Below the pieces are notes generated by a model, which saw nothing but the letters and a program-made list of their open reading frames with translations, ran no database searches and had not been told where the DNA came from. Positions 1 to 64,000 of a DNA stretch of 64,000 nucleotides are shown piece after piece. The position numbers and the translations under genes were made by a program. Position 1 is the stretch's first letter; every line of letters begins with the position of its first letter. This DNA comes from Thermoproteota archaeon (GTDB taxonomy: Archaea; Thermoproteota; Thermoprotei_A; Sulfolobales; Ignisphaeraceae): assembly GCA_030550585.1 (NCBI GenBank), contig JAUQPB010000003.1, forward strand, positions 160,333 through 224,332. The letters are read 5' to 3'.

Positions 1-1375
1 TCTCTATCTCTTGCGACACAATGTCTGGTGGAATTCCATGAGAGTCGTACAGCTCTACCAGATCCTCTGTTGAAAGTGATTTCCTCAGATACTTTTCTAT
101 TACTGTAGAAGCTTTTGATATTATTTCTTTGAACCTTTCTTCCTCTATCAGGATGATTTCAAGGATTCTATCTCTGTATTTTATCATTTGCGGGTATATA
201 TCGCCCCAGAAGTTGAGTTGTTTTGCAACAAGCTCGGCAAGAGGTGTTTCTGACCCTAGTTTACTTAGCCTTCTCAGTGTTCTTCTAATGACCAGTCTGG
301 CAAGATAGCCCTCACCACTATTGGAGGGTACAATACCATCTGCTAACATCAATGCTATAGTCTTTGTATGATCTAAAACAGCATAGACATCAAACACATT
401 TCTTAGCTGATCTTGTATCTCCTTTTCACCTAAGCCAAAATCTCTTGAGATGACTCTAATTAGATTAGCCAGCTCCTCTGCTTTTGTTAGATCGAAACGC
501 CCAGCTTTTCTAGCTAGAGAATATAGAATCTCTTTATCCGGTTCTAAAACATTTAGTGCCTTGTGAAACTCTCTAACAAGATCCCCATATACTGCATGAA
601 AAGCCGTAGGCGTTTTTCGAGAAAACCAGGCTATCCTTTCTATGCCATATCCTGTATCCACTATCTTTAGCGGCAACTCTATATAGTTATCGCCATCAAC
701 CTTATACATCATAAAGACTAGTGTAGCAAGCTCCAAACCTCCGACAGCAACCTCGAAGCTTGGCCCGGCGTTTCCTCCTCCCTCCCACCACGACTCTTTA
801 AACGTTATCTCCTCTTCCGGTACCCCAAGCTCTTCTACAAAGAAGTCTTTGGCTAATTCAACTGTTTCATTGACCCAGTATACAGTTTTATCTGGATAGT
901 TAAATGCATGATGACCTCCCATCGTAAAGTTCGTTAGATGCCTCCCTAGGGTATATCCAACAGAATCTATATCCTCTAGCCTTATACAAGGCTGTGCGAT
1001 CACAAGCGGATTAGCTGGCGGCGGCACCAAGCCTGATGTAACATGGGGTTGGAAAACCACAATACTTGCAATAGTTAGGTAGAGATCCTCTCTCCACCTT
1101 GCAACAACAGGTCTTGGTTCTATTATTTCGTGTCCTCTCCTTTTGAAAAATTCTAGAAATATATTTCTGGCTTCTCTATATCCCAAAGACCTTTTTGTTG
1201 GTATATCAAAAAACGTGTAATCAGCGCAGGGTGCATCTCCACAGTTATCCCTATCTATTACACTCCAAAAATATGTTTTACAGTAACGACATTGAGCTCT
1301 TTTGTACCCTTTATTTTTAAACATTTGAACTGCATAAAAATTCGGGTCTATTACTCTCTGCATAAGCAGCTCCAT
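1..1375 (-). CDS. alaS: Alanyl-tRNA synthetase, N-terminal part (cut by window edge)
   Basis: This gene encodes the class II synthetase that charges tRNA-Ala. About 458 codons are readable before the window edge, so the rest of the protein is missing. Four cysteines near residues 29, 32, 45 and 50 (CRYC, then NCGDAPC) form the N-terminal extension typical of archaeal AlaRS. The class II catalytic core follows, with RPVVARWREDL, FTMGGHHAFN, WWEGGGNAGP and DTGYGIER. The ATG at 1375 is chosen because an in-frame stop lies four codons upstream; a TTG one codon earlier and an ATG at 1363 are alternatives. It lies 77 bp downstream of the P1/L12 gene on the same strand, a common pairing in Crenarchaeota. 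The identification is secure. Confidence 0.95.
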   Translation of the reverse strand, partial: MELLMQRVIDPNFYAVQMFKNKGYKRAQCRYCKTYFWSVIDRDNCGDAPCADYTFFDIPTKRSLGYREARNIFLEFFKRRGHEIIEPRPVVARWREDLYLTIASIVVFQPHVTSGLVPPPANPLVIAQPCIRLEDIDSVGYTLGRHLTNFTMGGHHAFNYPDKTVYWVNETVELAKDFFVEELGVPEEEITFKESWWEGGGNAGPSFEVAVGGLELATLVFMMYKVDGDNYIELPLKIVDTGYGIERIAWFSRKTPTAFHAVYGDLVREFHKALNVLEPDKEILYSLARKAGRFDLTKAEELANLIRVISRDFGLGEKEIQDQLRNVFDVYAVLDHTKTIALMLADGIVPSNSGEGYLARLVIRRTLRRLSKLGSETPLAELVAKQLNFWGDIYPQMIKYRDRILEIILIEEERFKEIISKASTVIEKYLRKSLSTEDLVELYDSHGIPPDIVSQEIE

Positions 1376-1452
1376 CAAACAATTTCATAATATTAGATAT
1401 CAATAAAATACTGTTTTGGCATATCTATAGTTTTACTATAGTTACAGTAGAT

Positions 1453-1788
1453 TCAGCCGAAGAGCGCTGATAGACCCTCTGCCAACTGTTCTTCTGAAAC
1501 GCCCTCCTTCTTCTCCTCCTCTTTCTTCTCCTCAGCCTTAGGAGCTTGCTGAGCAGCTGCTTGCTGGCTTGCTACGGCTCCAGCAGGCATGGCCATGGGC
1601 GCTACAGGCATGGCGAAAGAGGATTTTAGAACATCATCTATGTTTATTTCCTTCACAGCAGCTACAAGAGCCTTTACCCTTACATCGTCTATAGCTATTC
1701 CTGCTGCTTCTAAGACCTTTTTAATGTTGTCTTCTGAAATGTCTTTTTTTGCTGCATGGAGTAGGAGTACAGCATATATATACTCCAT
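1453..1788 (-). CDS. rpl12: Large ribosomal subunit stalk protein P1 (L12p)
   Basis: This 111-aa protein is the archaeal P1/L12 stalk protein that recruits translation factors to the ribosome. It starts with MEYIYAVLLLHAA and has a helical dimerisation domain, an Ala/Pro/Met-rich hinge, a Lys/Glu-rich charged stretch and the universal ending GLSALFG. The ATG at 1788 is preferred over a longer frame reaching 1833: a GGGGTG SD motif sits 7 nt before it, and the P1 family begins with this MEY(I/V)YA sequence. In most archaea the gene follows L11-L1-L10. Here a nuclease gene lies upstream instead, so it appears to be transcribed from its own promoter. Confidence 0.97.
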   Translation of the reverse strand: MEYIYAVLLLHAAKKDISEDNIKKVLEAAGIAIDDVRVKALVAAVKEINIDDVLKSSFAMPVAPMAMPAGAVASQQAAAQQAPKAEEKKEEEKKEGVSEEQLAEGLSALFG

Positions 1789-1834
1789 TTTATGCACCCC
1801 ATAGCTACGCTTTTGACTTATACAGAGAGCCACT

Positions 1835-1842
1835 CTTATAAA
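1835..1842 (-). promoter_or_regulatory. TATA box of rpl12
   Basis: On the minus strand the sequence reads TTTATAAG inside the AT-rich stretch ATTTAAATTTATAAGAG. It lies about 47-54 bp before the rpl12 ATG, giving a predicted start near 1812 and a leader of about 25 nt that holds the GGGGTG ribosome-binding site. This supports rpl12 being transcribed separately from the nuclease gene upstream. Confidence 0.6.
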
Positions 1843-1868
1843 TTTAAATAATCTTTAGATTGTATACC

Positions 1869-2873
1869 TCAAAACTGTTTTGGCATCACCTTAGCCTCTA
1901 TACCCAACTGTGTTCTAACTAATGATGCGAATTTCTCGGCATAGGCGCTTCTCGAACCATCTACTACTAGTAGTTCTGGTCTTGATTCATCAACGTAGTA
2001 GAGAATGTCATTAAAGTCTGCATGGCCACTAATCCCAACAATCCATGTATTACCAGAATTCAATTTGTAGATTGTTTTCGCAAACCTTCCCGTTAGAATT
2101 ATGTGAAAACTTACGCCATTTCTATAACTTTTTGATGATGATATATGATTTACTTCTATGAACCATCCCATCCTCTTAATTTCTTCAGCTTCTCTAGACC
2201 CCAATGGAAAGACATCTTGAATGCTATACCCATATCTCTCCAAAACTTTATGAACTTTCCAATGAGAATGTGATAAAAGGAATGGTGCATCAACACCATA
2301 TTCTCTAAGCCTTGCCATAACCTCTTGAGCCTTGCCATAGTATGCATATAGAGCTACCGATCCCTGACTCAACAGTTTTCTTATGAGATCTATAAATTTT
2401 TGCCATATAGCTTCATCCCCTTCTCTAACATATGCTGGATCCCCATAAGTCGCATCAATAACTAGGACATTGGGTTCTTTAACAATAACCGTTTTTGTTC
2501 CAGGATTCTTAAAGTCGCTTGTATAAGCAACCACAGTACTGTTCTTCTCAGCAACTATCTGTGCGGAACCTGGTATGTGGTCAGCATACAAAAGTCGTAT
2601 TTTCGTATCGTTGAAGACCAGAGTTTGATTGTATTCTAGTGCAACCTTCTTTACTTTGGGTATGGAATAGCCTAAGGCATCCAAAAGATCAATAGTTATT
2701 GGAGTCCCAATAACATGTTTACACAGTAGCACACTCTTGTTCAAGTCTATTGTATGATCGCTATGAATATGTGTTACAGCCCTTGTTATACAACCATTTG
2801 AATGACCATCAACACATATTCTGCTGAAAAAGGTGATGGCCCCATTCAGATCAATGTTAACGCTTTCTTGCAT
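1869..2873 (-). CDS. Metallo-beta-lactamase/beta-CASP family nuclease
   Basis: This 334-aa protein resembles the exonuclease/mRNA 3'-end processing branch of the metallo-beta-lactamase superfamily (COG1236-type). The metal motif HIHSDH is at residues 35-40, a second metal region (YADHIPGSAQ, YTSDF) is near residues 110-135, and a beta-CASP-like SGHADFNDI is near residue 280, with a conserved hydrophobic VVDGSR strand behind it. It is much shorter than aCPSF1 and has no KH domains. It may act on RNA or DNA ends, but the substrate is not shown by the sequence. It lies 48 bp downstream of taw1 on the same strand and is probably co-transcribed with it. Confidence 0.8.
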   Translation of the reverse strand: MQESVNIDLNGAITFFSRICVDGHSNGCITRAVTHIHSDHTIDLNKSVLLCKHVIGTPITIDLLDALGYSIPKVKKVALEYNQTLVFNDTKIRLLYADHIPGSAQIVAEKNSTVVAYTSDFKNPGTKTVIVKEPNVLVIDATYGDPAYVREGDEAIWQKFIDLIRKLLSQGSVALYAYYGKAQEVMARLREYGVDAPFLLSHSHWKVHKVLERYGYSIQDVFPLGSREAEEIKRMGWFIEVNHISSSKSYRNGVSFHIILTGRFAKTIYKLNSGNTWIVGISGHADFNDILYYVDESRPELLVVDGSRSAYAEKFASLVRTQLGIEAKVMPKQF

Positions 2874-2921
2874 TACTAGAAACCTGCTAAATCCTCTAGC
2901 GAAAATGTGGACATGAGAAAC

Positions 2922-3992
2922 CTATAAAACCTTATCGGCTTCTCCATATTCACCAGAGTTTTCATCGCCTATGTCAATGTCGTTCCAGGATACAGGGGGG
3001 TTGCCATATCTAATAATAGGCTTATCTAGCTTTGAGAGTAACACGACTCTACTAGGAATACTCTCAGAGACAACACTATATCCTATTCTATCTGCAAGCA
3101 TTGAAGCAACTGCTTTAACCTCGCTATGTGTAGGCATGTCACTGCGAGAAAGCCTTGTTATAGATGCGCCTATATGCATATAGGCTTTGACCTCCACAAA
3201 TGTTGGCTGGGCAATTGTCAGAAGCTTGGCCCATGCATTTACAGCTCTCTCGTGCATATTAAAGCTTCTGACAATAGTTATCCTAACAACTGTAGGGGAT
3301 GTAAAGCTTGGCAATAGCTCTAAAGTCTCTAGGGTTTTTCTCCAAAGAGCCTTAGATATTGGATTGTTGAAATAATTGTAGCTATCATAATCGTAAGCCT
3401 CTAGAGATATGTAGAGCTGAGTAGGCTCTTCATCTAAATTCGCTAGTACATCTGGTCTAATGCCTCTTGTCACGAGAAATGTTGTCAAACCCTTTTTATG
3501 GAACTCCCTTATCAGTTCTCCTAATCGGGGGTATAGAGTTGGTTCGCCTGTTAAGCTTATGGCTACATGCTTTGGATTGAGTGCCTCTTCAAACATTTTC
3601 TTATCGACATTAGGATACCTCCTATATCCACTTACAGTTCTTCTATGCTCTTTTATAGCCATTTCAACTAAAAACCTAGGATCATCTATTTGATCAGGGA
3701 ATTTAAACCATGTCTCATCCCATTGATCTCTCGATCTATAGCGCCAACAGTGAAGACAGTAGTTCCAGCACCATAGAACAGACGGCGAAAACTGTATACA
3801 TCTATGCGATTCTATGCCATAGAACTTAGCCTTATAACAGAACATTCTCTCTGTAAGAGCCTTGTGAACCCAGTAGCATTTTTTTACAGCGCTATGAGCT
3901 CCTATTATGTGATATTTCTGTTTCTTTAGAACTTCAAATGCTTTTATAAAAGGATTTAGCACACTAGATGAAAGGGTTCCCATTCTCATCAC
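2922..3992 (-). CDS. taw1: tRNA 4-demethylwyosine synthase, radical SAM (TYW1/Taw1)
   Basis: This 356-aa radical SAM enzyme condenses m1G37 of tRNA-Phe with pyruvate carbons to form the tricyclic imG-14 base. The radical SAM motif CX3CX2C is at Cys75, 79 and 82 (CWNYCLHC). Upstream Cys39, 52 and 65 match the extra [4Fe-4S] cluster of archaeal Taw1. SLTGEPTLYP and LVTRGIRPD are also family signatures. The annotated start is GTG followed by ATG (GTGATGAGAATG). The third in-frame start, ATG at 3983, would be preceded by a GTGAT SD-like run, so the true N-terminus may be three residues shorter. A promoter lies about 50 bp upstream. Confidence 0.93.
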   Translation of the reverse strand: MMRMGTLSSSVLNPFIKAFEVLKKQKYHIIGAHSAVKKCYWVHKALTERMFCYKAKFYGIESHRCIQFSPSVLWCWNYCLHCWRYRSRDQWDETWFKFPDQIDDPRFLVEMAIKEHRRTVSGYRRYPNVDKKMFEEALNPKHVAISLTGEPTLYPRLGELIREFHKKGLTTFLVTRGIRPDVLANLDEEPTQLYISLEAYDYDSYNYFNNPISKALWRKTLETLELLPSFTSPTVVRITIVRSFNMHERAVNAWAKLLTIAQPTFVEVKAYMHIGASITRLSRSDMPTHSEVKAVASMLADRIGYSVVSESIPSRVVLLSKLDKPIIRYGNPPVSWNDIDIGDENSGEYGEADKVL

Positions 3993-4042
3993 AAAGCCAG
4001 CATTAATGACGATTTTGCTGAGTTAACTTAGGCTTTTCCCAA

Positions 4043-4054
4043 TTTATATTTTTA
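4043..4054 (-). promoter_or_regulatory. TATA box of taw1
   Basis: On the minus strand AAAAATATAAAT lies about 50-60 bp upstream of the taw1 start, in the divergent spacer shared with the DHH/nucS operon. The predicted transcription start is near 4018. The assignment rests on base composition and spacing only. Confidence 0.5.
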
Positions 4055-4100
4055 ACGTATGCTACTATTATTTTGGTCTAAAAGCTCTGCATAACAACTA

Positions 4101-4109
4101 TTTATAAAA
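4101..4109 (+). promoter_or_regulatory. TATA box of the DHH-nucS operon
   Basis: TTTATAAAA is a strong archaeal TATA box. Transcription would begin near 4130, which is downstream of the longest possible start codon (TTG at 4113). This rules out that start and supports the ATG at 4155. Confidence 0.65.
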
Positions 4110-4154
4110 TTTTTGATTAGATTCTATCTCAGGTACGCTGTTATAGGTGCTAGA

Positions 4155-5156
4155 ATGACTGCGAAGGCATTCGTGATATATCATGGTGACTGCGACGGCG
4201 TTATCTCAGCAGGATTGTACATTAGACATTTCTTGCTAGATTATGTTCCCAGCAATATTATGCTGAAATATTCACAGCCATGGCGTTTACAAGAAGATTT
4301 AGATAAATGTTTAAAGAATTTGAAAAATGCAGAAATTCTTGTGTTACTCGATCTAGCGATAGGCGCAAGTGTTGCTAGCAAAATCAAAGAGATTGTTCGT
4401 AAAAACGAGCACATTAACATAGTTATAGTAGACCACCATTCATCGTCTATAGCAGCACTAAAAGATATTCAAGAACTAGAACCTAGGGTAAAGGTGCTTT
4501 GGAGCAAAGCTCAATCGACACCTGAAGTCTTAGCACATACTATAATAAGAAATTTAAATGAATTTGAGGAAGTTCTTGTTAAAGTGGCGAATGTTTGCGA
4601 AGGTGGTTCTGCAAATGAGCCTTATATTCGTGAGATTGCTGATAAAATAAAACTTGTTTTGGCTGTTGAGCCAACTAATGAGCCTTTGATTAAGGGTGCT
4701 GTCGAGGCTATTATAAAGGGAAGCGATTTTTGGAATTCTAAAGAATTCAATGAAAAGTACTCTAAAGCTAAGTGGCTTTTACAAACCCTTTTAAAGAGAA
4801 TAGAAGAAAGAGTTGAGCATGTATGTGATTGGAGTATTGCTACGTTTAGTGCAGCTGAATCCATTATATATGCAGGGTTGTTTGGAATAGCATCATCTGA
4901 ATATATTAAAAAGACCAAACAACCTATTGTAATAGTAAGAGAGGAAGAGGAAAAAATCGTGGTAACGGTACGTTCATTAAATGAGCAAGCCTTAGAATTT
5001 TGCAAGAGTTTTGCTTCAACATATGGAAATGACATGAACATAATTTATGGTGGGCACAAAGAGGCTGCTTCAATGACTATAAAAACAGGTAAATCCCTAG
5101 CCGAGTTTGTGACAATAATTAAAAATTTTATTAAAGAAAGATGTTGCCGTAAGTAG
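4155..5156 (+). CDS. DHH-family phosphoesterase (RecJ-like)
   Basis: This 333-aa protein has the complete DHH phosphoesterase signature: HGDCDG at residues 10-15, LLDLAIG near 70, VDHH near 100, and a C-terminal DHHA1-type GGHKEAAS. The family includes RecJ exonucleases, nanoRNases and archaeal Cdc45/GAN/HAN nucleases. Length and motif order fit a stand-alone archaeal RecJ-like or nanoRNase enzyme. ATG 4155 is chosen over the longer frame because AGGTG lies 5-10 nt upstream and the TATA box places the transcript start downstream of 4113. The stop is followed 2 bp later by the nucS GTG, which implies translational coupling and a shared role in DNA repair (inference). Confidence 0.85.
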   Translation: MTAKAFVIYHGDCDGVISAGLYIRHFLLDYVPSNIMLKYSQPWRLQEDLDKCLKNLKNAEILVLLDLAIGASVASKIKEIVRKNEHINIVIVDHHSSSIAALKDIQELEPRVKVLWSKAQSTPEVLAHTIIRNLNEFEEVLVKVANVCEGGSANEPYIREIADKIKLVLAVEPTNEPLIKGAVEAIIKGSDFWNSKEFNEKYSKAKWLLQTLLKRIEERVEHVCDWSIATFSAAESIIYAGLFGIASSEYIKKTKQPIVIVREEEEKIVVTVRSLNEQALEFCKSFASTYGNDMNIIYGGHKEAASMTIKTGKSLAEFVTIIKNFIKERCCRK

Positions 5157-5158
5157 AT

Positions 5159-5932
5159 GTGGCCATGTGCATAAATATAGATATTGCGAGCCCCTGCCCA
5201 AGTATAATTACAAAATTAAACGAGTTAAAGAACAGGTATGTGATAATTATTGTTGGCGAAATGATTATTGAGTACATCGGCAGAGCAACATCGTATGCTC
5301 AAATCGGTTCTCGACTACTTATCACAAAACCAGATGGCAGTATATTAGTACATGATGCAACAAAGGTCGAGCCACTCAACTGGCAACCGCCAAAATCCTA
5401 TATACACTATGAGTGTAGAGATGATAAAATATTTGTTAGATCGTTTAGGAAAAACCCTCAAGAGGAGGTACTCATAGAGATCAGCAAGGTTTACCTAATA
5501 TCATTATGTCAACTAACATCAGCAAAACCTGTGGTAATAGGAAAGGAAAGCGATATCGTTAAAATGATCATGGCAAATGCTAGTATTATTGATCCAAACG
5601 CTAAGATTTTGGGCACAGATGTTGCAACATCATATGGAAAGATAGATGTTTTGCTTAAGAAAGAGGATGGGACTCTTATAGTTGTTGAGGTAAAGAACGA
5701 AAAGGCAGGTGTATCTGCGGTACTTCAATTAAAGAGATATGTCGATTTTTACAAGGATAAGGGATTAAAGGTGGAGGGAGTTCTAGTAGCTCCTTCGATA
5801 ACCACCGACGCATTTACACTTCTTCATAAGGAGGGCATGCAGTTCATAGATTTGAGAAAACTACTACAAGAATTTAGTGTTGGATTCGCAGAAAACCGGA
5901 TAAGTATATTAAAAAGTGAGCGAGAACATTAG
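5159..5932 (+). CDS. nucS: Mismatch-specific endonuclease NucS/EndoMS
   Basis: This 257-aa protein is NucS/EndoMS, which in archaea cuts both strands around mismatches or cleaves branched DNA, aided by PCNA. The N-terminal DNA-binding domain has GRATSYAQIGSR, KPDGSILVH and LNWQPP. The C-terminal RecB-like nuclease domain has Asp163 (GKID), Glu177-x-Lys179 (VVEVKN) and QLKRY at 190-194, so all catalytic residues are present. No clear C-terminal PIP box is visible. The start is GTG at 5159, with ATG at 5165 possible. In Thermococcales endoMS pairs with radA; here it is coupled to a DHH nuclease. Confidence 0.95.
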   Translation: MAMCINIDIASPCPSIITKLNELKNRYVIIIVGEMIIEYIGRATSYAQIGSRLLITKPDGSILVHDATKVEPLNWQPPKSYIHYECRDDKIFVRSFRKNPQEEVLIEISKVYLISLCQLTSAKPVVIGKESDIVKMIMANASIIDPNAKILGTDVATSYGKIDVLLKKEDGTLIVVEVKNEKAGVSAVLQLKRYVDFYKDKGLKVEGVLVAPSITTDAFTLLHKEGMQFIDLRKLLQEFSVGFAENRISILKSEREH

Positions 5933-5943
5933 AAGTAGATAGG

Positions 5944-6366
5944 ATGAAAATTATGGCAGTCGATGAACATTTGTACTTAGAAGGAGTTCCATTAGCATTT
6001 AAAGACAGTATTAGGATAAAAGAGTTTAGAGAAGATAGAACAAATAAATGCATTGAGTTTCTACATGAGTTGACATCCGATTTTCTTGATCAATATAATA
6101 ATGTTCATGGATCGGCACTCGCATTATTATCTGTTTTAGCAGCAGAGAATGTTGCTAAAACACAGATTTTCGGGGATGAATATCTCGTAGCAATTTCCCA
6201 TACCATAAACTTTGTTTCACAACCAGAGACCTTAGCAGATTTGGAAATAAGGTCATGTGTGATTGGAAAAGGGGGTAAGATCATACATGTACAAACTACT
6301 ATAACATGCAATGGTAAAGAGCTTGCAAACGCACTAACGGTATTTGTTGTAGAGGAAAGTGTATAG
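5944..6366 (+). CDS. Hotdog-fold thioesterase-like protein
   Basis: This 140-aa protein has a PaaI-like hotdog pattern: a central helix around NNVHGSALALLSVLAAENVA (His55), followed by beta strands containing ADLEIRSCVIGKGGKIIHVQTTI. Such proteins usually hydrolyse acyl-CoA thioesters, but no substrate can be read from the sequence. It starts 11 bp after nucS and ends 2 bp before the UPF0282 gene, so it is part of the five-gene plus-strand run. ATG 5944 is used; an internal ATG at 5953 is possible. The functional link to the DNA-repair genes upstream is unclear. Confidence 0.65.
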   Translation: MKIMAVDEHLYLEGVPLAFKDSIRIKEFREDRTNKCIEFLHELTSDFLDQYNNVHGSALALLSVLAAENVAKTQIFGDEYLVAISHTINFVSQPETLADLEIRSCVIGKGGKIIHVQTTITCNGKELANALTVFVVEESV

Positions 6367-6368
6367 CG

Positions 6369-7295
6369 ATGGAGCTCAACCTAATTGGTTTTGAAAGCCT
6401 TGGTGTAAGATCCCAAGCAACATTTATTCAGGTAAAAAATGCCAACATCTTTATAGATCCCTCAGCAGCTCTTGCTCCAAGACGCTATGGTTTACCACCA
6501 CACCGATTAGAGGCTAAGAGACTCTTGGAGATATTTGATAAGATACAGGATTATCTCATAGACTCTGATTATATTATTATAACCCATTATCATTATGACC
6601 ATCACGACCCTGGCAGATTCATTGACCCAGCACTATTTAGAGGAAAAACCATTTTATTAAAGGATTTTGAGAAGAATATCAACTTTTCACAGAGGATCAG
6701 AGCCTATAGATTCATAAAAATGGTTAAGGATTTTGCAAACAACATTAAAGTATGCGATGGCAAAACATTTGAAATCGGTTCAAATAAAATCAATTTCAGT
6801 AAACCTCTGCCCCACGGATCAAATACTAGATTAGGATTCGTTGTTTCTGTATGCATTAAAGATGATTATGAAGTGTTATTTACATCAGATATAGAAGGTG
6901 GTTCCAGCCAAGAGCATTCCTTTCTATACGACTTTTGCAAACCCTACATCGCCATTGTAGATGGGCCTCCAACATATTTAATGGGGTATTCATTTTCAGA
7001 GGAAGAGTTGAACAATTCTTTAAACTTTCTCAAAACTTTCATTAGTAAAAACCTTGGTACACTTAGACAAATTGTTCTTGATCACCATATATTTCGAGAC
7101 GCTAATTATGTATCAGTTGTTCAAAACTTAAGAAGTTATAGTACCCACATCGAAATAAAGACAGCAGCAGAATTAATGGGTCTTGAGCCACAACCGCTTG
7201 AAGCCTTCAGAAAAGGTTTATATACGGTAAGCAATGAGAGTGGTCTAGATATGCTGAAAGAGTCTATGAGATATGGTGATAATTTAGATGAGTAA
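6369..7295 (+). CDS. UPF0282-type metallo-beta-lactamase-fold protein
   Basis: This 308-aa protein belongs to the archaeal UPF0282 group of metallo-beta-lactamase-fold proteins. The metal-binding HYHYDHHDP is at residues 73-81, a second histidine (PLPHGS) is near 150, TSDIEGG is near 175, and LDHHIF lies in the C-terminal third. The biochemical role of the family is not established. It follows the hotdog gene by 2 bp and overlaps the next gene by 8 bp, so translation is probably coupled. Confidence 0.8.
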   Translation: MELNLIGFESLGVRSQATFIQVKNANIFIDPSAALAPRRYGLPPHRLEAKRLLEIFDKIQDYLIDSDYIIITHYHYDHHDPGRFIDPALFRGKTILLKDFEKNINFSQRIRAYRFIKMVKDFANNIKVCDGKTFEIGSNKINFSKPLPHGSNTRLGFVVSVCIKDDYEVLFTSDIEGGSSQEHSFLYDFCKPYIAIVDGPPTYLMGYSFSEEELNNSLNFLKTFISKNLGTLRQIVLDHHIFRDANYVSVVQNLRSYSTHIEIKTAAELMGLEPQPLEAFRKGLYTVSNESGLDMLKESMRYGDNLDE

Positions 7296-7983
7296 CTTCA
7301 TCAACATTATTGTTCTTAGCGATGCGCATGGAAGGCTTGATTTAATTGAAAAAATATTAAATGATGTTTCTAGTGAAATCGATTTAGTTGTATACTGCGG
7401 TGATATTGCCCCATATCGCCAACATTTAGATACAATTAACTACATAACCAAGTTTATAAAATATGCTGAAAGGTTTAACATTTCTAAGATTCTTGCAGTA
7501 CCTGGCAATGTTGATGATCCGAGACATTATTATGAGGCTAGCATGAATAACAACATTTTTGTGAATATTCATGAGAATTTCTACACGTACAAAGAGTATG
7601 TCTTTGTTGGTTTTGGAGGATCAAATATAACACCTTTCAATACCTTCTTTGAAAATACTGAAGATACTATAGAAAAGAAGCTTGTTGCTCTCCTAGAGAA
7701 TATTAACAATAGAAACAAGCTCATCTTAGTAACTCACGTCCCACCATACAATACGAAATGCGATGTTATATACAGTGGGCAACACATTGGATCCACAGCT
7801 ATCAGAAATATTATTGAGAGATTCAAGCCAATTCTTATATTGTCTGGTCATGTACACGAATCAAGATGTGTAGATAGAGTAGATAATACCATAATTGTTA
7901 ACCCCGGCCCAATGTCAAAAGGATACTATGCTACAGTTAAGCTAGGGGATACAATCGAAGTAGCCCTCAACCAGATTTACTAG
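7288..7983 (+). CDS. Calcineurin-like metallophosphoesterase
   Basis: This 231-aa protein carries all five metallophosphoesterase blocks: SDAHG (11-15), CGDIA (37-41), VPGNVD, THVPPY and SGHVHE, which bind two metal ions. It resembles small archaeal MPEs of the YfcE/Rv0805-like group. The natural substrate is unknown; cyclic nucleotide or small phosphodiester hydrolysis would be typical. It overlaps the UPF0282 gene by 8 bp and converges on the minus-strand gene downstream with a 17-bp overlap of the 3' ends. Confidence 0.85.
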   Translation: MSNFINIIVLSDAHGRLDLIEKILNDVSSEIDLVVYCGDIAPYRQHLDTINYITKFIKYAERFNISKILAVPGNVDDPRHYYEASMNNNIFVNIHENFYTYKEYVFVGFGGSNITPFNTFFENTEDTIEKKLVALLENINNRNKLILVTHVPPYNTKCDVIYSGQHIGSTAIRNIIERFKPILILSGHVHESRCVDRVDNTIIVNPGPMSKGYYATVKLGDTIEVALNQIY

Positions 7984-8359
7984 CAACAGCACTTCTAATG
8001 GTACTCGCTTTTCCAGGATCAAGCTCCTCTATGCTTTCAATATATTCCTCTACCTTGTCTAATGGAACCACAACTACACTATCCTCCGTAACATCTAGTA
8101 AAACATCATCCAATACATATATTGATTCTACGACATCATAAGAGCTTTGCATATGCATTGCTATCACATTGGGTGTGACATCTAATATTATTTGTAGGAT
8201 ACAGGCACAGCAACTGTTTAATGTGATTATATCTATGGGCTTCTCCGGTTCTAGGCTATCGGCGCAATAGCTTAGACTTGAACATGTGGGACACTGCATG
8301 TAAATGTCTTGGCCTTTTCTAAACACATCTTTTACAATATCACTCCATCTAGGCCTCAA
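7967..8359 (-). CDS. Small Cys-containing protein downstream of tmcA, function unknown
   Basis: I do not recognise this 130-aa protein. It has CPTC near residue 23, a further Cys at 32 and CCAC near 50, followed by two acidic beta-rich segments (YVLDDVLLDVTEDSVVVVPLD). The cysteines could bind a metal but are not spaced like a classical zinc ribbon. The start is TTG at 8359, supported by GGGAGGGT 7 nt upstream and by its position 15 nt after the tmcA stop, so it is probably the second gene of a tmcA operon. An ATG start would remove the Cys motif. Confidence 0.6.
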   Translation of the reverse strand: MRPRWSDIVKDVFRKGQDIYMQCPTCSSLSYCADSLEPEKPIDIITLNSCCACILQIILDVTPNVIAMHMQSSYDVVESIYVLDDVLLDVTEDSVVVVPLDKVEEYIESIEELDPGKASTIRSAVASKSG

Positions 8360-8374
8360 TTTAGTTACCCTCCC

Positions 8375-10858
8375 CTATTTTTCGATATAGTCACTCAATG
8401 ATATCCTACCTAAAAGTTTGTCTATATTATTTTCATTTATCGCAAAGAAGTGGGCCAAAATCTTAGATATTATTCTTCTCATATCGTCAATAAGCTTGGC
8501 TTTTTTAACCCCCAACAAACCTGCACACTGATCCCATGGTAACCCCTGCAACGTTTTTAATATAGTTAATTTCTCTTCCAACGGCTCTAACACCCTACAA
8601 CCTTTTTGAGATTTCCAATAATGCTTTATAACGATTGTTATAACATCGCAGCAAGATTCATACGTCATATACCCTTCCACATAACTTAGTAGTCTATCTA
8701 TTTGAATTGGTGTTAAAGGAGGTTCTTTACAAACATTTGCATCCATTTTATTGAATGTATTTAGAAGTTGCCATGCCACATCAACTTCTAGATCCCTATA
8801 GGTATCATGCATACTCTCAATCAATTTTTCAACAAATTCTCTGTGCAGTATTTCGACAATGCGTTGCCATTTATCATTTAGAGGTTTTAAAACGAGGACT
8901 GTGTACTCTGCACTAACAGGGTTTCTATCAGGCGATATGTGTAGAGGTATAAACCCATTTTTTATCCAGAAATTAAGCAGTTCTCCTGTTGCTCCAAAGC
9001 CGCTTCCTATCCAGTCATAGCCTCTTTCACTAGTCTCTTTAACAAGCTCATTTAGTAGAAAAGAGCCTATCCCCCTTCCTTGAGCATTGGGATGTACAGC
9101 TATTCGTACAATCCTCCACCCCTTTCCAGATCCTATCTCCCTTATCCTCCCATGCTTTAGCAGTCTATCAGGTATTATATTCCCTGGTATCTTACCCCCT
9201 CTCAACAGAGAATCTATATATTCATCTGATATAGGACCTTCTTCAGCAAGTTGAGCTGCCGCAACTATTTTACCATTCTCAAGAGCCAACGCTCTTATGC
9301 TATGATGCGGTGCGTCAGCCATCATCGCCAGGTCGTCTGGTTCATTTCTATAATGGGCCAATACATATATGCCAAAAAGACTCTTCAAAATTTTTTCATT
9401 CTCCAAGGTGAATAAAGACTCTGGTTGTAGCTTTAGGTAAACAAATCTCTTTTCCTCAATTAGCTTCATGTCATCTTCTGTCAACTCATCTGGTTCTGCA
9501 TCAAGTAAGAGCGCTCTGAACTGCCATTTCTCAATAGGATCATTACTTGCATATCTTATGGGCTCCTCCATCTCAAATAGCATCAACTTTGTCTCTTTAT
9601 CTTCTTTAATCCTCTTCAAGAACCTTATTGAAAAACCTCTGCCAGCACCCTCATAACCATGAATTGTTGTAGCAAAAATCGTTCTTTTGAATTTGTTCCA
9701 TATTTTATGGAGAAGAGGAACAGGTATCCCAGCTGCCTCATCAACAACAGCTATATCAACATCTAGTTTCGGTATTACAGCCGGCTCCCAATATTCAATA
9801 CTAAATCTATCGCCTCTTATTTCATATACCATACCATTTCTTTCAAACCTTTTATATTTCAGGCCTATGGCATCAAGAGCCCTCATAGCCAATAGCATTA
9901 GCGATTGAACATTGCTTAGAGAGGGGGCCGTAACAGCTATTCTTATTCTGTTCTTGACGTCCAAGAGAGCGTTAATCAATCCAGCCAACCCAATTCCAAT
10001 TGCACATGATTTACCTCTACCCCTATCAGCAATGTATATTGCTGTAATTCTTTTAAAGGGCTTTTTAGGAGGGTCAATGAAATTCTCTAAAATCTTGACA
10101 GCTTCTACCTGATCTTGTGTTAAAGCCAGCTTGTATAACTCTACCGGAAATTTTGACTCGGTAGGTAGTTTTATCTCCTTCCTCCCAGAGGTTTTTAGAT
10201 TAATGCTATCCATTTTTATGATCTCATCAGCATCAATATCATATATGAACACCCCAGGACTGTTTAAGGTAACATCTTTAAACCATTTAACAAAGATTTT
10301 TCTGGGTTCTGGATGCTGTGGAACCGTTAAAGACATTTGGAATAGATTTTTTCTATCGTGCCACTCACTCCATTTGGGAGCTAATAAGACGATTATACCT
10401 CCTCCCTCGACCACCCCAACAAGTCTTCCAATATCTAGTGGCCGCAAACTATTTATAAGATCCATTATCAGAGCTTGGTAAGTGGTTCCCAAATACTTGT
10501 CAGAGTTCTCATATACTGCAAGCTCTATTTTTGCATTAATTTTCTTTTTCTTGATATAACTTTTAACCAATGAATTGAATATAGTCTTTCTAAGGTTGGC
10601 ATCATCAAATTCGTCGTGGTATACATAAAGTATTCTTGCATAATCTTTATGGCTAAGAAAAATCCTTAGAAAATTTATTACAATGTCTGACAACATTATT
10701 GCCTGTTTTCTATGATCGTCACCAGCAAGTATGAGTAGCAATCTATACCTATTTTCAATAGCTTTGCGAAGTTCATTTAAGATATGCCCTCTAAACTGTC
10801 TATAGTTCTTTCTCTTAAGATGCTTTGCTATCTCATCTCTTTTAATCATCCTCATCAC
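8375..10858 (-). CDS. tmcA: tRNA(Met) cytidine acetyltransferase TmcA
   Basis: This 827-aa enzyme acetylates cytidine (ac4C) in RNA using acetyl-CoA and ATP/GTP. Archaeal members modify tRNA and, in some hyperthermophiles, many rRNA and mRNA sites. In order it has an N-terminal DUF1726-like domain, an RNA-helicase-like module with a P-loop (ADRGRGKS, 278-284) and DEAAG (373-377), a GNAT acetyltransferase domain with VHPNAQGRGIG near 600, and a C-terminal tRNA-binding region. It is slightly longer than the E. coli protein. The start GTG-ATG-AGG-ATG is ambiguous by up to three codons; the last ATG has a GTGAT SD-like run before it. Confidence 0.95.
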   Translation of the reverse strand: MMRMIKRDEIAKHLKRKNYRQFRGHILNELRKAIENRYRLLLILAGDDHRKQAIMLSDIVINFLRIFLSHKDYARILYVYHDEFDDANLRKTIFNSLVKSYIKKKKINAKIELAVYENSDKYLGTTYQALIMDLINSLRPLDIGRLVGVVEGGGIIVLLAPKWSEWHDRKNLFQMSLTVPQHPEPRKIFVKWFKDVTLNSPGVFIYDIDADEIIKMDSINLKTSGRKEIKLPTESKFPVELYKLALTQDQVEAVKILENFIDPPKKPFKRITAIYIADRGRGKSCAIGIGLAGLINALLDVKNRIRIAVTAPSLSNVQSLMLLAMRALDAIGLKYKRFERNGMVYEIRGDRFSIEYWEPAVIPKLDVDIAVVDEAAGIPVPLLHKIWNKFKRTIFATTIHGYEGAGRGFSIRFLKRIKEDKETKLMLFEMEEPIRYASNDPIEKWQFRALLLDAEPDELTEDDMKLIEEKRFVYLKLQPESLFTLENEKILKSLFGIYVLAHYRNEPDDLAMMADAPHHSIRALALENGKIVAAAQLAEEGPISDEYIDSLLRGGKIPGNIIPDRLLKHGRIREIGSGKGWRIVRIAVHPNAQGRGIGSFLLNELVKETSERGYDWIGSGFGATGELLNFWIKNGFIPLHISPDRNPVSAEYTVLVLKPLNDKWQRIVEILHREFVEKLIESMHDTYRDLEVDVAWQLLNTFNKMDANVCKEPPLTPIQIDRLLSYVEGYMTYESCCDVITIVIKHYWKSQKGCRVLEPLEEKLTILKTLQGLPWDQCAGLLGVKKAKLIDDMRRIISKILAHFFAINENNIDKLLGRISLSDYIEK

Positions 10859-10961
10859 TGCCTAATCTTGCAAGACATACTTTAAGAACTCAAGCAAGGC
10901 TCAAACCTCTTTGGTTTATCTGGTTTAAAAAATATGAGGTCTTTGGAATGAATAATGACCT

Positions 10962-13184
10962 TCACATGTACATAATTCTTCTCGACAACTCCTCTTGAAT
11001 CTTTTCATATGCCTCAAGTCTATCTTTTGTAAGACTGGGTTTCACATATTCCATTGCCTTTATGAAGTATTTGAATGATATTGGTCTTGGAGTCAAATCC
11101 TCTCTTAGTGCAAGCATCACAGCCTCTCTTACTAGTGCTTCTAAGTCCGCTCCGCTATAGCCCTCAGTCTTTTTCGCAAGTTCAATTAGATCGACGTCTT
11201 CGGCTAGTGGAATCTTCCTTGTATGTATCTTCAATATTTCATACCTTGCTCTGAGATCTGGCGGAGGAACATATATTATTCTATCGAATCTCCCAGGTCT
11301 TAATAGCGCAGGGTCTAAGAGATCTGGTCTATTGGTAGCACCTATGACAACAACCCCTCTCAACGCCTCAATGCCGTCCATTTCAGTAAGCAGCTGATTC
11401 ACTATCCTATCTGTAACACCGGACACGTCATGACCTCTTATCGGTGCTATAGCATCAATCTCGTCAAAGAATATTATAGTTGGTGCAGCTTTTCTAGCTC
11501 TCTTGAAAATCTCTCTTATAGCTTTCTCTGATTCTCCAACCCACTTGCTTAACACCTCAGGTCCTTTCACTGCTATGAAGTTGGCACCACTTTCTGTTGC
11601 AGCAGCTTTCGCCAAGAGAGTCTTTCCACAACCTGGTGGGCCATAGAGAAGAATACCCTTGGGAGGTCTTATACCCATTTGCTCAAATATATGAGGATAT
11701 TTTATTGGCCATTCAACCGCCTCTCTGAGTTGCTGTTTAACAAGATCTAGGCCTCCTATATCGTCCCAATGAACCTCTGGAACCTCAATGAGCACTTCTC
11801 TCATGAGCGATGGCGCTATATTCTTCATAGCCCTATAAAAGTCTGCCATGGTGACCTTCAGTTTTTGTAGCAGCTCTGACGGAATTGGCTTATCGAGATC
11901 TATTGCATGTTCTTTAAGGAAGCGCCTAAGAGCATTCATAGCAGCTTCTTTGACAAGTGCTGCAAGGTCTGCTCCTGTATAGCCGTAGGTCATCTCAGCA
12001 AGTTTATCAAGATCAACATCTTCTGCGAGGGGGACATTCCGCGTATGTACAGCAAGTATCTCTCTTCTTGCTCTTTTATCTGGTGGTGGCACCTCAATCT
12101 CTCTATCGAATCTCCCAGGCCTTCTCAATGCAGGATCGACGGCATCTGGTCTATTGGTAGCACCTATAACTATAACCTTTCCTCTCTCCTCCAAACCATC
12201 CATAAGCGCCAAAAGCTGGGCAACAACTCTTTTCTCTACCTCACCTACAACCTCCTCTCTCTTAGGCGCTATAGCATCAATCTCATCAATAAATATTATT
12301 GCAGGGGCATTCTTTTTAGCCTCCTCAAAAATCTGTCTAAGCCTTTGTTCAGACTCCCCATAATATTTAGACATTATCTCGGGGCCATTAATCGCCAAAA
12401 AATATGCGCCCGTCTCATTCGCCAAAGCCTTTGCTAGCAGAGTCTTTCCGACGCCTGGTGGGCCATAGAGAAGAATGCCCTTGGGAGGTTCTATGCCAAG
12501 CCTCTCAAACAGCTCTGGATGTTTCAGAGGAAGCTCAACTATCTCTCTTATCTTCTCCTTCACCTCCTCTAAATCACCTATATCCTCCCATGTAACCCTT
12601 GGCACCCCCGCCGGAGCCCCCCTAACAGGTTCTGGTCTTATAACAATCTCTGTTGACTCTGTAACATAAACTATTTGAGAAGGTGATGTTGATAACACCC
12701 TAAGTCTTATTGGATTTCCAAAGTAACCGAAATACGATGGAACAACTATATCCCCTCTAATCAATGGTTTTTGAAGCAACTCCCTCTTTAAATATTGCGC
12801 CAGATTCTTAGCATAATTAGCATAATATTCCTTGTATCTGATATCGTAATCAGTGCCAAGAAAATCAGATTCATCAAAAGCTAAGACAATCCTTTGAGCA
12901 GGTACAGCATTCGCCTTTTTAACTGATACAACATCACCCACACTAACATTAAGAACTTCTCTCATAAACCCATCTATTCTTATTATCTCGTAGCCATCAT
13001 CCTCAGGATATGCAGGCCAAGCCTGAGCTACAGTAACCCCCTTATTACTTCTAATCTCAATGTAGTCACCAATCTCGATACCAAGCTCCTTAAAAACTTT
13101 GCTTGGCACTCTAGCAATCTTTTTTCCAACATCCCGTTGCTTAGCAGATTCAACCCTTAGCGTAACCTCTTTATCGCCTGACAT
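10962..13184 (-). CDS. cdc48: Cdc48/p97/VAT-family AAA+ unfoldase
   Basis: This 740-aa protein has the p97/VAT architecture: a double-psi-barrel N-domain (1-185) and two AAA+ modules. The D1 P-loop GPPGVGKT is at 241-248 and the D2 P-loop GPPGCGKT near 515. Both modules have intact Walker B ([16 protein letters not shown]), sensor 1 (GATNRPD) and arginine-finger segments ([16 protein letters not shown]). The last three residues, Met-Tyr-Met, fit the HbYX rule for docking to the 20S proteasome, so a role as proteasomal unfoldase is likely. It has its own promoter with a striking inverted repeat. Confidence 0.95.
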
Positions 13185-13207
13185 AGCAAAGCACTCTCAA
13201 CTGCATT

Positions 13208-13236
13208 TTGTTAGAAATCTCTAACAAGCATAAAAG
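13208..13236 (-). promoter_or_regulatory. cdc48 promoter with 8-bp inverted repeat (candidate operator)
   Basis: On the minus strand a TATA-like CTTTTATG (about 13229-13236) is followed by a perfect inverted repeat, TTGTTAGA-N4-TCTAACAA (13208-13227), which spans the interval from the TATA box to the expected start near 13207. A protein bound there would block polymerase recruitment, so this is a candidate operator. Heat-shock regulation is an inference from the Cdc48 function. Confidence 0.5.
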
Positions 13237-13298
13237 GTTTTTGATAAAAATTAGAAAAAATGTTGGTGGAAAAATATTTTGACTCTTAGCTTTTGAAG

Positions 13299-16154
13299 TT
13301 ACTTGTTTTTAAGAGCAGCTTGGGCAGCAGCTAATCTGGCCACAGGGACTCTGAATGGAGATGCGCTGACATAGTCTAGTCCTGCTTTGTGTAGGAACAT
13401 TATCGAGGCTGGGTCGCCTCCGTGCTCTCCGCAAATTCCGATTTCTATCTTGGGGTTGCTTGCTCTTGCCATTTTAACAGCCATCTCAATTAACCTACCA
13501 ACGCCTTTCACATCCAAGGTTTCAAATGGGTTGGCTGGCAGTATCTTCTCCTGTAGGTATAGAGGTAGGAACTTGTTCTCCGCATCATCTCTACTGAAGC
13601 TGAACGTTGCTTGCGTGAGGTCGTTTGTACCGAAGCTTATGAAGTCTATCTCTTTTGCTATCTCATCCATTACTAGACATGCTCTAACTGTCTCGACCAT
13701 AGTGCCTATCTTAACATCTAGCTCAACGCCATATCTCTTCTTAACATCTTCTAGTGCAGGCAGTATAGCCTTCTGTTTAACATATCTGATCTCATTTACG
13801 TCTGCTACCTGAGGTATCATTATCTCCACTATTGGTTTGTAACCCTCCTTCTTAAGTTCAGCAGCCGCCTCCAATATGGCTGTTGCAAGGTAGTAGTAGA
13901 ACTCTGGGTATGACACACCTACTCTTACACCTCTGTGGCCCAACATTGGGTTAGCTTCTTGCAGTATCGAAACCCTCTTGTATAGCCACTCCTTCTCCTT
14001 GATTACATCCTCTGGAGCGTTCTTCATCTTAAGTTCATAGATTTCTCTTAGAACCTCCTCAGGCTTTGGCAAGAATTCGTGGAGTGGTGGATCAATTAGT
14101 CTGACAATCACAGGCTTTCCATTCATTATCTTGAAGATTTCCTTGAAGTCCTGCTTAATCATTTCGGCCAAAGGCTTTAGATGCTTGACCCTCTCCTCAG
14201 TGTTCTCAGCTAATATAACCTTCCTGAGCAACTCCAACCTCTCTGGCTTTCTAAACATCCTCTCTATTCGCAGTAAACCAATACCTTCAGCACCAAACTT
14301 CAAAGCTATTTCTGCATCTGTTGGAACATCAGCATTGGCTCTCACACCAAGCTTCCTGATTTTATCAGCCCATTCAAGTAGCTCGGCAAGTTCTGGTATA
14401 AGCCCTGCTTCAACTGTTGGGACAACACCTAGATACACATTACCTGAGTTGCCATCGATTGTAATCCAGTCACCTTCCCTTACAACAATGTTGCCAACTC
14501 TAAAGTACTTCTCTTCCTCGTGAACCTCCAGAGCCTCTGCCCCAACAACAGCTGTCTTACCTATTGCTCTTGCTACAACTGCAGCATGGCTTGTCATACC
14601 ACCTCTGCTCGTCAATATTCCAACTGCTGCATAGAATCCGTGAACATCGTCAGGCTTTGTCTCTGTTCTTACAAGTATAACCTTCTTACCCTCCTTAGCC
14701 CATCTAACTGCATCATCAGGGTGGAAAACTGCCTGTCCACTTACAGCACCTGGGGATGCTGGAAGCCCTTTCGCTATCGGGGTTGCCTTCGCCTTGGGAT
14801 CTATTCTTGGATAGAGCAATTGAATAACATGCTCTGGGCTTACCTTAAGTATCGCCTCTTCTTTTGTCAATATACCCTCTTTGACCATGTCAACAACTGT
14901 TTTAACTCTTGCCAGCGGAGTCATCTTTGCATCTCTGCATTGCAAGAAGTATAGCTTGCCTCTTTCAACTGTAAACTCTATGTCTTGAACATCCTTGTTC
15001 ACCTTCTCTAGTAGTTTGGCAGCGTTATAGAGATCCTCATATAGCTTTGGATTAATTCTCTTTAACTCTGATACGGGATATGGTGTTCTTATACCTGCTA
15101 CAACATCTTCTCCTTGAGCATTTGGCAAGAACTCACCATATAAGACATTCTCTCCCGTAGCAACATCTCTACTGAATACAACACCTGTCCCACTATCCCA
15201 GCCCATGTTGCCGAATACCATTGTGACTACATTAACAGCTGTACAGTGTGCTATGTCTGGCGTTATCTTGTTCATTATCCTGTAGAATATTGCTCTTGGA
15301 TTCATCCACGATCTGAACACAGCCTTTATAGCTAGTTCCAGTTGCTTCCATGGATCTTGTGGAAACTCACCCCAATTCTTCCTAACGACTTCTTTATATC
15401 TTTCAACAAGTTCCTTCATGTACTCAACAGATCTCTGCCACATCCTTGGCGCTATATCTCTAGGTGGTTGTGCATCTAGTCTAGGTGTGTAAACAGGTAT
15501 TCTTTCTTTAATTTTCTGAAGCTCGTCACCAAACTTCTCCTCTACCTCCTTCTTGTACTTTTCATTGAGTTCATCAAATACAGCGTTGAACAGCTTTTCA
15601 TCGATTCCTAGCACTATCTTTCCGAACATGTTGATGAATCTTCTATAAGCATCATATGCAAACCACTCGTTATCAGCAAGTTTTGCTAGCCCCACAACCA
15701 CTTGATCATTTAGACCGAGGTTAAGGACTGTATCCATCATTCCAGGCATTGAAATTGGTGCACCGCTTCTCACTGATACAAGTAGTGGATTGTTGGGATC
15801 TCCAAACTTCTTACCTGTTTTCTTCTCAAGAATTCTTACATGCTCTACAACCTGATCCCATAGCCCTGGTGGCAACTGTAAAGAGTCTATAATGCTCCAA
15901 ACTTTTTCTATCAACTTGTCTCTAACTTCTGGTGGAGGATTCTTTGCAAGCTCAGCCTCTAGCGCATCTATCTCAGCTTTTCTAGGTGCATAGAAATCCA
16001 CACATGTATCGGTAGTTATTATGAATCCTGGTGGTACTGGAAGACCGAGCTTTGACATTTGTATTAAGCTTACTCCTTTACCACCAAATAGCTTCTTGTT
16101 CTTCTCATCTGCTTCCTCAAATTGATACACATACTTCTTTGCAGTTATAGGCAT
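13299..16154 (-). CDS. ppdK: Pyruvate, phosphate dikinase
   Basis: This 951-aa enzyme interconverts ATP + phosphate + pyruvate with AMP + PPi + PEP and links glycolysis and gluconeogenesis at PEP; enolase is in the same window. It has an N-terminal ATP-grasp region (GGKGVSLIQM, SVRSGAPISMPGMMDT), a phosphohistidine domain with GGMTSHAAVVAR, and a C-terminal PEP-utilising TIM barrel ending in GICGEHGGDP, with the catalytic Cys. It is somewhat longer than the usual 870-900 aa. ATG 16154 has AGGTG 8 nt upstream. Confidence 0.96.
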   Translation of the reverse strand: MPITAKKYVYQFEEADEKNKKLFGGKGVSLIQMSKLGLPVPPGFIITTDTCVDFYAPRKAEIDALEAELAKNPPPEVRDKLIEKVWSIIDSLQLPPGLWDQVVEHVRILEKKTGKKFGDPNNPLLVSVRSGAPISMPGMMDTVLNLGLNDQVVVGLAKLADNEWFAYDAYRRFINMFGKIVLGIDEKLFNAVFDELNEKYKKEVEEKFGDELQKIKERIPVYTPRLDAQPPRDIAPRMWQRSVEYMKELVERYKEVVRKNWGEFPQDPWKQLELAIKAVFRSWMNPRAIFYRIMNKITPDIAHCTAVNVVTMVFGNMGWDSGTGVVFSRDVATGENVLYGEFLPNAQGEDVVAGIRTPYPVSELKRINPKLYEDLYNAAKLLEKVNKDVQDIEFTVERGKLYFLQCRDAKMTPLARVKTVVDMVKEGILTKEEAILKVSPEHVIQLLYPRIDPKAKATPIAKGLPASPGAVSGQAVFHPDDAVRWAKEGKKVILVRTETKPDDVHGFYAAVGILTSRGGMTSHAAVVARAIGKTAVVGAEALEVHEEEKYFRVGNIVVREGDWITIDGNSGNVYLGVVPTVEAGLIPELAELLEWADKIRKLGVRANADVPTDAEIALKFGAEGIGLLRIERMFRKPERLELLRKVILAENTEERVKHLKPLAEMIKQDFKEIFKIMNGKPVIVRLIDPPLHEFLPKPEEVLREIYELKMKNAPEDVIKEKEWLYKRVSILQEANPMLGHRGVRVGVSYPEFYYYLATAILEAAAELKKEGYKPIVEIMIPQVADVNEIRYVKQKAILPALEDVKKRYGVELDVKIGTMVETVRACLVMDEIAKEIDFISFGTNDLTQATFSFSRDDAENKFLPLYLQEKILPANPFETLDVKGVGRLIEMAVKMARASNPKIEIGICGEHGGDPASIMFLHKAGLDYVSASPFRVPVARLAAAQAALKNK

Positions 16155-16209
16155 GCTAAAAGCACCTTTGATATTGCTCTCATGATCAGACTAAGATTAT
16201 ATGAATTGG

Positions 16210-16218
16210 TTTATAAAT
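16210..16218 (-). promoter_or_regulatory. TATA box of ppdK
   Basis: The minus strand reads ATTTATAAA about 55 bp upstream of the ppdK ATG, giving a predicted start near 16188 and a leader of about 35 nt containing the AGGTG SD at 16163-16167. Confidence 0.6.
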
Positions 16219-16310
16219 GCTACTCACTATAACTGTGTAAAGAATAATTAGACAAGCTAGAATATACTGTGATAAAAAATAATGTGTGACTTGTGCAGGA
16301 GGTGTATAAC

Positions 16311-17048
16311 TTGGGCAACTTCGTCGGAAAAAACGCATCTGTAGACAGAACATCAAAAATAGGCAATGAAGCAACAATATACGGTCCTACAAGAATAGGT
16401 GCAAACACGTTTATCGACGATAAAGTCGTTGTTGGTTATCCATCGAAAAGAAAAATTATTGAGATGATGGAGAAACATATGGGCAAGGAGATTAACCATG
16501 TCTTTGATGAGTTGAGCGAGGGTAGCATAATTGGAAACCATTGTATTGTTAGACGTGGCACTATAATATATGAGAGAGTTGTGATAGACGATAACTGTGA
16601 AACTGGCCACTACGTTCTCTTGAGAGAGGATACAAGGATAGGTAAAAGGTGTAAGATAGGCTCGTATACAATAATAGATGGCTTTGTCACCATAGGAGAC
16701 GATACAGTTATACAGTCAAATGTGTACATACCGCCAAAAGTGACAATAGGATCCCACGTTTTCATTGCACCTAGGGTTGTGTTCACAAATGATAGATACC
16801 CGCCAAGCAACAGACTGATAGAAACCGTTATAGAGGATGATGTTGTCATAGGAGCTAATAGCACCATAGTCGCAGGTATTAGAATTGGAAAAGGAGCTGT
16901 AATAGCAGCAGGCTCAATAGTTACTAGAAGCATTGAGCCTTATACCGTAGTTGCTGGAGCTCCTGCAAAACCCATAATGAAAAGGGATGAATATGATACA
17001 AAGAAAAAGGATTATGAGAATGCTCTGAATAGGTTTCCTTGGAGATAG
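16311..17048 (+). CDS. Left-handed beta-helix (hexapeptide) acyltransferase
   Basis: This protein of about 245 aa is made largely of hexapeptide repeats (for example IGNEATIYGPTRIG, IGANSTIVAGIRIG), which fold as a left-handed beta helix, and it ends with VAGAPAKPI, typical of sugar O- or N-acetyltransferases. It probably acetylates a nucleotide sugar or glycan, fitting the sugar aminotransferase and NDP-sugar dehydrogenase elsewhere in the window. TTG 16311 is chosen because a perfect GGAGGTG (16298-16304) ends 6 nt before it. The longer GTG start at 16293 would lie upstream of this ribosome-binding site. Confidence 0.8.
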   Translation: MGNFVGKNASVDRTSKIGNEATIYGPTRIGANTFIDDKVVVGYPSKRKIIEMMEKHMGKEINHVFDELSEGSIIGNHCIVRRGTIIYERVVIDDNCETGHYVLLREDTRIGKRCKIGSYTIIDGFVTIGDDTVIQSNVYIPPKVTIGSHVFIAPRVVFTNDRYPPSNRLIETVIEDDVVIGANSTIVAGIRIGKGAVIAAGSIVTRSIEPYTVVAGAPAKPIMKRDEYDTKKKDYENALNRFPWR

Positions 17049-17072
17049 TCAATTCATTTAATGCTGCACACC

Positions 17073-17080
17073 TTTATAAC
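17073..17080 (+). promoter_or_regulatory. TATA box of polB1
   Basis: TTTATAAC lies about 75 bp before the preferred polB1 ATG (17154), giving a predicted start near 17103. It is based on sequence match and spacing alone. Confidence 0.5.
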
Positions 17081-17153
17081 CCAAATTAATACTGTAATCT
17101 ACTAGCAGTGCAGAATAACTAGTCTATTGTGTTTAGTTGTATTGGGTTTGAAC

Positions 17154-19973
17154 ATGGGAAAAAACAGATCATTGTTAGAATTCATGTCGAAAAGACCGCC
17201 CACAGAACAATCTACATCAACAAACAAAGATTCTAATCGATCGCTTGAAGCAGATGATCACATCAAAGATACTTTTACAACTACATTTACAACTGTGCAT
17301 GAGGATACTAATTTCTCTAAAATAAACACTAATACTATGAGCGAATATCAGAGGGTTCTAGAATCGTCTAATATTAACATTATAGTTCAGAAAAACTTAG
17401 ATACAAATGAACCTATCATAAAATCATTCTTTAAAAAGCGCAATGTGGTAGACTCTATTTCCTCCGCATATCTTCTTCATGTTGACTATGATGGAGATGC
17501 TAAGAAAGCTGTTTTAATCTTCTATGATCCAGAATCTAATAGACTATTATTTCTTTATGACAAGACAGGGCATAAACCATATTTTCTAACTGATATAAGC
17601 ATAGACAAGTTCAATGATAGGAATGATCCTGTAATTAAAAGAATTGTTTCCCATCCATCGTTTGACCATGTTGAAGTTGTTGAAAAAATCGACTTACTTT
17701 ACAATGTGAAGAGGGTGTTAACCAAAATTGTTGTGAAAGACCCCCTAGCAGTGAGAAGTCTTAGAGAAAAAGTTGCTAAGGCTTGGGAAGCTGATATAAG
17801 ATACCACATTAACTATATATACGACAATCTGCTTATACCTGGCCTTCCATATTCTGTAAATGCAGGTGAATTCAAAGATATTAGCAATATTGATGAGACT
17901 TCCTTAGTTGATAACATTAAGAAAAGCCTTGGTGTAGAAGATAAAGAATTAATTGATGTAGCCGTGCATCTCACTAAACTATTCGAAGCTAAATGGTTCT
18001 CGCCTAAGAGGTTGGCTATCGATATAGAGGTTTATACACCCTTTGAAGGGAGAGTACCTTCTCCTGAAACAGCTGAATATCCAATAATTTCCATAGCAAT
18101 GGCATCAAATGATGGACTTAAGAAGGTTTTAGTACTTTATAGAGAGAACCTCAAGGTTGTTACAGATATACCAAAGGATGTTGAGGTGGAGATATATGAT
18201 AGTGAAAGAAACATGATTTTAGACTTCATTAATCTATTGCAAGATTATCCAATAATACTAACATTTAACGGAGACAACTTCGATTTTAGATACTTGCTAT
18301 CCAGAGCCATTAAACTCGATATCGATGCCAAATTATTGGGCATAGAAATAAAGAAGGTTGTTAAAGGAAATAAAATAGAGTTTGAGGCAAAACTTAGAAA
18401 CTCGCTACATATTGATTTATACAAGTTCTTTAGCAACAAGGCCATCCAAACATATGCATTTGAAGCACGCTACAAAGAGGCTAACTTAGATACTGTAGCC
18501 CAAGCACTATTAGGCATCGGAAAAGTGCAACTCGATGAAGATCTAAGTAAAGTAAGCCTCGGTGATTTAGTTAGATACAACTTTAGAGACGCCCAAATAA
18601 CATTAGAGCTAACTACATTTTCAAATGAGCTCGTATGGAAGCTCATATTACTGCTAATGCGTATAAGTAAACTTGGATTAGAAGATTTGACACGTTCAAC
18701 GGTATCGATATGGATCAAGAACATGTTTTATTGGGAGCATAGAAGAAGAGGCTATTTGATTCCAAGAAAAGACGATATATTGAGGCTAAAAAGCAAGAAG
18801 GTAACAGAAGCAATAATTAAGGGGAAGAAATATGCTGGAGCCATTGTTATGGAACCGCCACAAGGAATATTCTTCAACGTTGTTGTACTAGATTTTGCTT
18901 CTCTATACCCCTCGATCATGAAGAGATGGAACTTAAGCTACGAAACCGTAGACCCAGATGCAAACACATGCCAAAAGATAGGTAATGTTTTAGATGAAAA
19001 TGGCAGGGTTATACACCAAGTATGTCTCGATAAACCAGGGATAACCGCTACAATTGTTGGTATGCTTCGAGACTTTAGGGTCAAAGTATACAAAAAGAAG
19101 GCTAAAGATAAAAACCTCGATGACACTACTAGAAGCTGGTATGACGTTGTGCAAAGAGCTATGAAGGTGTTTATTAATGCGGCCTATGGTGTTTTTGGAG
19201 CAGAGAACTTCTCATTCTATGCTCCATCGGTTGCAGAAAGTGTGACTGCAACTGGGAGAAGGGTTATCATGGCTACAAAAGACAGAGCCTTGGAACTAGG
19301 ACTCGTAGTTCTATATGGTGATACAGACTCGCTGTTTATATGGAATCCAGATGAGTCTAAGCTAAATGAGCTTAAAAAATGGGTTGAGGAAACATTTGGC
19401 CTTGAATTAGAAACAGATAAAATCTACAAATTTGTTGCCTTCCCAGCCTTAAAGAAAAACTATGTGGGAGTATTATCATCAGGTGAAATAGATGTCAAAG
19501 GAATGGTTGGCAAAAAGAGAAACACTCCTGATTTCATAAAACAGCTGTTTTCCTATATTCTCAAACAGCTATCAACAATAGAAGAGCCTGAAGACGCCTT
19601 TAAAGTAATAAATGAGATAAGAGATGAACTTGAGAAGTACTATATATTGTTAAAGTACAAGCTCCTCACATTAGATGAAATAGCATTTCAAACAACACTA
19701 TCTAAACCACTCTCCGAATACAAGAAGAATACCCCACAACATGTAAAGGCTGCTTTAATGCTTCAAAGATATGGAATGCAAATATCCCCTGGCGATGTTA
19801 TAACATACATTAAGACTAAGTCTAAGGAGGGTGTAAAACCAGTACAACTAGCAAAGGTAACGGAACTCGATGTGCAGAAGTATATCGAGACAATGAAGAC
19901 CTCTTTAGAACAGCTATTCACAGCCCTAAATATATCGTGGGAAGACATAGTTGGAGGAGGCAAAATAAGCTAA
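17154..19973 (+). CDS. polB1: Family B DNA polymerase PolB1 (Dpo1)
   Basis: This protein of about 939 aa is the main crenarchaeal replicative polymerase, PolB1. It aligns by eye with Sulfolobus Dpo1: AIDIEVYTP (ExoI), LTFNGDNFDFRY (ExoII), YNFRDAQIT (ExoIII), DFASLYPSI (motif A), KVFINAAYGVFG (motif B), YGDTDS (motif C) and NTPQHVKAAL. The proofreading and polymerase residues are intact. The first about 60 residues are low-complexity; MGKNRSLLEFMSKRP may be a PIP-like motif. The C-terminus stops about ten residues earlier than the Sulfolobus protein, so its C-terminal DSFF-type tail is absent. ATG 17154 is preferred over TTG 17127 by fit to the family start; no strong SD is visible. Confidence 0.95.
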   Translation: MGKNRSLLEFMSKRPPTEQSTSTNKDSNRSLEADDHIKDTFTTTFTTVHEDTNFSKINTNTMSEYQRVLESSNINIIVQKNLDTNEPIIKSFFKKRNVVDSISSAYLLHVDYDGDAKKAVLIFYDPESNRLLFLYDKTGHKPYFLTDISIDKFNDRNDPVIKRIVSHPSFDHVEVVEKIDLLYNVKRVLTKIVVKDPLAVRSLREKVAKAWEADIRYHINYIYDNLLIPGLPYSVNAGEFKDISNIDETSLVDNIKKSLGVEDKELIDVAVHLTKLFEAKWFSPKRLAIDIEVYTPFEGRVPSPETAEYPIISIAMASNDGLKKVLVLYRENLKVVTDIPKDVEVEIYDSERNMILDFINLLQDYPIILTFNGDNFDFRYLLSRAIKLDIDAKLLGIEIKKVVKGNKIEFEAKLRNSLHIDLYKFFSNKAIQTYAFEARYKEANLDTVAQALLGIGKVQLDEDLSKVSLGDLVRYNFRDAQITLELTTFSNELVWKLILLLMRISKLGLEDLTRSTVSIWIKNMFYWEHRRRGYLIPRKDDILRLKSKKVTEAIIKGKKYAGAIVMEPPQGIFFNVVVLDFASLYPSIMKRWNLSYETVDPDANTCQKIGNVLDENGRVIHQVCLDKPGITATIVGMLRDFRVKVYKKKAKDKNLDDTTRSWYDVVQRAMKVFINAAYGVFGAENFSFYAPSVAESVTATGRRVIMATKDRALELGLVVLYGDTDSLFIWNPDESKLNELKKWVEETFGLELETDKIYKFVAFPALKKNYVGVLSSGEIDVKGMVGKKRNTPDFIKQLFSYILKQLSTIEEPEDAFKVINEIRDELEKYYILLKYKLLTLDEIAFQTTLSKPLSEYKKNTPQHVKAALMLQRYGMQISPGDVITYIKTKSKEGVKPVQLAKVTELDVQKYIETMKTSLEQLFTALNISWEDIVGGGKIS

Positions 19974-20014
19974 ACTGATGATTTGACCTAGGATATGCTT
20001 GCTTCGACCCATAG

Positions 20015-20077
20015 TTTTGCTCAGCTGTGGGCCCTCATCATTAATCAGCGCTTTTAACCTTCATCATATTCGCAAAA
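20015..20077 (-). ncRNA. C/D box sRNA (3' of polB1, opposite strand)
   Basis: Read on the minus strand: C box ATGATGA (20067-20061), 12-nt guide AGGTTAAAAGCG, D' box CTGA (20048-20045), 3-nt spacer, C' box ATGATGA (20041-20035), 10-nt guide GGGCCCACAG, D box CTGA (20024-20021). All four boxes match consensus. Flanking TTTTGC (20077-20072) and GCAAAA (20020-20015) form a 6-bp terminal stem. The guides predict 2'-O-methylation at the base paired five nt upstream of each D/D' box, in RNAs containing CGCUUUUAACCU (a U) and CUGUGGGCCC (a G); I cannot name these targets. It lies between polB1 and the next plus-strand gene. Confidence 0.88.
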
Positions 20078-20133
20078 GCCGTACTACTTTTATTATATCT
20101 CGTATTGAAACAAAAATTTTTGGGAAAATCAAT

Positions 20134-20379
20134 ATGGGTTTAGAGGAGCTAATTGGAGTATTCAACCATTTTGCACTGTTAATCAACGGCAGTAGCACTA
20201 TTGCAAAGGTGTTTGCATGGATCGGTATAATACTAATTTCAATAGTAGCTGTGTATTATCTTGTGATAGGGATAGTAAAGTTGGCAAAAGCTTTTTGGAG
20301 AATGCATGTGAGATACCTTGGTTTAGTTGTGTTGATGCTAGGAATAGTGTTCATAGCCATCTCATTGATCTTGCCTTAA
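20134..20379 (+). CDS. Small two-helix membrane protein, function unknown
   Basis: This 81-aa protein has two long hydrophobic segments: about residues 25-50 (VFAWIGIILISIVAVYYLVI) and 60-81 (YLGLVVLMLGIVFIAISLIL). Short basic stretches lie between them. The frame stays open further upstream, but that part overlaps the C/D sRNA and lies before the TATA-like TTTATTATAT (20088-20097). ATG 20134, about 15 nt after the predicted transcript start, is therefore chosen. I do not recognise the family. Confidence 0.55.
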   Translation: MGLEELIGVFNHFALLINGSSTIAKVFAWIGIILISIVAVYYLVIGIVKLAKAFWRMHVRYLGLVVLMLGIVFIAISLILP

Positions 20380-20381
20380 AT

Positions 20382-20390
20382 TATATAAAT
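20382..20390 (+). promoter_or_regulatory. TATA box before the acidic-tailed gene
   Basis: TATATAAAT follows the stop of the membrane-protein gene. It predicts a start near 20412 and a leader of about 30 nt containing GAGAGGT before the GTG at 20443. Confidence 0.5.
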
Positions 20391-20442
20391 TTTTTAAACT
20401 GGAGTTCATCGTTTTCTGAATGACTTAGAGAGGTAATGAATA

Positions 20443-20871
20443 GTGAAAGTACTGGTTCTAAGAGCTGAATTGGGTGAAATAAAGGAGAAGAATATAGTTG
20501 AAGGAGAATTTAGCAATGTTTTAAAGGATGTTGTAATAAAGGCTTTGACTATTTGGGAGCCGCAGAAATCCGACTTGATAGTGATGAAGCACAAACACGA
20601 AATAAGCATTAAGCTACCCATAAAGAAAGAGCAGTATGATCTCTATTCACAACTCAATCTTAGAAGAAAAGGTGATGTTGCAACTGTAGAGGTAACTGTT
20701 TATCTTGTGAGCTTTGAGAATCAATGGATAGATGATAATATAATTGATTCAAAAGTGTTTATTGTTGCGCCATACATAGATGAATTCATTTCAGAGAAAA
20801 TAGAAGAGTTGGCAAGAGGAATAACATCACCTGAACATGGAGAAGAGGAAGAAGAAATTGAAGAAGAGTAG
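20443..20871 (+). CDS. Crenarchaeal protein with acidic C-terminal tail; candidate PolB1-associated subunit
   Basis: This 142-aa protein has a mixed alpha/beta core (MKVLVLRAEL, SIKLPIKKEQYDLYSQL, VATVEVTVYLVSF) and ends in an almost purely acidic tail (a 12-residue stretch rich in Glu). I have no confident family assignment; it recalls the crenarchaeal DUF2286 group. In Sulfolobus, PolB1 forms a heterotrimer with PBP1 and PBP2, and an acidic tail of one subunit limits strand displacement. The tail and the location two genes from polB1 make this a PBP1 candidate, which is inference. The GTG start has GAGAGGT 8 nt upstream. Confidence 0.6.
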   Translation: MKVLVLRAELGEIKEKNIVEGEFSNVLKDVVIKALTIWEPQKSDLIVMKHKHEISIKLPIKKEQYDLYSQLNLRRKGDVATVEVTVYLVSFENQWIDDNIIDSKVFIVAPYIDEFISEKIEELARGITSPEHGEEEEEIEEE

Positions 20872-20878
20872 TATTAAG

Positions 20879-21190
20879 TTATTGTGCGAGACCCAATGCA
20901 TTTAGTATGTCTTTTCTCGCCTTCTCTAGATCAACATCTAAGGTCTTTTCATTTATTGGCAATCTCGTTAGAATAGGCTTTATTTCCCCATTCAATTCTG
21001 CAAACAGCTGTGGAAGCCAAGCCATTCCAAATTCGTCTTTCTCACCATATGTATTTACAAACACATAATCCTCTTCAATTATATCTAGAGGTACCTTTAA
21101 TTGTTCTGCTATCTGTTTTGCCAAAGTCTCAAAGTACTTGTGTTGTGGAAGATGTTTTGCAGTTACTAGTATCAGTCTTTTAACATTCAT
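20879..21190 (-). CDS. Conserved-looking small protein, function unknown
   Basis: This 103-aa protein begins with a beta strand and helix (KRLILVTAKHLPQHKYFETLAKQIAEQL), followed by DIIEEDYVFVNTYGEKDEFGMAWLPQLFAEL. The alternating alpha/beta pattern could suit a thioredoxin-like or Rossmann-like mini-fold, but no catalytic motif is visible and it has no cysteine. ATG 21190 has AGGT 7-8 nt upstream and an AT-rich TATA-like AATTTAAATACC further up. It converges on the acidic-tailed gene with a 7-bp gap and lies downstream of the DRG-like GTPase on the same strand. Confidence 0.6.
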   Translation of the reverse strand: MNVKRLILVTAKHLPQHKYFETLAKQIAEQLKVPLDIIEEDYVFVNTYGEKDEFGMAWLPQLFAELNGEIKPILTRLPINEKTLDVDLEKARKDILNALGLAQ

Positions 21191-21242
21191 TTTGATTACC
21201 TAGTATCTAGACTATACGAAAGGTATTTAAATTGTTATGAAT

Positions 21243-22397
21243 CTATTTTCTAAGAACTATTTCAACTACATCTTTATCATGTAGAATATGATCCAGACCC
21301 ACCCTCTGCCCAGGATACTTTACAGAAGTGCCCCAGACCCTAGCATAAGCAAACTTTTTCACAAAATCTTTGTGAATAGCTTTCGCTACATCAAGTACTG
21401 TAGCACCCTTTCTTAGCACTAGGGGTTTAGATGATGGCTCTCCATTGGGAGGCTTAGTGTATATTCTTATGATGTCGACTAACCTAAATATTTCATCTCC
21501 TATAACATCTTTTTTAAATCCCCTCACCGCCGAAACTGCTATGACAGGCAATTTTAATTCTTTTAAGAGGTCGCTACACAAGTTGTTTGCATCATTTACA
21601 AGATCTATTTTATTTAGCAAAACCAGAGCTGGTTTATAGACTACCCTCTCAAAAATTGCTTTTTCAACATCATCTAGATCTGCTTCACCATATATTCTGA
21701 CCATTGCATTATATATTCTATAGCTATTGAGAAGTTTGACCACATCCTCTTCTGTACCTAAAAACCTGCCGTAATTAACTATTCTTATCCCGCCAGCGTG
21801 ACTCTTTTCAATCTCTACAAACCCCCTAGGTTTTTCAATACTAATCCCATTATCGTTCAAAAATTCGACTATGTGTTTAAAATCACTTTTACAATCTCTT
21901 GAAGCGTCTAACACTATTATTATACCATCACTATTCTTAGCCAGACCAACAACTTTTGTGTTCCATCCTCCTCCTTCTGGTATTATTGATGGTGCTTCGA
22001 CTATCTGAAATTGTATATCTTCATATTGCATCATGCCGACAACAGGAAACTTAGTAGTGTATGGAATGTCTGAGACCTCGGCTTTTGCCCCTGTTAAAAA
22101 CCTTAGTAAAGCACTCTTACCAGATTTTGTGAAGCCTAGTAAAACTAGTTGGGCTGCCCCTTCTTTTTCAACAAAGAAAGAAAGACCACCTCCTGACTTC
22201 TTCTGCTTTTTTTCTTCGATCTCTTCTCTAAGCTCAGCCATTCTTTTTCTAATCCAGCGCACAAGATTCTCTGTACCCTTATGTTTTGGAACTGCAGAGA
22301 GAAACTCTTCTAGTGCACGAAGCTTCTCCTCGGGCGTTCTAGCCTCCATATATTTTGCAAACTTTGCTTTAGCTTCAGCAGGCAGGTTTGTAACCAT
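21243..22397 (-). CDS. DRG/OBG-family GTPase with TGS domain
   Basis: This 384-aa protein has the developmentally-regulated GTP-binding (DRG) layout: an N-terminal helical, basic region, a G domain and a C-terminal TGS domain (about 315-384, ending DVVEIVLRK). G1 is GFTKSGKS (88-95), G4 is LLNKIDLV and G5-like is VSAVRG. The G3 position, normally DxPG, reads EAPS (134-137), losing both the Mg-contacting Asp and the Gly that senses GTP hydrolysis. DRG proteins act on translating ribosomes. The altered G3 suggests slow or absent hydrolysis unless compensated. Confidence 0.85.
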   Translation of the reverse strand: MVTNLPAEAKAKFAKYMEARTPEEKLRALEEFLSAVPKHKGTENLVRWIRKRMAELREEIEEKKQKKSGGGLSFFVEKEGAAQLVLLGFTKSGKSALLRFLTGAKAEVSDIPYTTKFPVVGMMQYEDIQFQIVEAPSIIPEGGGWNTKVVGLAKNSDGIIIVLDASRDCKSDFKHIVEFLNDNGISIEKPRGFVEIEKSHAGGIRIVNYGRFLGTEEDVVKLLNSYRIYNAMVRIYGEADLDDVEKAIFERVVYKPALVLLNKIDLVNDANNLCSDLLKELKLPVIAVSAVRGFKKDVIGDEIFRLVDIIRIYTKPPNGEPSSKPLVLRKGATVLDVAKAIHKDFVKKFAYARVWGTSVKYPGQRVGLDHILHDKDVVEIVLRK

Positions 22398-22503
22398 ATT
22401 CTCTCAGACCTAACAAAAAGCGTATAGCACTAGCAACTCTCTTTAACTACTAATATATTATTTGGTATAAAAATTAATTAATTGTTGCATATTAATTAGC
22501 TAT

Positions 22504-22576
22504 AGTGCTGTGACGTGATGAAGCCGAAGGCGCTGCTGAAATAAGGTTGATGAAGAACCCTTTGCTGAACAGCATT
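22504..22576 (+). ncRNA. C/D box sRNA between enolase and DRG genes
   Basis: C box GTGATGA (22515-22521), 14-nt guide region AGCCGAAGGCGCTG, D' box CTGA (22536-22539), 7-nt spacer, C' box TTGATGA (22547-22553; first base departs from consensus), 11-nt guide AGAACCCTTTG, D box CTGA (22565-22568). AGTGCTGT (22504-22511) pairs with ACAGCATT (22569-22576), giving an 8-bp terminal stem with one G-U pair. A TATA-like TATAAAAAT at about 22466-22474 is placed to start transcription just before the stem. Predicted target segments are CAGCGCCUUCGGCU and CAAAGGGUUCU, both at a G. It is antisense-oriented to, and 1 bp from, the enolase stop. Confidence 0.88.
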
Positions 22577-22577
22577 G

Positions 22578-23867
22578 CTACAATTTCAAGAGCTTGCCAG
22601 CATATATCGCATTGCCGGCAAGGTATTTTTCTATTCTTAGCAATTCGTTATATTTAGCGGTTCTCTCTCCTCTTGCTGGTGCCCCAGTTTTTATGAATGG
22701 TCCATTCACAGCCACAGCTAGATGAGCTATTGTATTATCTTCGCTTTCCCCACTTCTATGACTTATTATTGTGTAGATGCCATTGTTTTTAGCTAGCGAT
22801 ATGAAATCTAGTGTTTCCGTTAGGGTGCCTATCTGGTTAGGTTTGACAATAACGCCAGAGACAGAGCCGTATTTGATTGCTGTTTCAAGTCTGCTAACAT
22901 TTGTTACGGTAAGATCGTCGCCAACAATGATTGTCTTATCTTTTAGTTCTTTTCTAAGCTCGGCATAGGCTTCGAATTCCTCTTCATTGAACGGGTCTTC
23001 TATACTTAAAATATTGAACTCCACGGCTAACGATTTCCAATATTCAATAAGCTTTTCTCTGCTGAGCTTGTTACCGTCTATTACATAAACTTTGTTTGTT
23101 TCATCGTAGAACTGAGAGGCTGCCGCATCTAATGATATCCTAACCTGTTTTTCTGTATCATAACCACAGTTTTTAATAGCTGTTAAAAGAGCCTCTATAG
23201 CCTCTCTCACAAATTTCATTGGAGGGGCATACCCACCTTCATCGCCTACATTAACTGCCGAAGACCCGTATTTGCTTTTTAGCACAGATTTCAATTCCTT
23301 GTATATTTCTACCGCAGCTCTTATTGCTTCTGAAAACGAATCGAAACCCATTGGGACTACCATAAACTCCTGAACAGCCAACTCGTTTCCTGCATGCGCA
23401 CCTCCATTGATGATGTTTAGAAGTGGTATAGGCAAAATTCTGCTATTTATGCCTCCTAGGTATTGGAATAATGGAATTTTAGCTGTATCAGCTGCAGCCT
23501 TTGCCACAGCTAAACTCGTTGCTAGAATTGCATTTGCGCCCAGCCTAGATTTGGTTTGCGTTCCATCCACTTCTATCATTATTTTATCTATTTCCCTCTG
23601 TTTTCTTGCATCAATTCCTTGTATAGCCGGAGCAATATAGTTTACAACATTTGAAACAGCTTTGGTCACACCACGCCCTTTAAACTTTTTTGCGTCTCCA
23701 TCTCTAAGTTCTAGAGCCTCAAATTTACCCCTAGACGCTCCTGCTGGCGCAATGGCTCTACCAACACCACCTCCAACAGTTTCTACAACTACCTCTACAG
23801 TAGGATCTCCACGTGAGTCAAGTACTTGCAGCGCATCTACAGATTTTATTATGTATGGATTGGACAT
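22578..23867 (-). CDS. eno: Enolase
   Basis: This 429-aa glycolytic/gluconeogenic enzyme interconverts 2-phosphoglycerate and PEP. Family blocks are complete: LDSRGDPTVEVVV, APAGASRGKFEA, LGANAILATSLA, GGAHAGNELAVQEFMVVP, the metal ligands in SIEDPF and VGDDLTVTN, and SHRSGESEDNTIAHLAVA, which includes the catalytic Lys/His region. Length is normal. It starts at ATG 23867 and has a divergent promoter shared with the zinc-ribbon gene (TATA-like GCATATTATG near 23905-23914 on the minus strand). Confidence 0.97.
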   Translation of the reverse strand: MSNPYIIKSVDALQVLDSRGDPTVEVVVETVGGGVGRAIAPAGASRGKFEALELRDGDAKKFKGRGVTKAVSNVVNYIAPAIQGIDARKQREIDKIMIEVDGTQTKSRLGANAILATSLAVAKAAADTAKIPLFQYLGGINSRILPIPLLNIINGGAHAGNELAVQEFMVVPMGFDSFSEAIRAAVEIYKELKSVLKSKYGSSAVNVGDEGGYAPPMKFVREAIEALLTAIKNCGYDTEKQVRISLDAAASQFYDETNKVYVIDGNKLSREKLIEYWKSLAVEFNILSIEDPFNEEEFEAYAELRKELKDKTIIVGDDLTVTNVSRLETAIKYGSVSGVIVKPNQIGTLTETLDFISLAKNNGIYTIISHRSGESEDNTIAHLAVAVNGPFIKTGAPARGERTAKYNELLRIEKYLAGNAIYAGKLLKL

Positions 23868-23933
23868 TATTCATCACTTGCAACTAGAATTATTGTTGGC
23901 GAAACATAATATGCTTTGCTCCTCTATCAAAGG

Positions 23934-23941
23934 TTTATATA
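23934..23941 (+). promoter_or_regulatory. TATA box of the zinc-ribbon gene
   Basis: TTTATATA predicts a start near 23962. An in-frame ATA/ATT-rich start at 23955 would precede it, so this site supports the ATG at 23976. Confidence 0.55.
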
Positions 23942-23975
23942 CGCGACTTAAATAATGATATTTACTGTGATTGAG

Positions 23976-24302
23976 ATGCCTAAGAAGGGGAGCCAAAAAA
24001 CATCAAACAAGTGCCCGAGGTGTGGTACCGTTGTGTCTTCTCCAACAAAAACATGGCAATTGATAGCACCAATACCTGATAGTGCAGGAAGGGTAACTAT
24101 AACTATAATGGGGATCTACGAGTGCCCTAACTGTGGCTACAAATGGCGTACTGTCATATCAAAAATGAAGGTTGGTAGTGAAAATGTGGAGATAGAAGGT
24201 GCCAAGAAGACCATTACTTTAGCTAGTTCTAAAAGCGAAAGAAGTGAAAATGTAATTGAACTTGATTTAGATGAGATTTCCAAGGAGGAGGAAGAAGAGT
24301 AG
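23976..24302 (+). CDS. Zinc-ribbon protein with Cren7-like core and acidic tail
   Basis: This 108-aa protein has two CPxCG knuckles (CPRCG near residue 13, CPNCG near 52) that should bind one zinc. The segment between them, KTWQLIAPIPDSAGRVTITIMG, recalls the KTWQLAP...GR...IG core of the chromatin protein Cren7. A basic start (MPKKGSQKTSNK) and a Glu-rich end complete it. It may be a nucleic-acid-binding or chromatin-associated protein; this is inference from a short similarity. ATG 23976 follows a GTGATTGAG SD-like run and the TATA box above. It is followed after 7 bp by the signal peptidase gene. Confidence 0.65.
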   Translation: MPKKGSQKTSNKCPRCGTVVSSPTKTWQLIAPIPDSAGRVTITIMGIYECPNCGYKWRTVISKMKVGSENVEIEGAKKTITLASSKSERSENVIELDLDEISKEEEEE

Positions 24303-24309
24303 GGTAGAA

Positions 24310-24834
24310 ATGAGCAAAACATTAAAAACCCTCGAAACCGCCTTACTTTTATTGCTTATATTGATGCTACTCTATGCTAATCTAGCATACTATTTATGGA
24401 AACAAGTAACCATAGCTGTCATTGAAGGATATAGCATGTATCCACTGCTTCACGACAGCGATATTGTGATAATCCTTCCATCTAATAACATACACCTTGG
24501 CGACATAATTGTTTTTAGAAATGACTATAATGAGCTTGTAATACATAGAGTTGTAGGTATAATAAACTGTTCTAGCAAGACACTCTATGTGACAAAGGGC
24601 GACAACAACCAGTTTGTGGATCAAGCAACATTCATCTCATATAGAACTAGTATCGAATGTAAGAAAGGTGCCATAGAAATTCTGCATAGCACTAACGACG
24701 ATTTCAATAAAAATATAGCTCAAGCAATAGGCGACAATTACAGAGGTATAGATACTTCGAGGATAGTGGGAAAAGCTCTACAGATAAATGATGTTGTGAT
24801 AAAGATTACAGGTCTTATCACAAGATGGGGCTAA
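24310..24834 (+). CDS. Archaeal signal peptidase I (Sec11-like)
   Basis: This protein of about 174 aa starts with an N-terminal membrane anchor (LETALLLLLILMLLYANLAYYL). The catalytic Ser block EGYSMYPLL, the His block VIHRVVGI and the Asp block TKGDNNQFVDQ follow, giving the Ser-His-Asp arrangement of archaeal/ER-type signal peptidases. It removes signal peptides from exported proteins at the outer face of the membrane. ATG 24310 is preferred over a longer frame, which would overlap the preceding gene; GTAGGGTAG lies just upstream. Its 3' end overlaps the convergent topoisomerase gene by 17 bp. Confidence 0.88.
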   Translation: MSKTLKTLETALLLLLILMLLYANLAYYLWKQVTIAVIEGYSMYPLLHDSDIVIILPSNNIHLGDIIVFRNDYNELVIHRVVGIINCSSKTLYVTKGDNNQFVDQATFISYRTSIECKKGAIEILHSTNDDFNKNIAQAIGDNYRGIDTSRIVGKALQINDVVIKITGLITRWG

Positions 24835-26899
24835 GCTTTTCCGACTCCTGGTTCAGGATATGGTATGCCACCTCCTTAACATATAGCCCCGAGGATCTGA
24901 GCGAAAGAATCTTTTTTAAATAGCTTCTCCAATCAAAGCCAAACCTTCTCCATTTCTCAAATTCCCTTAGAAGATTTTCCCATGCCGCCCTATGGAAAAC
25001 GCAAAAACCGCTTTCATCTGCAAATCTTCTACATATTTTACACATCCTTTTATTTTTCACAGCCTCACAATTCACATTATTTATACATGGCACAACGGAA
25101 AAGATGTCGTGAATTATTGTCGATCTAATTTTCAATACATTGTTTATATATCTCGATAGAATATTTTTTGCCTCTTCAACAACACCGTCGCACTTAATTC
25201 TACCTTCTCTTATATTCCTTAAATATTCTTCAAATTTCCTAGTCAGTGAGACGCTAACCAGATCCTCCACATATTTTTTGAGCAAAAAGGTTACGAAAAG
25301 GCCAGTATCTGATACATCTACAGATCTTGACTTAGATTTTAGGTATCCTCTATCAAAAAGCAACTCTATTATTTCAGCTCTCGTAGACTCAGTACCTATG
25401 TCTACACTCTCCATCCACTTCAATAAGGATATTCTAGATGGGGGTAGAGGCGCTTTTGTGTACATTATTTTTATACCGAATCTTTTTATAGGAATTTCTT
25501 CACCCTCGATAAACTTGTAGTTCGCCAGATACTGATCTTCCTCTATGTGAGAATATGGATAGTATTTTAGCCATCCATAATCCAAAATTTTATTTGTAGT
25601 AATTGAATATTGTAGCCCATGAACATCTAATACCACCTTCAATTCCATAACCTTTAGAGGTGTAGAAAATGTTGCTAAAAATCTTCTAACGATTAAATCA
25701 TATATTTTTTCATGTTGGTAATCCAGCTTTTTAGGCATTTCACCAGTAGGGTAAATCGCAGGATGTGCAGGGTCGTCTAGAGGGCCATTATTAGGTTTTA
25801 AAACCCCATTGGTTTCTTTGATAAGTTGTTTTACAAGGTCTCTATAGACTTTATTCAATCCAATCATGTTTAATATATTTTTAACATCTAATGTTTGTGG
25901 AAGCTTTTGGCTATTGGTTCTTGGATAGCTTATCAAGGCATCTAAATAGAGGTCCTCAGCTATTTTCTGTGTCTTATGGGGGCTTATTCTGTAGATTCTA
26001 TATGCTTCTTTTTGCAGATCTGGAAGATTGAAGGGGTGAGGTGGGCTATAGACCTTTACCTCTTTATAAACCTTTTTGATTTTGGCATATGGCTTCGACT
26101 TTATTTTTTCGATTATCTGTTTTGCCTTGTCCAAAGAGTCTATTGGATCTCCTTCATATATTGGCCTAACCATTTTGTCGCCTAGCCCCAATGAAATATC
26201 TATTATGGCATATGGTACAGGAACATGTAAACGCCTCCTCAACACCAAGTCAGTTGCATAAACTAGTGTCGGTGTCTGAACCCTTCCTGCGCTCAATATG
26301 CTTCTCTTTCCAAACACCTGTTTATACAAATCCATTAGCATTCTCGATATGTTTATACCCCATAACCAATCCAGTACATGTCTACAGTAGCCAGCTTCAA
26401 CCATATTATAGTCAATGCCTGAAAGATTAGAAAAAGCTCTTCGGATTTCTACAGGGGTTAGGCTGGAAAATTTGGCTCTTCTAGCCTTTTTAATGTCACC
26501 AAAATTCCTGATAATCATATATCCAATTAAAGAGCCCTCAACATCATAATCACATGCATTAATGAATCCAACAGCCTTTTGCGAAAGAGTTTTAAGAACC
26601 TCAAAATATTTTCTTGCATACCTACTCCCTTTATCAACAAGATGTCTGGGAACCCATTTAAAATTAAATGTTGGATAGCCCACATCATCTGTTGTCAATG
26701 TAAATAAATGGCCAGCTGCTGGCGCTATAACATAAAAATCTCCATTCCATTGTGTAAACCAGATGGAGACACCATTAATTACAATCTTCTTGCTAGCATT
26801 TAGAGCCTCCGCAATTTTTTGTGCAGCCTTTGGTTTCTCTGCTATTACAAGAATATAGTTGTCCATTGGAATGTCTTTCTGCCTTGAGTAACCCTTCAT
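24818..26899 (-). CDS. Type IA DNA topoisomerase (topoisomerase III-like)
   Basis: This 693-aa type IA topoisomerase has a Toprim domain (IAEKPKAAQKIA at 19-30, metal triad DYDVEG at 117-122) and the catalytic tyrosine Tyr325 in ALISYPRTNS. A C-terminal Cys-rich segment (NCEAVKNKRMCKICRRF, then CVFHRAAW) probably binds zinc. There is no helicase module, so it is not reverse gyrase. It relaxes negative supercoils or decatenates replication and recombination intermediates. The ATG at 26899 is used; an internal ATG at 26866, directly before NYILVIAEKP, is an equally good family start. Confidence 0.93.
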   Translation of the reverse strand: MKGYSRQKDIPMDNYILVIAEKPKAAQKIAEALNASKKIVINGVSIWFTQWNGDFYVIAPAAGHLFTLTTDDVGYPTFNFKWVPRHLVDKGSRYARKYFEVLKTLSQKAVGFINACDYDVEGSLIGYMIIRNFGDIKKARRAKFSSLTPVEIRRAFSNLSGIDYNMVEAGYCRHVLDWLWGINISRMLMDLYKQVFGKRSILSAGRVQTPTLVYATDLVLRRRLHVPVPYAIIDISLGLGDKMVRPIYEGDPIDSLDKAKQIIEKIKSKPYAKIKKVYKEVKVYSPPHPFNLPDLQKEAYRIYRISPHKTQKIAEDLYLDALISYPRTNSQKLPQTLDVKNILNMIGLNKVYRDLVKQLIKETNGVLKPNNGPLDDPAHPAIYPTGEMPKKLDYQHEKIYDLIVRRFLATFSTPLKVMELKVVLDVHGLQYSITTNKILDYGWLKYYPYSHIEEDQYLANYKFIEGEEIPIKRFGIKIMYTKAPLPPSRISLLKWMESVDIGTESTRAEIIELLFDRGYLKSKSRSVDVSDTGLFVTFLLKKYVEDLVSVSLTRKFEEYLRNIREGRIKCDGVVEEAKNILSRYINNVLKIRSTIIHDIFSVVPCINNVNCEAVKNKRMCKICRRFADESGFCVFHRAAWENLLREFEKWRRFGFDWRSYLKKILSLRSSGLYVKEVAYHILNQESEKLSPIL

Positions 26900-27008
26900 T
26901 TTAGCACATCCTTTGTCAAAAATATGCCTATCTCTATTCTATCTATGACTATACTATCAAAACTAGGTTTAATATAAGGTATGCGGGTCAATAAGGTTAG
27001 CTATAATC

Positions 27009-27380
27009 TTAGATAAGATATCTCATAACCTCCTTTTCTTCAAGTGAAAAAATGTTTCCAAGCAAGCTCTTTATTTTCTCAATTCTATTTCTTTCTACAC
27101 GCGCCAGCAATTGCAGTGGAATTAACTGGTATTCACCATTTGGCTTTACTCGTTTAATCAGTAATGGTAAAACCCCTGCTAACAGTTCGTGATAAGCAAT
27201 TATAACGGGATCCTTCAATTCCAGTTTAGTAACATCAATTAGTGGGGGTGCTCCCAGAGCTAATTGAATGGCCCTTGCAGAAATGACACGCGCCTTTTCA
27301 TATTTTGTTAGCCTCTTTGGCCCTATTCTAATCTCATCCAAGGACTTCACTAATGTTAGAGCTTGCTGATTCTCATCCAT
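27009..27380 (-). CDS. rpoK: DNA-directed RNA polymerase subunit K with C-terminal extension
   Basis: The first about 85 residues match archaeal RpoK (eukaryotic Rpb6, bacterial omega): IGPKRLTKYEKARVISARA, LALGAPPLID, and IAYHELLAGVLPLLIKR. This small subunit helps RNA polymerase assembly. The protein is 123 aa, and the last about 40 residues (LLARVERNRIEKIKSLLGNIF...) form a predicted helical extension absent from the usual 80-95 aa family members. It lies between topoisomerase and thermosome genes, with an AT-rich promoter upstream. Confidence 0.92.
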   Translation of the reverse strand: MDENQQALTLVKSLDEIRIGPKRLTKYEKARVISARAIQLALGAPPLIDVTKLELKDPVIIAYHELLAGVLPLLIKRVKPNGEYQLIPLQLLARVERNRIEKIKSLLGNIFSLEEKEVMRYLI

Positions 27381-27427
27381 TTTAAAAACCTTAACCAGTT
27401 GTTTGTGTCCTGTAATTTAGGTAAAGC

Positions 27428-27444
27428 AAATAAAAGTTTTATTT
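27428..27444 (-). promoter_or_regulatory. AT-rich palindromic promoter element of rpoK
   Basis: AAATAAAA-G-TTTTATTT is a 17-bp palindrome about 50 bp upstream of the rpoK start and contains the probable TATA box (TTTTATTT on the minus strand). The symmetry may simply reflect BRE/TATA composition, or be a regulator site. Confidence 0.45.
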
Positions 27445-27500
27445 AGATTAAAAATCTGCAAGCTTATGTTTTAAAAACAATTGCTTTTGTGATATTGCCC

Positions 27501-29198
27501 CTAGTCTAGAGAGGATGTGGATGTTTTAGACTCTTCTTCCTCCTCTTTCTTCTCTTCTTTCTTTCCCTTCTCTTCCTTCTTTGGCGAAGCTGCTATAACA
27601 TCATCTATTTTAAGCACTGTTGTTGCAGTCTCTGTGGCGCTCTTCAATATCTGTTTCTTAACTATTACAGGTTCAATGACGTTGAGCTTCTCCATACTTT
27701 CAACAACTTTACCGTTAACTACATCTATACCGGCAGCTATTTTTCCTTCTGAGTGAAGCTTTCTTAGTTCCATAAGAGTCTCTAAGACATCCATACCAGC
27801 TGTCTGTGCAAGTACTGTTGGTATCTCCTCCAAGGCATCAGCGAAAGCCATTATAGCCAGCTGCTCTCTTCCTCCAACAGTCTCTGCCCACCTTCTCAAT
27901 CTCATTGCCACTTCTACCTCTACTGCTCCACCACCATAAACAATCTTTGGATCCCTAAGTATATTTCTAACAGTATTGAGAGCGTCATTCAAGCTTCTCT
28001 CAACCTCATCAAGCAACATGTCATTTGCTCCTCTTAGCAGGATTGTAACTGCTCTTGGGTTCTTGCAGTTCTCGACAAACACCATCTTGTCGTTGCCGAC
28101 CCTCCTCTCCTCGACGAGAGCACACTCTCCAAGATCCTTCTCTGTCAGATCCCTGATGCTTGTAACTATTCTTCCACCAGTGGCTTTCTCCAGTTTCTCC
28201 ATGTCACTTCTCTTAACCCTTCTAACAGCCATAATACCCTTCTTAGCCAGATAGTGCTGGGCAACATCATCAATACCCTTCTGGCAAATAACAACATTAG
28301 CACCAACAGCAGAAATCTTCTCAACCATATCCCTCAATATCTTTGCTTCTTCCTCAAGATATGCTCTTATCTGATCTGGTGCAGTTATGTTTATCTTTGC
28401 AGTAATATCCGGTTTCTCTATTTCTAGTGGTGCATCGAGCAAAGCAATCTTAGCGTTCTCAACCCTCCTAGGCATAGCAGGGTGAACAACCTCCTTATCC
28501 AAAACAACACCATAAACAAGCATACTGTCTAGTAAGCTGCCACCCCTCTTCTTCTCTATCTTAACCATATCAAGCTTTACATCATATGTTCCATCAGGTC
28601 TCTTCTCCGCAACTCTAAAGGCTGCTTCGATAACCATATCCATAAGCTTGTCTATGACATCAGGCGTTGCAATGTATTTGCTTGCTAGTGTTGTGTACAA
28701 TGCCTTTTTGATTTCAGCCTTTGTTTTCTCTCTATCCTCAGGCTTGTCTAGATCGCCAACGTAAATCTTCATTCCTATCTCATCGAGGATTTCCAACGCC
28801 TTTGATAAAGCCTTCTTATAGCCCTCTATTATAGTTGTTGGGTGTATGCCTTGATCCAGAAGCTGCTCAGCTTTGTCGAGTAGAGCACCTGCCAGAACAA
28901 CTGCCGAGGTTGTCCCATCACCAACTTCAGCATCAACAGCCTTTGCTGCTTCAACTAACAGTTTTGCTGCTGGGTGCTGAACCTCCATTTCCTTAACTAT
29001 TGTTGCACCATCGTTGGTTACAGTAATGTCGCCAAAGCTATCGACAAGCATTTTATCAAGGCCTTTGGGACCCAAACTTGTTTTTAGTATTTCTGCCAGT
29101 ACGCGAGCAGCCATTATATTGGCTCTTAGAGCCTCTCTTCCATGGGTTCTTGAAGTACCCTCTTTAAGTATTAGCACAGGTACGCCATACATTGCCAT
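27501..29198 (-). CDS. Thermosome subunit (group II chaperonin)
   Basis: This 565-aa subunit of the archaeal group II chaperonin (TF55/CCT-like) folds proteins in a double-ring chamber. It shows [30 protein letters not shown] (93-98, ATP hydrolysis), [27 protein letters not shown] and GGGAVEVE. The tail is Lys/Glu-rich ([14 protein letters not shown]). It looks closer to the alpha/beta type carrying VPVLILKEG at the start; I do not assign a subunit letter. ATG 29198 has GGTGGTG 6-7 nt upstream. Confidence 0.96.
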
Positions 29199-29240
29199 AT
29201 TTTACACCACCATTATTTAGTTCAGTGTTTAGAAGAGGTT

Positions 29241-29249
29241 CTATATAAG
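29241..29249 (-). promoter_or_regulatory. TATA box of the thermosome gene
   Basis: The minus strand reads CTTATATAG about 45 bp before the ATG, with a predicted start near 29220. The short leader carries GGTGGTG. It is one of the best-formed promoters in the window, as expected for a highly expressed chaperonin. Confidence 0.6.
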
Positions 29250-29274
29250 CTTTTATGAAAATCCCTTGCTGCGC

Positions 29275-30150
29275 TCATCCCCTAATGATATGTGCAAAAA
29301 CTTTGCAATATTCACAAACATTTTCATCACTAAAGGATCCGCACAAATGGCATCTGCTAGGCTTTGATATAATAAAGCTTTGTAACATTTCAATAGATTT
29401 TGAACTCGAATACATCAGCTCTGGCGATCTAGTTAATATGCTATAAGCCTTTTTGATATAGCCATCAACGTTTACTTTAACACTATTTGTAGAATTGTCC
29501 ATCTTTAAAATTTCTTGCGATGAATAGGCTAGGTAAAGAATATCGTGAGAGAGCACATTGTAAAATGGTCGCACTATTTTTACATTTTCAACATATTTTA
29601 TTGGCATGCCCTCCCCGAAAACAGTTTTTGATATAAGTAGAAGGCCCAGCATCAATATCATTGATATTTCGTCTCTAAACAATAAAGATACTACATATTC
29701 TACATGATTCTCCAATGCTATTTTTGCTGCATATGCATCTATGTACTTGACCATATAGACAATCGATTTCGAAATTATATCAACAGGGTAATTAACCTCA
29801 TAGATTTCTAATCCATTCTTAACATGTTTCCTAGCCTCTTCCTCTACTATCCTACAATCAATCAAGTTATTTGGGCATAGAATTTTGTATTCTAAATCAA
29901 AGTCTTTCATAGCATTGTTTAGCACAAAAAACGACTCCAAAGACAAGGCAATGTCATCGCCTCTTATTGCGAAAATCACCTTCTCGTTTTTTCTAAACAT
30001 TTTGTAGTAATGGGAGGTTCTTCGCACTTGCTTTGCTACACTATTGAATAGACAAAGTCTACACAGTTTTTCTCCTGATGTCAGTCTATAGTATGTAGCG
30101 ACTCTTTTACCGCATGAGGAGCACAGCACATTGTTGGTTTTAGCCATCAT
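29275..30150 (-). CDS. Degenerate TtuA/Ncs6-like protein (PP-loop motif lost)
   Basis: This 291-aa protein has the frame of a TtuA/Ncs6 tRNA 2-thiolation enzyme: an N-terminal zinc site (Cys10, 13, 30, 33: CSSC, then GEKLCRLC), a central Rossmann-like domain, and a C-terminal zinc site (Cys267, 270, 279, 282: CHLCG, CEYC). The PP-loop, normally SGGKDS, reads AIRGDDIALS (61-70), so ATP binding and adenylation should be lost. The length matches TtuA. It is the last gene of a tight three-gene operon. It could be a regulatory or scaffolding paralog; the role is unknown. Confidence 0.65.
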   Translation of the reverse strand: MMAKTNNVLCSSCGKRVATYYRLTSGEKLCRLCLFNSVAKQVRRTSHYYKMFRKNEKVIFAIRGDDIALSLESFFVLNNAMKDFDLEYKILCPNNLIDCRIVEEEARKHVKNGLEIYEVNYPVDIISKSIVYMVKYIDAYAAKIALENHVEYVVSLLFRDEISMILMLGLLLISKTVFGEGMPIKYVENVKIVRPFYNVLSHDILYLAYSSQEILKMDNSTNSVKVNVDGYIKKAYSILTRSPELMYSSSKSIEMLQSFIISKPSRCHLCGSFSDENVCEYCKVFAHIIRG

Positions 30151-30156
30151 ATAATC

Positions 30157-30519
30157 TCATCTTTTTATGAATTTCACTTGTATAGATCTTGCCTTGAGGG
30201 CTTCTTTAATACCTCTTTTAAGTGCTGTAATGTCATTTTCAAAATCGTTAAAGATTCCTTCTTGTGTAAAAACACAAAAGCCATCTACATAAAGATTTAG
30301 CTCAACCTGGCGAGCACTCTCATTATTGCTACTTGTATCGTAGACCAAGACCGTATATATTGTTGGTTGAGATTCTTCTTCTATTATCTTTAGAAGTCTA
30401 ATGATATAGTCCTTGTCTGCTTTTCTGTATGCTAACGCAATCAGGGTTAGCTTATGCTTTGAAATATATTCGTTGGCTTCCTCACGATTTTTTATCTCAA
30501 CAACCATTTCATTTTTCAC
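30157..30519 (-). CDS. Thioredoxin-fold-like protein without active-site cysteines
   Basis: This 120-aa protein has a helix-strand-helix-strand pattern resembling a thioredoxin domain (KHKLTLIALAY, PTIYTVLVYD, YVDGFCVFTQEGIFNDFENDITALKRGIKEAL), but it has no CxxC and only one cysteine. I infer a non-redox Trx-like fold with low confidence. It overlaps the upstream gene by 11 bp and lies 6 bp before the degenerate TtuA-like gene, so the three genes are almost certainly co-translated. Confidence 0.55.
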   Translation of the reverse strand: MKNEMVVEIKNREEANEYISKHKLTLIALAYRKADKDYIIRLLKIIEEESQPTIYTVLVYDTSSNNESARQVELNLYVDGFCVFTQEGIFNDFENDITALKRGIKEALKARSIQVKFIKR

Positions 30520-31324
30520 GCTGCTTAAGTATATTCATTAAAATATTTTTCTCTTCATTAGTTAGAATAACTTCAACGTCTAAGACGTCCTTAGATTCGC
30601 TAGGGGGCTTTATGCCTATACTACTTAGATAGACATAGCCATAGCTTAAAGCTCTCTTCACGCTGTCCAACGGCTCTTTATATGCAAACTCTGTGAGCAT
30701 GTTCTTGAAATTAATGAACTCCTTTAACTCTCTTTCAGAGACCGAAGCCCCGCAAACTAAGCAGGAGAGATCTGGCATTAAAGAATTGAATCCACATTTA
30801 GGACATTGCAATGGGAGGATAGGATGGCGTTTCAACACCCATGCATGCCTCCATAAACTTCTCAACCTTTCAATTAAATCAATTCTACCAAATCTTAAAG
30901 CCTCGTTATATAGCCTAGGAGCATAAGCCAACACAGAGTCACCTATATTGTTGGTCACAAACTCTAGCTGGGCTTCATCTAACTGGTCTCTTAGCTCAAG
31001 AACTGCTGATGCTATCATTGGATAAACCCTATCAAGATTTCTTTTGATCCTTCTAATAATGGTGTCTAAATCTAGAGTTGAAGATTCTCCTCTAAGCACA
31101 TCAACAATTCTCGTAAACACTATAATATATTCATCGTTACTTAGATTTAGAAACTCCAGACCAATAGAAGATACAAGATCAGTAACATGCCTAGAAACCC
31201 ATTCTTCAGTGTCCACAAAACGTTTTCTACTTGGGGATCTAGGCCTAGACTTGTATTCAGAGTCTGTGGCCTCAGCAGGTTTCTCTTCTTTAGATCGCTT
31301 TGATCTAGGCATTTTTAACGCCAT
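30509..31324 (-). CDS. Helical protein with central zinc ribbon, function unknown
   Basis: This 271-aa protein starts with a basic low-complexity tail (MPRSKRSKEEKP to SPSRKR), continues with a mostly helical domain (40-170), then a zinc ribbon CPKCG-x7-CLVCG near residues 175-195, and a helical C-terminus. I do not recognise the family. The basic tail and zinc ribbon suggest nucleic-acid or ribosome binding. It is the first gene of the operon with the Trx-like and degenerate TtuA-like genes, divergent from nrdJ. Confidence 0.6.
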   Translation of the reverse strand: MALKMPRSKRSKEEKPAEATDSEYKSRPRSPSRKRFVDTEEWVSRHVTDLVSSIGLEFLNLSNDEYIIVFTRIVDVLRGESSTLDLDTIIRRIKRNLDRVYPMIASAVLELRDQLDEAQLEFVTNNIGDSVLAYAPRLYNEALRFGRIDLIERLRSLWRHAWVLKRHPILPLQCPKCGFNSLMPDLSCLVCGASVSERELKEFINFKNMLTEFAYKEPLDSVKRALSYGYVYLSSIGIKPPSESKDVLDVEVILTNEEKNILMNILKQREK

Positions 31325-31355
31325 TAACCATACTAATTGTTTGCCGCAACATACA

Positions 31356-31462
31356 TGTGTTTAGAAAACACGTAAAATAGCTTTTTAGACACATAAATTG
31401 CATTTCATATGAAATACGGATACCAATCTTGCAAAGTAAGCTTTTCGTTAATACGGATGCCA
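31356..31462. promoter_or_regulatory. Divergent control region with palindromes and direct repeats upstream of nrdJ
   Basis: The 222-bp spacer between the zinc-ribbon operon and nrdJ contains GTGTTT-AGA-AAACAC (31357-31371), a perfect 14-bp palindrome ATTTCATATGAAAT (31402-31415), and two near-identical direct repeats ATACGGATACCA (31414-31425) and ATACGGATGCCA (31451-31462), 37 bp apart. A TATA-like CATAAAATAC lies near 31515 for nrdJ. These look like regulator sites, but none matches the bacterial NrdR box that I know. Confidence 0.45.
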
Positions 31463-31546
31463 TTATAGTGAAGACATAGTTTCGTTTAACTCTATCGCAT
31501 ATTAGGTATCTAAGCATAAAATACATTTTTGCTAGGGTAGCAACCA

Positions 31547-34168
31547 ATGATGGCTGAGCAGAGAGAATTACCAACAGTTTTAAGTATGCAAAGTGCAGAA
31601 ACTGCAAATGTAATTGTCATTAAGAGAAGTGGTATTAAAGAGAAATTTGATGCTGGCAAACTGATGAGAAGCATTTTTAGGTCTTGCAACGGTATGTGCA
31701 ACAAGGAAGAGGTATGGAGCATTGTAAAAGAGGTGGTCACAGAACTTAAAGATAGAACAGAAGTTTCTACGGATGAGATTATTGATAGAGTGGAGAGAAT
31801 ACTCATCTCAAAGGGCATAGAAGACCCTAAGTGGTTTGAAGTAGCAAAACTGTATGAACTTGGTAGAATCTATAAGGATGTGTATGGCAAAGGCAAGCCT
31901 ATTTCAATAGATCCGAGAGACTTGAAGCTAAGGTTCTCTGCAGTAAAGGTGCTGGCCAGTAGGTACCTGCTTAAAGACCCCAATACACTAAGATTTTTAG
32001 AAACTCCACAGATGATGTTTAGAAGGGTTGCCAAGGCTATTGCCAAAGCCGAGTATACCTATTGCAAGAACTCTGGGCAGAGCGATGAGCATTGCAACAA
32101 TGTTTCGAAATACTGGGAGGAGAAGTTCTATGAAATAATGAGTGATCTGAGATTCTTACCAAACTCGCCAACGCTGATGAACGCCGGTACAAGACTTGGG
32201 ATTCTCTCAGCCTGTTTTGTAATACCAGTCAGAGACTCCATTACAACCCCAGAAGGTGAAGGTATATATGATGCTGTAAGGGCTCAAGCAATAATATTTC
32301 AACAAGGTGGTGGAACAGGGTTTGACTTCTCAGAGCTGAGACCTGAAGGAGACGTAGTAGCGTCGACAGGGGGTGTGGCAAGTGGTCCCATTTCATTTAT
32401 GAAAATGTTTGATGCTAACACAGATGTGATTAAGCAGGGTGGCAAAAGAAGAGGAGCTAATATGGGCGTTCTTCACGTATGGCACCCAGACATAGAGAAG
32501 TTCATAGATGCAAAAAGTGGGAAGCTCAAAGATTTTAACCTGCAAAACTTCAACATATCTGTTGGCGTATACGACTACTTCATGGATGCTGTAATCAAAG
32601 GAGGTAAGGTTCCTCTGATAAATCCGAGAAAAACCAATCTACGTCCAGATCTAGGCAATGATTCTAAACACTATGTAATATCTAAAGCTAGACATTATAT
32701 TCATGAGGATTGGGTTCAAGAAGAAATAATAAAAGAATTGGAGCTTAAAGGTGGTAGCGTATGGATAGACGACTCTATTATTGTAACATTGGACGAGGCA
32801 ATGGTTATAGCGGAGAACTCAAATGCCATTGTTAGATATGAAGACGCTAGGAAACTATTTGAGAAGATTGTTAGAAATGCTTGGGACTCTGGAGATCCCG
32901 GACTCCTATTCATTGATACCATTAATAGAAGACATCCTGTGTGGTACCTTGGTAAAATAAATGCGACTAATCCTTGCGGAGAGCAGCCTCTTCTTCCATG
33001 GGAAAGCTGCAACCTCGGAAGCCTTGACCTGTCGAAATATGTATACATAGATTCTGAAGGTATGCCCAGGATTGCATGGAAACAACTAGAAGAAGATTTG
33101 AAGGTTGTTGCAAGGTTTATGGACAACGTCATCGATGTGGCTAAGTGGCCTTTGCCACAACTAGAACAAGCAATTAAAAGAACTAGGAAGATAGGCGTTG
33201 GTGTAATGGGCTGGGCATATATGTTGGTAAAACTTGGAATACCATATGATAGTGTTGACGCACTGTATCTTGCTTATTACCTTGGTGAATGGATTGAATA
33301 CAACCTTGCACTAGCCAGCATAGAGCTTGCAAAAGAGCGTGGCTCTTTCCCTGCCTATGACCCTGAGAAGTATAGGCCTACATGGACAACAGCAAAGCCT
33401 CTAGAGGAGTTGCTCAGGACGGCAAACATTGATGGGGGTCCCAGCAAGAGGATACTGGAATTGGTATCCGACAGGCCCCCCGTTAACTGGAGCTACGTAG
33501 AGGAGCTTAGAAAAAGAATAGGGATTAGAAATGCTACACTAACAAGCATAGCACCAACAGGAACAATAAGTATAATAGCAGGTACATCATCAAGCATAGA
33601 GCCTCTATTCGCAGTTGCCTACGAGAGACATGTTACTGTAGGAACATTCATTGAAATCGATAATCTATTCCTAGAATATTTGAGAAAATATGAACTTGAT
33701 AACAGCGATGTTATAAAGCTCATCGCTGAAAGAGGCAGTGTAGCCGAAATACCATTTATACCACGAACATTGAGATTGCTCTTCAAAGCGGCTCATGACA
33801 TTGATCCCAAGTGGCACGTCCTTCACCAAGCTGTGTGGCAGCAGTGGGTGTGCGCTGGGGTTTCAAAGACTGTTAATATGAGATTTGATGCAACCATAGA
33901 TGATGTGAGAAATGTTTATGTCCTTGCATGGCTACTTGGATGCAAAGGAATAACAGTCTACAGAGACAAGTCTAAGACCCAGCAGGTAATATACGTAGGC
34001 GTGAAAATGAGCCAATCGCTGTCGCAGAAAAATCATGGTGAGCCAAACCAAAAGCCTGCAAAGGATAGCGGGCAACAACAGAAAAGCTATGTACTAACCT
34101 CGTTAGGCAATATCAGCGAGGCTATAGAGGATATTGCACACAGCAATTGTCAAACATGTGAGTATTAG
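31547..34168 (+). CDS. nrdJ: Adenosylcobalamin-dependent (class II) ribonucleotide reductase
   Basis: This 873-aa enzyme reduces ribonucleotides to deoxyribonucleotides. It has an N-terminal ATP-cone ([20 protein letters not shown]), the catalytic ten-stranded barrel with [26 protein letters not shown], the NPCGEQ loop with WESCNLGSL, and [11 protein letters not shown]. The C-terminal CQTCEY is the redox-shuttle Cys pair. Class II enzymes use vitamin B12 and no oxygen, fitting an anaerobic hyperthermophile. The start is one of two adjacent ATGs at 31547/31550. The 3' end overlaps the convergent TGT-fold gene by 4 bp. Confidence 0.96.
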
Positions 34169-35127
34169 CCATAGATGCTTCTTATTCTTTTATCCAACAT
34201 TTCTACAAGTTCATTAATATTAAGTTTACTAAGAGCTTCTGCATATTTTACGATCCACGAATATCCATTGGTATCCTCGAATATATCAGGATAGTGTCTA
34301 ACAATCCACGCATTTATTATAGCTCTTCCACGAAATGATTTAATAAGCATATCAACTTCGTCTATGTAGGGAAACCCCGATTTTTGAAGCGCTTCAACCA
34401 GTTTTTCAAATTCGTTTTTCGATAAATCCTTTCTTCCAAAACTTGCTTTACCATTACCCACATACCTTTCTCCATATCCTGGCACAATAACCTTGCCATA
34501 AGCTGCCTTCACCCTCCATGATGATGAGTCCAGAGATCTTACCCCAATAATTTTTAATGCCGTGTACAGTGTCGAGGTTCCACCAATTCCTAGCGCATGA
34601 ACATTTCCCTTAAAGAGTTTAACCAGTATTGCTAATGGGATCAACGGCGTTGTTCTACTTCCCTTACCCCCTTTTGCTAGCGAAGGTGGAACTGCACCCC
34701 CGTAAGCAACTACCCTAACTCCATAACTTTGATAAACATCTATAGCGTTGAACAGCAACGAACTTTCATAGCAGTGTATAACAGGGATGATATTCTTGTG
34801 ATCAAGTTTTGTATACAAGTATTCAAAATTTCTTATGTTCTCTTTCACGAGCTCCTTTGTCGCATAGCAGAAGCGCGATGGAGGGATATCTAAGGACATG
34901 AAATAGTCACCATCAATTCCTTTGTATCTATTAAAGACGTCTTCAACTGATAATTTCATTCCTTTAACCATTATTTGATAACCTCCTGAATCAACCCATA
35001 TAGAAGATGCTGATGGTCTGCCCCATCTCCATCTAATACTGTTTATCATCAATTCTATGTCAGGCATGTAGTCCCATAACCTTATCATAGTATCTGGAAC
35101 AACAAAAACAATCTTCGGAGCACCCAC
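34165..35127 (-). CDS. TGT-fold (queuine tRNA-ribosyltransferase-like) protein without PUA domain
   Basis: This 320-aa protein has tRNA-guanine transglycosylase barrel features: VDSGGYQ (45-51, the catalytic Asp region), MSLDIPPS (77-84), HALGIGG near 178 and DSSSWR near 200. It lacks the C-terminal PUA and other domains of archaeosine TGT and has no visible CxCxxC zinc site. It resembles the short TGT-like/DpdA-like proteins, which can exchange bases in DNA or RNA. The substrate is not determinable here. The start is GTG at 35127, preceded by GGTG. Confidence 0.7.
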
Positions 35128-35241
35128 CCAAGAACACCAAGAACTGTTGTTACCACTACACTAGCCTCTTTAGACGTCAGACCCAAAAAGGAATTCAATG
35201 TACCTATACTTTCAATAGTGCTTCAACGTCATATGCGAAAG

Positions 35242-35252
35242 AAATATATATT
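35242..35252 (+). promoter_or_regulatory. TATA box of the Tes-like gene
   Basis: AAATATATATT predicts a transcript start near 35270. The following leader contains AGGTG (35286-35290), 7 nt before the TTG at 35298. Confidence 0.55.
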
Positions 35253-35297
35253 ACAGAGAGCTATAGAATGACAGTATGATTTTACAGGTGCTTTTAG

Positions 35298-37079
35298 TTG
35301 CCAGATCTTGAAAAGCCTATGATTGTTGCTAATATTGATAAGGAAAAAAATGTTGTATATGTTGGCAAAAGAATCATTCCTCTTGGAGGATTCGTTCCTA
35401 ATGTAAAAGATGGTGAAAGACTGATAAGGTATACCTCATCTCTTTGTCCATATTGTTTCAGGCTTCTACCTGCCGTAATAATTGAAAGAGACAACAAGTT
35501 GTATATAAGGAGGTATTGCCCAGAGCATGGCGAAATCGAAGAAATATACTTTGAAGATGCTGAAATGTACAGAAAGTTCGAGAAATATAGCTTTGAGGGC
35601 ACAGAACCTGGACATGTATATACTGCTGCGACCGCTCCTTGCCCATTTAACTGTGGTCTTTGCCCATTGCACAAATCACACACAGCATTATTGAATATTG
35701 TTGCAACCAATAGATGCGACTTAAGTTGTTGGTACTGTTTCTATTATGCTGAAAGAGCGGGCTATGTGTACGAGCCTTCAATTGAGGATATCAAGAAAAT
35801 GGTTGAAGCTGTAAAGAAGCAGCCGAATATTGTTGTTGCTGTTCAGCTTACAGGAGGAGAGCCTACATTAAGAGAAGACCTCTACGATATTGTAAAGACT
35901 TTGCGAGAAATGGGGGTTAGGCACATACAATTGAACACACATGGAATAAAGTTTGCTAGGCTTTATCTAGAGAATCCCGAAAAAGCCATTAAATATGCCA
36001 AAAGTTTGAGGGAAGCCGGTGTGAATACAGTATATCTAAGCTTTGATGGTGTAACACCAGAGACAAACTCGAAAAACCACTGGGAAGTGCCATATACCAT
36101 CGAAGTTTTTAGAAATAGTGGTATGACAAGTGTAGTATTCGTCCCAACAGTCATTAAAAACGTTAATGACAACGAGCTGGGCGACATAATCAAGGTGGCA
36201 GCGTACAATATGGATGTTGTAAGAGCTGTCAACTTCCAGCCGGTTAGTCTTGTGGGCATGATGAGAAAACAGGATAGAAGTAGGTATAGAATCACTATTC
36301 CAGAGGTTATAAAGAAGGTAGAAGAGCAATTGGATGGAGAAATAACAAAGAATGATTGGTTCCCTGTAGGTGCTGCCGTACCAATAGCTAGGTTTTTGGA
36401 GCTATTGGATCCTTCAAAGAGAGCAGAGTTCACTACACATCCAGTCTGTGGTGCTGCTACATATGTGTATGTGAAGAAAGTAGACAACAATGTCGAATTC
36501 ATACCCATAACGAGATTCATAGATGCTGAGGGACTATTGGATTATCTAGAGAAAAGATATGAGTCCATTAAGGAGAAACCAAAGTTCCTAACGAAAATTC
36601 TAGGAGCCTCAACAATACTATCTATACTAAATAAATTTGTGATGTGGGATAAGGTACCAGATGAGATAAGAAAGGAGCTGAGGTCAATATTGTTGGACAT
36701 TTTCATACATAGAAACTATGAGGCTCTAGGAAGATTCCACTACAAGTTCCTATTCTTAGGAATGATGCATTTCATGGATGAATGGAATTACGATGTAGAG
36801 AGGGTTATGAGATGCGTTATTCATTATGCTTTGCCCGACGGGAGGATAGTGCCGTTCTGCGCCTTTAATATACTCAACGATATATATAGAGATACCCCAC
36901 AGAAAACATATGGTGTTCCAGTCGATGAGTATATCAAAAAATATGGAGAGAAGGTATTCCAGGAGCAGAAATATGTGCGAACAAAAGATTTGATAGAAAA
37001 AATGGTTAAGGGGGAGCCATATAGAAGATTCTATGCACCTGTAATCGACAAACTGAAAGCATTTTATCCCGAGCTATAA
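35298..37079 (+). CDS. Tetraether lipid synthase (Tes)-like radical SAM protein
   Basis: This 593-aa protein is of the COG1964 radical SAM type, to which the archaeal tetraether (GDGT) synthase Tes belongs. It has N-terminal Cys50/53 with CPEHG (Cys74), CPFNCGLCPLHKSHT (Cys115, 119, 122), the radical SAM motif CDLSCWYC (140-147) and LTGGEPTLRED. Several further clusters are expected, as in Tes. Tes couples two archaeol chains into membrane-spanning lipids, which a hyperthermophile needs. The C-terminal half is longer than in methanogen Tes. The TTG start is decided by AGGTG 7 nt upstream. A related lipid-modifying role cannot be excluded. Confidence 0.7.
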   Translation: MPDLEKPMIVANIDKEKNVVYVGKRIIPLGGFVPNVKDGERLIRYTSSLCPYCFRLLPAVIIERDNKLYIRRYCPEHGEIEEIYFEDAEMYRKFEKYSFEGTEPGHVYTAATAPCPFNCGLCPLHKSHTALLNIVATNRCDLSCWYCFYYAERAGYVYEPSIEDIKKMVEAVKKQPNIVVAVQLTGGEPTLREDLYDIVKTLREMGVRHIQLNTHGIKFARLYLENPEKAIKYAKSLREAGVNTVYLSFDGVTPETNSKNHWEVPYTIEVFRNSGMTSVVFVPTVIKNVNDNELGDIIKVAAYNMDVVRAVNFQPVSLVGMMRKQDRSRYRITIPEVIKKVEEQLDGEITKNDWFPVGAAVPIARFLELLDPSKRAEFTTHPVCGAATYVYVKKVDNNVEFIPITRFIDAEGLLDYLEKRYESIKEKPKFLTKILGASTILSILNKFVMWDKVPDEIRKELRSILLDIFIHRNYEALGRFHYKFLFLGMMHFMDEWNYDVERVMRCVIHYALPDGRIVPFCAFNILNDIYRDTPQKTYGVPVDEYIKKYGEKVFQEQKYVRTKDLIEKMVKGEPYRRFYAPVIDKLKAFYPEL

Positions 37080-37200
37080 ACTGTAAAGCTCTGCCGCAAC
37101 TGACTGTTTAGACTGTTCTTGTAGCCTCATAATATCAAGTTTTAGGTCTTGCATTTAAAAGCTCTTCAACAAACAAGCATAGTTTGAGGTGCTGTTAGTA

Positions 37201-38646
37201 GTGAGTCATAATATTGAGCATATCAGGCTGGTGACCTTCACTCCTATCAAACTTAGCGAGTATAAGGTTGCTGTGTTAGAGACTACGCCGGTAAAGGCAA
37301 ATCTTAAGGTTGTGAGCTTAGCTAATATTATCTCAAAGAATTTGAGCAAGCCTATTAACGTTAACATCAAGCATGTGATAAAAAGCAAAAATTTCATGAA
37401 GTTAGGTGATGAGGAGCTAAGCTATGTTGTCTATTTAATGGCGGCTTCATCCGTTCCTCTGTATCTATATAACTTTGATCCTCAGTTGCAATGTATTATC
37501 TCCTACATTAGTCTACCAAAAGATGGTGTCCCAACGCTACATACAGTAGCATTAGTTACTAGAAAAAACTTTAAAAATATTGGCAAAAGACAGACGTTTT
37601 TCATAGTTATTGCAAAGACTATGGAGAAAAACATTAGCATGAATATGGTTAGACAGTTCTACAAGATGTCTTGGAATTTGATAGCATACAAGCTCCGTGG
37701 AATAGCTGGAAATGATGTGGATTCTGTACCACCACAAAGAGTGTATACCTTGCTTGTCCAGCTTACCTTAGAAAAAGAAAGCGATGTTGTTGAGGTTGCT
37801 ATTCCAGAATTCAACGAGGCTATAAAGGTTAGGATACCTATAAGAAAACCTGAATGGAGTTTAAATGATATGCCCCCAAAGCTCAGAAACGATATTGAAA
37901 CAATAATAGTTAAACCAATATTGAACAAAGCTTCTTATGCCCCTAGAGGGATACTGATTACAGGTCCTCCGGGGGTTGGAAAAACCGTTTCTGCAGAGGC
38001 TATATCAAGTGCATTAAAAACAAGAATAGTGGAGTTGCGTCCAAGTACATATCGTTCTATGTGGTATGGACTAACGGAGAAGATCTTAGAAGAAACGTTG
38101 CAAGCTGTGAAGCGCAAAAGCAATGTGACTGTGCTTCTAGACGATGTCGATTTTCTTGTTGGCAGACACATAGCTATTCATGAGACACACGTATCTGAGA
38201 TAACTATATTCCTAAGATTTTTACAAAGCGAACAAAGACCCCTAGTCATTTTAACTACAAATACACCTGAGCTTTTGGACCCAGCTTTGATACGTCCTGG
38301 TAGAATAGATGTTGTGATGCTTATGGGGTACCCAGATAGAGAATTTAGGAAATACATAGCTATTAAAAGTGCAAGAAGATATGGCTTAGAATTAAAAACA
38401 GAAGTCTTAGATATTATCGCAGATTCAACAAGATGGTTCACACACGCTGAAATAGATGCCCTAATCAGGCTTGCCGCCAGCAAATCTGAAGGAAATATAA
38501 ATGAAGATGCCGTCATGTGGGCTCGCCAAAGGTTTGCCATCAACGAGTCTATTAGAAAATCGATTCAAGATAGGCTAAGATGGTTTGGAGAGCAATTCCA
38601 AGGCATAACAATAAAGTATGTTCCAAATGACAATGAGATAATTTGA
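37201..38646 (+). CDS. AAA+ ATPase with novel N-terminal domain
   Basis: This 481-aa protein has an N-terminal region of about 235 residues that I do not recognise, followed by one AAA+ module: P-loop GPPGVGKT near 260, Walker B VLLDDVDFL, in which the catalytic Glu of DE is Asp, sensor 1 TTNTPE, and LIRPGRID as arginine-finger region. The C-terminal helical domain follows. The Walker B change may slow hydrolysis. GTG 37201 is preferred because TTGAGGTG ends 9 nt before it; the longer GTG at 37189 lies inside that SD. Confidence 0.75.
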   Translation: MSHNIEHIRLVTFTPIKLSEYKVAVLETTPVKANLKVVSLANIISKNLSKPINVNIKHVIKSKNFMKLGDEELSYVVYLMAASSVPLYLYNFDPQLQCIISYISLPKDGVPTLHTVALVTRKNFKNIGKRQTFFIVIAKTMEKNISMNMVRQFYKMSWNLIAYKLRGIAGNDVDSVPPQRVYTLLVQLTLEKESDVVEVAIPEFNEAIKVRIPIRKPEWSLNDMPPKLRNDIETIIVKPILNKASYAPRGILITGPPGVGKTVSAEAISSALKTRIVELRPSTYRSMWYGLTEKILEETLQAVKRKSNVTVLLDDVDFLVGRHIAIHETHVSEITIFLRFLQSEQRPLVILTTNTPELLDPALIRPGRIDVVMLMGYPDREFRKYIAIKSARRYGLELKTEVLDIIADSTRWFTHAEIDALIRLAASKSEGNINEDAVMWARQRFAINESIRKSIQDRLRWFGEQFQGITIKYVPNDNEII

Positions 38647-38738
38647 TTCAAAGGTTACTTGGAATTATATAGCTAAAAAGCTAAAATCAAAGCCCTTCAA
38701 AAATTTTGCAGAGAGATCATTATGGTTATTTCTATTCC

Positions 38739-39857
38739 TTAGATGCATGATTTTAGACATTGTCTAAAGGCATTAGCAACGAAGTCTATATCTCTATCCA
38801 CTAATTTAGGATGAACAGGAAGGCTCAATTCTCTTTCTGCAAGCACAGATGCATTACTACAACACTCTTTATAGCCTAGCTTCTGGAATAGTGGTTGTTT
38901 GTGAAGAGGCAGAGGATAGTGTATAGCAGTTTCAACTCCTTTTGCACTCATACATTCAACAACACATTTTCTATTCACATTAGAAGACAGTTTTAATGCA
39001 TACACATGATATACGTGCTTTGCCCATGGCGCTTCGTAAGGAAGTTCAACATAATCCTTTAAATCGCTAAGTTTTGCAGTTAGCAAACCTGCGTTCTTCC
39101 TTCTGATCTCATTTAGCTTATCAAGTTTTTTTAATTGTGCTTCTCCTAGAGCAGCTTGGATTGATGTCATTCTGTAGTTTCCTCCAAGTTCTTCATGGAT
39201 ATATCTAGCTGTTTGACCATGATTTCTAAGCAATTTGACTTTTTCTATGACCCGCCTATCATCTGATAAAACAATTCCGCCCTCGCCTGTAGTCATATTT
39301 TTTGTTGCATAGAAACTAAATATTGCGGCATCCCCGAAACTGCCTACCTTTTTACCCCAGGCCTCTGCACCATGAGCTTGGGCAGCATCTTCTATAAGAA
39401 CTATCTTTTTATCGGATGCTATATCCTTTATAGTCTTAATATCTGCGGGATGTCCAAAAAGATGAACTACTATGATAGCCTTGGGATTAGTTTCAGAGAT
39501 TTTCTTCTGAAGATCATCCACATCCATATTAAATGTTTTGTAGTCAACGTCTACAAAGATTGGTGTGGCCCCAACCATTAGCACGCTGGTTGCTGTTGCT
39601 ATGAATGTGTAGTCAGGTACAAGAACTTTGTCACCATTTCCTATGCCTAGGGCTTTCAATGAAAGCATCAAAGCTACTGTTCCATTGCTTACCGCAGCAG
39701 CATATTTAACTCCTACATATTCTGCAAAATTCTTCTCAAAAGATTCCACAACAGGTCCGTGGGCAAGCCAACCAGATTTCAACACAGATACAACAGCATT
39801 TATATCCTCATCTTCTATAACAGGTTCAAACATTTTTATTCTGTAGCTAGACAACAT
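38739..39857 (-). CDS. DegT/DnrJ/EryC1/StrS-family sugar aminotransferase
   Basis: This PLP-dependent aminotransferase of about 372 aa usually acts on nucleotide-linked keto sugars. Conserved parts are LKSGWLAHGP, VSNGTVALML, IEDAAQAHGA and the PLP-lysine segment SFYATKNMTTGEGG, then GGNYRMTSIQAALG and IHYPLPLHKQP. It may make amino sugars for glycans or the S-layer, together with the acyltransferase and glycosyltransferase genes nearby. ATG 39857 is chosen with GTGGTG 4 nt upstream; the frame extends to 39869. It follows pepQ on the same strand. Confidence 0.88.
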   Translation of the reverse strand: MLSSYRIKMFEPVIEDEDINAVVSVLKSGWLAHGPVVESFEKNFAEYVGVKYAAAVSNGTVALMLSLKALGIGNGDKVLVPDYTFIATATSVLMVGATPIFVDVDYKTFNMDVDDLQKKISETNPKAIIVVHLFGHPADIKTIKDIASDKKIVLIEDAAQAHGAEAWGKKVGSFGDAAIFSFYATKNMTTGEGGIVLSDDRRVIEKVKLLRNHGQTARYIHEELGGNYRMTSIQAALGEAQLKKLDKLNEIRRKNAGLLTAKLSDLKDYVELPYEAPWAKHVYHVYALKLSSNVNRKCVVECMSAKGVETAIHYPLPLHKQPLFQKLGYKECCSNASVLAERELSLPVHPKLVDRDIDFVANAFRQCLKSCI

Positions 39858-39869
39858 TAAACACCACAA

Positions 39870-41000
39870 CTATAGGTATATGACTCGTGGCAGGGAGGTT
39901 AAAATCTTTCCTCCAGATTCATTAATATATACATCCTCTTCTATTCTAACACCAAATTTGTTGTATATATATACCCCTGGTTCAACCGTAACGACATCAC
40001 CATGCATCAAAATGTCTGTGGAATTCGAAGAAAGTCTGGGCAACTCATGAACATCGACCCCAATGCCATGTCCGAGACCATGGATAAAGAATTGATCTAT
40101 GCCCTCTTTCTTCAGCAAGTCTCTTGCTATAGAATCTAAATAACTTGCTTTAGCACTAGGCCTCAAATCGCTTGTTACAGCATCTATAGCGTTGCATATC
40201 AATTCAATGTATTTGTATATTTCAGAGTACTCAGAAGGTAGATCCTTCTTTATGAAAATCCTTGTCACATCTGATACATATCCCCTAAATCTTACACCAA
40301 AGTCTATTAATATTGGCTCTGCACCATCAAATCGCTTATTTTGCGGCGAATGATGGGGTTTTGCAGTGTTCCTGCCTATCGCAACGATAGGTGAGTAGGC
40401 AATGCCGTCTGCACCATAGTTTAACGCTAGTTCTATCAGCTTCCCTGCTATCTCTTTTTCACTAATTCCGGGAGATATCAATACTGGAATTTCCTTAAGC
40501 ACCTTCTCAGTTATTTTAATGGCTTCCCCAATCATAGAAACCTCCACATCTGTTTTTATCCTTCTAACCAAGTCTACTATGGGTTTAACATTTACACACA
40601 ACCTTGATTCACAAGAAGACATATTATCTGATGCCACAACTTTAGCATCATTCATTACACTCTCAATAGATCTTCTCATATCTTCAAAGCTAACTACACT
40701 CACATTATCTGGCAACTTCAACGAACTAGAGAATACAGGTATAAACCTCGCTATAGAGGTGTTACCATAGTATTCAATGACGCGAAAGTAATCGAGCAAT
40801 GAAACATATGTGGTAACTTCTAATGTCCTTGCATTTATAATTACATACATAACTGATAATTCATTTGGTGGCGGATTATACATATCTGCAAAGAGATATG
40901 AAAGAGCATCAAAGCTTTTCAATGCAATGACATCAACATCAAAATATTTTTTGATCTCATTAACAATCTTCTCAATTCGCATCTTAAATAAGGTTTCCAA
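39870..41000 (-). CDS. pepQ: M24-family metallopeptidase (Xaa-Pro dipeptidase type)
   Basis: This 376-aa protein has a creatinase-like N-domain and a pita-bread metallopeptidase domain. All five metal ligands are visible: Asp in LIDFGVR and in GYVSDVTRIF, His in HGLGHGIGVDVHELP, Glu in VEPGVY, and Glu in VRIEEDVYI. It probably cleaves Xaa-Pro dipeptides. Start codons TTG 41000 and ATG 40982 are both plausible; no SD decides between them. The stop is directly followed by the aminotransferase gene. Confidence 0.88.
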   Translation of the reverse strand: METLFKMRIEKIVNEIKKYFDVDVIALKSFDALSYLFADMYNPPPNELSVMYVIINARTLEVTTYVSLLDYFRVIEYYGNTSIARFIPVFSSSLKLPDNVSVVSFEDMRRSIESVMNDAKVVASDNMSSCESRLCVNVKPIVDLVRRIKTDVEVSMIGEAIKITEKVLKEIPVLISPGISEKEIAGKLIELALNYGADGIAYSPIVAIGRNTAKPHHSPQNKRFDGAEPILIDFGVRFRGYVSDVTRIFIKKDLPSEYSEIYKYIELICNAIDAVTSDLRPSAKASYLDSIARDLLKKEGIDQFFIHGLGHGIGVDVHELPRLSSNSTDILMHGDVVTVEPGVYIYNKFGVRIEEDVYINESGGKILTSLPRVIYL

Positions 41001-41141
41001 AACAAACCGCCTTAAAGTGTCATAACAAGAGGTTAGACAAAAAATTTATGAACGGCTACAGTAATAAATTTTGATTATAGAGCTGGAGACGTGAGGCTAC
41101 GGCGCCGAGACAACAAATTAGAAAGCATGAGGAGCAGTATA

Positions 41142-41354
41142 ATGAGCATCACAAAAAGAAATCTGGTTATGTGTCCAAGGTGTGGAACATCATTGCAGAT
41201 GGCTGTAGAAAGTGAGCATAGAGGAAAGGAGGTGATAATTTCGTATAGCCATCTCTGTCCTGTATGCAGGTATAAGGAAATGGTTGAACAGATAAATATA
41301 AGATTGAATGGAGACAAGATCTATATAGTGAAACAGTATGAAAAATTTAAATAA
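41142..41354 (+). CDS. Small zinc-ribbon protein, function unknown
   Basis: This protein of about 70 aa has two Cys pairs (CPRCG and CPVC, about 25 residues apart) separated by a hydrophilic strand region, forming a probable zinc ribbon. It has no further recognisable domain. The ATG at 41142 has GAGGAG 7 nt upstream; ATG 41127 or GTG 41091 would add basic residues at the N-terminus. A TATA-like AAATTTATGAAC lies near 41040. It could be a small nucleic-acid-binding or ribosome-associated factor. Confidence 0.6.
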   Translation: MSITKRNLVMCPRCGTSLQMAVESEHRGKEVIISYSHLCPVCRYKEMVEQINIRLNGDKIYIVKQYEKFK

Positions 41355-41426
41355 AAGGATTTTTTAACTATGGCATTAGAACTTGCGCATCTAAAAATTA
41401 TGTTCAATATCTAGGTGTTGCATTTA

Positions 41427-42131
41427 ATGCCATTATCAAAAACGATGCTGTACACAACTGGGATAACAATTACCACAATAGTTGTTTTCTCATCTATTTC
41501 TACGTTCATACCATCAAATTACATTCCTATAGCTAATGTGGTGTATATAATAGCTTTTATGTTTATAGTCATGGCCATACCAAGAATTATGATGAGAAAA
41601 AAGAGTGTTGAGATCAGGGGGACAATCCTGCTTAAAGCCTCGCCTCAAGAGGTTATGAACTTAACGCTAAAAGATAGTGAATTAGAAAAAGAGTTGAGAC
41701 CTCAAATCATGGCAATGATTATGATGACTTTCATACCACTAATCCTTTGGTTTATACTTGCAGGATTTATATCAAGTGCTTTGTCTCCCATAACTACATC
41801 TAGTAATGTTTTACACAGATTTGTTGGGTATATCATATTTTATTCAGTGTTGCTTGGAATCATCAGAATTGTGACATATTTTATAACTCCTAAAAAGATG
41901 ATAATGCCTATTAACAGCTATGAGATAAGAAGTGATGGAATAAAGGCAAGTGGGCTTGTTCTAACATTTCCTATTGATATCAATAGATATCAGGTAAACA
42001 TTAACATGAAGAGAAACTTTTTTGAGATAATCGATAAATCAACGCGATATGCATACAGGTTTTATGTATCAGACATAAACAAAGCCAAAAACGTTTTAGA
42101 GAAGTATGGAGGGATAAAAAGTGGTACTTAA
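41427..42131 (+). CDS. Polytopic membrane protein, DUF2208-like
   Basis: This protein of about 234 aa has four hydrophobic segments: two near the N-terminus (GITITTIVVFSSISTF, VVYIIAFMFIVMAI) and two in the middle (MIMMTFIPLILWFILAGF, VGYIIFYSVLLGIIRIV). A soluble C-terminal domain of about 80 residues follows. It resembles the uncharacterised crenarchaeal DUF2208 membrane proteins from memory. ATG 41427 follows AGGTG at 9 nt. It overlaps the next small membrane gene by 11 bp. Confidence 0.65.
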   Translation: MPLSKTMLYTTGITITTIVVFSSISTFIPSNYIPIANVVYIIAFMFIVMAIPRIMMRKKSVEIRGTILLKASPQEVMNLTLKDSELEKELRPQIMAMIMMTFIPLILWFILAGFISSALSPITTSSNVLHRFVGYIIFYSVLLGIIRIVTYFITPKKMIMPINSYEIRSDGIKASGLVLTFPIDINRYQVNINMKRNFFEIIDKSTRYAYRFYVSDINKAKNVLEKYGGIKSGT

Positions 42132-42324
42132 CATTGTGACTATAACCACCTACTGGAAAAGCAATGAGGTTGTAGACCACAATTCTGTATATGAAATGTT
42201 ATTTTTGCAACCCGCTTCAAAATATTTTGGTATAATCATCGGTATTGGCATGTTCTTTTTGGTATTAGGGCTTGTGATGAGATCCTCAAAAATTAAGATT
42301 CGGCCAAGATCCTCATCTACATAA
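42121..42324 (+). CDS. Small single-pass membrane protein, function unknown
   Basis: This 67-aa protein has one strong transmembrane segment (YFGIIIGIGMFFLVLGLVM) and a basic cytoplasmic tail (RSSKIKIRPRSSS). The GTG start at 42121 is well supported by GGAGG 7 nt upstream, inside the end of the DUF2208-like gene. The 11-bp overlap indicates translational coupling, so the two membrane proteins may form a complex. Confidence 0.65.
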   Translation: MVLNIVTITTYWKSNEVVDHNSVYEMLFLQPASKYFGIIIGIGMFFLVLGLVMRSSKIKIRPRSSST

Positions 42325-42347
42325 ATATATGCATTGCCGTAGTTGCC

Positions 42348-42899
42348 TTATAATGGTTCCACTGCTTCACCAATTCTAATGTTTTTAAAAACAGTTGCTC
42401 TAGCAACACTTACAGTTGCCACCATATACCATCTTCTCATGGGCACAGTTCTTATGTATACAACCCACTCAGGATTCTCTAAATCAACTTTTCTTTCAAT
42501 TCCCTCAGCAATTGTCTTTACAGCATCAATTGTATGCATCTTGACAAGCCTTCCACTTTCATCCACGGTGAATATTTTGCCATGCAATGTAATTCTATAA
42601 GAGGCGCTTGGAGGAATCCTAGCTAGTGCAAGGCTCCTCGCTTTTTCAGCAACCTTGTGTATCACAGGGTCGACTATATCATCTACTGGTATGATCCTAT
42701 GTATGGGCGTGTCTTTCCCTTGCAAACACTTCTTCATTTCAAACCAGAATCTATATGGCTCAGATACATTAAGTAAGATAAGCGACGATCTAACCTTAAC
42801 AACAATATATGAAGTCCCAACACAGCTATTCACTTGCGAAAATGCCCAATCAATATTCTCTCTGCTTGGATCTAAAGTTATTAAGACATTGAAACTCAT
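42348..42899 (-). CDS. THUMP-domain protein (Tan1-like)
   Basis: This 183-aa protein is essentially a THUMP RNA-binding domain: an N-terminal ferredoxin-like part, then RIIPVDDIVDP, SYRITLHGKIF and KVDLENPEWVVYIRT, with VATVSVARATV at the end. No methyltransferase or thiolase domain is attached. In yeast the THUMP protein Tan1 helps the TmcA homologue acetylate C12 of tRNA; TmcA is also in this window. A similar adaptor role is inference. It lies 1 bp downstream of the tandem-LSm gene. Confidence 0.8.
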   Translation of the reverse strand: MSFNVLITLDPSRENIDWAFSQVNSCVGTSYIVVKVRSSLILLNVSEPYRFWFEMKKCLQGKDTPIHRIIPVDDIVDPVIHKVAEKARSLALARIPPSASYRITLHGKIFTVDESGRLVKMHTIDAVKTIAEGIERKVDLENPEWVVYIRTVPMRRWYMVATVSVARATVFKNIRIGEAVEPL

Positions 42900-42900
42900 T

Positions 42901-43323
42901 TTATAACCTCTTCAATATTTTAATATATGATATTACCCCTCGTGGGATTACATAAGCCTTATTTTGATGCAGCAAAGCAACTTCATTTCTAGATATCTTC
43001 ACAATCCTTCCATTCAAATCCTGGCCATTAACAAGCTTTATATCGGCATCGGATCCTATCAAATCCTCATCAAGAACATATTCCTTGTCGCAACACTCTC
43101 CATAGCCATGAACATCGCTTTGCCCTGTAACTACATACACTATAGCCTGTCTGGAAACAATGACAGCAGCATTTTCGACTAGCATTCCTATCTCATGATT
43201 TGTAACCTCGTCAACTAGACCCATCAACTTGCTGCCATCGATGGTATAAACCTCTATGCTTCTACCAACAAATCTTTCATCGATTATATAAAACCCTCTT
43301 CTCTTACCCTGATAATAGGACAC
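42901..43323 (-). CDS. Tandem Sm/LSm-like domain protein
   Basis: This 140-aa protein contains two similar Sm-like halves. Residues about 17-65 contain VGRSIEVYTIDGSKLMGLVDEVTNHEIGM, and about 84-138 contain DADIKLVNGQDLNGRIVKISRNEVALL. Each has the strand-G-strand-dG-G pattern of Sm1 followed by a valine-rich Sm2-like strand (AIVYVV, VISYIKI). Usual archaeal LSm proteins are single domains of about 75 aa. The GTG start has GGTG upstream. It is immediately followed by the THUMP gene, suggesting a shared RNA-related role (inference). Confidence 0.6.
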   Translation of the reverse strand: MSYYQGKRRGFYIIDERFVGRSIEVYTIDGSKLMGLVDEVTNHEIGMLVENAAVIVSRQAIVYVVTGQSDVHGYGECCDKEYVLDEDLIGSDADIKLVNGQDLNGRIVKISRNEVALLHQNKAYVIPRGVISYIKILKRL

Positions 43324-43482
43324 TCTGTTTGCACCAAGACCATTTTTACACTATAAACTTTTTAAGCTATTGACAAAGCCATTAATAAACTGAAACCACG
43401 GTTTTATACGCCATATATAATGTTTTTAAGAAAATCTTTTAATTCTAACAAACCACAAACACTGTTTTGGTGAAAAACTTTT

Positions 43483-44913
43483 GTGTCAATAAAAATATAT
43501 AATACATTAACAAGATCTGTAGAGCCTTTTCAGCCTCTATCACCACCAATAATAAAAGCATACTTTTGTGGACCAACAGTCTACGACCACACTCATTTAG
43601 GGCATGTAAGAGCCTATCTAGCCTTTGACTTTATAAAGAGATATCTCAAGCTTAGAGGGTACACCTTTATCCATGTTCAAAACATTACAGATATTGATGA
43701 CAAAATCATTAAAAGGGCAAATGACGAGGGTGTATCCTGGAGGGAGATAGTAGATAGATACACAAAAGAATATCTAGATGTGTTAACAAAACTTGGTATA
43801 GTTATTGATATTCATCCCAAGGTTACGGAACATATCAAAGAGATAATAGAATTCATCGAAAAACTCATTGAAAAAGGTCATGCTTATGTTGCGCCAAGCG
43901 GTTCTGTGTATTTCGATGTATCAACAGTTTCAGACTATGGCAAACTTTCAAAAAGGTTTAAGAGTGAGGAGTGGCGCCAAGAGGAAGAGTTTTTGGCCGA
44001 GAAAAGAAATCCATATGATTTTGCGTTATGGAAAGCGGCAAAGCCGGGAGAACCGTGGTGGGAGTCTCCATGGGGGCGCGGAAGACCTGGGTGGCATACA
44101 GAGTGCGCTGTAATGAGTAGTCGGTATCTTGGAACACAGTTTGATATACATGGTGGTGGACAGGATCTGATATTCCCCCATCATGAAAATGAAATTGCCA
44201 TGGCTGAGGCTGTCTATGGAGTAAAGCCATGGGTAAAATACTGGATTCATGTAGGCTATTTGACTATAAGAGGAGAAAAGATGAGTAAAAGTCTAGGCAA
44301 CGTGATAACGGCTAAAGAGGCTATAGAAAAATTCTCGCCAGAGGTTCTCCGTCTCTGGGTTTTCTCAGCACATTACAGAAAACAATTAGAATTTGATGAA
44401 AATATACTGCAAGAGTACAAAGTTTTGTACCAACGACTTGTAACAGCAATAGAAAATTTGAGGAACATAATAAAAAGTCCGAGAGTGTCACATTATTTAA
44501 CTGATGAAGATGTCTCAATTTTAAGTAAGCTGGAGGCTAATGAAATGATGTTCCATGATGCTATGTCAAACGATTTCAATACACCAAAAGCACTAGAAGC
44601 TGTAAATAATGTTCTTTCTATAGTATTTAAAGATGTTGTTAGAAGAGAAACATATGAACTGGCTCTAAGGGCCTACTCGATTCTTGCAAACTTTAACACT
44701 GTATTAGGTGTTTTAGACAAGTATCTAAAGGAGAAAATAACTATTGATTTAGAGTTCATAGAAAAACTTGTTGACATAATAATTAGAGTGAGAGCAGAGC
44801 TTAGAAAGAAGAAAGAATATGAGCTAAGTGATAGAATAAGGCAGGAACTCCTTGCATTAGGCATAAAAGTCTTCGATTATAAAGATGAGAGCAAATGGGT
44901 GTGGGAAAGATGA
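43483..44913 (+). CDS. cysS: Cysteinyl-tRNA synthetase
   Basis: This 476-aa class I synthetase attaches cysteine to tRNA-Cys. The zinc-site Cys29 precedes GPTVYDHTHLGH (HIGH motif at 38-41), other zinc ligands lie in WHTECA and FPHHENE, and GEKMSKSLGN carries KMSKS at 266-270. The C-terminal anticodon-binding region is present. The start is GTG 43483. Its stop overlaps the ATG of the next gene by 4 bp (ATGA). Confidence 0.97.
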   Translation: MSIKIYNTLTRSVEPFQPLSPPIIKAYFCGPTVYDHTHLGHVRAYLAFDFIKRYLKLRGYTFIHVQNITDIDDKIIKRANDEGVSWREIVDRYTKEYLDVLTKLGIVIDIHPKVTEHIKEIIEFIEKLIEKGHAYVAPSGSVYFDVSTVSDYGKLSKRFKSEEWRQEEEFLAEKRNPYDFALWKAAKPGEPWWESPWGRGRPGWHTECAVMSSRYLGTQFDIHGGGQDLIFPHHENEIAMAEAVYGVKPWVKYWIHVGYLTIRGEKMSKSLGNVITAKEAIEKFSPEVLRLWVFSAHYRKQLEFDENILQEYKVLYQRLVTAIENLRNIIKSPRVSHYLTDEDVSILSKLEANEMMFHDAMSNDFNTPKALEAVNNVLSIVFKDVVRRETYELALRAYSILANFNTVLGVLDKYLKEKITIDLEFIEKLVDIIIRVRAELRKKKEYELSDRIRQELLALGIKVFDYKDESKWVWER

Positions 44914-45230
44914 TTTGTAGTATAGCATCTGAGAATATTCCAGAAAAAGAACTGGAAAAGCTGTTAGACCTTACAGCACTAGAGACTAGGAGAAACAGAG
45001 GAAAATTCTTTATACTAATATTTACTGCATCATCAATAAAAAATGTTTTTAAATATCGAGACATTTTTACGAAGTATCTTGATCTTGGTGTAAGAGTCTA
45101 TATAGAAGATAGAAACGTCCAAAATAGCGAATTGCTAAACACATGTACAAAAATATTGTATTCTAAAAACGATCCTGGTATACAAAGTTTGATTAATAAC
45201 ATTGAAAGTGCAAATGCCACGGCAATCTAA
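44910..45230 (+). CDS. Protein downstream of cysS, function unknown
   Basis: This protein of about 106 aa is not one I recognise. It has an alpha/beta pattern (KFFILIFTASSIKNVFKYRDIF, GVRVYIEDRNV) and no clear motif. ATG 44910 is chosen because it overlaps the cysS stop (ATGA) and GGGTGTGG lies 5-6 nt upstream. It overlaps the following Cys-rich gene by 17 bp, so cysS and both small genes form one transcript. Confidence 0.6.
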   Translation: MICSIASENIPEKELEKLLDLTALETRRNRGKFFILIFTASSIKNVFKYRDIFTKYLDLGVRVYIEDRNVQNSELLNTCTKILYSKNDPGIQSLINNIESANATAI

Positions 45231-45603
45231 GGAAAATTGTATGCGAGGTCCCCGTCGCTCCACCCAACATCACAAGTCAGAGATGCTCCTTAGGTCATCC
45301 CTCTACAAATCTTTGAATGCTAAAACGAAATTAAGCTTATACGCCGCAAAATGTGAGATTTGCAAAGATAGGTCAGCCAGATATGTGTGTACAATATGCA
45401 ATAGATATGTGTGTGAAGAACATTACGATGAAAAAAATAGAATGTGTACAATATGCGCCGAGACATTATGCGATATATGCAGAGGTTCTTTGTCTATAGG
45501 TAGATGCAGCAATTGTGGAAGAAAGGTATGCCATAATTGCTCTGTTGAAATAGATGAAGTGCATAGGTTATGCTACTTCTGTTTGATATCAAGGAAAATA
45601 TAA
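45214..45603 (+). CDS. Cys-rich multi-zinc-finger protein, function unknown
   Basis: This protein of about 129 aa has a basic N-terminal part and 14 or more cysteines plus histidines in repeated CxxC pairs: CEIC, CTIC, CEEHY, CTIC, CDIC, CSNC, CHNC and CYFC. The arrangement resembles B-box/RING-like cross-brace zinc modules, rare in archaea. It could bind protein or RNA. ATG 45214 is chosen; the frame extends to a TTG at 45202. It is the third gene of the cysS run. Confidence 0.6.
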   Translation: MPRQSKENCMRGPRRSTQHHKSEMLLRSSLYKSLNAKTKLSLYAAKCEICKDRSARYVCTICNRYVCEEHYDEKNRMCTICAETLCDICRGSLSIGRCSNCGRKVCHNCSVEIDEVHRLCYFCLISRKI

Positions 45604-45769
45604 ATTTGCTTATTCAATTTCAATTTAGGTGTTAAAAACATTACGAACTCTTAATCAGATATGCTCTTGAATGTTTTCAAAGCTTTTAAACCTTTCACAA
45701 AAGTAAAATAAAGGTAGCTCTTCGCTATAAAGTATACATCAATTAAGAAAACGCTAGAGGATACAGGAT

Positions 45770-46288
45770 ATGAACATCTCCTATATGCTAAGATATGCCC
45801 AAACATTAGAAAAAGTATATGAAGACACATTGAAGAAAGCGACTTCAAGTAAGGCTGATAAAAGATATATTCAAGTTTTATCAGAGGTGGTATCCTTCAT
45901 AACATCAATCAGAGCTTTCTTGAGCAAAGCATCTACAATGGATAAAGCATTTAGCGATATAAAGAATGGTAGGATATGCTTCAAGTGGTTTTACGTGGAA
46001 GATGGCCCAATTGTATCGTTATCTAGAATCGATCCACAAATAAGCATTTCATATGATGGTGCATCTATTACTGCTTCCTATCATCAAAACTCGATATCAC
46101 TCAATGAAAGAGAGATAAAAATAAAGTACAATGAATTCAATGATACTATTTTAATAAGCGATGCTGACAATATTGTTACTAAAAGATCTGTTATTATGAG
46201 ATTGGTTGGCGAAGTCTCTACGGCGCTACTAAAATATGCAGATGAATTTAGCATTTGTGTCAAAGCTGCTAAGCCTTTGCCATCATAG
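45770..46288 (+). CDS. Protein of unknown function
   Basis: This 172-aa protein has a helical N-terminal half (YAQTLEKVYEDTLKKA, EVVSFITSIRAFLSKAS) and a beta-rich C-terminal half (ISISYDGASITASYH, REIKIKYNEFNDTILISD), with a final helix. No motif or family is recognised. ATG 45770 follows GAGGATACAGGAT. A TATA-like GCTATAAAGTATA lies near 45724. Confidence 0.55.
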   Translation: MNISYMLRYAQTLEKVYEDTLKKATSSKADKRYIQVLSEVVSFITSIRAFLSKASTMDKAFSDIKNGRICFKWFYVEDGPIVSLSRIDPQISISYDGASITASYHQNSISLNEREIKIKYNEFNDTILISDADNIVTKRSVIMRLVGEVSTALLKYADEFSICVKAAKPLPS

Positions 46289-46540
46289 CTAAGCCGGTCT
46301 ATTCCATTATCTTAAAGAATGACGTCTATTTAGCTTCATGCCGAACATTCAAAGGATGGAAGCAACCCTAACAACTATTAGTATTTGCGTGGCGTTAAAA
46401 AGGTATCAAGGTCATGAGGAAACCCATGCGGTAAAATACATATTCAGGATCTGCAGATAGTGTTCTGCCCCAGCTCTTGGTTAAAGTTAAAAATAGCAAA
46501 GTAATCATGTACGCAATTAGACATTGTATTGATATGTTGA
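46289..46540. other. Gene-free spacer with short ORFs and a small palindrome
   Basis: No convincing gene is seen in these 252 bp. The plus strand holds a 40-codon frame (ATG at about 46339 to TAG at about 46460), and the minus strand a 37-codon frame over the same bases. Both are too short to call. ATCTGCAGAT (about 46450-46459) is a 10-bp palindrome, and GCAGA-N6-TCTGC could form a small hairpin. It may be decayed sequence or an unrecognised RNA. The C/D sRNA begins at its right end. Confidence 0.4.
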
Positions 46541-46604
46541 GATCAGTTGGGGATTCTAACATCATTTTATTTTATCAGCTGAGGCATGGGCTTCATCACA
46601 TTCC
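46538..46604 (-). ncRNA. C/D box sRNA downstream of the RHH gene
   Basis: Minus strand: C box GTGATGA (46599-46593), 14-nt guide region AGCCCATGCCTCAG, D' box CTGA (46578-46575), 9-nt spacer, C' box ATGATGT (46565-46559), 12-nt guide TAGAATCCCCAA, D box CTGA (46546-46543). The C' box departs from consensus at the last base. Predicted target segments are CUGAGGCAUGGGCU and UUGGGGAUUCUA, each at a G. No good terminal stem is seen. It begins about 18 nt after the stop of the RHH gene on the same strand, so it may be processed from that mRNA. Confidence 0.8.
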
Positions 46605-46617
46605 TAATTATATTAGA

Positions 46618-47331
46618 TTACACTAGTACCTGCCACTTCTTTAATGTTGTGTTGTATACAAGTAGTGCAGATTCCTTGAGTTTTTTGAAGAGCCGCAGGT
46701 CTATTGCATCTAAGATTTTTTGTAGTTCTTCATCATTATTAGTATTCAAGCTTTCTATTTTCTTAATAAATTCATTCCAATAAGCAGGTTCTACTGCTAT
46801 TCTCTCGTCCTTTCCTTCAATGATTTTTGCTCCTTCTCTTTCAAGCTTGCTGAAGAAACTATCTCTATCTCTTATTCTTGTTGCAATATCTCTTTCAAAT
46901 ATTACCTTTTGCTCACGGAGAATGTCTATAGCTGATTTCTTGCTTCCTCCCTTCTTCTCCTTACCCACAGATTTTTCAGAGGCTTGATAAGAGGAGACTA
47001 TTTTCTCTTCTAGGATCTTCACCCTTTCTTCCAATGCTTCTAGCCTCTCAATAAATTCACCGTACCTTCTATTGAGCTCGTCTATTTTTGATGTAAAAGG
47101 ATTGATTTTATCTTGTATTCTACGCTCAAGAAGCTGAACTATCTTATCAGCTGTTACAGTAGTTGATTTCTCTGTCTTTTCTGTCGTCTCTTTCGCTACG
47201 GGTTCCCTCCCTAGGCTTTTAGCTATTAGAGCTCTAGCATACTCGGAAACAGTTAGAAAACCTTCTGACTTAGCCCTAGCCAACAACTCTTCATATGTTT
47301 TCTCATCGACTCTTATTATAATGGTTTTCAT
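46618..47331 (-). CDS. Ribbon-helix-helix protein with coiled coil
   Basis: This 237-aa protein starts with a ribbon-helix-helix (CopG-like) domain (residues 1-45: TIIIRVDEKTYEELLARAKSEG, TVSEYARALI). A Thr/Lys/Glu-rich linker, a long coiled coil (about 65-115: DELNRRYGEFIERLEALEERV) and a C-terminal domain (FERDIATRIRDRDSFFSKLEREGAKI, VEPAYWNEFIKKI) follow. It is probably a DNA-binding protein that oligomerises through the coiled coil. A C/D sRNA follows its stop. Confidence 0.7.
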   Translation of the reverse strand: MKTIIIRVDEKTYEELLARAKSEGFLTVSEYARALIAKSLGREPVAKETTEKTEKSTTVTADKIVQLLERRIQDKINPFTSKIDELNRRYGEFIERLEALEERVKILEEKIVSSYQASEKSVGKEKKGGSKKSAIDILREQKVIFERDIATRIRDRDSFFSKLEREGAKIIEGKDERIAVEPAYWNEFIKKIESLNTNNDEELQKILDAIDLRLFKKLKESALLVYNTTLKKWQVLV

Positions 47332-47389
47332 TATTTAACCTACAGCCACTACTTAGTTATTTTATTGTATAAAAAGTGTTAAATTTTTA

Positions 47390-48583
47390 TCATATCTCAA
47401 CATATTTAAGTTGCTCTAATACATATTGCCTTATTTCATATGGTTTTGGAAGCTGAGACAATATTTTTCCATCTTCTAGCACCTTGCTAAGCATAGGCTT
47501 TGCTACTTCACCATTGCTACATACAATAGTTTTCCCTGGTACATCTACATAATCTTCAATAATTGGTTTACATCTATATAATTGCTTAAACCCTGGAAGC
47601 TTACCCCGTTTTGTAATAGGAATCCATCTTCCTTCTTTTTCGTCATATATTTCTACAATATCCATGCTCAAATCAACTGATGGTGGAAATGCTATTGATG
47701 TACCAACACCAAAAACATCTGCAACATCTCTCAATTTTTCTATATTATCTTCATCAAGCCCACCGCTTATAACTATCTTAACGTCTTCATATCCATGGAG
47801 TTTAAGAGTCCATTTAACCTCTTGAGCAATTAGATAGATGTCTCCTCTTCTACTTCTCGGAGTGTCGAGTCTAACTCCCCACAGTTTTTTTCCAAGAGCT
47901 TGCGCAGCAAGCAAACTTTCATAACGCTCATCATAGAATGTGTCAACAAGAGCTATGCGAGGAACATCTTCTGGCATTACATTGTCAAATGCTTTCCATG
48001 CTTTAACGGGATCTCCAAAAACTATTATTAGTGCATGTGGTATTGTCCCCCTTGGCTCAACACCAATGTATTCTTTGCTAAAGGCTCCGGAAACAGCATC
48101 ACAACCGCCTATATAAGCAGCTCTATCCAATGCAGGTGCCACTGCTGGATGTTGGGCCCTTAATCCAAAGAATATCACTTGTTTATCGCCAGCCTTCTTC
48201 TTTATTCTAGCTGCCTTTGTAGATACGCTACTATAAAATCTCAATATACCTAATAATGATGTTTCTATTTCTATTATATCACATATCCTACCTTCCAAAA
48301 CAGCTAGTGGCTGTAATGATGAAAACAATGTTCCTTCGGGCACAGAATAAAACGTTACACGCAAATTTTGCAATAGCGCTAAAGCCTCTTCTAGACCTGT
48401 GAAAACAGCCCATTTGTAATTATTTGGAAGACCATATGCATGAATCTCATATCTAACAATTTTGTCGCAAAGACCGTACCTTTTCAAAATCTCTTTACTT
48501 CTAACAAAGTATATGTCTGTAGCATACCCTTTTCTAATCTCCTCTTCACTAAGTATATAAAGTCTTGGATTAGAACCCGTCAT
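47390..48583 (-). CDS. Nicotinate phosphoribosyltransferase
   Basis: This 397-aa enzyme of NAD salvage makes nicotinate mononucleotide from nicotinate and PRPP. Characteristic parts are GYATDIYFVR, the PRPP-binding FFGLRAQHPAVAP, GTIPHALII, ALVDTFYDE, GVRLDTPRSRRGD and ISGGLDEDNIEKLRDVADVFGVGTSI. C-terminal cysteines (YRCKPI, IVCSNGE) follow, as in archaeal NAPRTase. ATG 48583 is used. It lies 50 bp downstream of the small AbrB-like gene. Confidence 0.92.
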   Translation of the reverse strand: MTGSNPRLYILSEEEIRKGYATDIYFVRSKEILKRYGLCDKIVRYEIHAYGLPNNYKWAVFTGLEEALALLQNLRVTFYSVPEGTLFSSLQPLAVLEGRICDIIEIETSLLGILRFYSSVSTKAARIKKKAGDKQVIFFGLRAQHPAVAPALDRAAYIGGCDAVSGAFSKEYIGVEPRGTIPHALIIVFGDPVKAWKAFDNVMPEDVPRIALVDTFYDERYESLLAAQALGKKLWGVRLDTPRSRRGDIYLIAQEVKWTLKLHGYEDVKIVISGGLDEDNIEKLRDVADVFGVGTSIAFPPSVDLSMDIVEIYDEKEGRWIPITKRGKLPGFKQLYRCKPIIEDYVDVPGKTIVCSNGEVAKPMLSKVLEDGKILSQLPKPYEIRQYVLEQLKYVEI

Positions 48584-48633
48584 TCAAGACTCCTTAAAAA
48601 TCTTGCGTATCGCTAAAGAAGTTTTATCTAAAT

Positions 48634-48897
48634 CTACTTTTCTTTGCTACCCTCTATTTTTACTCCTTTTTCTTCAGCTATTTTTCTAGGCATTATTGTA
48701 ATTATGCCTGTTTCTTCTTCCTTAATAACTACAAATTCCTTGCCATATTTATCCACAATATTTCTCGGTACATACAAGTTTAATGACAGTGTGTAGTAGT
48801 CATAACTATATGTTTTGTCTCTTATGTGCTTTTTGCCCACGATCCTTCGCGCCTCTACGAGCCTAGCCTTTGTTCTTCCTCCTATATTCAAACTCAT
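48634..48897 (-). CDS. Small AbrB-like/swapped-hairpin-type protein
   Basis: This 87-aa protein has a basic N-terminal part (GGRTKARLVEARRIVGKKHIRD) and a beta-hairpin pattern (YDYYTLSLNLYVPRNIVDKYGKEFVVIKEEETGIITIMPRK) reminiscent of AbrB/SpoVT swapped-hairpin DNA-binding folds. The assignment is by pattern only. It may be a DNA-binding regulator or a toxin-antitoxin-like antitoxin without a visible partner. It lies between leuS and the nicotinate phosphoribosyltransferase gene on the same strand. Confidence 0.55.
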   Translation of the reverse strand: MSLNIGGRTKARLVEARRIVGKKHIRDKTYSYDYYTLSLNLYVPRNIVDKYGKEFVVIKEEETGIITIMPRKIAEEKGVKIEGSKEK

Positions 48898-48967
48898 TGT
48901 TTCTCACCATAGGGTTTTCAGCTATTATTTTAACAAAAATAAGCTTTACTGAGATAAAAAAGCGTTA

Positions 48968-51886
48968 TTACTCAACGTATATACCAGGTCTTAGAGGTTG
49001 TGCTATTCTCTTCTTTGCTCCATAGTCTGGTGCTGCCGGGTCTTCCGCATCATATATCATAACCTTTGCGTTGATCTTCTTTTCGATATACATTTTTGTT
49101 ATCTTTAGAGCTTCTAGCTCATCAATATCACTTTCTATATAGAGTTTCCTAAGATCCTCCGGCACCGTTACTGCAATATCGTAAAGCGCTTTGATTACCT
49201 TTCCAAATTCTTTTTTGCTTAAATTCATTTCTTTAGAAACATTATCTATTATTTCATTCACTTTTAAACCAGTTGATAATGCTTTGAGCACATTCTTCAT
49301 GATCTTCTGCATGCTCTTTGAAGCAACATACACAATAACTAGATTGATACTAGGCTTTTTCAAGGCTTTCACTATATTACTAACATGATCTATTATCATA
49401 TCAGCATATCTAAGCGACATTAACATGTTTTTGTCGTAGCCCTTGGGCAGCTCTAGCACCTTTGCCGATATTCTACCCTCAGCAAAGGTTTTGCTCCATA
49501 TCTCCTCTGCTATATATGGTGTGTAAATGCTTATTAGACCAAGCCATATTCTAATCACATTTATAATCCTCCTTGAAGGTGTTTCAACAAGCTTTAGATA
49601 TGAATCTATCAACTCTTTTATTTCATAGAATATCTTGATCCCTGCCTCCCTTAATTTATACTCCTCTAATAGCTTCATTATTTCGTTAACAATGTAATCA
49701 AATTTTGCAAGAAACAGTTGATCGAGAGTTGTTTCCTCTGCTCTTAGCCTAGACGCATTATTATAGATTCGAATTATTGTATCATGTATTTCTAGTAACA
49801 GCTGAGGATATTCAGACTTGCCTAATTTGCTAAGCATATCCATGTCTATGTTTTCATCCTGATAAACCTCTGCATTCAGCGCCAGCAACAGCCTAACTAT
49901 ATCTGTCCCATATTCATCGATAAGATTCTTAAGCGGTATTATATTTCTTGCAGATTTGCTCATCTTCTGCTGTTTTATGAGAACCCATCCATTAGCTATT
50001 ATACCCCTAGGCCATAGGCTACTTGGAAACAAAGCTACATGGTTAAATATGAAGAATGTGAGGTGATTTGGAATCAAATCTTTACCGCTAACCCTCATAT
50101 CTAGGGGATACCAATACAAGAATTCTTTTCTTAAATAATCGACAACCTTGCTTTCAACATTAATTAACTTGGCCACATTTCCTACATCACCCCTACCCAG
50201 GAATACGTAATCCCAGAATTCCTTGGGCAATGCCTTGATTCCACGCAGAGCCTCTCTAATTCTGTGAACCACAGTATAAAAGGCCATGTATATAGTTGAG
50301 TCGCTAAGGCTTTCAATAATCCATTTTTCATCCCAAGGCAGAGGTGTTCCAAGCCCCCTAGTCCTTGCACATGCTCTTCTTTTAAGCCAATCTATTGTTG
50401 CTTCAAATTGTGCTCGAGCTTCTGGAGGCACTATCTTCATTTTCTCTAAAGCTTCTCTTGCAATGGTCTTCCAAGATTCGCTTCCATAATTTATGAACCA
50501 CTGGTCCTTCAATAGCTTCACAACAATTTCTGTGCCACATCTACAGTAGACAGGTTTGTTCAATATTTCATATATGATTGTGCCCAGATTGTTATTCACT
50601 ATAAGGCTCTCCATAGCTTCTCGAGCATTCTTGACAGGTCTACCACACACCTCCTTCTCTATATACTCTCTAAATCGATCCAAAACCTTGAGATCTTTGA
50701 CCATAAACCCTCTTTGATATTCCAGTGAATACACATATTTGGTTGCTTCATCAAGCTTCTCCCTCTCTGTTTGCGCCGAGATTTTGAATTGTTTTAATGC
50801 TTGATAAGCTGAGGCAACTCTTTCTCCATCGACCTCGATAATCACCTTTGGCGTTATGTTGCTAACAAGTTCTCTTAATTTATCACTACCTTTAATATCC
50901 TCCAAGGCGATAGCGTCATAGGGGGCGTGAGCAGGGACGCTCATAACAACACCTGTAGCGAATGACGTATCAACAAATGATGCAGGTAGTACGGGTACTC
51001 TTTCTCCTGTGATCGGATTTGTGACAAATACACCGATAAGAGAGCTACCTGGAAGTCTATCTACCACCTCGAAATCTAGCTGATATTTAAGTCTCGATGC
51101 AGCGTCTTCTCCCACGATCCACAAATCTCCATTACTTAACCTTATTTTCAAATAATATTTATCTGGGTTCACCCATATGTTGGTCACGCCAAATATGGTC
51201 TCAGGTCTCAATGTAGCTGTCGGATATGCTACACCATTATCATCCCTAAATAATATTGCCACAAATTCCCCTATCTCTGGCTCAACATCACCTTTAGTAT
51301 CATGCATACCTACAGGCATTTCATGTTTTGGACACCACCCCACTGGATGTGTGCCCCTCTCTATGTACCCCTTCTCGTAGAGTGTGAGAAATTGCCATTG
51401 TATAAATGATTTGTAGTCATCGTCTATGGTTGTGAACTCCCTTCTCCAATCAATTGAAAGTCCATAAAGTTTCATGACCTCCTTTGAAACATTGTGAAAA
51501 TATCTTGCCAAGTATAATGGATCTACCATTTTCTTGATATCCTCATCGACTACACCATAAACATTTTTGAACAAATAAAGCAGATCCTTATCCCCGTTTT
51601 CAATAGCCTCAGCCATTGTTATTATTGGTGTTCCTGTGTAATGGAACCCCATTGGAAACAATACATTGTATCCTTGTAGTCTTTTGAACCTAGCTATAAT
51701 ATCTGCTATTAGGTATGTTCTTCCATGTCCTATGTGAATAGGGCCATTGGGATACATATAAGCAGCAGTTATGAAAAACTTTGGTTTGGAGCTATCCGGA
51801 TCTGCTTGATATAGCTTTTCCTCATTTAGTATCTTACTCCATTTGTATGTTAGTTGAACGAAATATTCGTTAATATTATCAGCCAT
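48968..51886 (-). CDS. leuS: Leucyl-tRNA synthetase
   Basis: This 972-aa archaeal/eukaryal-type class I synthetase has AYMYPNGPIHIGHGRTYL (HIGH near 51-54), an inserted CP1 editing domain with the archaeal arrangement (TLRPETIFGVTNIWV, VPAHAPYDAIAL), a zinc-site pair in PVYCRCGTE, and QQKMSKSARNIIP for KMSKS. The anticodon-binding and C-terminal domains follow. Length is normal for archaeal LeuRS. ATG 51886 is used. Confidence 0.97.
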   Translation of the reverse strand: MADNINEYFVQLTYKWSKILNEEKLYQADPDSSKPKFFITAAYMYPNGPIHIGHGRTYLIADIIARFKRLQGYNVLFPMGFHYTGTPIITMAEAIENGDKDLLYLFKNVYGVVDEDIKKMVDPLYLARYFHNVSKEVMKLYGLSIDWRREFTTIDDDYKSFIQWQFLTLYEKGYIERGTHPVGWCPKHEMPVGMHDTKGDVEPEIGEFVAILFRDDNGVAYPTATLRPETIFGVTNIWVNPDKYYLKIRLSNGDLWIVGEDAASRLKYQLDFEVVDRLPGSSLIGVFVTNPITGERVPVLPASFVDTSFATGVVMSVPAHAPYDAIALEDIKGSDKLRELVSNITPKVIIEVDGERVASAYQALKQFKISAQTEREKLDEATKYVYSLEYQRGFMVKDLKVLDRFREYIEKEVCGRPVKNAREAMESLIVNNNLGTIIYEILNKPVYCRCGTEIVVKLLKDQWFINYGSESWKTIAREALEKMKIVPPEARAQFEATIDWLKRRACARTRGLGTPLPWDEKWIIESLSDSTIYMAFYTVVHRIREALRGIKALPKEFWDYVFLGRGDVGNVAKLINVESKVVDYLRKEFLYWYPLDMRVSGKDLIPNHLTFFIFNHVALFPSSLWPRGIIANGWVLIKQQKMSKSARNIIPLKNLIDEYGTDIVRLLLALNAEVYQDENIDMDMLSKLGKSEYPQLLLEIHDTIIRIYNNASRLRAEETTLDQLFLAKFDYIVNEIMKLLEEYKLREAGIKIFYEIKELIDSYLKLVETPSRRIINVIRIWLGLISIYTPYIAEEIWSKTFAEGRISAKVLELPKGYDKNMLMSLRYADMIIDHVSNIVKALKKPSINLVIVYVASKSMQKIMKNVLKALSTGLKVNEIIDNVSKEMNLSKKEFGKVIKALYDIAVTVPEDLRKLYIESDIDELEALKITKMYIEKKINAKVMIYDAEDPAAPDYGAKKRIAQPLRPGIYVE

Positions 51887-51976
51887 TTTGGACTACCCTT
51901 TATACATCACTTTAATCCTTTAATAATTTGCCAAAAATAATTTTAAATTTTAAATTAGAAGCTGGATTGGCTGAGA

Positions 51977-52198
51977 ATGTTGAGCAGGTGTACAACTGGA
52001 AGGGATATTGTAAAGGTTATTGTGTACTCAACCATATTCATAGTCCTAATAGACGTGATTATTCTACTTATTCTAAGTTTGATAACTATATTACGAAAGG
52101 CTCTCGGTGATGGACTTTCACTATCACTGTTGATTTTTATCGGTCTTCTTATAATCTATGGACTTTACACACTATTACGAAGAATTCTAAATTTGTGA
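51977..52198 (+). CDS. Small two-helix membrane protein, function unknown
   Basis: This 73-aa protein has two transmembrane segments (VIVYSTIFIVLIDVIILLIL and LSLLIFIGLLIIYGLYTL) and a short basic end. TTTTAAATT at 51945-51953 would place the transcript start at about 51975, so the ATG at 51977 is likely read from a leaderless mRNA. A GTG at 52022 is an alternative. No family is recognised. A C/D sRNA follows on the same strand. Confidence 0.5.
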   Translation: MLSRCTTGRDIVKVIVYSTIFIVLIDVIILLILSLITILRKALGDGLSLSLLIFIGLLIIYGLYTLLRRILNL

Positions 52199-52245
52199 TA
52201 CATTGATGCTTAAAACATATATTGCTGTGAGTAGAATTATAATGC

Positions 52246-52310
52246 GATAGATGATGATCTTGGCCGTAACCGATGGATCTCTAATGAGGATTTTGGTAGC
52301 CTCTGAAATG
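52246..52310 (+). ncRNA. Probable C/D box sRNA with degenerate internal boxes
   Basis: C box ATGATGA (52251-52257), 12-nt guide TCTTGGCCGTAA, D' box CCGA (52270-52273; consensus CTGA), 10-nt spacer, C' box ATGAGGA (52284-52290; consensus RTGATGA), 12-nt guide TTTTGGTAGCCT, D box CTGA (52303-52306). The terminal C and D boxes are perfect and both guides are exactly 12 nt, which makes chance less likely; weak internal boxes are common in this class. Predicted target segments are UUACGGCCAAGA (a G) and AGGCUACCAAAA (a U). It sits just before the start of the next gene. Confidence 0.65.
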
Positions 52311-52322
52311 GGATGACGAAAC

Positions 52323-53222
52323 TTGCCCCCTACAGATTTGATGAAGATATTATCGCGAACGGACCATATGATAAACAATTTCCTTATGTTCCTAAAGAAT
52401 ATGGGTTTTTCTAGTGGGCAAGGAAGCGAGTTTGTGAACCTCTTTCCCTATACATCTAATGTTATATGGGAAAAAGAGCCTCTTCTTTGCCTAGGAATGT
52501 CTGTATGCTATTCCGTTGGCGACAGGGTTGTTGAATACAATTCAAAGAGTTTTAATTATGATAATTTTTCCTTCGATTTTCCAGTTAAAAACAACATTTA
52601 CTGTTTTGATAATCTTTGTAAAATATGTGGCAACAATAATTACATTGCAATCTATTCTTCGCGCCAAATCGATGCACTACAAGTTGTTAGGGCTAAGCCT
52701 TTTGCATTAATAAAAACTGATTTAACAATAGTTAGCGAGTTATCATCGGTCATGGCTATTAATATAGTGGGAGAAAAAGGAGCGGGCTTGTCCGTAGCCT
52801 TTAAAAACCCAGCTAGGATTTCGTACTTGAGCCGCCATCACATCTTTATCGAATACTATGGAGATTGCATATATGTATCGAAGGAGCCTGTGATGATGGC
52901 TATTAGGAGATTGTTTATAGAGACATCCATGCACAGGTCTAACATAGTTATTGGTAGTTTGCACTACATACCTTTTATGGAGGTTGTTGATCCATATTCG
53001 GTTCTAGTTCCACAGAACTTCCATGACCGTTGCATAGAAATGTCCTTGTATAACATTACCGATAATGCCATTAACAGCATTATCAAAGTTTATGGTGGTA
53101 GGGTCGCAAAAATTCAGATAGATGATGTTGAATACGAATATAGACATAATGTTGTAAGAGTGGCTATGGCACCAACATCCAAGTCCCGACTGAGACTTTG
53201 TCTACAACCAAAAACAGTTTGA
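52323..53222 (+). CDS. Protein of unknown function
   Basis: I do not recognise this 299-aa protein. It has a possible zinc pair CFDNLCKICG near residues 95-103 and a beta-rich central domain (PFALIKTDLTIVSELSSVMAINIVG, YYGDCIYVSKEPVMMAI). The last 60 residues look like a beta sandwich (RVAKIQIDDVEYEYRHNVVRVAMAP). No membrane segment is seen. TTG 52323 is weakly supported by GGGATGACG upstream; ATG 52341 is an alternative. It converges on the disulfide oxidoreductase gene with a 5-bp gap. Confidence 0.55.
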   Translation: MPPTDLMKILSRTDHMINNFLMFLKNMGFSSGQGSEFVNLFPYTSNVIWEKEPLLCLGMSVCYSVGDRVVEYNSKSFNYDNFSFDFPVKNNIYCFDNLCKICGNNNYIAIYSSRQIDALQVVRAKPFALIKTDLTIVSELSSVMAINIVGEKGAGLSVAFKNPARISYLSRHHIFIEYYGDCIYVSKEPVMMAIRRLFIETSMHRSNIVIGSLHYIPFMEVVDPYSVLVPQNFHDRCIEMSLYNITDNAINSIIKVYGGRVAKIQIDDVEYEYRHNVVRVAMAPTSKSRLRLCLQPKTV

Positions 53223-53227
53223 TCTTT

Positions 53228-53953
53228 CTACAATTCTAGTTGTGCCAATCTCTTCACTGCTTTAAGTAGCTGTGTCTCATAGGGTAGTCCAACGAATACA
53301 ACCCTACCATTTATCGCAATTGTAGGAACTGTTGTAACAGCATATTTGTCTGCTATATCTGGATTCTCATATGCTTCAACAACTACTGATTTTACATTGT
53401 TAGACCCATATAAACTGCTGGCATATGCAAACATATTTGCTAGCAAGACGGCATAGGGGCAGTAAGGACATGGAGGCGTTACAATAGTTTCTATCGTAGC
53501 TTTGCCTTCCAGCTTAGCCAATTCATTGACTGTTGCTGTAGAAAGTCCATGATCTCCTGTGCTTATTCTAATTATTGTTTCAACCAATGCTTTAATTTCT
53601 TCTCCTGCAGGCATTCCATAGTATGTTATAGCACCTTCAAGAAGCAGTATAGTTGGTACCCTACTAACATCGTATTTCTTAAACATATCATTGCTAGTCT
53701 CTAAATCATATTTTTCAATTACAATAGCCTTTTCAGAGCCTATTGGTGGGCTTGCCTCGATTAAAACATTTAGCAGTTTTTCTGTCTCTGAACATGAGAA
53801 GCATTGCCTATTATTACCAGATGTGAAAAGCTTTAGCTTGACTTGCGTCTTCATATCCCTTAGCGTTTCCTTAAGTGCTTCCATATCACTATCTGTGATG
53901 TCAAACTTAAACATTTCTTCAATATATGGTGGTAAACTGTACTCTGTTGTCAT
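53228..53953 (-). CDS. Protein disulfide oxidoreductase with two thioredoxin folds (PDO)
   Basis: This protein of about 241 aa has two thioredoxin units, each with a CxxC: CFSC in the N-terminal unit and CPYC in the C-terminal unit (CPYCPYAVLLANMF). This is the archaeal PDO, which forms and isomerises the intracellular disulfides common in hyperthermophilic Crenarchaeota. Cis-Pro regions (SRVPTILLLEG, TTVPTIAINGRVVF) are intact. ATG 53953 is chosen because GGTGA lies 7 nt upstream; the frame extends to 53986. Confidence 0.92.
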   Translation of the reverse strand: MTTEYSLPPYIEEMFKFDITDSDMEALKETLRDMKTQVKLKLFTSGNNRQCFSCSETEKLLNVLIEASPPIGSEKAIVIEKYDLETSNDMFKKYDVSRVPTILLLEGAITYYGMPAGEEIKALVETIIRISTGDHGLSTATVNELAKLEGKATIETIVTPPCPYCPYAVLLANMFAYASSLYGSNNVKSVVVEAYENPDIADKYAVTTVPTIAINGRVVFVGLPYETQLLKAVKRLAQLEL

Positions 53954-54027
53954 ATCTGGTTCACCATACTTGAGACATTTTAACATCTTCTAATTCTACT
54001 TAAAAAGCATTTCTCATGTGAAAATCA

Positions 54028-54849
54028 CTATGAGTAATAATCTTTGTTGATGTATCTTTGAGCTAGCAACTTCACTCTTTCAACGTCGTTGCGTATTTTT
54101 TCATCTTTCAACTCCTCTAATCTCTTTTCATTCGACTGTAACACAAATTCGAATACCTTTGACGAATACACTGAGTTGAGTATCTTAGTGTTTGGAATAA
54201 GGCAGTGTCCCCCTATATAATCCGGGTAGTATATGGGTCTATCATGTAAAACTTCATGCACTTCGCCAACAAATTGTGCAATAGCTTCTATGTCTGCACC
54301 GAACCTCAGGGCTATTCTGTGTATTTCATGCCAAGAAGCTATCATTATAGCTCTGTAAACAGTTTCCCACAGTTTTGCTAGTTCTAGTGACTCTGGTTCG
54401 CCTCTATACTCTTTCACCTTGAATCCAGCAAGAAGATGGTGCAATACAAAAATTGATAGCTTTTCTAATGGAAGGCTTACGATCCATTTAGGCCAAAAGT
54501 ATAGATGTTTAACAATATTTGGATGCTTTCCTCTCACAGGTGAGAAGGCTGTTGGAACAAAGCTTGCATTGTAAACCTCTCTTGTGATCCCTGGAGCTAC
54601 CGTAGAATGTATCACAATATACTCAGGACTGAATTTAGCTACATACTGTTTTACAATATCAACGAATCTTGATGAATAAGGTATTGCTATATGCATGAAG
54701 TCAATGTTTCGAGGAATCTCTTCAAGCCTATTAATGGTTTTGTTGGGATCTATATCATATCCATAAACCTCAAACTTGCCACTATATTCAAATACCTTAT
54801 AAATCGCGCTACCGACCTCGCCAAGCCCAATTACAACTACCTTATCCAA
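54028..54849 (-). CDS. Short NDP-sugar dehydrogenase-like protein
   Basis: This 273-aa protein has a Rossmann domain (VVVIGLGEVGSAIYKVF), HSTVAPGITREVY, an inter-domain helix ELAKLWETVYRAIMIASWHE, and GGHCLIPN with the catalytic Cys of UDP-ManNAc/UDP-glucose dehydrogenases. The C-terminal UDP-binding domain (about 120 residues) is missing. It may oxidise a sugar nucleotide bound differently, or another substrate. The TTG start has GGTGAT 5 nt upstream. A tandem pair of C/D sRNAs lies upstream on the same strand. Confidence 0.75.
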   Translation of the reverse strand: MDKVVVIGLGEVGSAIYKVFEYSGKFEVYGYDIDPNKTINRLEEIPRNIDFMHIAIPYSSRFVDIVKQYVAKFSPEYIVIHSTVAPGITREVYNASFVPTAFSPVRGKHPNIVKHLYFWPKWIVSLPLEKLSIFVLHHLLAGFKVKEYRGEPESLELAKLWETVYRAIMIASWHEIHRIALRFGADIEAIAQFVGEVHEVLHDRPIYYPDYIGGHCLIPNTKILNSVYSSKVFEFVLQSNEKRLEELKDEKIRNDVERVKLLAQRYINKDYYS

Positions 54850-54987
54850 TCATAATCACCGTTCGTGGTTATACAAATTTTGCAACCTAGGCTTAAAAAT
54901 AGATAGATTCAAATGTTTAATACAAATGTCACTAGCATGAAACGTCTCTTCATAGAAATTGATAGGTATTCCAGCTCAAAGCTAAGT

Positions 54988-55052
54988 ACGCCTCAGTGCC
55001 GGAAATAGTTCATCATTATTTTACTCAGCCTAGGACGCCAACATCACAATCA
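54988..55052 (-). ncRNA. C/D box sRNA, second of a tandem pair
   Basis: Minus strand: C box GTGATGT (55047-55041; last base off consensus), 12-nt guide TGGCGTCCTAGG, D' box CTGA (55028-55025), 8-nt spacer, C' box ATGATGA (55016-55010), 13-nt guide ACTATTTCCGGCA, D box CTGA (54996-54993). Predicted target segments are CCUAGGACGCCA and UGCCGGAAAUAGU, each at a G. No clear terminal stem. Its C box lies 42 nt after the D box of the first sRNA on the same strand, so both may come from one precursor. Confidence 0.82.
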
Positions 55053-55077
55053 ATGTAGTGAAAGATTAAAAAACAAT

Positions 55078-55149
55078 ATGTGACGAGAATCAGAGTAGCT
55101 CAGCCACATCACATGTCAGTGCCTTTACCATCATCACAAATTATCACAT
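55078..55149 (-). ncRNA. C/D box sRNA downstream of speD, with a guide matching the tRNA D-arm
   Basis: Minus strand: C box GTGATGA (55137-55131), 11-nt guide TGGTAAAGGCA, D' box CTGA (55119-55116), 3-nt spacer, C' box GTGATGT (55112-55106), 12-nt guide GGCTGAGCTACT, D box CTGA (55093-55090). ATGTGA (55149-55144) and TCACAT (55083-55078) can form a 6-bp outer stem. The D guide is complementary to AGUAGCUCAGCC, the conserved D-arm of many tRNAs, and the N+5 rule points to the G of UAGC, that is G10. The first guide would target UGCCUUUACCA. The C box is 22 nt after the speD stop. Confidence 0.88.
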
Positions 55150-55158
55150 TATTTATGA

Positions 55159-55560
55159 TTATGATCTTATTGCTTCGAAGCTGCTTCTATCTGCATAGTT
55201 TACTGTATAGTACTTTGGTTTTAAATTTCTTACAATGTATTCAAATGCTTTCCAGGGATCGCTTTTCTCGCCACAGGTATAAACATCGACTGTTGCATAT
55301 CTGTATTCTATCCAAGTATGGATAGCTATATGACTTTCGAGAACAAGTGCTATTACTGATACCCCTCCTTTTTTCCCTCCAAAGCTCCAACTCTTAACCT
55401 CATGCAAAGTCATATTAGCTATCTTAGCTGCTTCTATGACTATTTGCCTTAGCTTATCCTCATCTTTAGCTATATCTACATCGACTTCATATAGATTTCC
55501 ATACACATGCTTTCCTACTATTCTATCCATTTCAGTTTGATTATTATTGCCTTGATCCAT
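55159..55560 (-). CDS. Pyruvoyl-dependent AdoMet decarboxylase family protein (SpeD or crenarchaeal arginine decarboxylase)
   Basis: This 133-aa proenzyme of the SpeD family self-cleaves before Ser in [10 protein letters not shown] to form the pyruvoyl group; [19 protein letters not shown] is the other signature. Crenarchaeota carry two paralogs: AdoMet decarboxylase and an arginine decarboxylase that evolved from it. The usual HTWPE motif is HTWIE here. I cannot decide between the two activities. Both feed polyamine synthesis. A tandem pair of C/D sRNAs follows the stop on the same strand. Confidence 0.88.
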
Positions 55561-55601
55561 TTTTGTTTGACGCCTAGAGACGGGCTAGATATGAGTAACC
55601 G

Positions 55602-55611
55602 GCTTATAAGC
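55602..55611 (-). promoter_or_regulatory. Palindromic TATA box of speD
   Basis: GCTTATAAGC is a 10-bp palindrome containing TTATAA, 42-51 bp before the speD ATG. The predicted start is near 55580. It probably also drives the tandem sRNAs if they are processed from the speD transcript. Confidence 0.5.
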
Positions 55612-55689
55612 TCTATGCTAAATAAATAGCCAAACCTTTTTGAAGTTTTATTCATTTAGTTAGTGGCATAGCTTTCATTTCTGCCTTTA

Positions 55690-56319
55690 TCATGATTGCG
55701 CTGTTTTCTTATTGGAACACAAAATTGCGTAGGGGCAATACGAGCACTCCCAACTGTATCTAGGAGCAGGTTTTAACGACAGAATACTTCGAATGAGATC
55801 TGCTACTTCGCCATCTGAAACAGGGTCTTCTATGAAATATTGCGATAACCTGTTTTGCGTGATATAGAGCAGTATGGCTTTTCTTAACCCCGTTAACCAG
55901 AGGTATAGCCTTGTCTGCAAAATGTGATGCTGATGTGGAATACTCAAATCTGATCTGCTTGACTTGATCTCTATTAACCAATCACCTATAACAGCATCTA
56001 CACGCCCTTTCACAATATATGTGGCACCATCAACCACCACCTCTTTTTCGTATTCTACTTCCAACCTCACATTGTCCTTGCCTAAGAGATCTTCAAGCAG
56101 TTTGCCAATGCCCAAATGAATTAGCTCTCCAGATATTGTAATAGGGTCAAACGCATTTGCTATTGCTATCTCTTTATACATCCTCTGGTAGTAGTATTTT
56201 AGTGGACAGTAAATTAGATCAGTAATGTAAATTTCATTCTCAAGCTTCTTTTCCAACCTTTTTCTAGCTTCCTCTATACGCCAACCATAAATCAGTTTAA
56301 CAATATCAAAATTCGACAT
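55690..56319 (-). CDS. Cas4-like RecB-family exonuclease
   Basis: This 209-aa PD-(D/E)XK nuclease has a predicted [4Fe-4S] cluster: one Cys in LIYCPLKYYY (near 38) and three at the C-terminus in CSYCPYAILC. Nuclease residues are GRVDAVI, WLIEIKSS and a QxxxY-like LQTRLYLWL. This is the Cas4/AddB-like layout. No CRISPR repeat or other cas gene is in the window, so it is better viewed as a stand-alone Cas4-family (solo-Cas4) DNA-processing nuclease. It follows TIP49, the wHTH gene and a C/D sRNA on the same strand. Confidence 0.85.
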   Translation of the reverse strand: MSNFDIVKLIYGWRIEEARKRLEKKLENEIYITDLIYCPLKYYYQRMYKEIAIANAFDPITISGELIHLGIGKLLEDLLGKDNVRLEVEYEKEVVVDGATYIVKGRVDAVIGDWLIEIKSSRSDLSIPHQHHILQTRLYLWLTGLRKAILLYITQNRLSQYFIEDPVSDGEVADLIRSILSLKPAPRYSWECSYCPYAILCSNKKTAQS

Positions 56320-56355
56320 GGTTTCCCCACTTACTTTACCTAGCTAATTAATAGA

Positions 56356-56415
56356 GTTGCTCAGTAACACGGGTTATCATCAAATCTTCAGAAACAGCCG
56401 TGATCATCATCCAAT
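56356..56415 (-). ncRNA. C/D box sRNA between the wHTH and Cas4-like genes
   Basis: Minus strand: C box ATGATGA (56410-56404), 12-nt guide TCACGGCTGTTT, D' box CTGA (56391-56388), 4-nt spacer, C' box TTGATGA (56383-56377), 12-nt guide TAACCCGTGTTA, D box CTGA (56364-56361). Both guides are exactly 12 nt. Predicted target segments are AAACAGCCGUGA and UAACACGGGUUA, both at an A. Only a 3-bp outer stem (TTG/CAA) is seen. The C box starts 12 nt after the wHTH stop, and the Cas4-like ATG follows about 40 nt after the D box. Confidence 0.87.
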
Positions 56416-56421
56416 AGTTTT

Positions 56422-56676
56422 TTACTTTTTGACCCGTTTATATATTCTAATCAAAATCCTTGCAGCTAGCGTGAGTTTGTATCCACCGCCTTTGGTTCTT
56501 CTTATGAAGCCCTCTCTTCGCAACTTCCTCAGAATCGTCTTGGCTTTTTCTTTATCGATGCCCCACATTTCTGCTAGTTCATTAATTGTATATACATGTT
56601 CCTCATTTTTTCCCAGAGGATGGATATAGTCCATAAACTTTAGAAATTTCTGCATTAGGTCTGTATCTTGAGACAT
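56422..56676 (-). CDS. Small winged-helix DNA-binding protein
   Basis: This 84-aa protein is almost entirely one winged-helix domain: YTINELAEMWGIDKEKAKTILRKLRREGFIRRTKGGGYKLT, followed by a basic helix (RILIRIYKRVKK). It is probably a DNA-binding regulator or a structural partner of the TIP49-like ATPase, whose gene ends 30 bp upstream on the same strand. ATG 56676 is used. Confidence 0.75.
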   Translation of the reverse strand: MSQDTDLMQKFLKFMDYIHPLGKNEEHVYTINELAEMWGIDKEKAKTILRKLRREGFIRRTKGGGYKLTLAARILIRIYKRVKK

Positions 56677-56706
56677 GATATTCCAACCCTTTATCCTAAG
56701 CTTAGT

Positions 56707-58083
56707 CTATTTAAGGAACTTGCTCTCCCATTTCTTTGCTATCTCAACGCTCTGTGAAACATCTATAAATAATTTGCATGCCTCTTCAACATCCTCTTCT
56801 TTTATTTCGTCTCTGCCCTTCCTCTCGGCAATGATTTTGGCTGGCTGCATTAATTGGATTGCATACCTCAAGCTTCTTTCACTTGCTATCTTAACTAAAT
56901 ACTCTATTGCATCCTTAGAGAGTTTTATCTCCTCCTCCTCGGCTCTGATCATTATTATTTCCCTTATCTCATCCGGGTTATATGGTCTTACACTTATGAT
57001 TAGAAGTCTATCCAAAAGATCGAGAGGCATTCCGTGAGGACCTTCATAATCAGTACCACGAATTCTTGTTATACCTCTGTTTGTAGCAAGTATAAGTATT
57101 GGCGAGAACTCGCTTTCCATCACCCTTGTTAGAAAGCTGAATGCCTCTATATCAAGCATATGTACATCGTCTATGAATAACACACCTGGGACAAGGGTTA
57201 CCTTGCCCTCACTCAACGCCTTTCTAACAGAATCGTCAACAGCTTTTCTGATCTCAGGATCTATTTCCCTCTCCTCGGATCCAACGCCAATCAATGATAT
57301 TACAGCCCTCTTCTGCGCCGCATATGCTTCATCCAAGTCATGTAGTGTAACAGTTCTCACAATTTCTTTTTCTTTGAATATCTTTCCCTTTGGCATATCC
57401 TCTAAAACCCTAGACGTTTCTATGTCATAGTATCTTGCCTTTTCTATTCCCTTCACCCTGCCCAACTTGAAAACTTCACCAGAATCGGCATCTATACTTA
57501 TCAGATCACCCCTCCTTATAGAGAGTTGCGCAAGTTGCATAGCTATCGACTGGTCCACCTCTAGCGTTTTCTCCTCATCTTTCGTGGTGAGGGTTATCCT
57601 AGCACCACGTGGCACTTTAACATATGGGTTAAAGGGGTGAGACGCTAAAGCAAACTTGATCTCCTTTACAACACCTTCGTAAACCCTTCTCAACTCCCTT
57701 ACTCTGATTCCAATAGCTCTTCTAACAGCCCTCATCAAAATTTCTGTCTTTTTAATTTCAGTTGAATAGAGCTCAGCACCATTTATCATTACGAAGGGTG
57801 TGTCCTCACCAAGCTCTCTCGCTATTGCGATTGCAAGTGCTGTTTTGCCTGAGCCCGGTGGGCCAACAAGCAATATTCCTCTTCCAGCAAGCTTACCCTC
57901 TTTAATCATCTTGACAACTATTCCAGCCGCTTTCCTCGCCTCTAGCTGCCCCACAAGACCGTCTGCAATGTATTTAGGCTCGCCTTTCTCATCTAAACCC
58001 AGCCCCCTTATGTGGCTATGTGCGCTAATCCTCTTCAACATCTCTCTTTTGGATTCTTCTTTCACCTCTCTAATCATGCTCAA
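56707..58083 (-). CDS. TIP49/RuvBL-family AAA+ ATPase
   Basis: This 458-aa archaeal homologue of eukaryotic RuvBL1/2 has SAHSHIRGLGLDE, a P-loop GPPGSGKT (74-81), the inserted OB-like domain 2 (about 125-260), Walker B VLFIDDVHMLDIEAFSF, sensor 1 LATNRG and a C-terminal AAA lid. The Walker B acidic pair is DD where eukaryotes have DE. RuvBL proteins assemble RNPs such as box C/D snoRNPs and chromatin remodelers; here C/D sRNA genes lie close by, which may be chance. The TTG start at 58083 has GGTGAT 5 nt upstream. Confidence 0.92.
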   Translation of the reverse strand: MSMIREVKEESKREMLKRISAHSHIRGLGLDEKGEPKYIADGLVGQLEARKAAGIVVKMIKEGKLAGRGILLVGPPGSGKTALAIAIARELGEDTPFVMINGAELYSTEIKKTEILMRAVRRAIGIRVRELRRVYEGVVKEIKFALASHPFNPYVKVPRGARITLTTKDEEKTLEVDQSIAMQLAQLSIRRGDLISIDADSGEVFKLGRVKGIEKARYYDIETSRVLEDMPKGKIFKEKEIVRTVTLHDLDEAYAAQKRAVISLIGVGSEEREIDPEIRKAVDDSVRKALSEGKVTLVPGVLFIDDVHMLDIEAFSFLTRVMESEFSPILILATNRGITRIRGTDYEGPHGMPLDLLDRLLIISVRPYNPDEIREIIMIRAEEEEIKLSKDAIEYLVKIASERSLRYAIQLMQPAKIIAERKGRDEIKEEDVEEACKLFIDVSQSVEIAKKWESKFLK

Positions 58084-58140
58084 TGAACATCACCTATTAT
58101 ATACATTAAGTTTATTTCTATACAATTCCAAGCTTATAAC

Positions 58141-58181
58141 CTTTCATATTAAGTGAGCTTGCTACTATGACTTAATGAAAG
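58141..58181. promoter_or_regulatory. Imperfect inverted repeat in the TIP49/PMT divergent spacer
   Basis: CTTTCATATTAAGT (58141-58154) and ACTTAATGAAAG (58170-58181) form an inverted repeat with a 2-nt bulge and a 15-nt centre. It lies between the TATA-like TTATAAGC of TIP49 (58129-58140, minus) and the TATA box of the PMT gene, so a bound regulator could control both directions. A hairpin RNA is an alternative. Confidence 0.4.
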
Positions 58182-58206
58182 TTCTTAAAAGAGCTTATAA
58201 AACAGA

Positions 58207-58215
58207 AATTTATAT
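58207..58215 (+). promoter_or_regulatory. TATA box of the PMT operon
   Basis: ATTTATATC predicts a start near 58238, about 17 nt before the GTG at 58255. Confidence 0.5.
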
Positions 58216-58254
58216 CCACATGCAGTCAATAAAAATAGGCAGCGGGTATGTATT

Positions 58255-59697
58255 GTGAAAAAACAGATTGATTATATTACTATAACTCTTTTGATTATTA
58301 TCACGGCTGTTCACATATATCTAACAACAATGCAAGCTCTAAACTTTGAAAGAGAAGAGCTGCAGAGATTCTATTCGGGTGCAAAGGGTTATGTATCTGA
58401 TGAAGTTTGGTATGTTGATGCTGCTAGAAATATTTTGAGAAAGGTATTTGGGCTAGAGCCTAAGCAGATAGGGGGATGTAATGCAACAATAGTGTATCCC
58501 ACTAAAGACGATGCTTTAAAGGCTGCATCAATTGCGCCGCAGTATGGAGTGTCCGTTGTTACAACATCTTTTAATAAGATAAACGCTATTTATGTTCATG
58601 CAAAAGATGGAGATACCATAAAGAGGTTTGCAGATGCCACTAGTGCAAGTGATGTTGTTTATGGATGGATACTAGGCGATGCTGAGGGTATAAACAATTA
58701 TCTTAATCTTGAGCACCCGCCAATGGCAAAATATATAATAGCTATTTTTATGGCTTTGCTAGGGGATAGACCAATTTACTGGCGAATTCCCTCAATTATA
58801 ATGGGTTCTCTAACAGTTATAATCTCTTTTCTAATTGTGAAAAAGCTCACAAAATCTAATGAACTTGGTCTCATAGTAGCTGCAGCAATAGCTGTTGATC
58901 CTATGATGAGAAATCTTGCATCTATTGCATTACTAGATATATATGTGGCTATGTCGACAGCGCTAGCAATTCTATTAGCCGTTAATGAAAGATATAAAGA
59001 ATCCATTATAGCACTGGGCTTTGCATCCACATTCAAATTCACGGCACTTCTAGCCTTTCTACCAATACTTTTGCTATATATAAACAGTCTTGTTAGAAAT
59101 GGTGAGAGAAGATTCATAAAAATATTTTCTAGATTCGTGGATCTCTTCATACTGATGCTATTATCCTTTATCTTCTTCCAATTGGTGGTGTCAATACCAA
59201 TAATATTCAAGTTTGGATTGAGTACATGGATTAATCAAAGTGTTTTAGGGGCTATCTCATGGCACCTTAGAGTTAAATGTGTTGGAAGTGGATGTCCTAT
59301 TGCATCTACTCCCTGGGAATGGTTCTTCGGACTAAATTCTTTCCCTCTCTACATATATCCAACAGGAGTGACAGTATATGCACAAGGATTTGTGCCAGCA
59401 TATGCTCTAAGCTTCATCTTACTGATACTCACAATAGCTTATAGAGGTTTTGACTCTGCAAGCAAAAAACCTTGGCTTATACTAACTGGATTTGTTCTAG
59501 CATATGTAATGCTTTGGCTTGCTGGATCTAGATCACAGTATAGCTTCTATGCTGTTCAAATAACACCGTATATCTACATCTACCTTCTCACACAGTTGTA
59601 TGAGTATGTATGGAGAGATGCTATAGCCAAAACCTTCGAAGCATGGAAAAAGGTCTTTGAGAATACATGGCACATAATCTTGGTTTTGCTAGGTTGA
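58255..59697 (+). CDS. PMT-type (GT39/GT-C) membrane glycosyltransferase
   Basis: This 480-aa polytopic protein has an N-terminal helix followed by the lumen-facing acidic motif SDEVWYVDAARNIL and, near residue 140, the second conserved loop LEHPPMAKYII. These match protein O-mannosyltransferases, which use lipid-linked mannose. About nine hydrophobic segments follow. It probably glycosylates secreted or membrane proteins. GTG 58255 is chosen with GGGTATG upstream. It is followed 4 bp later by a membrane coiled-coil protein and then a wHTH gene. Confidence 0.85.
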   Translation: MKKQIDYITITLLIIITAVHIYLTTMQALNFEREELQRFYSGAKGYVSDEVWYVDAARNILRKVFGLEPKQIGGCNATIVYPTKDDALKAASIAPQYGVSVVTTSFNKINAIYVHAKDGDTIKRFADATSASDVVYGWILGDAEGINNYLNLEHPPMAKYIIAIFMALLGDRPIYWRIPSIIMGSLTVIISFLIVKKLTKSNELGLIVAAAIAVDPMMRNLASIALLDIYVAMSTALAILLAVNERYKESIIALGFASTFKFTALLAFLPILLLYINSLVRNGERRFIKIFSRFVDLFILMLLSFIFFQLVVSIPIIFKFGLSTWINQSVLGAISWHLRVKCVGSGCPIASTPWEWFFGLNSFPLYIYPTGVTVYAQGFVPAYALSFILLILTIAYRGFDSASKKPWLILTGFVLAYVMLWLAGSRSQYSFYAVQITPYIYIYLLTQLYEYVWRDAIAKTFEAWKKVFENTWHIILVLLG

Positions 59698-59701
59698 GAA
59701 A

Positions 59702-60535
59702 ATGGTTATAGAAAAAGATCTTGGGAAAATGCTTAGCGAGCTATCCAAAACCCTTTCAAATCTAGGTCTCGATATGAATGATCTGAAAAGCTCTGTCCAC
59801 GGGCTTGAAAAAAGCCAGCAGTTCCTCATATCAATAAAATCGCTAAAAATCTTAGAGAAAATCTTTACAGGATTAACTGATCTTAAAGGGCTCTTAGAAA
59901 AAAGCGAGCTGAAAGACTTTTTGACCCAGGCAATCCCCATCATCAAAAGTATTTCAAATAGTGTAAAAGATCTGAGCATCGAATTCAATGCCTCTACGGC
60001 TAGATTAATCCCACTTCTTACAATAGCCATACTCACTTCAATGATATCCAGCGTCACAACATTAGCAATCTTATATCAATTTCAAATATTAGGTACACCG
60101 AGTTTCCTAGTCCTTACATTAATGGTATTGTTCGTGACAGTAATTGCACTACTTTCGCTATACCTCAAATTATTATTGGTGCTTACTTTAGCGCCTCTGG
60201 CTGCCCTTCCATCGCTAGTTGCATCCACAATAGGCCTAATTTTACATCGATCTATGAGCCCCGTAATTATTATTCTAATTGTGTTTAACATAATTCTATT
60301 AGTTGCATTGCTCAGATTCTTGATTCTACAGGCAAATGCATATAAGATTGCCATTAGCATTGTAGCGTCTATTTATCGTGTGATAGATGAGCTAAAGACA
60401 ATTGCTGAAAACAAGTTGAGAACAGCCCCAGCTAGTCAGCTCGCCACACCAAATGAAGTTCTGTTCACTAAGGTTTATGGTAATGAAGCTAGTGAGCTTA
60501 TTAAGTACGCTACAGATGTTAACAAAGTAAAGTAG
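59702..60535 (+). CDS. Membrane protein with N-terminal coiled coil, function unknown
   Basis: This 277-aa protein has an N-terminal amphipathic/coiled-coil part of about 95 residues (DLGKMLSELSKTLSNLGL, SLKILEKIFTGLTDLKGLLE) and four to five transmembrane helices between about 100 and 215. A short soluble tail follows. No family is recognised. It starts 4 bp after the PMT gene and ends just before the wHTH gene, so it belongs to one transcript. Confidence 0.6.
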   Translation: MVIEKDLGKMLSELSKTLSNLGLDMNDLKSSVHGLEKSQQFLISIKSLKILEKIFTGLTDLKGLLEKSELKDFLTQAIPIIKSISNSVKDLSIEFNASTARLIPLLTIAILTSMISSVTTLAILYQFQILGTPSFLVLTLMVLFVTVIALLSLYLKLLLVLTLAPLAALPSLVASTIGLILHRSMSPVIIILIVFNIILLVALLRFLILQANAYKIAISIVASIYRVIDELKTIAENKLRTAPASQLATPNEVLFTKVYGNEASELIKYATDVNKVK

Positions 60536-60554
60536 TTTGCTTGGTGTTTTTAAA

Positions 60555-61028
60555 ATGCCTGAGAAACAAGTGCAACAACAAAAAACTAAGGAACTTAAAA
60601 CATTTTCAACACAAGTCGTCACACTAGATACAATAAAAAACGATAAGAGAAAAATGACATTGCTACACATAATTAAGGTGCTAAATGCTGTAAGTGAAAA
60701 AGGGTTATCTTACCTAGTAACTGTGCTTCACGACGAGAAGAAAGTTGACCTAGGTTACACAATTGTTAGGTTGGGTAACAGAGTCATAGTGAAAGACTTG
60801 CTTGAGGATATAAAAGCCCTACTATATGTAGGTCTCATTGAATCTGATCCAAAAACTAAAAAACTTCAGCTAACTAGTAGAGGAAAGGAGTTTTTGGAAT
60901 CCTTACAAATTGCAGATACAAAATTGTCTGAGGTGCTCAGCTCAGTAGAAGAATTGAAGAGTAGGGTAATTGCGGTAGACGAGGAGGTTGCGGCGGCAAC
61001 GCAATTAGCAAAACAATCTAGGAAATGA
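60555..61028 (+). CDS. Winged-helix protein with C-terminal coiled coil
   Basis: This protein of about 157 aa has a Gln/Lys-rich start, a winged-helix domain (LLHIIKVLNAVSEKGLSYLVTVLHD, YVGLIESDPKTKKLQLTSRGKEFLESL) and a coiled-coil end (LSEVLSSVEELKSRVIAVDEEVAAATQLAKQ). It is probably a DNA-binding or membrane-associated regulator. ATG 60555 has GGTG about 9 nt upstream; the frame extends to a TTG at 60537. It is the third gene of the PMT run. Confidence 0.65.
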   Translation: MPEKQVQQQKTKELKTFSTQVVTLDTIKNDKRKMTLLHIIKVLNAVSEKGLSYLVTVLHDEKKVDLGYTIVRLGNRVIVKDLLEDIKALLYVGLIESDPKTKKLQLTSRGKEFLESLQIADTKLSEVLSSVEELKSRVIAVDEEVAAATQLAKQSRK

Positions 61029-61123
61029 CTGTGAAGCAAATGAAATAATAAAAAGTGCCAAAAGGTATGCGAAAATAATGTCAAAAACGCGTTTAGGTAT
61101 TTTAGATAGTGAGTTGCTTGTCT

Positions 61124-61549
61124 TTAAATTGATAGTGATATGCCTTCGCGTTCTCCTCTTCTTCTTCTACCACTATCACTAAATAACTCTAGTAGAAGGG
61201 GGTTTAGCTTACCCTCTTTCTCTAACTTAGATATGTAGTCTCTAAACTCTGATGTGTGCTTAATGTCTAAATCTATTAATTGCTGTAGTATATTGTAAAC
61301 AGTGGTCCATACAAATTCGAGCTCTTCTTTAGGCATGTTACTAATTATGAATGGATCTTGTAGCCAGTTGTCAAAGGCTTTTAGCGTTCTGATCATGTGT
61401 TGAAAAGCCATTCTGGTGTAGAGTATTAGTTCGAGTCTGTCGCCTTTCTTGGCATTCTCATTAACATTGCCAAACCATTCCTTAACCTTTTTCTGCATTT
61501 CAATCCATTGTGTTAAGCTATCATACATTGAAGACATCTCATGTTGCAC
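61124..61549 (-). CDS. Helical protein, DUF2153-like
   Basis: This 141-aa all-helical protein has RLELILYTRMAFQHMIRTLKAFDNWLQDPFIISNMPKEELEFVW and LDLDIKHTSEFRDYI, matching my recollection of the crenarchaeal DUF2153 family. It ends in a basic stretch (GRRRRGERE). Function is unknown. ATG 61549 is used; ATG 61537 is an alternative. It converges on the wHTH gene and lies downstream of the Trm112-like gene on the same strand. Confidence 0.7.
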   Translation of the reverse strand: MQHEMSSMYDSLTQWIEMQKKVKEWFGNVNENAKKGDRLELILYTRMAFQHMIRTLKAFDNWLQDPFIISNMPKEELEFVWTTVYNILQQLIDLDIKHTSEFRDYISKLEKEGKLNPLLLELFSDSGRRRRGEREGISLSI

Positions 61550-61597
61550 CTTATAACATTATTCATTTTCCTGTGTTTTACATTAGCATAAGTTGTG

Positions 61598-62011
61598 TTA
61601 TTTGCTTAATAAATTATATGGTTTCCCATGTAACTTAATCTCGTCTGGTATTTTATCTCTATACATGTTGAGAAATGCTGTGTCCTCCTCTTTTTTCCTG
61701 TAATTATCTGGCAACAGCCTAGGAATCTCATCTAATATGGGATACCATCTACCGCAGTTTTCACAATATAAAATACCTGTCTTCACCTCAATCTTTATGC
61801 ATTCATCGCATGGCACTTCCTCACCCTTCTCGCTAAGATCCTTAATATAAGTGTTTTTGAATGAGCAATACAAATCGCAAAGAGGTTTTTGAATATTCTG
61901 CGGAATCCTTCTATGATCATATATCACAGTTTCTATTACAAATAACCTTAGAGGAAAACCCTTGTCTTTGCAGTAAGGACATGCCAAGTAATTTAGGAGT
62001 CTATACTTCAT
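61598..62011 (-). CDS. Trm112-like zinc-binding protein with a long insertion
   Basis: This 137-aa protein has the Trm112 pattern: MKYRLLNYLACPYCK at the start and VKTGILYCENCGRWYPILDEIPRLLP near residues 85-105, which together bind zinc. A further CDEC pair and an insertion of about 60 residues make it twice the usual 60-70 aa. Trm112 activates several tRNA, rRNA and protein methyltransferases. It overlaps the phosphohexomutase gene by 4 bp (ATGA). Confidence 0.8.
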   Translation of the reverse strand: MKYRLLNYLACPYCKDKGFPLRLFVIETVIYDHRRIPQNIQKPLCDLYCSFKNTYIKDLSEKGEEVPCDECIKIEVKTGILYCENCGRWYPILDEIPRLLPDNYRKKEEDTAFLNMYRDKIPDEIKLHGKPYNLLSK

Positions 62012-63396
62012 CTTCCTAACCTTTTCCTGATTTCCTCTATTTTGTCTAGCAGTTCAGATAATATCCTCTTCGATACTGCTTCATCCCACGATTCCACAGT
62101 TATCCTCATCAATGGCTCAGTACCGCTTGGTCTAACAAGAAATGCTGCATTATCCATGACAACCTTTATCCCATCTATATCAATTATTTTATACGAGCTA
62201 TAATATTTCTTTAGAGCCTCTACAATAGCAAGTCCCTCTTCCCTATTGTTAATCGGTATTTTCGTTCTTAATATAGCTGGTTTTTGAATGGAGTCTACAA
62301 TATAGGAGAGTTTGAAGTCTCTTTCCACAAGCATGTCAGCCATCAAGGCAGCTGAAGCCGTTCCATCTCTAACTAGTTGGTGAGGAACATAAGCAAATCC
62401 TCCATTGTCCTCAAATCCGGAAAGGGCTCCTCCGAGTTCAACAATTTTTCTTGCTATATTCAAGAACCCAACTCTTGTCCATACAACCTCTATGCCATTT
62501 TTGATCAGATACTTGTCTGATAGAATATGACTTGTAGATATAGCTGTAACAACCCTTCTTGGCAGACCAGGATTCTTCTCAGATACATAGTTAGTTAATA
62601 TTATTGCAGATATTGTCCCGTCTACAAACCTACCTTGATCATCAACAAAAATGGCTCTGTCACCATCTCCATCATGTGCTACGCCAAAATCAGCGTTAAC
62701 AGCTTTAACAACCTGCATTAGGTCTGCTAAGGTTTCAGCTGTTGGCTCATATGGTCTATAGGGCAAGCCTATGTCTGCATTTATTGTTAGAACCTTTAAA
62801 CCAAGTTCTTTTAGTACTCTGGGTGTCGTTAAAGCCGAGACACTATTAGCACAGTCTACAACAACTCTCATCTCTTTTCTTTTAAATTTATTGCCATCAA
62901 AATGTTTCTTAACGCCATTTACATAATAATCTATTGCTGAATCGAATCTCTCAACAGGTTTTAGATCATGCCAAGACACTCTCCTAAATTTTGTTTCAAA
63001 TAATATCGATTCTATTTCAGCATCAACCTCAGGTGGGGCCTCTATACCGTCACTCAAAACAACCTTTATTCCCACCCACTCAGGAGGGTTGTGACTTGCT
63101 GTGACAACAACACCGTAATCAAAACCGCATTCTTTAACACAGTATTGTAAGGCTGGCGTGGGTATGAAGCCAGCATCATAAACCTTTGTACCTGCTGAGA
63201 CCAACCCTGCTACGACCAGATTGTAAACTAGGTTGTTGCCTATTCTCGCATCCTTACCTACTAAGGCTCTAGATCCTGTGGGAAAGTAGCTTGCAATGGC
63301 CATAGCTAATCTCAAGGGAAATGATGCATCCTCTTTATCTACAACCCACCTAACACCATCAGTTCCAAACAGTTTTCTTTCAACTGTTTTCTGCAT
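62008..63396 (-). CDS. Phosphohexomutase (phosphoglucosamine mutase/phosphomannomutase type)
   Basis: This protein of about 462 aa of the alpha-D-phosphohexomutase family has KLFGTDGVRW, the phosphoserine loop VVTASHNPP, the metal loop DGDGDRA, a sugar-binding FEDNGGF and the phosphate-binding RPSGTEP. The sugar loop of the family is usually GExSG; here it is FEDNGG, so the substrate cannot be fixed. It supplies hexose-1-phosphates for glycan synthesis. ATG 63396 is chosen with GGGTGA 6 nt upstream; the frame extends to 63444. Confidence 0.9.
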   Translation of the reverse strand: MQKTVERKLFGTDGVRWVVDKEDASFPLRLAMAIASYFPTGSRALVGKDARIGNNLVYNLVVAGLVSAGTKVYDAGFIPTPALQYCVKECGFDYGVVVTASHNPPEWVGIKVVLSDGIEAPPEVDAEIESILFETKFRRVSWHDLKPVERFDSAIDYYVNGVKKHFDGNKFKRKEMRVVVDCANSVSALTTPRVLKELGLKVLTINADIGLPYRPYEPTAETLADLMQVVKAVNADFGVAHDGDGDRAIFVDDQGRFVDGTISAIILTNYVSEKNPGLPRRVVTAISTSHILSDKYLIKNGIEVVWTRVGFLNIARKIVELGGALSGFEDNGGFAYVPHQLVRDGTASAALMADMLVERDFKLSYIVDSIQKPAILRTKIPINNREEGLAIVEALKKYYSSYKIIDIDGIKVVMDNAAFLVRPSGTEPLMRITVESWDEAVSKRILSELLDKIEEIRKRLGR

Positions 63397-63497
63397 TAGC
63401 TTCACCCAGTTAGTGCTTGTTCTTCTTCTGTGAAGAGCAATCACCTTATAAATTTGTTTAAAAGTTTATCTATACGATAATGTGGTAGAAAAAATTG

Positions 63498-64000
63498 ATG
63501 ACAATATGGCTAGATGTTTTAACGCCAAAGCAGGCAAAGCTTTTTGGCCATATCTATCTAAGCCTAAGAGAAAATGGCTACAAGGTTATTCTAACTGCAA
63601 GGAACTATGAATATACACTCTCTGTCTTAAGGAGCATTGGCGTAGAATACAAAGCTGTTGGACAATATGTTGAGGGTTTAAAAGAAAAGGTCGTTGAAGA
63701 GGCGAAAAGGATGCTGTCTCTTCTTGAGATTTTAGAGAATTTCGATGTTTTGATAGCCTTTCCCAACCCAGTTGCATCTAGAATAGCCTTTGGCTTAGGA
63801 AAACCATACATAGCATTTACTGACAGCCCTCATAGCAAGGCTCCATCAAGACTTTCCCTACCTCTTTCAACTGCCGTCATATTTTCTTCGTGTATTCCTA
63901 GAGAAGAGATTGAAAAATATATATACAGAGAAGGAACTATCATTAGACAATTCCACGGCGTAGATGAGGTAGAGTGGCTAAAAGAATTCAATCCAGACCC
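63498..64000 (+). CDS. DUF354-family glycosyltransferase-like protein (cut by window edge)
   Basis: The first 167 residues are readable: MTIWLDVLTPKQAKLFGHI, KVILTARNYEYTLSVLRSIGVEYKAVGQY, and IAFPNPVASRIAFGLGKPYIAFTDSPHSKAPSRL. This matches the archaeal DUF354 family, which has a glycosyltransferase-B-like fold related to UDP-GlcNAc 2-epimerases. ATG 63498 is the start, with GGT upstream. It diverges from the phosphohexomutase gene. Confidence 0.8.
   Translation, partial: MTIWLDVLTPKQAKLFGHIYLSLRENGYKVILTARNYEYTLSVLRSIGVEYKAVGQYVEGLKEKVVEEAKRMLSLLEILENFDVLIAFPNPVASRIAFGLGKPYIAFTDSPHSKAPSRLSLPLSTAVIFSSCIPREEIEKYIYREGTIIRQFHGVDEVEWLKEFNPD

Follow-up and report, generated by a model that had tools for sequence, protein, structure and literature searches.

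We will focus here on three adjacent genes, P3, P2 and P1, that lie on the (-) strand of a 64,000-nucleotide stretch of DNA from a Thermoproteota archaeon, referred to below as the window. They are separated by tiny gaps, and the same arrangement is found in the window's family. The features on which we will rely are the following:

27501-29198, (-): thermosome subunit gene, a conserved neighbour of P1 (cluster c1, 30 loci in 7 families), given as context and not as part of a proven unit.
29275-30150, (-): P1, 291 aa, a putative NcsA-derived pseudo-thiouridylase, so described from profiles, AlphaFold2, Foldseek, motif counts and a tree.
29305-29352, (-): within P1, C-terminal Cys4 zinc ribbon (C267/C270/C279/C282), kept in 38-39 of 52 orthologues.
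29941-29964, (-): within P1, degenerate PP-loop, RGDDIALS, residues 63-70 (coordinates counted back from the first base of the ORF, 30150).
30052-30123, (-): within P1, N-terminal Cys4 zinc site (C10/C13/C30/C33), NcsA-type with SGExLC, kept in 51-52 of 52 orthologues.
30157-30519, (-): P2, 120 aa, predicted thioredoxin fold without CxxC; the true start may be the ATG at 30507.
30509-31324, (-): P3, 271 aa, order-specific helical protein with a Cys4 zinc ribbon; the start is probably MPR at 31312.
31547-34168, (+): ribonucleotide reductase (RNR) gene, a conserved neighbour on the P3 side (cluster c4), given as context only.

An earlier note on this DNA had described an 11-bp overlap and a 6-bp gap between these genes. 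The ORF coordinates are indeed as described, but the 11-bp P3/P2 overlap holds only if a GTG is taken as the start codon; many P2 orthologues start at the position of an internal ATG (MVxE), at 30507 in the window, which would leave a 1-bp gap to P3.

P1 can be connected to the tRNA 2-thiouridylases over its whole length. Taken alone, its sequence matches the TtuA model NF049949 (residues 10-285 on 3-290 of 292, E 4.6e-4), so that the length of a thiolation enzyme is retained from end to end, as had been claimed, and it also matches the PDB entry 6scy, an NcsA (E 2.8e-4). A profile built from 52 P1 orthologues, which contains no intact enzyme, finds the crystal structures of TtuA and NcsA in the PDB over positions 8-280 (E 5e-19 and 1e-18). 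The AlphaFold2 model is confident (pLDDT 92.2, pTM 0.91) and agrees with these crystal structures, a comparison with TtuA that had been proposed as a check: when the PDB is searched with this model by Foldseek, each of the top 17 matches is a TtuA or an NcsA (E 1e-13 to 1.6e-10), and TilS comes next. The corresponding TM-scores are moderate (about 0.64), and NcsA and TtuA are known to differ in how their terminal zinc domains are oriented (PMC10067955). In P1, an N-terminal LIM/Cys4 zinc domain is followed by a dead PP-loop (HUP) domain and then by a C-terminal Cys4 zinc ribbon; the Pfam family of the first of these, PF22082 (TtuA_LIM_N), is matched in 27 of the 52 members. From these profiles and this model, P1 is a full-length member, by descent, of the TtuA/NcsA lineage. 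A weak NCBIfam match to the tRNA-binding protein Pbp11 (E 0.008) was set aside, since it covers 31 residues and is thus too short.

What P1 has lost is the catalytic equipment. In a joint alignment, the PP-loop SGGKDS is found in all 48 intact homologues and in none of the 52 P1 orthologues, so that its replacement by RGDDIALS in the window, already noticed from the window alone, extends to the whole set. The loss also goes beyond what had been noticed, as all three [4Fe-4S] cysteines are gone: the segment carrying the central CxxC is deleted (0/52, against the 48 intact paralogues), the third cysteine is missing from every orthologue (0/52), and the histidine of the GHNxDD motif has likewise disappeared. 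The P1 of the window has retained its two Cys4 zinc sites, as had been observed, while about a quarter of the members are devoid of the C-terminal one. With both its ATP-binding and its Fe-S sites lost, P1 is predicted to be catalytically dead. That it would instead have kept some activity, so far unrecognised, that uses another active site seems very improbable to us: residue 244 is a glutamate in every orthologue (52/52) where the intact enzymes mostly carry a glycine, and the P156 and P195 columns are conserved too, but nothing remains of the ATP loop, the Fe-S cysteines or the GHNxDD histidine, and the alignment reveals no novel grouping of conserved polar residues in the core. Loss of all the catalytic motifs is also what one would see in a pseudogene undergoing decay or in an artefactual ORF. 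The chances of this are practically nil, considering that the ORF is open across at least nine families and that its predicted fold is confident, and we reject it on account of the order-wide conservation and of a dN/dS of 0.11 against a congener (dS 0.73), similar to that of P3 (0.08). P1 is thus under purifying selection.

In the GTDB taxonomy, the order of these archaea is Sulfolobales. Within it, P1 was found in 9 of the 11 sampled families (f1-f5, part of f7, f8, f10 and f11), and it was not found in the sampled genomes of f6, f9 and most of f7. Outside the order, none of the best 19 homologues from 300 genomes of the phylum is a dead copy, and all have an intact PP-loop; these 19 are a sample and not a census. 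In a maximum likelihood tree of 60 rows, the P1 rows group in a single clade (100/100) and the TtuA rows in a second (100/96); the NcsA-type rows lie between them. Some P1 branches are long, a sign of fast evolution, so the exact point of attachment is uncertain. In the LIM domain, P1 shares with the NcsA-type proteins, and not with the TtuA-type ones, the Cys4 pattern together with Y20, R22, S25, G26, E27 and C33. Signature and tree together led us to discard an origin from TtuA in favour of an NcsA-like one, and they show that P1 arose once, near NcsA rather than TtuA. The earlier proposal of a TtuA/Ncs6 paralogue therefore stands as far as fold and full-length homology are concerned, but the closer relative is NcsA. 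With archaeal NcsA (6scy, the U34 thiolase of Methanococcus maripaludis), P1 has in common the fold, the length, the N-terminal Cys4 LIM signature and the C-terminal Cys4, and it differs by the absence of the PP-loop, the CxxC, the third Fe-S cysteine and the GHNxDD histidine. With TtuA (PH0300, 5mko/5mkq; Thermus, 5b4e/5gha), it shares fold and domain order, whereas the second N-terminal zinc pair is Cys-His in TtuA and Cys-Cys in P1, the clades are separate, and the catalytic sites are lost in P1.

The two neighbours are of a different nature. The best Pfam match of P2 as a single protein falls below the cut-off, and its profile matches thioredoxins as well as PDI-like proteins (best E 1e-8); unlike these domains, P2 carries no CxxC in any of 49 orthologues. 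It had been seen as a thioredoxin-like, cysteine-poor protein, and the comparison agrees that P2 is, in all likelihood, a thioredoxin-fold protein without the redox CxxC. P3 had been called a basic zinc-ribbon protein, of which the Cys4 ribbon holds very well (invariant in 66 of 66 sequences), but the basic character of the protein is slight (pI 8.25, net charge +1.8). It is found in 135 of the 147 genomes of the order, and a phylum-wide sample of 250 genomes gave no credible match outside it, only three short ones near the threshold. Its AlphaFold2 model is confident (pLDDT 93.5), and a Foldseek search of the PDB and of viral models found nothing similar to it; weak PDB profile matches to histone H2B look like an effect of composition and were dismissed. 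Independently of P1, P3 is therefore a candidate signature gene for the order, and it deserves to be flagged as a near-universal gene with a confident predicted fold and no structural match.

We will now examine how tightly these genes hold together. The three of them do co-occur in relatives, and their order is conserved within the window's family. Elsewhere, this order does not hold: isolated exceptions aside, the genes are convergent, dispersed or absent. In most other families, P3 and P2 run in one direction and P1 in the opposite one; they converge 3' end to 3' end, and the thermosome gene lies behind P1. Among 48 P3 loci from named genomes that were not chosen for P1 (scanned with a subset of alignment A3, the full A3 being too diverse), P2 lies nearby in 37 and P1 in 17. 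P1 is unlinked from P3 and P2 in many genomes; family f8 has kept P1 and lost P3, families f6 and f9 have kept P3 while P1 was not found there, and P2 is missing beside P1 and P3 in families f5 and f11. P2 and P3 are thus frequent neighbours of P1 and not obligate partners. As P1 is on the opposite strand, unlinked or absent elsewhere, the association is real but loose and does not establish a three-protein complex, so that the fixed complex that had been imagined for this set finds no support in the comparison.

This loose linkage is where the main rival to our interpretation finds its grounds. P1 could have left thiolation altogether and been repurposed as an RNA- or protein-binding scaffold acting with P3 and P2, perhaps in chaperonin function, translation or proteostasis, a suggestion prompted by its thermosome-linked position. 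Indeed, P1 has remained next to either P3/P2 or the thermosome gene, inversions notwithstanding, in at least seven families, none of the three proteins carries a recognised catalytic motif, and both P1 and P3 seem, in our sampling, restricted to the same order. We nonetheless consider it rather unlikely: besides the many genomes in which P1 is unlinked, P1 exists without P3 in f8 and P3 without P1 in f6 and f9. The region is, moreover, a slowly rearranging block of housekeeping genes, which also holds RNR and Rpo6, so that the adjacency of P1, P3 and P2 partly reflects this slow rearrangement.

Several other genes of this neighbourhood can be mentioned in their own right. A protein of about 110 aa, all-helical and ending in ERLDRLEV (cluster c6; L235:406-759(+), L241:2805-3179(+) and L094:3285-3608(+)), is encoded in several families immediately ahead of P1 and in the same orientation, its end abutting the P1 start, even where the thermosome gene and P3/P2 are elsewhere; it stays beside P2 in f9 genomes without P1. 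At such loci, c6 is a better candidate than P3 for an operon partner of P1. Another helical protein, of about 105 aa (cluster c5; L100:2294-2623(+), L112:2066-2407(+) and L118:3878-4195(-)), is found beside P3, or beside P1 in f8, in families f3, f7, f8, f9 and f10, with no weighty Pfam match. In the window itself, a 320-aa ORF adjoining RNR (34165-35127) matches no Pfam family up to E 1, and its product resembles, by eye, tRNA-guanine transglycosylase-like barrels. At 23955-24302, a 115-aa zinc protein with a double Cys pair gives weak and conflicting Pfam matches (TFIIS-like, OapC, Cas12f TNB).

The genome of the window does not lack the enzymes that P1 resembles. A search for a second, intact ttuA had been suggested, and this gene is present (G000:C4, around 118193; best match PH0300, E 7e-71), together with an intact ncsA (G000:C4, around 427018; best match 6scy, E 5e-45); across the order, PF01171 is matched in 145 of 147 genomes. 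P1 is not encoded beside either of these genes, and no sulfur-carrier (ThiS/Urm1-like) gene lies near it, which leaves without support the idea that the set binds a sulfur carrier. In two relatives, a ThiS/Urm1-like gene abuts an NcsA/TtuA-type gene (G020:C1:764209-764601 and G063:C1:1735347-1735725), which is the expected sulfur-carrier pairing; P1 is without it. A published link between Urm1 and the thermosome in S. acidocaldarius (PMC4569737) was considered and put aside. It seems to concern another thermosome locus, because its neighbour Saci0667 is HerA-like and because, in the Sulfolobaceae genomes that were searched, a long distance separates the ThiS-like genes from P1.

The coexistence of a dead and an intact paralogue has a counterpart in eukaryotes such as animals and yeast, where Ctu2/Ncs2 is the non-catalytic subunit of cytosolic tRNA 2-thiolation. 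Ctu2 is a paralogue of the catalytic subunit that has no cluster cysteines and has kept the zinc-finger sites, and Ctu2/Ncs2 is needed for thiolation in vivo (PMC10067955). NcsA is a dimer, in which Ctu2 has been modelled in place of the second protomer; the zinc domains are thought to clamp the tRNA, and the same authors suggest that Ctu2 orients it (PMC10067955). A 2017 review considered it unclear what Ncs2 does within the Ncs6/Ncs2 complex (PMC5372739). Like Ctu2/Ncs2, P1 is a diverged NcsA/Ctu1 paralogue devoid of the [4Fe-4S] cysteines, with retained zinc sites and an intact paralogue in the same genome. It differs in being confined, in our sampling, to one archaeal order, and in being described here from its sequence and a model, while Ctu2 works in a complex with its catalytic paralogue, and s2U34 depends on it. 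We do not consider P1 to be an orthologue of Ctu2, as PF10288, the CTU2 Pfam family, is silent and no dead copy was seen among the best 19 homologues outside the order. PF10288 has no match in the window's genome even at E 10, and the 25 Pfam families that the 52 P1 members match most often (E 0.1) do not include it. This, together with the confinement to a single order, makes an independent origin of P1 probable.

Since P1 shares the pattern of loss and retention of Ctu2, it would most likely bind RNA and pair with the intact NcsA. The reading that we tentatively prefer, although we would place it somewhat short of an even chance, is that P1 is an NcsA-derived pseudoenzyme acting as a non-catalytic tRNA/RNA-binding subunit alongside NcsA, in the manner of Ctu2/Ncs2. 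An NcsA-type tRNA 2-thiouridylase would have given rise to P1 on one occasion, in or near the ancestor of Sulfolobales; ATP binding and the [4Fe-4S] site would then have been lost, with the fold and the zinc domains kept. The latter may bind tRNA or another structured RNA, and P1 may pair with the NcsA of the same cell in the fashion of the TtuA/NcsA homodimers. Within such a pair, it would position the substrate or adjust the activity, the role proposed for Ctu2/Ncs2 beside Ctu1/Ncs6. RNA binding, heterodimerisation and the identity of the partner are all things that we infer by analogy, and they call for caution, as P1 is distant from ncsA and from the sulfur-carrier genes and is absent in some families. 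Indeed, NcsA-type proteins exist in f6, f9 and most of f7, where NcsA would thus have no need for P1. We also count against this partner the actual neighbours of P1 (the thermosome gene, P2/P3, RNR and a small helical protein), and against a Ctu2-like role the silence of PF10288, the C-terminal zinc loss and the fast evolution. An alternative, although an improbable one, is that P1 needs neither a heterodimer nor P2/P3 and binds tRNA or RNA on its own, in a structural or regulatory capacity; it could, for example, compete with NcsA/TtuA or protect tRNA at high temperature. The zinc domains thought to clamp tRNA (PMC10067955) are its best-kept part, it is a free-standing gene in many genomes, and it is positively charged (net charge +6.9, pI 8.8); on the other hand, its nearest characterised relative is a dimer.

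In the one open-access collection that was searched, no description of the P1 family was found, and the paper on the essential genes of S. islandicus has, in its main text, none of the searched terms by which P1, P2 or P3 could be recognised. An order-wide pseudo-NcsA under purifying selection represents a second, apparently independent, dead paralogue of a thiolase. A bolder claim, possible but doubtful, is that Sulfolobales independently evolved a heteromeric tRNA thiolase, made of a catalytic NcsA and a dead NcsA-derived subunit, in parallel to Ctu1/Ctu2. Archaeal U34 thiolation is described as the work of NcsA alone, as a homodimer (PMC10067955; PMC12645042), so that such a heteromer, if real, would contradict the current view of archaeal thiolases. 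The hosts of P1 are thermophiles, whose proteins are usually tractable, and they belong to a group with genetic tools (Sulfolobus); a heteromeric thiolase in these organisms would thus provide a thermostable model for the job of the dead subunit.
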